Below the pieces are notes generated by a model that did not search any database, was not told the DNA's origin, and saw only the letters and a program-made list of their open reading frames with translations. Shown here piece by piece: positions 1 to 64,000 of a stretch of 64,000 nucleotides of DNA. Source of the stretch: Sialis fuliginosa (Eukaryota > Arthropoda > Insecta > Megaloptera > Sialidae); the NCBI GenBank assembly GCA_961205875.1, contig OY540815.1, positions 21,265,638 through 21,329,637 on the forward strand, written 5' to 3'. The position numbers and the translations under genes were made by a program. How positions within the stretch are numbered: position 1 is the stretch's first letter; every line of letters begins with the position of its first letter.

Positions 1-123
1 ATTAACAACTTCTTTGTCTAAACGTCAAAATTATAAAAGAAAGAATATACGCAAGCTTTCGATTCACAGAATCATCGTCAGGCCAAAAATTTAACAAAGA
101 AGAATTAAATACAATCATATAAT

Positions 124-413
124 TAGAGATTGGAAAAATAGTTTTTCAACTATTGCGTAAACTTGCATTTATTGTAATTTTTATTACATATCTCCACCGT
201 TTTAAAAAAAATGGTTTGATTGAACACAATTTGAAATCAACTATTTGCAACTACCTTTCCAACTATTTTAAAACTATTTGCGACACTTTTTACTGCTTCG
301 TTTGCAATAATTATTATTAAATCGTCAAAAAAACTATTTACCAACTATTTTCCGAAAAAAAATTAAACTAGTAACTATTTCATTGAAAATAACAACTATT
401 TTTCCAATCTCTA
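124..413. mobile_element. hAT-like MITE with 8-bp target duplication
   Basis: The 290-bp element starts TAGAGATTGGAAAAATAGTT and ends with the inverted copy of that tip. It is bounded on both sides by the exact 8-bp repeat CATATAAT (116-123 and 414-421). Eight-base duplications and TAG-type tips are typical of hAT transposons. Inside, ACTATTT occurs about seven times, like the sub-terminal transposase-binding repeats of hAT elements. No coding capacity. Confidence 0.88.
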
Positions 414-871
414 CATATAATGTAAAAATATTGATGTTTTAAATTAAAAATTCAGAAATATATCTTCAATACAATATAATATATTCATTGAAGTACTTGA
501 AATAATGTAGCAAAAAATCTATTGTTATTAAAAGTTTTGGTTTAAATTAAAACATTCCGTTTTAAATTAAAAATATAAAATGCTTTGTTGTTGTTATACC
601 AAAAAGAATTTCTTGATATAAAACAAACATAGAATAAAAAACTGTGGAATATGTAAAATAAATATTTGTATAAACAATATCATTTTCCTGTGAAGTGGGT
701 AAATTTAAAAAAAATATTTGTTGGTCCATAAAGTAATTGATAATCAATCAAATCAAATTAATTAGTTAATTATTAAATGAAAAAATATTTGTATACCCCA
801 TTTTTCATTAATCTGTATATTTTGAAACTGACCTTTTATTTTGTATGTAGATACAGTAAAACATCGATATA

Positions 872-1423
872 AGGTACTGGTACCAGTCTTGGATATGCAT
901 ATGACCCCAATAATGGCTCCTTTTTAATTAAATGTATTGTATTAGAAAAATTTGTTGATATTTGATTACTACCATTTCTGAATATTAATCTATATACATT
1001 AAACTGTCTTACAGCGTGATTTGATGACAATAGGAGTTATAATGGCGGACATTTAAACTAATTAATAGTATAATTTATTTATTAATTATTATACTATCAT
1101 AGCAATTGCTTTACATTGTTTCAAATTTGACGATTCTTTCTTTTATATCTTTTGTGTGGTAGTATTTATCATTTTGTAATCATTAGCAAGTGTCCATCAC
1201 TGCATGCTCATTACTGGTTTTACTTTATCCATTACTGGAGAAAAAAATTAAAGGCTATAATTTAAGAAAAAACTATGTTTGCAGACTTTGGTAATTAAAT
1301 TGATTAAATAAAGAATAACTTGGTTTTTAGTAACATGAGTTCATGAGAATTACAAAAAAAGCATGTTAATCACAAAAAGAGTAAACCTTGCTCTTATAGC
1401 GGCCATAACTGGTGCCAGTACCT
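872..1423 (+). mobile_element. 552-bp TA-flanked MITE, copy 1
   Basis: Inverted tips AGGTACTGGTACCAGT and its complement ACTGGTGCCAGTACCT are flanked by TA at 870-871 and 1424-1425, as in Tc1/mariner-type insertions. There are no open frames. Related copies occur at 14950-15501 (also exactly 552 bp), 26963-27443 (inverted), 32878-33296 (truncated) and 41686-41724 (tip only). Confidence 0.88.
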
Positions 1424-2690
1424 TAATAGACTTTAGAACCTATATGAAATTTTCGTTGAAATATAAATTTTTGAAAGTTGTTCCAAATCGTTACTGTTCT
1501 ACATTATTCTAAAATATTTCTCCCACAGCATTAGGAAAACTGAATGATTTTTTTCAGTAGCCTCCTTTTAGTTGTTACTAACATTGTTTAAAAACATTTG
1601 AATATATACAGAGTAATATTTTATAATTGTGACGAAACTATATTATTCAAAATTATTATTTTTATTTAACATTTGCAGGCGTCACGTTTTTTCGTCGTTA
1701 TGAATTTCTTATTGTCGTTATGTACAATTGCCGCCCATTTTTATAAGGTTTCATACAAACACACGTGTTAAATTCAATTTCATTAATGAAAACACGTATT
1801 ATTATTTTTATGTTTGTAGCATTTGTATGGTTTATGGTATTTGCTCCTAATTGAAATTTTATTTTCTAACAAATATAATTACTTTCATATTTACTGAAAC
1901 TGTTCAACCAAAAACCATATTGTGATTAAATAATTAGTGTTCCATGCCATTAGCCCCCTACTTAAAATACTGAAAATTTTGAAAAATATGTAAGGACAAA
2001 AGTTGTTTGTACATATTTTTTATCGAAAAACTTCATGGGTATTAAGAAAGTAAAAATTTCCATCAAAATAGAGATTTTAGAAAAAACTTTACAGACAAAA
2101 GTTGTTTATTTTTTTTATAATATACGTATATGTAAAAAAAACTCAAGATCAAAATTTTGAATTCTATTGATTTTTCCTCTCATAACACAAAAACTTTTGT
2201 ACCAAACATTCTCTCTGAAAAACCGTACCTATTTTTCGGAATATTTGTTTATTTAAATTTAAATAGACCAACCTAATCAGTAGGTATGTAGATTATTTAA
2301 ATATTTCTCCAAATATGTCTACGCGCTAAATAATACGAGATACAGAGAAATCAAAGTTAACTTTGATGTTTAAAATAATTACCTACAATGTCCTACAACA
2401 CAGAAATATGTTAGGCGTCTACTAAATTACATACCTATCTACTGTAAGTATTGTGCGTGTAAATGGAACATTATTCAGTCGACGATGCCGAGGCATTGAA
2501 ATATTAGAACCAGAAACTCGAAATAAATAAATCATTGTCAGTTGTACAACTACATAAAATCGATTCGAAGACGCAAAAACATTAATATTAGGTATAGGTA
2601 GTATTAAAACTTTATATAAAACTGCCGTTAAAAGTAAAAAAAAAACAGTTCCAATTAATTTTCTTCTGTAGGCTTTCGTGGCCGTTGTCC

Positions 2691-2886
2691 ATAGTAGTTA
2701 ACTTTTCGGGCTGTTGTCCACGTTGTCGTATTTTTACACTTGACGTTTCGACTCTCATGTCGGAGTCTTCTTCAGAAGTGATTCAGTTTTCAGAATCACT
2801 TCTGAAGAAGACTCCGACATGAGAGTCGAAACGTCAAGTGTAAAAATACGACAACGTGGACAACAGCCCGAAAAGTTAGCTACTAT
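2691..2886. repeat. Near-perfect hairpin, 94-bp arms, with hammerhead-like cores; likely Penelope-like terminal repeats
   Basis: Arms 2691-2784 and 2793-2886 differ at one base and are joined by an 8-base loop. A 12-bp direct repeat, AGTTCCAATTAA, flanks the insertion (2647-2658 and 2887-2898). In the plus-strand right arm: CACTT, CTGAAGA (2802-2808), GACTC (2810-2814), GAGTC (2823-2827), GAAA, CGTC, AAGTG. CACTT pairs with AAGTG (helix I), GACTC pairs with GAGTC (helix II), and CUGANGA plus GAAA are the hammerhead core strands. There is one extra A between the core and helix II. Penelope-like retroelements are known to carry such motifs in their terminal repeats. Confidence 0.7.
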
Positions 2887-3232
2887 AGTTCCAATTAACT
2901 TATATTATAGGTACGTATATTTTATCATAGTTGCTGAATAACAGACACTAGATTTCTTATCAATAGGTTATTCATATTCATAACAGATTCAGTTAAATGA
3001 GATGAATTTTTTGTAAGGAAGGGGTGAGTATTACTACATCAAAAAATATTAATAATTCTATGTGGTTTAGGCAGTATACCAAAAAATCTGAAATTCGGAA
3101 ATTTTTTATATGGCTATAACTTTTTTGTCAAAGTAGATAGGTACTTTTCGTTTACGGTTTCTTAAAGCTCTTTTTATGTAGAATTGATTGGTGTATTTAG
3201 ATTTTTATAACATTTTAGTTTTGGAGATACAA

Positions 3233-3556
3233 GCCCTAAGTTGGCTATAGCATATTTAAACGTGTTTTTTACTCTTCTTTAATATGTCACTTATCATATA
3301 TATTTTCGAAAATAAATAAAATACTAGTGATATTTATAAAGAATTTTATTACAAACATTTTAGGCCATGAAAAACTAAAAATTTTAAACAAAAATTACAA
3401 CAACAATCAAAATAACAAATGAATATTTGAAAACAATAAACTATTACAAAAAAAAATATTCCTACTTTTTTTCGAAAATAAATATGAAAAGTTACATATC
3501 GTTGTAAAGTAGAGTAAAAAACACGTTCAAATATGTTACAGCGAACTTAGTAGCCC
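3233..3556. repeat. Fold-back element, about 324 bp
   Basis: The left part (GCCCTAAGTTGGCTATAGCA, then ACGTGTTTTTTACTCT) is repeated in inverted form on the right (AGAGTAAAAAACACGT to TTAGTAGCCC). Arms are about 90-100 bp with scattered mismatches. No coding capacity and no clear target duplication. Confidence 0.7.
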
Positions 3557-5460
3557 ATAAAAAAAAAACTATACTAGAATAATCTTCTTAATTTGAATAA
3601 AATCAAGATACAGAATTATTGACGAGACATTTAAATAAAGTTGATATCGTCTCAGTCTCGTTTCTCTAAAATTCAAGCAGTATCGTCACGTTTAAAATTA
3701 AGCCAGTTTATATAATTCATAGTAGAACTGCCAAAACATTTTATTCGTTAATATAATAATAGACATTTATTTCATAAAAATCGGTATGAGTTTTAGTTGC
3801 ATGCTCCAAATTACTGTAACCTGGAAAAGTCACGTTCTCTTCATGTATTCTGTCAGTGCAGCGGTTATGGCGAAGGGGGGATGGGTAGAATATAGATAAT
3901 AACGCATCCGGCCGAATGTTTTCTTTAGGAAAATACTGTGATTAGCTTGATTTGTGATCAAATCGTGGTTGAAATAAATTTAGGATGACAACGGAACATT
4001 TTTTTTCGCATTATCCATTAAATTTATGTTGTAATTTGGACTATTTAGAAAATATATATTTGTTGTATAATTTCAAAAGTTTAAAAGGCATGTTGAGTAA
4101 GTCTACTTACTGAAAAGAAAATAGCTGAATGCGAAGTAGGTGGTGGGGGAAACGAAATCGATCGCAGCGCACGAGGTGGCCAAAAAGAAACTTGTGGCGG
4201 GCTCATTTTTAACTAAAAATAGAAAGATCAACATGATTAACCACAATATAGTAATAAAGAATCGTCTAAAAAATATATTTTTATTGAAATTATTCGTTTA
4301 ATTACTTACTCACCCTAGTTGCAACCGCTAGTCGGCGCTGTCATCGCACACGCTGCGAATCGGTAAAAAAATAATAGTTAAAATTTACTATTTGTTTCTT
4401 AATTATGTAATGGATAACTAAAGAAAAATATAAAAGATTCGCCATTTTTCAAAATTTCTTATTTAATGATCACAGTAAAAAAAATAAACATTTACACGAG
4501 ACTGAAAAATTTCTCGATCTCGATCACGTGTACGAGGATTTATTTAGGTTTAATTTTTAACGAGACGAGATAGCTTCAAATTTCACGAAAAATATATTAT
4601 GTCATTTTATCAATAATAATTTTTTTTTGTATTTTATCTCGAAGTATTTTGTATATTCTGTATATATGTACATTACAATACTATAACCTAATTCTATAGC
4701 ATTGAATTGTTTGCGTTCACAATTTTGTTCGGCTTTTTATATTTCTTTGCATAATAGAATCCAATTTTTCATTGTAAAAAAATGTATAAGAAACCAGAAA
4801 AATGTATAGATTTAAAAAAATCAATATATTTCATTAAAACTGAAATAAAAAACGCTTTGAAATCATAAACGCGATTTAAAAATATCACTCGATTTTAATA
4901 TCAAAAACGTGAAATATGTTCTCATTTTTCAGAAAAACGTGCGAGAAAAAAACTATATATCTACATCAAAAGGCCATTGTTTGACTTGTAATATATTTAA
5001 AACATATATACGAATACATGTATAAAAACCACGTATACAATATTTTCTCATTACAGTCAATAAACATAGGAAGGTAAATTTTACAAAATAATTTTACAGA
5101 ATTGTACATAGGTACTCGTATTGTATATAGCTTTTTCCTGCTTACATAATATTCTTTTGAGCATTTACGTATATACAGCGAAATATATAATTTTTGTTTT
5201 ATGTATAATTGTTATTTATTTTTAATAAAACACAATTTTTGTTGTGAATTTACATACATTATTATAGTGCCTATGATATATAGGGGAAAGTCAGTTAATT
5301 TGGACCATTTAAAAAAATTAAGATATAAAGTTTTAGGTTTAGATACATTCTTTTTTTATGAAATGAAACAGCAGTTTATAGATTATTATAAACTCCATAA
5401 AAATCAACAAAATGTGTAAAAGTCCGTGTAAACGACACTTTACACCCGACATAACTAATC

Positions 5461-5513
5461 GGGTTTAGTTATGCTATTCCTCTTGGTCTACGGGAATAGC
5501 ATAAGTAAACCGG
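5461..5513. repeat. Short hairpin
   Basis: GGTTTAGTTATGCTATTCC and GGAATAGCATAAGTAAACC pair over about 18 of 19 positions around a 12-base loop. Nearby GTGTAAAC motifs recur at 5427, 5541, 5825 and 5892, suggesting debris of a transposon. The stem is too short for a normal microRNA precursor. Confidence 0.4.
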
Positions 5514-6496
5514 AATAGAGCAGGAATAAAAATGCGTGTAAACTGCATGGACATAGTGATACCTATTTAGCCAACCTCAAAAAATATAAGTATCTACGGA
5601 GTATATGGATTTCATCGTAATACACTTCGTATTAACATTTGAAAGCGTCTTCAGTTAAAATATGGTTAAAACACCTGAGACGAAGAGATGGAAAACAAAA
5701 GAAACCTGATTTGTGGGACATAAAAGAGACGAAATATTTTTGAGATTTCTTGTTGGTACACCATCAAACTTATAGCGTATTTCAAATCGGAATTATAATT
5801 CCAGCTGACGTCACTTATTCTCGTATGTGTAAACACCACCACTTGAAACGGTTTTGTTACATCGGTTATAGTTAAACCGGAATAAAAGCGCTGTGTAAAC
5901 GTACTCTATGATAGTCTCAGTAAACAGTTTTTGTTATATATATAGAATATGGATGTTGTAGGCGATATAAGTGCCTTAAGTAAAACAATGAGGTAGTCTG
6001 CATATTTTCACGCTCTCGACACTTGACAAAGGGGATAAATTACATAACCACTTGGGGAAGGGCGAACAGCAATTATAACCTAAATGATTATATTGAACAG
6101 ATGCGAAATTTCCTTTCAGTAAATTTATTACGTTATGTAACGTTTAAGATACCAGGTGTATTGGGTGCGTCTCAAAGGCAATTACTGCTTCTGAGTATTC
6201 ATTAACACATGCAGACCGAATGATACTTATGTACTTGTGACCGAAAATAAACAAGGATCTTAATGTTAACAATTATGTTATGAGAATTGATAATGATTTC
6301 GTTTTTGATTTTGAAGTTTTGTTATTCAATAGGATTGTATGTGTTAATATATTCATTAATAATACAGTACAGGTATAAGAACATTCATTACAAATACTAA
6401 TTAGAAGATATAGGTATGTATAATTACTATAATCTATAATAATGAAAATATAATCTTCATTTTTGATAATGATTTTTTAAATATTTATATAAAATT

Positions 6497-7638
6497 AGCT
6501 ACGGAATTATTTTTTTAGGATTTAAAAATATAATTCTACACAAAACTTGACTACATTATATTTAACGGTTTAGGCAGCGTATTGCAAAAGAGCGCGCTGG
6601 TAGCAAACTTTTTTCCGAGTTGATTTACTATTATCGTCACTGCTTATTCCTTATGTTACCTAACGTAACAAAATAAATACTAAAACCTGGGGAAAGAACA
6701 TATCTATGAATTAAAAAAAAAACACGTAAATCGGATAAGTGGTTCTTGAGTGATAAGAGCACTAATGGACAGACATACAGACAGAGAGATGTTGCTTTTT
6801 ATACATATACTAGCTGGGCCCACGCGGCTTCGCTCGCGTAGACTACGGAATTATTGTTTAGGATTTTTGAAAAATATAGTTTAAATAATTAAGTACAAAC
6901 ACGATTAGTTATTATTGTAATAATAATTTATCAATACCTAAATTACCTAACAAAAACGAATCAGAAGAAAAAAGTACAAATAATTTGTGTTCTGTTTAAA
7001 TTTAAATGTTAATTATTGAAAACAAAATAAACACAAACGATCAGCCGAGGGACTCCGAATAACAACCGAGCGTACGCGAATCCAGTCTGATGTACTTGCT
7101 TCGATGCGGCACGACACCATACATTTAAGATATTATCTTTATAAATATATTTTAAGATATTTTCTAAACTATACGACCAAATTGGATGCTGTAAATGGCA
7201 AACTATATCTACATTAAGTACTTATGACGATGAAATCATTTATTTCGATAAGGATTAATGTTTTGCAGGTCATAAGTCCATGTAAACAAAACCCAAATAT
7301 TTTATGTTTTTTTTGTAACATAAAAGCAGTCATTGTGGCTTAAATATAAAAGTTAGACATATCGTGTCGCTGACTTAATTGTAGAACTTTTGATTCTACA
7401 CAATTCTTTAATACATTATTTTGTTCTATATTGAACGGTTTAGGCAGCGTATTACAAAACAGCGCGCCGACGGCAAAATTTTTTCCGACTTGATTTACTA
7501 TTATCGTCACTGCTTTGTTGTTATGTTACCTAACGTAAAAAAATATAGCCTATAACCTGGCCAGAGAACGTACCTATGAATTAAAAAAAAAAACTCGTAA
7601 ATCGGATAAGTGGTTCTCGAGTGATAAGGTAACTAACG

Positions 7639-7672
<34 letters not shown>

Positions 7673-7690
7673 GAGACGTTGAGCTTTATA
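6497..7690 (+). repeat. Two tandem copies of a retroposon-tail-like repeat
   Basis: Both units begin near TACGGAATTATT (6497 and 6838). They share GGTTTAGGCAGCGTATT, TTTACTATTATCGTCACTGC, ACCTAACGTAA and AAATCGGATAAGTGGTTCT, and end in CAGACA-type microsatellites (about 6771-6790 and 7636-7672). The first is about 340 bp, the second about 850 bp. The segment GCGGCTTCGCTCGCGT at 6826-6841 is a motif often seen in arthropod SINE/RTE tails. No reverse transcriptase remains. Confidence 0.65.
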
Positions 7691-9292
7691 TATATTAAGG
7701 ATTATATTATAGATGCCAAATAATTGTGATAAAATATATTAGTGATTTATATACTTAACAAAAATATGTCCTACAGGACTTTTATCCTTTTCAAAATACA
7801 CTAAATAAATAATAATTTAATATTTTTTTTGTGTGATATATATTTTTTAAATAAATAAAAAACAATAGTCAAATGCAAGTTGAACCTCGCGCGTTTAGTG
7901 TTCAGTATCGACAAATACTTTACGGGGCACATTTTTGCGTAAAGTACATATAAGGATATATCCATAAAAATCTCGATTTCGAAATTTGTTATCATACTTT
8001 TTGGTCTAGTATTTATATGTAGCAGTAAATATATAAAAAAGTAGTATGTTTCGCCTCCGTTACACGCAAAAATTACCGCGTCATAAATTTGTATTAAAAC
8101 CTGTATACAATTAGGTTGCAAGGACAATGGAACTCCTTGGTGAGTTTCCTTTAAGGCTCAGTGAAAATTAATGTTCAGTTGCGAAACTCAGTGACCCTTA
8201 TCTTACACGTGATGTAATGCATACGTAACTTTTAACATGTGAAATCTGCCCACGTCCTTTTGTAATATAATATATTGCGTGCAAATTTTGCAGACAATCT
8301 AACAATCTGTTCGTAATAAAAACTTTTATATATTATAGATATCATTGAACATAATTAGTATTGAAGTTGAAGTAAGTTGTTAAGTTTGTACAAAATTTAT
8401 AAGTACTGATAAAATGAAATGATAAAATATAAAACATATATAGTGAAAAGGTACTCAAAAACGAACTTATATGAATATGCAGTTATCCGGTTATAAAACC
8501 GCTATATGATTATTTGTAAATCATAGAAAAAGATAGAAAAATTTGTAAAGAATTTATAACGAGGTAGTTATACGTTTCTATTGAAAAATCTGAATTCAAG
8601 TTTATTTAAAAAGTGCTTCACACTCCGACTCCGGTAAATATGTACGTAACAACTAAAAAAAACAGCTACAATTAAATACATTTATCAAAATAATGAATAA
8701 AAATTATTACGAATTAATATTATATTGTATAAACAATTTATGTAGGTACAATTACTGATATTATGACTAGAATTATTAATTAACAATTCTTTTGTGATGG
8801 AACGAAACTATAACAATATTATTAAATAATATACATTAATAATAATATGCTAAAATAATTAAATTTGGTTTGATCAATTTGTCTAAAAAAATTCTTCTAG
8901 TACCTTTGAACAAAAATAACCTTTTTAATCGAATTTTATTTTCTGCTTTTTAATTGGTTTCAACCAAAACGTATTTTTTTGCAGAACTCTTACACGATTA
9001 AAAAAATGCAGATCTTTAACTGTATTTATATTTTATGTCCCCCCCCCCCACAATTTTAAATTATTTTGAGGCGAATTCACCTATTGTATATCGCGTATAT
9101 TTTAATTAAAACATGTGATTTAGACATTGTAAAAAAAACGAACTAACACGCGAAACTTTTGAATTTTTTTGCAAAACCCAATGTGGAAATTGCTGGACTC
9201 GAATGACATAATTTACGATAGATATTATCTATATGTAACGTCTATTTTCTAAATCCGGAATATAAACATAAATAATATAGATAACATTATAA

Positions 9293-40498
<31,206 letters not shown>

Positions 40499-40757
40499 AC
40501 CAGTGGTTTCAAAAATGTTTAATGAGTACCTACAGAGTACAGACCAAAGGGGGTTATTATTTATTTCAGTTTCTACCATAGAAATATAATGTAATTTTTT
40601 TTAAATCTATGTCTAAATATTGTACTAATAGGATAAAATCCAATCCAATTCTTTTAAATCATGTAGTTGGTAATATAAAAATTAATTGGAACCCAAATTG
40701 ATTAAAAAAATTTCTTTGTTTAATGTTCACTCCTGTACAACCGTAGTGCTATCTAGC

Positions 40758-41680
40758 CGTAAGGGAAGTATTTAGTATTCTCGCTAACAGTTTTGTCAAT
40801 CCTCCCCCTCCTATTAACAAAAAAACTAGTTATGAAACACTTTAAGTTGAAGTTTTTACTTTTTTAAATAAATTCTTATATATTTATATAGTAACTAAAT
40901 GATTCTACGTCTTATTTTAGTCGATATTTGTATGACGAGTTGAAGTTCACTGCAGGAAATATCATTAAAAAATTTCGAATTTTTGATTTCGTTAAAAGTA
41001 TGTTTATTGTATAGAAAATGACGTGAAAAGTTGTTTGTTTCAAACCGCAGGTCTGTATCTCAAACCGTTCTCGAGATATAGCCTCTCAAAGTTTTAGTTT
41101 TTTCAAATTTTTGAAGAAAAAAGGCCATAACTTTTAAATGCGTGGTCGGAATTGATTTTAGTTGACGGATTTGAAATCAGCGTGTCAAAATCTATATAAT
41201 GACATGTATAATACTTTAAAATCCGACAAAAAAATTTTGGTGAAAAATCGACAATTTTTTAAGGTATACCCCTTTGAATTTTTTCGATTTTTCGCAAAAA
41301 TTTTTTTTTCTAGTTTTAAGGTATTATACATGTCATTATATAGATTTTGACACGCTGATTCCAAATCCGTCAATTAAAATCAATTCCGACCACCCGTTCA
41401 AAAGTTATGGCCTTTTTACTCCAAAAATTTGAAAAAACTAAAACTTTGAGAGGTCATATCTCGAGAACGGTTTGAGATACAGACCTGCGGTTTGAACAGT
41501 TCAATTTTTCACGCCATTTTCTATACAATTAACATACTTTTAATGAAATCATAAATTCGAAATTTTTTAGTGATATTTCCTGCAGTGAACTTCAACTCGT
41601 CATACAAATATCGACTAAAATACAAGTGAATAAGACGTATTTTTTTACTATATAAATATATAAGAATTTATTTTAAAAAG
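40758..41680. mobile_element. Palindromic fold-back element, third copy, after the kinase stop codon
   Basis: The palindrome 40861-41680 is centred near 41267 with arms of about 400 bp. On the left, similarity to the hAT-type element at 9586-10683 continues to about 40758 (AAGGGAAG, CTATTAACAAAAAAA, AGTTATGAAACAC). The right side lacks the matching outer part. The two mirror-image 62-codon frames are symmetry artefacts. Confidence 0.82.
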
Positions 41681-41685
41681 TAAAA

Positions 41686-41724
41686 CCTTGCTCTTATAGC
41701 GGCCATAACTGGTGCCAGTACATT
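41686..41724 (+). mobile_element. MITE tip fragment
   Basis: CTTGCTCTTATAGCGGCCAT followed by AACTGGTGCCAGTAC is the right end of the 552-bp family. It abuts the palindromic element with no other part present. Confidence 0.75.
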
Positions 41725-43395
41725 ATTTATTATTATTATTATTATAGAAAATAAAATTATATATAATTAAGAATAATAATAGTTACAGAAAACGCAAAAT
41801 AAATTTAATTTAAATAGAATTTTACTGAATTTAAGAATCCACGCACAGACCCCCCCTAAAATTTTAGGTTAATGTTCTAGTTATATTGTATTTCTATGGA
41901 TTTCACCAAGCCCTCAAATAATAATGTTTAAAAAAACAGGGTACTAAGTAATATAAATGATATTTCAAGTATAAAAATGCATTTTATTCTGGTATAAGAA
42001 TGATAGAAACCGCTGGTTACATTTCTTGCCTTTTTATTCAAAAAATTATTTGTCTAGGATAGTTTTAAAAAATTGTCGAGTGCGTGTCAAGCCTCGCGCT
42101 TTAGTGTCCCGTACCGTATAGTTTTTCAATTTATTCGAATATATGTATTCATTTAATTAAGAACCACTAATTACAGTTAATAGTTTGTCTATTAGAAACA
42201 CATGTACTATATGTATATTTTTATAACATTTTGAATTTTAACTATAATTATGCCAAATCTCAGCTTGTGACAGACAGATGGACGGAGGGGCACGTGATGA
42301 TTTCGGTACGGAAAACTAAAAAAAATTAATTTTATTTTAATTACCCAGAATATTTCTAAATATTGTAATCAAAAAATATATAAATTAGATATTTTTATCT
42401 AGATTAAATTTTTTTAAATGTCAATTTTCATTCCAATTTTCACTACTAATGTATGTATAGTTATTTAAGTGAGTTACTAGCTTAATGCTATATTTTGTCG
42501 TTTAATTCTATATAAAACGATATACAAAAAATTGTATCTACTGCACGGAAATTATGTTTAATTTATTTCTTAATTTTAAGTTATCAGTCCCTCACAATCA
42601 GCCAATAAATCATTTGTAGGTATATAAACTGCCTTACTAAATTCAATTAACTGATTTTTAAAACTATGTACTTACATGTAATAATTTCGTTTGTTGTATT
42701 AAATGTCATATATATTATTTGCAATTAGGTACTATTATGTATTTTGAATTTATATATTTGTTATAAAAATTTGTTGGTAATAAAATATCTATATTGAATT
42801 CCAGGAAATATGATAAATAAAATACAATTTTATACTAAAATTTAAAAAATTGTTCTTGTCTTTACATGTTTATTGTCACCACTTACTTATGTTATATATA
42901 AACCAATTGTATGTAGATTCTTTGGTTTATATCTTCACTGTTATACTTTCATATTATTCCGCTAGATGTCTCAGTCAATGTTAGTTGGTAATAATATAGT
43001 AAAAGTGTAGTTTTAGCGGTTATTTGTGTTGTGTTTGTAACAATCACAATTCGTGGAAATTTAAATAATGTGGAAAATAGTTTAGCAATATAATTTTATT
43101 GATTAATATAATACAATACAATAAAATAATTTATATTTATTCACATTTATGTTTAAGGAAGATACATATTACATATTACCATTGAAATGGCAAAAATTGG
43201 CAAAAGTTTTGACATTTATTTTACACCAATAATTATTTGAACATACATATTCTTAAATTGTGTTAACTTTCGTAGAAGCTCACCATAAATATATATATGT
43301 AAATTATCACAAAAACACCGTGGAACAATTTTTTAAGTGTTATGTTTGAAAAAAGATTTCATAGGTACTTAAAAAGTGACGTGATAGTTTTAAAT

Positions 43396-46300
43396 TTAAG
43401 CCATTTGTTCATACTTTGCTTTGTTGATGCTGTTAGCAAGACAACAAGATAAAATTACACCAAGTAATGGGAAAAATGCTATACCCGTTGCAGTTCCAGC
43501 TACTAGACCAATATTTGACTCTATGAATGATACAATCATATCAAAACAACCCTGAAATGAAAAATATATATAAGTAATGTGAAAATTGTTTTTTTAAATG
43601 ATCTTAAAAATAAATGTGATAGATTTTTAAAAATATTGTGCACACAGTTCTGCAGTTTCAATGAAGATAATGATTTTTGGTAAGTTCTAATTTATTACTA
43701 AACCATTAAAGATAAGCTACAAATATTATAAATTTTCAACCGATGCCTATGATGGGATATGTACGTAATGAAAGATATTCACCATCGAGTTTTGGTAACA
43801 GTTTCATATTGCAGACTTGGTTTGGTTGTTATACATCCATAAACTTTCTTAATCTAAGTGATAAATAATCATAAACTTACTTGGTTGTAAATTTCTTCTG
43901 GATTTTTGGTATTACAATTTTCTTTTCTACAACATGAGGCCGGAATATCCATTTGAGGTACAACATTCATCCAATCGCTAGGTTGGTGGTTACCGCAACA
44001 ATGTAACTGTAAATAAAACCATCAGTTAAATTTAAAAAACTATAATCAGGGTTTACAGATATTATACATACTGTAGACTGGATACCATCGATTTGCGTTT
44101 TAATTTGAAGAGATTCATTCTGGTAGTTATCGAGACTTTGATTAAGGCCTTTGTCGAACCCATAAGCTAAGCTACTTCTGTTAGCAAAGATAGACACACC
44201 TGCTCCTAGCTCTAGGACAAACACCACTGCCAAAAATGCTCCGTACTATAATACAAATATTTAAATATCTAAAATAGACTTGTAAAAATATGTTTTACCA
44301 GAAACGCTGAAAGCTCGGGAGTTTTTTGAATGGGTTTATTTCCAAATAAATTACTCCTTAATTCGGCTCTTTATTCTTTTGTTTTATATTCATACTTGTT
44401 TCTATTATTAAAATTGGAAATTTCCTTATCAAATAAATTAAATTTAAATTAAAAAAGTAAATTATTCTGCTCTAATATATACCACATAAATTAATTACTT
44501 AACCACAAAACACAAGTAGGGGGGAATATGTATATTATTAAAATTCCTAGATATTTGTTATCGAGTTTATATTACTATAACTATGATAATTTACCACGTA
44601 TAGAAGCGCTGGTTGACCTTTGACTGTGCAGCAGCAAGCCAGAGATCCTATGAGTATGATGAGGGCCCCGGTTCCTATGAGCACGTGTGGAGCTGTCCCG
44701 GAGAACTCTGTGCTGATCTCCATATATTTGTAGAGCTCGATTTCCATCCACACTCCTACGGCTAGGATAGCTATACCAGATACCTAAAATAGTGAATTTA
44801 ATAATCAATTGTTTTGTATGAAGTGGCTCTATCTGTACAGTTAAAATATTTGGGTTTTTTTTTACTCTATTCTATGCGTATTTTTTAAAAATTCTGTTTA
44901 TTATTGTTTCGATTTGACATGAATATTACTGAACTGATTTTAATTGAACTTCCACTTTTAGAAACTCAAAGACTAGGGAATTGACCGTTTTTGGAAAAGG
45001 CAACTGATCTTTCAGATATTTCAGAAGGACTATTTTTTAAAAATTATGTCAAAAAGTACAAAAATAGTCAAATACGAAATAAACTTTATTTTTATTTTTA
45101 TAAAATTTATAAAGTGATGGAGCTCGGGACAGTTTAGGGACATTTATAAAGTATACCGATTTTTCATTTATTAATTCGTCATTTTATCGGGCGATACTCT
45201 GAATATCAACTGAATTTTATTTTCATATCTTTGTTTATTTTATTTAAACAGTGACGTCACTGGCGACAGCTATTTGAATATTGCATAATTGTTTAGGAAA
45301 AGGTTTACTCCTCCCCCTCTTTCCTCAACGGTACCTCCCTGCGGTCAACATACTAACACAGATTATACCCCCCCCCCCCCCCTTCTGGATAAAATGAAGT
45401 CAGCGAAATATTTTTTTAAATTAAATTATAAACACGTTCACTGTTCACCCTCAGTCAGTATTACGTATAAGAAAGTCCTGTGGTACCCATGGCAGCTTTT
45501 TATTTAAGTTTTAAGTTTTTTTTATATTTAAATTATTAATTAATTTGTTAAAAACGGACAGACGAATAATTTGAAAAAAAAAACGATAGAATCTCAAATC
45601 GGTTTAATTATTCTGGTCTTATCTCAGTAACCAATCTCTTTAATTGACCGTGGATAATTTTGCAGACCTACGAAAAAATTATATTTAACGGATAATTACC
45701 CCTTAACTTTATTTTCTATTTCTATCCAGCATTAGTCTTTGTTCATAGTGATTAACGCCCACAATACAATAAGTTTTAAGTACATCCAACTCTTTTTACA
45801 CTGTACATATGTACGTTTCAACGAAAACCGTGTAAAAAAAGTATTTTTTTTTATTAAGAAATCTGTTGCTGGAATTTTGCACCCCCCCCCCCCCCCCCCC
45901 CGTTACTACGCCACTGGTGTGGCCATATAAAAGTTCTGCATCTTAAACAATTTCGAAATTTCATTCTGTACGAACTGCACCGTTTGCCCCCCCTTAATCC
46001 GGTACTGAATATGCATATATTAAATGAAAACATATCTACATATTATATGAAAATAAAAAAAAAGTTTGTATGCAATATTGATGCGTATATCTGTAAACAA
46101 TACATAAAAATAACTGTAATTATGTAAAAATATAAGAGAAAATAACAGATAAATGAGCAATTATATATTTTTTATTAGAAAAAGTTATGGAAAAAATATT
46201 AAAATAATCTTTAAATACTTAAAATAAATAAATCAATATTTATGAGAATTTTTTTTTTAAAACAACTAGTTGCATTTCAAAGTTACAATATGGAACTCAA

Positions 46301-46669
46301 AATGATCTAGTTTATTCTCTAATTGCGACCATATTGAAGCCGGTACAATCGATTATAAATCAAATAATATGCTTAAATAAATAATAGTAGTTTTGTATCA
46401 ATAATAGAACAAAGAATTGCGTACATGTTAAATATAATATATAATAAATAAATCTGTTTCTATTATTTTTTCAGTATGATCAAATATAGATACAGTGCGT
46501 ACATTGTCTTTAATAAAAAATACGTGTTAATAAATATAATTTAAAATATGCAAATTATAAATAAATAATAAATAGTTATAATAAAACTTACCCAAAATGC
46601 AAAATTGTAAACCATCAAAAGACTTTTCATACACGCCAAAGCGGCCACAGTTTGTAGACTTTTCGTCAT
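43396..46669 (-). CDS. Tetraspanin (TSPAN6/7-like), 240 residues, complete
   Basis: Five exons on the minus strand: 46592-46669 (ATG), 44595-44783, 44072-44245, 43881-44006 and 43396-43551 (TAA). All internal boundaries are phase 0. The protein has four membrane segments: about residues 17-38, 55-78, 86-110 and the GLVAGTATGIAFF region near the C-terminus. The large extracellular loop carries CCG at 150-152, CC at 172-173, Cys178 and a final GC at 190-191, which is the six-cysteine tetraspanin pattern. The short tail ends KYEQMA. Overall sequence and the Tyr-containing tail recall TSPAN6/TSPAN7-type proteins; the exact orthologue is not assigned. Tetraspanins organise membrane microdomains with integrins, receptors and proteases; the partner here is unknown. 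The first intron (1.8 kb) carries repeat debris. The nearest AATAAA on the minus strand lies at 43220-43215, about 175 bases after the stop. Confidence 0.97.
45249..45262. promoter_or_regulatory. CAGTGACGTCACTG palindrome (CRE-like)
   Basis: A 14-base perfect palindrome around TGACGTCA, the full CREB/ATF site, in the first tetraspanin intron. It could be functional or chance; no further support is visible. Confidence 0.2.
45882..45916 (-). mobile_element. hAT tip with a 20-base C run
   Basis: Read on the minus strand: CAGTGGCGTAGTAACG followed by a run of 20 G. The same tip (CAGTGGCGTAGTAAG) ends at 51593 beside a shorter C run (51559-51566), and a related one lies at 35001. The opposite end was not identified. 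Confidence 0.55.
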
Positions 46670-46856
46670 TTTAATTTGTTGTTAAATTATTGTTACTAAA
46701 TTACACAACAATAATAATAAGCAGTTTTTTCTACAAGAAGCAACAAATAAAAAATACGTGTGGAAACAGCACACTATCGTCTATCAGCAAGTGCGAAAAA
46801 TGTTCATAGAATATAAACACACATCTGTGTACTGTCAAAGCCGGGTTCAAACGTGT

Positions 46857-47487
46857 CAGTGGCGTACAAACGGATATTTTAAATTCAATAAATTTCTTTG
46901 TTTTAAAGTTTTAATACACAGGTTGCCTCAGTATAGGGTTTGCATACCGGTTCTCCGGGCTCAGGGTTTCGGTGGAATTTCTCCGGGTTTTGTAAAAAAT
47001 GATGACAAGTAAAAAAAAGGTCGTTAAAAATAGAGCAGAGGGCGCAAAAGTGCAGATTGGGGTGGTAAATTTTTAATAAATTTTATGAAAATAAAAAAAT
47101 AAAGAATAAAAAAGGGGTCTTCATTTATATGTCAGGGCTTACAAAAACTAAAATATGGTCACCCTACCTCAGTAGCTTTTGACCAATCAGCTTGGGCACC
47201 CCAAGTGATGTATTTTCCCCTTCTCGTGCCGAGTTATGATTGGACACATCATTCCCCCTCCACATTTTGGGCACCCTAGATGACGTATTTCCCTCTCTCG
47301 CGCCGAGCTACTGAGGTTACCTTGTACTTTACATACCTACCTTGATTTTAAATATAATTTTAAATTCGTAAATTAAAAATGGTAATTTTAATGTGATATT
47401 TGAAACTTTAATTTTTATTATGATAAATTTAATTTATGTGAATTATGGGGAAATTAGTTATTCTGTTATTTGATGTGTACGCCACTG
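46857..47487. mobile_element. Possible hAT element with CAGTGGCGTACA tips
   Basis: CAGTGGCGTACAAACGG at the left and the inverted CAGTGGCGTACACATC at the right delimit 631 bp. The adjoining 8-bp sequences (AAACGTGT and GTTATACA) do not match, so this may be two insertions or a rearranged one. Confidence 0.5.
47167..47316 (+). mobile_element. Small MITE with CCTCAGTAGCT tips, copy 2
   Basis: The body matches 29099-29274 (TTTTGACCAATCAGCTTGGG, TAGATGACGTATTTCCCTC) and ends GAGCTACTGAGG. It is 26 bp shorter than the first copy. Confidence 0.75.
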
Positions 47488-47798
47488 GTTATACAAAAGC
47501 GTTCTGATTGGCTGCACAATGTATTGACTGAATTTTAATTATGATACATATATTATGAAATGAAATACATATGTATCTCATCACACATTTTATCTATATT
47601 TTCTATATATTATTATTAACTTTTGTTTAATTTTGTAAACATATTTTAACCACTTTTCAAATAAATTAGAGTTTTTGTTTTATTATCTTGAAAAATTTTG
47701 AACTAATATTTTTTAGTAAATTGTATAAAAATTAAATGGTTAACCAATGCCAGGCAATTTATCTGAACACTTTCTCGGTTTTTATTTAAATTATTCAA

Positions 47799-47866
47799 TA
47801 ATTAACTACCTTTGGTGAATTTAGCTCGAGGAAGCACTGTGCATTTACTTGGCAGATGTTTTTTTA
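47799..47866 (+). repeat. Dispersed repeat, copy 2
   Basis: Matches 31841-31908 (TAATTAACTA, GGTGAAT, GAGGAAGCACTGTGCATT, TTGGCAGATG). Confidence 0.6.
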
Positions 47867-48020
47867 TCATTTTTTTCACTGCTTAGTCCCCTAATGAGAT
47901 AGTTTGATTATAAATAGCTTTTGTTTTTTCTGGAAATGAAGTACTTTACTAATGAAAGATTCATCAAAATCGGTTTAGCGGTTTTTGGGATCATTGAAAA
48001 GAAATCTTAATAACATAGAG

Positions 48021-48219
48021 CAGTGGTTTTTAAACTAGGGTCCGCGGAACTTTTGCTGGGGGTCTGTGAAACATGTTTGGCATAAATTAAAGTACTTTTA
48101 TTACATTTCTATTAACCAATGATTAATTAATATCTAATGACTTTCTTTATTTTTCTGTTAGGGAGGGGGTCCCTGAAAAATAATTATTCAAAAGGGGTTC
48201 CCTAGACTGCATACCGCTG
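48021..48219. mobile_element. 199-bp hAT (Charlie-like) MITE with target duplication
   Basis: It begins CAGTGGTTTTTAAACTAGGG and ends in the inverted CAGCGGTATGCAGTCTAGGG. The flanks ACATAGAG (48013-48020) and ATATAGAG (48220-48227) match at 7 of 8 bases. CAGTGGTTYTYAAAC tips are typical of Charlie-type hAT elements. Non-coding. Confidence 0.82.
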
Positions 48220-48651
48220 ATATAGAGTGTACGAAAATTTATTATCCTAAAAAGTACATCAAATTATTTACAACACATATTTACAAGTACATAATAATAT
48301 ATATTATGATACTAAATAATCAAATCAAAAGCTGAAAAAGTAAATATTTATTTAATAAACTAGGGAGTTTCCATTAATTACGTAACTTCAAAATTAAAAT
48401 GTCAAATATAGAGTAAAAATAAGTGATATATCTTTCATAAAAAATATAAAAATCTTGTGTGAGAAAACTAAGAGAAAGGGTTATCGAAATGTGGTTGAAA
48501 ATTATAAAAATCATCCTTATGTAATTAATGGGATGCTCCCTTATAAATATTAATAATAAATTTATATATTAAAAAAAACTATACATGGTTTAAAAATTAA
48601 TATATTTGATAACGTTGTTTGTATAGATTAAAATAATTCACTTCAGAATAT

Positions 48652-49896
48652 TTATCTACGTTTCTGACCTCCACCTCCAGAAAGGATCATAACAATACGG
48701 ATGAAGATATTAAGGGTGTCCATGTAGATTGAAAGAGCACTGGAAAAAATAGCATTACTGAGTTTTATAATTATAGAGAAAAAAAATTTGTTTTAAAGAT
48801 TGGAATTTCTACATTTCATGGCTTTGCAGATTGATTTTCCTCAGGAAAATTATGTGTTTTTTATGCAGGCCTTTACTTACGCATTTAACGGATCATAAGG
48901 TTTAACAGCCCCGTAGTTGGGGTACATCTCAGCCTGTTTAACAATTCTCTGCGTGTCATACAGCAAGAATCCAGAGAACAAAAGCAGTCCTCCGTATAGT
49001 GATATAGAATACAGTCCAGCACCCAAAACTGTCGTGGGTGGCAACCAGATGTTAGCAAGCGATGCTGCGAATACTATTCCGAATCCCATAGCTAGAGGAG
49101 CTCCCATGTTTAGGAACTTCTCACTCGGAGCGCAGACAGCAACTGTAGAAAGCCCTCCGACAACTCCTGCAGTGTACCAAGCAGCTCGGACTATAATTGG
49201 GCCCCCCATTAAACACAAAGGAGCCAGGATAGCTCCTAGTATCCCTGTATGGACCATCCAAGCAATCTGTTTGGTCCCAAATCCTGGCTGGTAATCGATA
49301 GACTGTGCTACGTAACCGCTGCCCATCATTAAAGCGATAGAAGCAGCGATTGATAAGAAACCATTACGTGTGACTAGACGCATAATCGTTGGAGATCTAA
49401 AGGCAGCCATTGCGCTTGCTGCAGTTAGTGCGAGCGATCCACCAAAGTAGAGATAGGTTGTTTTAATGCGATCTTTGACGTATTGTGGCCATAACCTGAA
49501 AAAATTAATTTTGTTATGAGGAAATTTTTTTTTTTTTTGATGGAGGTTAGTATTCTTACATTGCTTTATCTATTGCACCAGCTTCATTTGATAATCCTAA
49601 ACCATAGAAACATAATGCTCCTAGACCTAATACAGCACCACCGGCTAAGGCACCTTTTCCAATTCCGTAAGCTGGAATAAAATTATTTTAAGCTATGTAA
49701 AATATAAACAGTCAAATTTTTTACCGTTTGCGCTAGGGGGTGCCATTGCACGTTCTTTCAAAGTTTGTCTACGAGCTGCTCTACTTATCATTTCTTTATT
49801 TTCATTTGACATCATCCGAAAAACGGGTCGTAAAGCTATTTGTTTTGATAAAGTATATCGTACCACAGGGGCACGACATATCGTAGCTATTAACAT
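48652..49896 (-). CDS. GHITM: Growth hormone-inducible transmembrane protein (mitochondrial TMBIM5/MICS1), complete
   Basis: Four exons: 49725-49896 (ATG at 49896), 49560-49671, 48881-49495 and 48652-48739 (TAA), giving 328 residues; vertebrate GHITM is about 345. The N-terminal ~30 residues are Arg-rich and lack acids, as in a mitochondrial targeting presequence. The rest contains several hydrophobic helices and family blocks: WPQYVKDRIKTTY, APSEKFLNMGAPL, LPPTTV, LLYDTQRIVKQAE and the C-terminal LSIYMDTLNIFIR. The LLYDTQ motif is the BAX-inhibitor-1 superfamily signature. The known protein sits in the inner mitochondrial membrane, supports cristae organisation and cytochrome c retention, and has been implicated in Ca2+/H+ exchange. 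It is the third of four head-to-tail minus-strand genes, 473 bases downstream of the large secreted-protein gene. Nothing is broken or missing. Confidence 0.98.
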
Positions 49897-50368
49897 CTTG
49901 CTTATTGATTTTTAAACTGAAAAATATATATAAAATAATTATTTTCTAGAAAATTCTAAAATGATGTAAGATGATGAAATTTTATATTGTTGATAAACTG
50001 TATTTATTATTTATATTCCACATACCTTTGTATATATTATTGTAAGAACACTTGATAATTTAGAAATGATTAAATATTTTCAATCGAACTGCCAATTTTT
50101 ATAAGAAAACGTTTGTTATTTTTCGTGTTTTTCATAGACAGATCGTAAATAAAACAGTATTGTAAAAAGAAGTATATTTAATGTTTTAAAAAGATAACCT
50201 TGTCCCTCTAGTGAGGATAAAAGAAACTAAGAAAATTTTGTCATCTTACGCCATCTAATTAAAGTTACACTAACTAAAATATAATAGCGGGAAATTCAAA
50301 TATATTTTATATATAATAAAATTAATGGCTTCAAAATAATTAAGTGTATTTAATTAAATGTAACAATT
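49897..50368 (-). other. Short intergenic spacer, GHITM 5' flank
   Basis: 472 bases between the stop of the secreted-protein gene and the GHITM start. AT-rich; it probably holds the GHITM promoter and the upstream gene's polyadenylation site. No clear TATA box or repeat. Confidence 0.6.
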
Positions 50369-52043
50369 TTAATTTATTCCGTTTTTAACAACTATAAAAA
50401 TTTCATTTAAATTATTCAATGAAGCATATACATAATTATTATTATTAAAACTAAACGGAATCAGGGCTTTTAAATTCTCCATTTCAACTGCAGACTCCAA
50501 TGACCATCCTTCTACATATTGGTATGAATAAATGTCAAATGAACCACTATCAATTGAAATACAAAGAAACGGATCATCTAAAAATTAAAATAGTATTTTT
50601 AGTATATAGAAAACCATTCTTACAAATGTAAGCGACTTACTTCCCACGTAAAATACTCCTAAAGAACTAACTGGACTTTCATATTGAATACTTTGATAAA
50701 AATAATAATTATCAAAATCTGACTGATATTTTAAAACAATTACCGGAGCGTTTTCTTGCGCTATTATTATTAAATTATCATCATCATCTAAGACAACACC
50801 TGTAGCTTTAATAACACCTGTTGTTTTTACACTACATAGATACACAAACTAAAAATAAATATTAATGTTAAAATTGTTGTAGATTAATCAAAAATCATCA
50901 ATTTAAAATTTAACAGTAAAGACCAAAAAAAGTTCTTATGCTATATGATTATTTGCAAGAACTTTTTTAATCTTTATGGCTAAACATTTGTAGTTAAATA
51001 TTACACCCTACTAACTTTTTCTTTCTCGGAATCAAACCGGTGTATTTCTGTATTTCCAATTTCAGAATTGTAGATGTTACCAATAATTATAATTCTACCT
51101 TGAACTGTTTCAAAAGACTCCAAAACCCACGGACCTTTTGTTTCAATTTTTTGAATCAAAATCGGTTTCATCTAGTTTAAAATAAAATTATTAATAAAAT
51201 ATAATATTTATTTTGTAAAGGAATCACCTGAGAATAATCTATTTTATATACCAAACACCCTATATCATGAGTGTTCTTATTAGGGTCATAATACAAAGAT
51301 ATAACTATGTAGTCGTTCCCTTTTGAATTATAGAAAACTACACCACTGATGTACCCTGTCTCCATCGTATCCACATCAAAATTAAAACCATCTCCTATTA
51401 TTACTTGTGTTTCTTCTTCTTTATGAATCTGTGACCTAAATCATAAAAAAATGCAATAGGATCGAAATATTTAAATGGAAAAAAATTCAAATCTTCTACT
51501 CAATGATTTTTTCTGACTAGATTTTTTTTTAATTTGCTATTAACTCATATGTATCTATCCCCCCCCTCGAAAATTTTTCTTACTACGCCACTGGTAAGAT
51601 CACTTAAAGGTTTCTTATAGCATATAATGAAGATATATAAAGAAATATATAATTTTTGTAAAAATCTTATGACAAAATCTGTTGATGCAATTTGAAAACA
51701 CAGAGCTTCAGTTTCAATTTGATTACGTACGTGCATTTCTCAGAACTGCTTATAGTATTAGTGATAATACTAATCACAATATTTGGGTCACGTGAATAAG
51801 TAAAAAATCTTTTACGTTCTTCTTCTTGCAAAACATTTATCGATCCATATGAAGACATTTCAACTATATATTGCAAAGGGCAAAAGCATTCATCTGAAAG
51901 GCCGCAGTACGATCCGTTTGTTCTATTTCTAAGATCTAGCATCGTGTACCCATTGTTTGAAATGCTATGGCCTTTTGATATCTTAGATACAGGGATATGT
52001 ATGTCTTTATTTATTTCCATGTACATGTATTTTGATGTCATTC
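50369..52043 (-). other. C-terminal propeller-like part of the secreted protein (exons 26-30)
   Basis: Exons 51731-52043, 51228-51435, 51016-51171, 50641-50848 and 50369-50577. Exon 26 holds a compact cysteine cluster (YCGLSDECFCPLQY) that may form a disulfide knot. Later exons encode repeated strand units such as PWVLESFETVQGRIIIIGN followed by EIHRFDSEKEK, and SLESAVEMENLKALIPFSF, resembling the N-terminal propeller units. The protein ends with VVKNGIN. The acceptor and donor for each exon are clear, and the first codon of exon 27 is completed by AC from exon 26. Confidence 0.6.
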
Positions 52044-55000
52044 CTGTAATAATAATAATTTTACTGGACCAGTAAAAAATTATAAAAAACTGTAGATACC
52101 TTTAGTTAGTGAAAATCCTTTATTTATATTATTTTCAACACCCCTAATCAAAGTTTCAGTTTCATTTGTAACATGGAAATATTTCGTAAAACCTTTATTT
52201 AAATCTGAAATTTCATTGCCGTTCAATGAAGTAAAATCAAGAATTGAGTTAATTTCTATCGGGCTTTTGAAATGCTGAAAAATATAATGCATGGTTGCAG
52301 CTTTTTTAAAAATTTGTTTAAATCTGTAAGTAACTTACCACATTGCCTGTAATAATTACATTTTCATCGTAAAATATAGCGTCATTATAAGCTGATAGTA
52401 ATTTCATATTATTTAATGAGTCTATCCGTACGTTATTTCTAATATGACAATTGTTGGTAAAATATTTATTTCCTTTTATTATCTGAATACCTTCATCGGT
52501 AATGATGTCAGTTACAGAAATATTATTTATTGTATGCATTTCAGTTAGTCCTAAGAAAAATAACGTTTGTAAAATTTTTATTAATGCTCTAAATTATTAA
52601 GAATTTGGTCTAGATCAAAACCTCAATATGCTTTCTATGAGATCTCAAATTATATAATAATGTAAAGCTGCTATCACCACTGCTTTTATATCACTAAATC
52701 ATTAATAAATATCATTTAAAGTTAATGTACAACGGGCATAAAGGTTCCAACCTTAGGAACCGTCCTTAAAAAATTATATATATTTTAAATTTACCAGTTA
52801 GTTCTAAATGCTGGAACATCATTTGTTGAGTGACATATTGTGTAGAAGAACTGTTAATCAACATACGATTTTGAAGAAAATCATTAAAGCCATGTTTTTG
52901 AATTGTTTCTATATTTAAGTTATTTGTAACTTCAATATTGTAGAATATCGTATACGGTATTGTTTTATTTGAATCGTAAGTTACTAAATCCTCAGGATAT
53001 ACATCAAATATAGTTTTTGGTACAGTCAATCGAGTCGCTTCTAGTCCTTTTAAAAATGTTTTTTTCCCACGGACTATTTCATTACTATTCATATAAACGA
53101 CGTGTCGTAAAAATAATTCAACATTAAAAGAATTAATTATATTTATATTGGTGTTACCGGATACAGAGATAGAATCACAATGTACATCGTTTTCAAAAAT
53201 ATGATAACCACTTTTAAACTACAACAAAAAAATTTATAATAATATAATATGTATTTACACAAATAGCAAAGATTATCAGAATAATATCATAGAGATGTAT
53301 TTTCTAGAAATCTACCAATCTTAATGATATCATTCTGAAATTTATTTATTTTAAAATACCTGTTCTTTGTTATTTTTGAAAAATGCATCGTCAATTATTT
53401 CAGTTATATTTATATTGTTTATAAATTTAGAAATAATTATATTTTCTGTAGCTATGTTAGTTTTAAAGTGTACCTAAAATAAGATATATAAATGAAATCT
53501 CAGAAGTGTTATAGAGTAAATAAAATCACATTATCCTTCAAAAGAGCTGAGCGGTGAATAAATTAGTCCTTACCTCTCCTTTGATTTCTTTATTAAAACC
53601 ATGACTGACAGCTTCATTTAAGAATCGCGACAGATGTCCGTTATGAACAATAACATTCCCGTGCACTGTTACTGAATTCCATCGACGTTTTATAAGATCT
53701 ATTAAATGGACTACAACATCTGTAATTTCACCATTTAATTTGTGCGTAAATATTGATCCCTTCACATCAGCTTTGTTTAAAATTAAAAGTGGCATATTTA
53801 TCGTTTGTAGATTTCTTTCACTGCACCTTATTGCTTTAGAAATGTTCAAATTATTTATAGTTGGTGTTGTTAATGTATCATCTGCAAAAATAATTATATT
53901 AAATGTCAGTTAACAAACAAACATAGATACAAAGTGAATGTGTAACCCTAATTTAAAATATTTTTAAAGAATTGTTTAATTTATTATTTACCAATGAAGA
54001 CATTTTGAAAATGATGACGAGAACTTATATTTTGTGGAGCATTTCTTAATAAAGTATTATGTTTTATTGTGTTGTAATCTAAATTATTTATTCTGTCAGA
54101 ATTAAAATCAATTGTTGTCACTGAATTTTCGAATTTAATTTTTCCTGAAACTTCTATTACATCGGAATTGAATACAATCTAAAAATAATAATATTTTTAT
54201 AATGGATCCATCAGAATATTATATATTATAATCTTACTTTAGATAAATAATTTTCAATTGGAACATTATTTATAAAATTTATATTAAGATCGTTAAAATT
54301 CACATTAGATTTTAATTTTATTCTTTCAAATCCATTTGAAGTTTTCATGAAATTAATGACTTTGTTGAAATCATAACCATTCACGTATTTTACTGTAATA
54401 TTTTTACCTGCAATAAAACATTAGTTAATAAACGTATAAATTTAATAAACGTGTCATTAACTTACATAATATTTGATCAAAATTAATGTTTGATAAATTT
54501 TCATTTCTGTTTGTCAAAACTGATTTTTCAAACATATTTTTCACGTCAACGCCATTGATTTTTTGATAATTGAAGACTGCATTTGGGTTTAAAATTAGAT
54601 TTCCTTTTATTGTTACACTCGAAAAGTTATTATGTCCTGAAAAACGTTAATTAGTTGGTGCATATGAAATTGCTGTTTTTCATTTGAATAATCAATTAAC
54701 ATCGGCAATTTTTTATTTTTTAGTTTTATAGCACTAAATTTTACCTTGCGAAATATTCTTTACAGCATTGATTTCTGAAATGTTTTTATCATTTATAAAA
54801 TTTGTGTTCAAATCATCTACTATAATTTTATTGAATATTTTTGTCCCTTCTATTTTATACCTGAAATTAAAAATAAATAAATAAATTGCTTTAGCAACCA
54901 CATAAATTTTTTGTGGTAAGAACTGAATACCTTATATTATATATATGTATATCTTCATATTAAGAAAATGAACAGAACATTAACTATAAAAAAAAACTTA

Positions 55001-58000
55001 TTTTTTGCTATTCTACTTAACTGTAAAGCATTTACAGACAATTTCATTGAAATATCAAGGTATAAAAAGATATTTACCTGCCATTCTTTTGTACAGATTG
55101 CGCAACAATATTCCATATATTAGGTTCTAAAATAAGTATATCTTTTTCTAGAAATACAGATCCTTTAACTATGACATTGTCAAACCATACAACTGTAGGA
55201 TGTTGAGGCCATTTAGCCATTGGGACATCAACTGCATAAAGTGAACTATCCGCACTATTTATAAATGTTGTATTTATATTTGTGAAAGAAATCAGTTTTG
55301 TGAAATTTATTGGCGCAGTTATATCCTAAAATAAATTAAACTTGTATAAAGGGATTGTGTGATTCTAAAAAAACGTTAATCTAATTAGAGATTTTAAGCT
55401 TGCAAATGATTTTTTAATATTGCAAAAAAAAATTATTGCTTAAAGAAATAATCAAGTTTTTATATTTTAATATATACCTGTTTAACATTTTTTAACCAAT
55501 ACTTTTTCTCAATATCATTTTCATAAAGTTGATCATTAACGATAACTTTTACTCCTGGTTTAAAATTAATAGAATTCACGTTTAAATTTCCTCTAATTCT
55601 CACAGGCCTGTGATATATCTGTACAAAATTAGAAGCATTTTGAAAACTCATATTAAACATTGTTCCAGTTGGTCCTTCAAGTCCTAACTTTTTTACAAAT
55701 AAATGTTGTATTTCAACTGGCCCTATAAAAATAAAATATAAAAAGAAGACTTGATTTTTAAACCCAGATATTAAGATGGAGAGAATAAAAATGATAAATT
55801 CAACTTTACATACCTATAATTGTATTTAATTCATCGCTAATAACGACTGCTTGTTCTTTTAACGATATTCCATTAACAGTTTCTGTTATAATGTTATGCA
55901 TTTTCGTTTGTTGTAAATGTATATCAGACATTACCGTTTGATTTGTGTCTATCGTAAATAAATTATCAACCAAAAGTCCATTAACAGTTTTTGCTTTTAA
56001 TTTGTCTGCTTTTAAAGCTTTTTGAAATGTTAAAGTGCCTATAAAAGTTAAATAATTTATTAAATGCATTTTAATTTATATAAAATTATTTCAACCGTAT
56101 ATTTCATTGTCGGTATCTTTCTTGTAAAGTGTATTTACAAAATCATCCCAAATAATTCCATTTATTGTTTTCACTTTTAATTGATCCACATGCACGTTTG
56201 AAAGTAGTTTGAAATTTTCTATTTTCTGTTCAGAAAAATTCGAATTTATACCTAACTGAAATGAAAAAATGTAGAAATAATAAAATTAAAAAAGTATAGG
56301 TGTCTTTCTTACATTGTTCCAGAAATTAGTGTTTAACTTAGGAGAAATAACATGCAAGAATCTTTTAGAACCCATTACAGAATTATTTTCTTTCGTAACA
56401 ACATCTTTAAATTCAATATCATTTATTTTGTTCGCATATATGTTTTTAGCTTTGATATTTTGTAGTTTTGTATTCCCGTAGAAAGTTTGATTTCCATTTG
56501 TTACAAGTATATCTAAAATTGTTAAATTTGATTAAATATTTTTAAGAACACGCTTCTAATATTTTCTATACAGACTTTTTAACTGAGGTATATTTTTAAT
56601 TGTAACAGATTCTGCCGCAATGGTATTGACCCTAAAAAATCCAGGAATGTGTTGTGTTGTATTATGTAATAACCAATTGTCTTTCGTCCAGTTTTGATTA
56701 TTTATTGTATTTACTGTAATATTATTTACTGTCAAATTCCGGGCATGCAAAGATCCGATTATTTTCAAATTTATATTCATCTAGTAATGGAAATAAGATA
56801 TATTAACATACATAAACCATTCAAATTGACAATTGCATTGGCAACTGAGTCACTTATAAGTATTTTGTATTACATTTACCTCTGGGGTAAGGAACTGTAA
56901 CGTTTTCAGTTTATTTTTAATATCATTTATTTTACTTTTCATCGAATCCAAAGTTTTTAATAGTGATTTTATTTCCTAAAAAAAAAAAAAATTATGCTAG
57001 TGATGAAAATGAAATTATTTATTCCATGTATTATATTCCATATAAGTTTTTCATACCCCCATGTTTTCAAAAATTGGTTGTTTTACTGATACTCTATCTG
57101 TATCTGCAAATTTCAATATATCTACATTGCCATCTATGTTGTCTTTGTAAGATTTCTTCTTATTTTCTAACAATAGTATATTTGATTTGATTTTTTCTTC
57201 TAATTTGTCCAAACACTGCCCTATGTTACTTTTATCAAACACTGAACTTTCTGAAAACAATTATATACATTTTTCATTGTTTTAATACAGTAGAGCAGTG
57301 GTATCAAACAAAGGTTAGGTTAGGATAGTTTAGGTTAAGTTAGGTTAGGTTAGGATAGATTATATAAATGTAATTGACGATATTGTCTATATTTTTATGA
57401 TGTATGGAAAATATAAGGGTTTCCAAGAGCTGACCGCAATCAGGACACTAGATGGTAAAGGTGATTATTTACTTTTTAAGCAAGCTGCGATATTTTCCTT
57501 TATAATCAAAAAATGACCACATTCATATAGGTCTAAAAATCGGTTTAGGAAAGTTACATACCTGAAACTAAATTTGTAGGTTTGAATTCTTTTAATTTAA
57601 ACTCATTTTTATCAGTTATTGTTACTAAATATGTTTTATTATTATAATCAATTGCTTCTGCATCCACAATTCTATCAGTTTCCTCAATCGTGAAGATAGA
57701 AAATAAACTATCTTTCTTTACATCAAATAAAGTGACTCTGAATTCCTGAAATTTATTATTAATTAAATTTTTAAAATCTAAGAATTGTTTTATTATTATT
57801 AATTCGTAATCATTTTGGCAAATGAAATAATTGTCATACCGAATTCATTATACAAAATAGTTGTTCATTGAAGAAATAAAATTTAATGTTAATAATATTT
57901 TCAGTGTTTTTTACTTCGTATCCTTTGATAATTTGTGCATCTGTAAAAAATTATATTATATACTGGGTGAATATAAAATGTCTATGTTCTTTCATTTGAT

Positions 58001-59594
58001 CTATTAATGATATCTGTATTCATTGAACAAATATGTTAAAATAAATGGTAATTTACTGATATTTAATAAAACAGTATGTGTACCTTTAATTCTAAAAACG
58101 TTAACGTTTGTACCATTGCTATTTACCATCAAGAATTTCTCGTCATTATAATTATATACAGCTAGATTAATTGGTCTTTCTGTTGGAAGAAACTGAATCC
58201 TTTTTAATCCAAAAGAATTAAAAATAAGTACAATTGAACCAATCTAAAAAAAAATTATCAAAATACATTTTAAACCCATTTATGTATTTACATACTTTTG
58301 GGTTTTGCTTAACATTTTGTGAAATTATAATCAATATTCCTTCATCTACTTCTGTAGAAGTTATTGACGTTCCTCCGGTTGTTAAGATCTTTTCAATTTC
58401 ATCAAAATGTGAACCAGTCCAGTGATACAGACTAAAATAATATTTACGAATAAAAAATTCTGGTAAAATACATTTTAAAATTAACAACGAGAGTTAATAA
58501 TTTTCTACTCACGCAGAAGGGATTAAAGCATCATTAAAACTATTGAGGATTATTAAATATAATTCTTCATTATACAAAAAAAAATTTGCATCTTCTGCTA
58601 CTTTCACATTCAATATCATTTGTTGTTGTACCCATTCTTTATTTTTGTCGTGGTTAACGAGAACATATGTAATGCCACTTGTAACAGAAATCAATAAAAA
58701 TGATACTCCATTATAAAGAAATGACTGGAACAATATATTGTGTTAGGTACATACTTGTTAATTAATTATTCTCCTGCAGATGTGGACATAGACTATAAGT
58801 GTATATATACACCGATATTAATACAACTGTCCTTGGTTAGGGCAATCTCTGCGGGCCCTAATTATCAGTGGTGAAAATTGCAATAAACTGTTTTTAAATA
58901 TATATTACTCACGTTAGCACAATTTTGGTGATTATATACATTTATAATTTATATTCAGGGGAATAATTGTTTAACAAGTAAGTATGTATCTTTTTTGAAA
59001 ATAAACTATATTTAAAAATACCTTCACAAATAAAACACGCCCAGTAATTTTTAAACTGTTTATACGAGATATATTTAATTCATTCTTTTGTAGATAAACT
59101 ATGTTATTGTCGCATAGAATATATGTTTCATTAAATGCTTTAAAAAATAACGCAGTTTGTTGGAATGATAATTTCATAGTTGTGTTTAAATCGTTCTCTG
59201 TACCTGTAAAAAAAAATTATAAAATATTATATTGAAAAATGTCTAAAATTACTTACTATGTTTCCATCTTCTTTGAAGATCGTAACTTTCCAACATGGAT
59301 TCTTTTACATCGTTCAGTCGAAGATTTAAATATGAATCCAGAGTTTTACATTTAATAAATGAGACATTGATGAATATTGACAACGATAGACACTAAAATT
59401 ATAGTTGAAAGTATTATATGAGCCACACTCAGCTGCCAATATGACTTAAGATTATTAAAAACAAAAGGAAAACTATTTCTTTGCTAATAAATTGCAAAAA
59501 CAATTTTGTATTTACTTTTTTTTTTTATATGTAAACTTAAGTCTTTGTCTTATGAATAAATATTTTAACTTACAGTAAATATTTTCATATTCAT
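50369..59594 (-). CDS. Large secreted protein with two propeller-like ends and central ING-type repeats (1,891 residues)
   Basis: I rebuilt 30 exons from the ATG at 59594 to the TAA at 50371-50369; phases agree at every junction and the total is 5,676 bases. Exon 1 (59574-59594) and the start of exon 2 (59257-59392) encode a signal peptide (MNMKIFTCLSLSIFINVSFI) ending near a Cys. Order of parts: residues ~30-377, repeated beta-strand units with Tyr/Trp-Asp/Asn turns, resembling EAR/EPTP beta-propeller repeats; ~377-474, charged helical or coiled-coil linker; ~474-1527, about fifteen units marked by [VI]-N-[GN]-[ILV]; ~1527-1891, a Cys-bearing linker and a second propeller-like region. Many Asn-X-Ser/Thr sites and the absence of a membrane segment after the signal fit an extracellular, possibly matrix or eggshell, role. 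The Drosophila Nasrat/Polehole/Closca eggshell proteins are a tentative comparison only, from size and secreted nature. The donor of exon 11 is weak (GTCTGT at 56575), so that boundary is the least certain. Confidence 0.9.
52100..56780 (-). other. Central ING-repeat array of the secreted protein (exons 11-25)
   Basis: Exons 56576-56780, 56313-56512, 56096-56255, 55814-56038, 55478-55722, 55078-55325, 54745-54860, 54466-54636, 54238-54407, 53992-54178, 53574-53881, 53360-53473, 52795-53218, 52339-52550 and 52100-52274. About fifteen times a strand of the form G-x-[LV]-x-[FV], then [AVL]-x-x-[LI], is followed by [TS]-[IV]-N-[GN]-[ILV] and an acidic turn. Examples are TVNNITVNTINNQNW, TINGIIWDDFV, TVNGLLVDNLF, TVNGISLKE, KINGVDVKN and INNISVTDII. 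Repeat spacing is roughly 40-70 residues. I recognise no named Pfam domain here; a beta-solenoid or beta-ladder fold is inferred. Confidence 0.65.
56880..57250 (-). other. Helical/coiled-coil linker of the secreted protein (exons 9-10)
   Basis: Exons 57057-57250 and 56880-56975. The encoded segment is rich in Lys, Glu, Leu and Ile with heptad-like spacing (for example KLEEKIKSNILLLENKKK and SLLKTLDSMKSKINDIKNKL). It separates the first propeller-like part from the repeat array and may drive oligomerisation. This is inference from composition only. Confidence 0.6.
57312..57358 (+). repeat. Interstitial (TTAGG)n-like tract
   Basis: GGTTAGGTTAGGATAG and GTTAGGTTAGGTTAGGATAG, with degenerate TTTAGG/TTAAG units, lie in the intron 57251-57561 of the secreted-protein gene. 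TTAGG is the ancestral insect telomere unit. A CAGTGGTATCAAAC hAT-like tip at 57296 stands just before it. Confidence 0.7.
57562..59392 (-). other. N-terminal propeller-like part of the secreted protein (exons 2-8)
   Basis: Exons 59257-59392, 59022-59203, 58513-58724, 58296-58431, 58084-58243, 57840-57940 and 57562-57745. They encode units such as LYHWTGSHFDEIEKI followed by a 'TSTEVDEGILIIISQN' strand pair, and IFTIEETDRIVDAEAI followed by NKTYLVTITDKNEF. This alternation (aromatic-X-Trp-X-Gly, then hydrophobic strands ending in Ser/Asn turns) is the EAR/EPTP pattern known from LGI and TSPEAR proteins. Assignment rests on pattern reading, so a profile search would be decisive. Confidence 0.6.
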
Positions 59595-59966
59595 TACTGC
59601 AGTAAAATACAGTAGAGAACCTGTCTTAATGGGCAATAGGAGAATACTGACACATTTATAATTGAATCTATGCAAGATTTTACAATTCAGAGCTTATATA
59701 ATCAATTATTCAAAACATTATATTTGTTTGATGATTTATTATTTGGGATGGATAAAATATTGAAAATTCTGATTTTTTTCCTGTATAGATGTCGTTTTTG
59801 CAACAAGAATATGTCCCAAATTAATTTCCTGGAAAAAAATTCTGAGGATTCTTGAAAATAAAATGACTGTCCAAATTTTATATTGTTTATTGAAATTAAT
59901 TCTTAATTCTTATAAAAGAAATAATATTTTACATTTCTTAAAAATAAAAACAAGATACATTTAGTA
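59595..59966 (-). other. Intergenic spacer between the zinc-finger and secreted-protein genes
   Basis: 372 bases between the zinc-finger stop (59967) and the ATG at 59594. It presumably holds the zinc-finger polyadenylation site and the promoter of the downstream gene. AATAAA reads on the minus strand near 59884-59889. No repeat seen. Confidence 0.55.
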
Positions 59967-62900
59967 TTAAGTATCTTTATTTTCGTCAATTATTTGGTAG
60001 CTGTGATCATTAAGTACATATTTAACTGTAAACTTTTGGTCAGAAACATATCGCACACCCTCATTCTTTTGTTCATTCGTTTGCTGCCACTCTTTAAACG
60101 CAGCCAAATCAGTTTCCACAATCTCAACTTCCTCGTTTCCCTTTCTGTTCTCCTGATCGACAACCAGAGTGATTAAATCGCTGATTGGGTAGACTTGTTC
60201 TTCTCCTGCTCCGTTCAAAACTGAAATAAAAAATGTAAGGTTGTTAAGAAGCTACAATGACTAACTTGATAACTGACTAACATCGGAAAGTATCCATTGG
60301 TTGTCTGTCCTCGGAAATATAATTCAAAACTTGGTCGTTTGTGACGACTGAACCATTCTCTTCTAAAATGACATAGTGCATGTCTTTATCTTCGGTTTTT
60401 TGTGACTTGGCCTAAAAATCATTGATAATAAAATAATAATAATAAATATTATTCAAGAATAATCTAAGATTCAACACTTTTATAGGTTTTCTTGGTTATG
60501 AATTGAATTATAATAAAAATCCATATTGGGTCAATCCATATGAAGTGATCCAGCAAATATATTGATTTTTTGTTGGTAGTTCAAAAGAGTCATTATTTTA
60601 ATTTTATTATTTTTTATTATCGCGTGGCTCTCCAAGTTAAATACACACAAAAACCATTGTAATTTTGACAAATACCAATACATACATTAACTGAAGTTTC
60701 TGTCGTCAAGAGTTTCTGTCTGCAGAACCGATTATGTCTTCGTAAATCACTCAACAGCCAGAATCTTCGATTGCAGATGAGACACTTGTTTGTAGGTTCG
60801 GGAGAATGAACCCTCGCATGCATTAGCAGTGAGTTGCGGGTCACAAATAATTTACCACACTCGCTGCAAGAGTAGTGATTGCCCGAATGGAGTTTAACGT
60901 GTTGCCGGAACCTTTGAATAATTCCCATTATCATATAATATTAAAATATAATAAGATTCAGCACTCACGTGTTTTCATTTGTAGAAACTGTCTTGCAGAC
61001 TTCGCAGAAATATGGACTGTGTGTTTTTGTGTGTCTGCGTAGTTCCACGAGGGAGTAGAACACTAGACCGCAATGTCGGCAGCACCAACTTACACCAAAG
61101 CTCTTTGAAGTATTAGGTTTAAGAAACACTTTATTCTGTTCATCTGTATGATTTTTTTTATGTTCTATCACATCAGATATCTTTAATTTGTCACCTGTAA
61201 TATATTTAGCAGATTATAGTCTACATTTCTACTTAAATTTATGTTGATTTTACATTTAATAACAGATGAAAAACTGAAACTTATGAAAGGTAATGGAAAG
61301 CAAAATCAATTTTTTGGAAATATCACAAAAATTATCAGATTTACATACTAAAGATTAGAAAATACTGATTATTCTGTAAAACGTATCGGATTATGAATTT
61401 AAAAAAAGGCCACTTCGTATTTGACCTCAATATTTGTATTTCTATACATTTTAAATTGAAATAAAGAGTTCCTGAAAAGAAATACATAGAATCTTTTCTA
61501 TAGGTTTTAAATCCAATAGTTTTTGCGACATTATAAAATTGATAAATTTATGATTTAAAAACTTACCGTTTATTTTGAATTCTTTCCCACAAACTTTACA
61601 AATTGTTTCATTCTTTTTGATATGCGTGTTAAAATGTTTTCTTAGATTTGCTTTCGAGGGAAAGCTATAATTACACAAAGGGCAAGGGTTTTGTAGAACT
61701 TTTAAATTATCAAAATGTTTATCTCGATTATGGATATTGAGTAAAGACTTTGAACTGAATGTTTCGTTGCATTTTTCACAAGAAAACTCTGCCAGTGAAA
61801 CATTATGTAACTGTACATGCGATTTTAATAATTCTCTGAAAGAAAAACCAAAATTAATAATATAAATATAGTAATAAAAAAGTGTTAAACTCACTCATCA
61901 GTCGTTGAAAATGTACAGTATGAACATAAATGTGATTTTAACTCATGTGCCTTCTTTTTGTGGTAATAAATGTCACTTCTAGTAGAAAAAACTTCATTAC
62001 AGTCTTCACAAATCAACGGCACATCTTGATCTTCTAAAATATCCACACTAAAAAGATGATTTTATTATTTAGGTTTCTGTAAAGGTGTAAAACTTGACAA
62101 AATTAAGTAATGTGAAATTCAGTATTATAAGAACAGTTAGTCAGTTGAAAGTCGTGGTTAAATTGTTTTATAATTTATGCTGTGACTTATAGTATTAAAG
62201 TATTATAGTTTAAGAACTGGCAACGTTTTACCTTAAGTCATTTTATAAAAAACATTTTTCTTAGGGATATCTGTGTATACTTCAAATATAGTCTCATAAA
62301 AATTTGTTCATGTATTAATATATAGTTTCTATTTACCTGAAACAATCGGGAATGTTATGGACCAGTTTTTGGTGACTGATCAAACTATTTTGATCTGAAA
62401 ACTTTTCAAGACAATCGTTGCATTCAAAAGTTTGTTGGAAATGTGTTTCAGAAAGATGTTTCCGTAACTGAGTTCTAAAATAAAAATATTATGTTATTAA
62501 TAAATTTATTATTAGACTTTGCTTCGACCTAAAGCATGCAATTAATGAATTATCATCATTAATACTTACATTGAACGGAACCTTTCATTACAAATATTAC
62601 AAACACGATTTAAATGTTTTTTTCCTTTAACATCTTTACTTATTTCATTATTAGTGATATTGTTTTCTGGTGTTTTAATTAAAGTTCTAAAATTAAATTT
62701 GTTTCCACTGTTAATATGTATTTAAATAAATATATCTAATGGAAAAGAAACAACATTCTAAAGAATAAACTTACTTTCTTAATAATGTACAGATATTTGA
62801 TACAATATCAAAGTTATGTTTAGATTTTCCCTGTCTGTGTAATCGTACATGTTCTTTCACAAGACCCTGTTGATATTTTTTGTCATAAGGAAGTAAAACA

Positions 62901-63880
62901 CTACAAAAAATACGATTTTTTTTAGTACGTAGATTTAGTTATTACAATACAAATTATTACCGACAAACATCACAGAGGGCATATTTTTGGTCGTGTTTTT
63001 GTAAACAGTGTCTCGGCAATTGGGGAGCTTTTAAAAAGGCAGGACAGTCGTTGCACCGATAATATGTATCGTTCTCAGAACGGACGGTTTCCAACAACAG
63101 ATGAGAGAATGATTTTAACATCTGTAAATTTAAAACATACATATTTTTGCTGTATCTTCTTTATTTTGTTTTAATCATTTTAATTTTTCTGATTATTTGT
63201 GTACTTTTTTTTAAATAAAAATTCCAGAGAATATTATTTATAATTTATGTTCTATCCATTTTTTTGGTATAACAAATCATTTTTATCATATATAGTTTTG
63301 TGTAAATTAATTTTTAAATATATTTATAAATCTTACTTTTTTGATTTCTTCGTTATCAATATCAACTTCGGTTTCTTTCCATCCTTGTATATTTACACAT
63401 TGAACTTTCAAATTATTCAAAGCGGCATAGATGTCATCATTATTTAAATTTATTTTTGTCGATGATTTCAAAACAAAAACTTTTTTGGGAATTTTTTCCA
63501 TATTTTGTAATAAATTATTCAATTCTGACTGTTCCAGTTTTTTTTCGGTTTTTATAATTTTCATTTCATTGTTATTTTTTAGTTTAATTTTTTTCTGGTA
63601 TGCTAAAGTTTCATCTAAAATACAAAAATCAATAATAAAAGGATTAGAAATAATTAAGTAACATTTACTTACTCACTAATGTTTGTTCTTCTTCTAAATA
63701 TTCTATTTCAAAATCGATATCATTAAAATCGTGTTCATTAACATTTTCATTTTTATTTGATTCTTCAACAGGTGAAGAACATTCATTTTTATCATTCTGA
63801 CATCGTTGATAAAAATTAGACCATGTTAGTAACGTATTTGCACAAGAAGAACATAATTTTAAAGATATATTAACATCCAC
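59967..63880 (-). CDS. ZAD C2H2 zinc-finger protein with about 13 fingers, 5' end outside window
   Basis: Twelve exons: 63673-63880, 63337-63614, 62961-63121, 62775-62900, 62570-62686, 62337-62474, 61895-62047, 61567-61835, 60969-61194, 60686-60911, 60282-60411 and 59967-60220 (TAA); 761 residues are visible. The first visible exon holds the second half of a ZAD domain (LCSSCANTLLTWSNFYQRC). The ZAD is an insect-enriched N-terminal zinc module for protein dimerisation, so its first Cys pair must lie in an exon beyond 64000 or one I could not define. An acidic, Asn-rich linker follows, then about 13 C2H2-type fingers, for example VCNICNERF and FECNDCLEKF. The last is C2HC (NKCLICNRRFW ending RRHNRFC). 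The protein is probably a nuclear DNA-binding regulator with unknown targets. Reading past the donor at 60685 gives an alternative end at 60617, a possible retained-intron isoform. Confidence 0.94.
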
Positions 63881-64000
63881 CTGTAAAAAATATATATATG
63901 TAGTTGATTGTTTATCAAACAAGGTGTTTATCAAAGTTAAAATCACCATGTATCGTTTTTTTTTATAGAGAACACAGGCTTTGAATGTGCTGCTATATAG
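63881..64000 (-). other. Upstream part of the zinc-finger gene, unresolved
   Basis: Immediately before the exon at 63880 is a good acceptor (TTTTTTACAG). The remaining 100 bases could include the end of an earlier exon with donor ATG|GTGATT near 63949, but the encoded residues do not clearly resemble the first half of a ZAD. Left open. Confidence 0.4.

Follow-up and report, generated by a model that had tools for sequence, protein, structure and literature searches.

An EPTP/EAR-domain protein with an array of degenerate 40-residue repeats in Sialis fuliginosa, a candidate scaffold of the egg coat

What kind of protein is encoded by a very long, many-exon gene with a single recognizable domain, and where might that protein act? 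A locus of Sialis fuliginosa (Insecta; Megaloptera) raises this question. It lies in a 64,000-nucleotide stretch of contig OY540815.1 (assembly GCA_961205875.1, positions 21,265,638 to 21,329,637), hereafter called the window. A preliminary description made from the sequence alone had read 30 exons in one continuous frame there and proposed a long extracellular scaffold in which two propellers cap a rod of repeats. The exon count and the frame were borne out; as for the length, the long single frame stands, with 1,894 residues in the present model instead of the 1,891 first given. The successive parts of the protein are listed in Table 1.

Table 1. Position of the gene and of the segments of its predicted product in the window.
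Feature	Position	Strand	Extent and basis
Whole coding region	50369..59594	(-)	30 exons, 1,894 residues, one frame
Signal-peptide-like start, residues 1-22	59348..59594	(-)	Exon 1 and the beginning of exon 2; sequence, hydropathy
Putative N-terminal EPTP/EAR propeller region, approximately residues 53-378	57562..59203	(-)	Exons 3-8; Pfam PF03736
Stretch matching the EPTP profile alone, residues 158-188	58419..58592	(-)	Spans the exon 4/5 junction
Charged linker, residues 378-474	56880..57250	(-)	Exons 9-10; sequence only
Central array, residues 475-1528	52100..56780	(-)	Exons 11-25; 14 aligned units, residues 571 to 1526
C-terminal domain, residues 1528-1894	50369..52043	(-)	Exons 26-30; Cys-bearing stretch, then strand-like segments

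The first 22 residues look like a signal peptide, both by eye and by hydropathy, as the preliminary description had it. The 19-residue hydropathy is 1.52 at residues 4-5, and only three 19-residue segments in the protein are higher; those exceeding 1.6 number three, all within residues 109-137 of the N-terminal domain. The protein may thus enter the secretory pathway. It contains 32 N-glycosylation sequons.

The propeller-like N-terminal end seen earlier can now be given a name. In residues 1-373, the Pfam family PF03736 (EPTP) was matched with 29.4 bits (E 8.6e-07), and it scored 24.2 bits in the whole protein and 22.7 bits in a 146-residue piece, the curated cut-off being 21 bits. In the Pfam scan of the whole protein, which was run with E up to 10 and filters that remove most matches above 0.1, EPTP was the sole family above its cut-off. 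Two other candidates, ANAPC4_WD40 (16.4 bits for a cut-off of 22.9) and Sacchrp_dh_C (13.7 bits for a cut-off of 31), were set aside. Judged by the Pfam cut-off, the EPTP assignment of this region is therefore good.

Seven blade-like segments could be laid out by eye in exons 3-8. When each was left out in turn and scored against 200 shuffles, one of the seven beat all of its shuffles, four were reached by 1-6 of them, and the last two by 12 and 60. Six blade-sized pieces were also scanned apart, two of them giving sub-threshold EPTP matches (12.6 and 15.4 bits) and four giving none. The count of seven blades is thus only probable. A phmmer search of the N-terminal part against the PDB for a solved EPTP propeller returned five unrelated chains (E 0.035-0.81), and the profile of the N-terminal blades returned three, with E-values of 0.35-2.3. 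We took both sets as chance, and there was no LGI chain in either, bearing in mind that a shared fold can escape a sequence search. With the N-terminal 373 residues as the query, no relative was found in bacterial and archaeal genome contigs.

The charged linker is probably helical. It leads to the array, in which 14 units of 34-43 residues each could be aligned, the units being picked by us. Their consensus is h-I-N-[GND]-h ... G-x-x-x-F, with I-N-[GND] at the start of the unit and G-x-x-x-F about 22 residues on. The preliminary description had counted about fifteen units with a [VI]N[GN][ILV] signature; the 14 aligned units come close to that number, and the strict pattern occurs 10 times in residues 475-1528. 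Shuffled versions of the array contained it 1.5 times on average and 8 times at most, and none of 5,000 reached 10. A looser pattern occurs 18 times, against a shuffle mean of 6.4, and was reached by 1 of 5,000 shuffles. These counts flatter the array, since both patterns were derived from this very sequence. Similarly, the total profile score of the 14 units, 313.5, is inflated, as these 14 units had themselves served to train the profile, and they were therefore held out in turn. Seven of the 14 then beat all 100 of their shuffles, in which the first four residues were left fixed, and three more were reached by 2-4; the four weakest were reached by 10, 23, 25 and 86 of the 100. Based on these held-out scores, the repeat of approximately 40 residues is real and degenerate.

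The preliminary description had no domain name for the array. The unit matches no Pfam family in the scan of the whole protein, and when two parts of the array, 264 and 197 residues long, were compared with NCBIfam and PHROGs, nothing was better than E 0.11; the PHROGs matches at this value were set aside. Neither did the 264-residue piece, which covers roughly the first quarter, find a relative in phage records, where again nothing was better than E 0.11. The whole array retrieved nothing beyond chance from the PDB, and a profile of 10 of the 14 units gave three hits there, with E-values of 2.1-4.7 that were taken as chance. We also considered that the array had grown by whole exons. By our reading, six of its 15 exon boundaries lie at or within approximately 3 residues of the G..F step, a correspondence too loose for us to retain the idea.

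Structure prediction, which the preliminary description had recommended, was run on the array exons and showed neither an ordered nor a disordered centre. AlphaFold models of exon 23 combined with 11 further exons of the array and of exon 14 with 7 others, all as single-exon translations, had mean pLDDT values of 48.5 and 46.3 and pTM values of 0.24 and 0.21, respectively. Such models say nothing about the fold of the array, and we used neither as a query against known folds, because low-confidence models yield meaningless matches. As both predictions were of low confidence, the shape of a rod is one that we infer.

The C-terminal domain opens with a stretch that bears Cys 1574, 1580 and 1582, and strand-like segments resembling blades follow it. 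No Pfam family was found for it when the whole protein and its pieces were scanned. The profile of the N-terminal blades scored -1.6 on the C-terminus, a value reached by 211 of 300 shuffles, and in the reverse direction the profile of the C-terminal blades scored 2.4 on the N-terminus, reached by 32 of 300. When the five C-terminal blades were left out one at a time, the score of each was reached by some of its 200 shuffles (65, 134, 26, 7 and 155, respectively). Searching the PDB with the blade profile of this domain gave E-values of 0.35 or worse, taken as chance, and the C-terminal 367 residues found no relative in viral contigs. Aligning the two blade sets with hhalign gave a probability of 8.5% and an E-value of 0.004, a weak hint at most because both sets had been cut on the same strand pattern. 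The Pfam scans and blade tests thus lent no convincing support to the C-terminal propeller of the preliminary description; with its strand-like pattern, the domain may nonetheless be a second propeller. Of the proposed rod capped by propellers, the N-terminal EPTP end has held up, unlike the C-terminal end and the rod itself, for which the low-confidence folds gave no support. The tests agree with a long scaffold that is secreted and that carries a propeller at its N-terminus as well as a repeat array.

TSPEAR has an N-terminal laminin G-like/thrombospondin-N domain, and ADGRV1 has Calx-beta repeats and a 7TM region. We know of no eggshell protein among LGI, GPR98/ADGRV1 and TSPEAR. With LGI1-4, ADGRV1/GPR98 and TSPEAR, the Sialis protein shares an EPTP match above the cut-off, in a region with room for seven blades, and presumably an extracellular location. 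Leucine-rich repeats, which precede the EPTP domain in LGI, were not listed in the Pfam scan, and the EPTP region begins approximately 30 residues past the signal-peptide-like segment. The Pfam scan detected neither the laminin G-like/thrombospondin-N family of TSPEAR nor the Calx-beta or 7TM families of ADGRV1, and hydropathy exceeds 1.6 only at the segments in residues 109-137 mentioned above. Instead of these modules, the protein has approximately 14 unnamed repeat units and a C-terminal domain predicted to be beta-rich. At the level of domains, it thus appears to be a new EPTP protein, with an architecture unlike those of LGI, TSPEAR and ADGRV1. In the excerpt of PMC3691968, the EPTP proteins named are LGI proteins, GPR98/ADGRV1 and TSPEAR, and the EPTP domain is believed to form, in the LGI proteins, a propeller of seven blades that serves protein-protein interaction. 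Among the literature matches listed, in the excerpts that they gave, nothing relevant linked EPTP with insects.

Its secreted-like start, putative binding head, long array and second, probably beta-rich end suggest an extracellular scaffold, and the insect example that fits best is a set of eggshell proteins. Nasrat, Polehole (fs(1)M3) and Closca are large proteins, similar in size to the Sialis protein. In Drosophila they are secreted by the oocyte, each needs the others to become part of the eggshell, and the accumulation of Torso-like there requires all three, according to the excerpt of PMC6303783. Excerpts of PMC10576393 describe them as a heterotrimer that interacts with Nudel and report that in Aedes all three are predominantly expressed in the ovary and required for melanization and viability; the authors consider that follicle cells may be the main source of the three proteins. 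In Nasonia, the RNAs of the three orthologues were found in the oocyte and nurse cells and were undetected in follicle cells (PMC6777369, in part). Polehole is also listed among the ovary genes of a shrimp (PMC7040003, excerpt), and a table of sex-biased genes of another shrimp (PMC4659196, excerpt) gives the code OB, which we read as ovary-biased, both to a 'Polehole-like protein' and to a 'Thrombospondin-type laminin G domain and EAR repeat-containing protein'.

The Sialis protein resembles this group as a large and presumably secreted structural protein of an insect, and the group is divergent in sequence. Polehole is only 22% identical between mosquito and fly (PMC10576393, excerpt), which makes it plausible that the present gene is an orthologue that is hard to recognize. 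The comparison was made with published descriptions, and the excerpts of these mention neither an EPTP domain nor ING repeats. Among the literature matches listed, none of the excerpts joined EPTP or TSPEAR to Polehole or to the eggshell, a search for TSPEAR together with Closca found no match, and 'EAR repeat-containing' with 'egg' led, in the excerpts, to coral work only.

We give about even chances to the reading that the gene codes for a structural egg-coat protein, secreted and working like Nasrat, Polehole and Closca, and maybe a divergent member of their group; the assignment draws on architecture and the literature, not on homology. The intact frame, the EPTP match, the array, the known biology of the three proteins and the shrimp table speak in its favour. 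It is weakened by the lack of a match to a solved EPTP structure and, among the literature matches listed, of a paper linking EPTP or TSPEAR with Polehole or the eggshell. Three published observations weaken it further. In Nasonia, knockdown of the three orthologues caused severe embryonic defects and left the eggshells impermeable, and the authors doubt that these proteins are critical components of the vitelline membrane (PMC6777369, excerpt). The pea aphid apparently lacks fs(1)N and fs(1)ph (PMC3639227, excerpt), and a protein named as EAR repeat-containing was reported in a coral skeleton proteome (PMC7853314, excerpt).

As an egg-coat scaffold, the protein would, after secretion into the space that surrounds the oocyte, join a complex in the vitelline membrane and retain other proteins there, such as the Nudel protease or Torso-like. 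The N-terminal propeller would serve as a binding or docking head. The array of ~40-residue units would be a spacer that determines how long the molecule is and how it contacts its partner chains, and the beta-rich domain at the C-terminus would provide a second binding end. If the protein is a relative of Nasrat, Polehole and Closca, the named propeller would offer a concrete surface on which to seek contacts with Nudel and Torso-like, and the repeat unit could serve to trace these fast-evolving proteins across arthropods. It is conceivable, although we hold it rather doubtful, that Nasrat, Polehole and Closca, which fix Torso-like and Nudel, are themselves EPTP/EAR propeller proteins with a rod of ING repeats. 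Patterning of the egg poles would then share its type of docking head with vertebrate LGI and TSPEAR, and this head would sit on a repeat array absent from the searched family libraries. If there is no such kinship, the Sialis protein is still an EPTP protein of unusual architecture, with a 40-residue repeat that no searched library models. In either case, a new family model could be built from the repeat unit.

Alternatively, the protein might be secreted as a member of the EPTP/EAR proteins that belongs to another extracellular matrix or takes part in cell-cell signalling, in the cuticle, trachea or nervous system, where its propeller would bind a cell-surface receptor as LGI proteins do. 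That EPTP alone passes its Pfam cut-off fits this possibility, as do the identities of the named EPTP proteins and the coral skeleton protein. Nevertheless, the Pfam scan found EPTP without a laminin G, LRR or 7TM family beside it, so that the architectures of LGI, TSPEAR and ADGRV1 do not fit, and the shrimp table points in the opposite direction. We regard a site other than the eggshell as a serious contender, with chances clearly below even.

All these readings take the protein as a single chain, and its parts might come from two or three genes (propeller, repeat and C-terminal) that lie head to tail in compatible phase and were fused in the model. The exon chain is a predicted splice model, obtained by dynamic programming, after which two exons were added and six exon ends shifted by hand, and the C-terminal domain has little measurable kinship to the N-terminal one. 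Against a fusion, a rerun of the dynamic programming without these edits also gave a single chain (29 exons, 1,861 codons), the 29 introns are short (52-311 bases), and no second signal-peptide-like start was noticed by eye. We consider a fusion unlikely. The introns of the 30-exon model are GT..AG in 29 of 29 cases, which is no independent support because the model-building procedure largely imposed these ends.

The rerun, which used the codon table of the whole gene, scored 286.3, compared with 4.8 for the opposite strand, at most 7.4 for six controls on other strands or regions of the window and at most 6.2 for six Markov-1 sequences, that is at most 7.4 across all 13 controls. A half-gene test is fairer, as the codon table of the whole gene stems from the locus itself. 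With the table of the first half, the second half scored 89.3, and the six controls gave 4.4 (opposite strand) and at most 8.2 (five Markov sequences). Since the locus scores far above its 13 controls, the 30-exon gene is real. That it is a pseudogene in decay, or that AT-rich sequence merely mimics a gene here, as the Asn-rich translation and the G+C content of 24-27% per 2-kb step from 50001 to 60000 might suggest, is very improbable and nearly refuted by these scores and by the absence of any stop inside the 1,894 codons.

No paralogue was found in the 64-kb window; tblastn gave four matches outside the locus, none with an E-value better than 2.5. An exon of the Bax1-I family (48880-49569; PF01027, E 9.2e-38) lies on the 3' side of the gene on the same strand. 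On the 5' side, also on the same strand, are C2H2 zinc-finger exons (60620-60940 and 61454-61894) and, at 63668-64000, a zf-AD match below its threshold (16.9 bits for a cut-off of 28). Genes with zf-AD being typical of arthropods, this match hints at an insect. Finally, an intron carries TTAGG-like units, another such hint.

The same-strand neighbours of the EPTP/EAR propeller-and-repeat gene are a Bax1-I family exon, which probably encodes part of a GHITM-like mitochondrial protein, and, on its 5′ side, a set of C2H2 zinc-finger exons. Further features of the window are listed with them in the table. Searched against Pfam, the 289-codon open frame on the plus strand gave nothing better than a match at chance level (E 0.29).

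Features in the window outside the propeller-and-repeat gene
Feature	Position	Strand	Remarks
Protein kinase exon	34038-34439	plus	PF00069, E 7.9e-14
Open frame, 289 codons	39629-40495	plus	Internal near-repeats; Ser/Cys/His-rich
Tetraspanin-scoring fragment	43970-44245	minus	Sub-cut-off (19.7 bits vs cut-off 32.1)
Bax1-I family exon	48880-49569	minus	PF01027, E 9.2e-38
C2H2 zinc-finger exons	60620-64000	minus	zf-AD match sub-threshold

TTAGG-like units occur as a short run within the propeller-and-repeat gene (ggttaggttaggatagtttaggttaagttaggttaggttagg; 57313-57354, plus strand), in the intron that separates exons 8 and 9; they are similar to the telomere repeat of insects.
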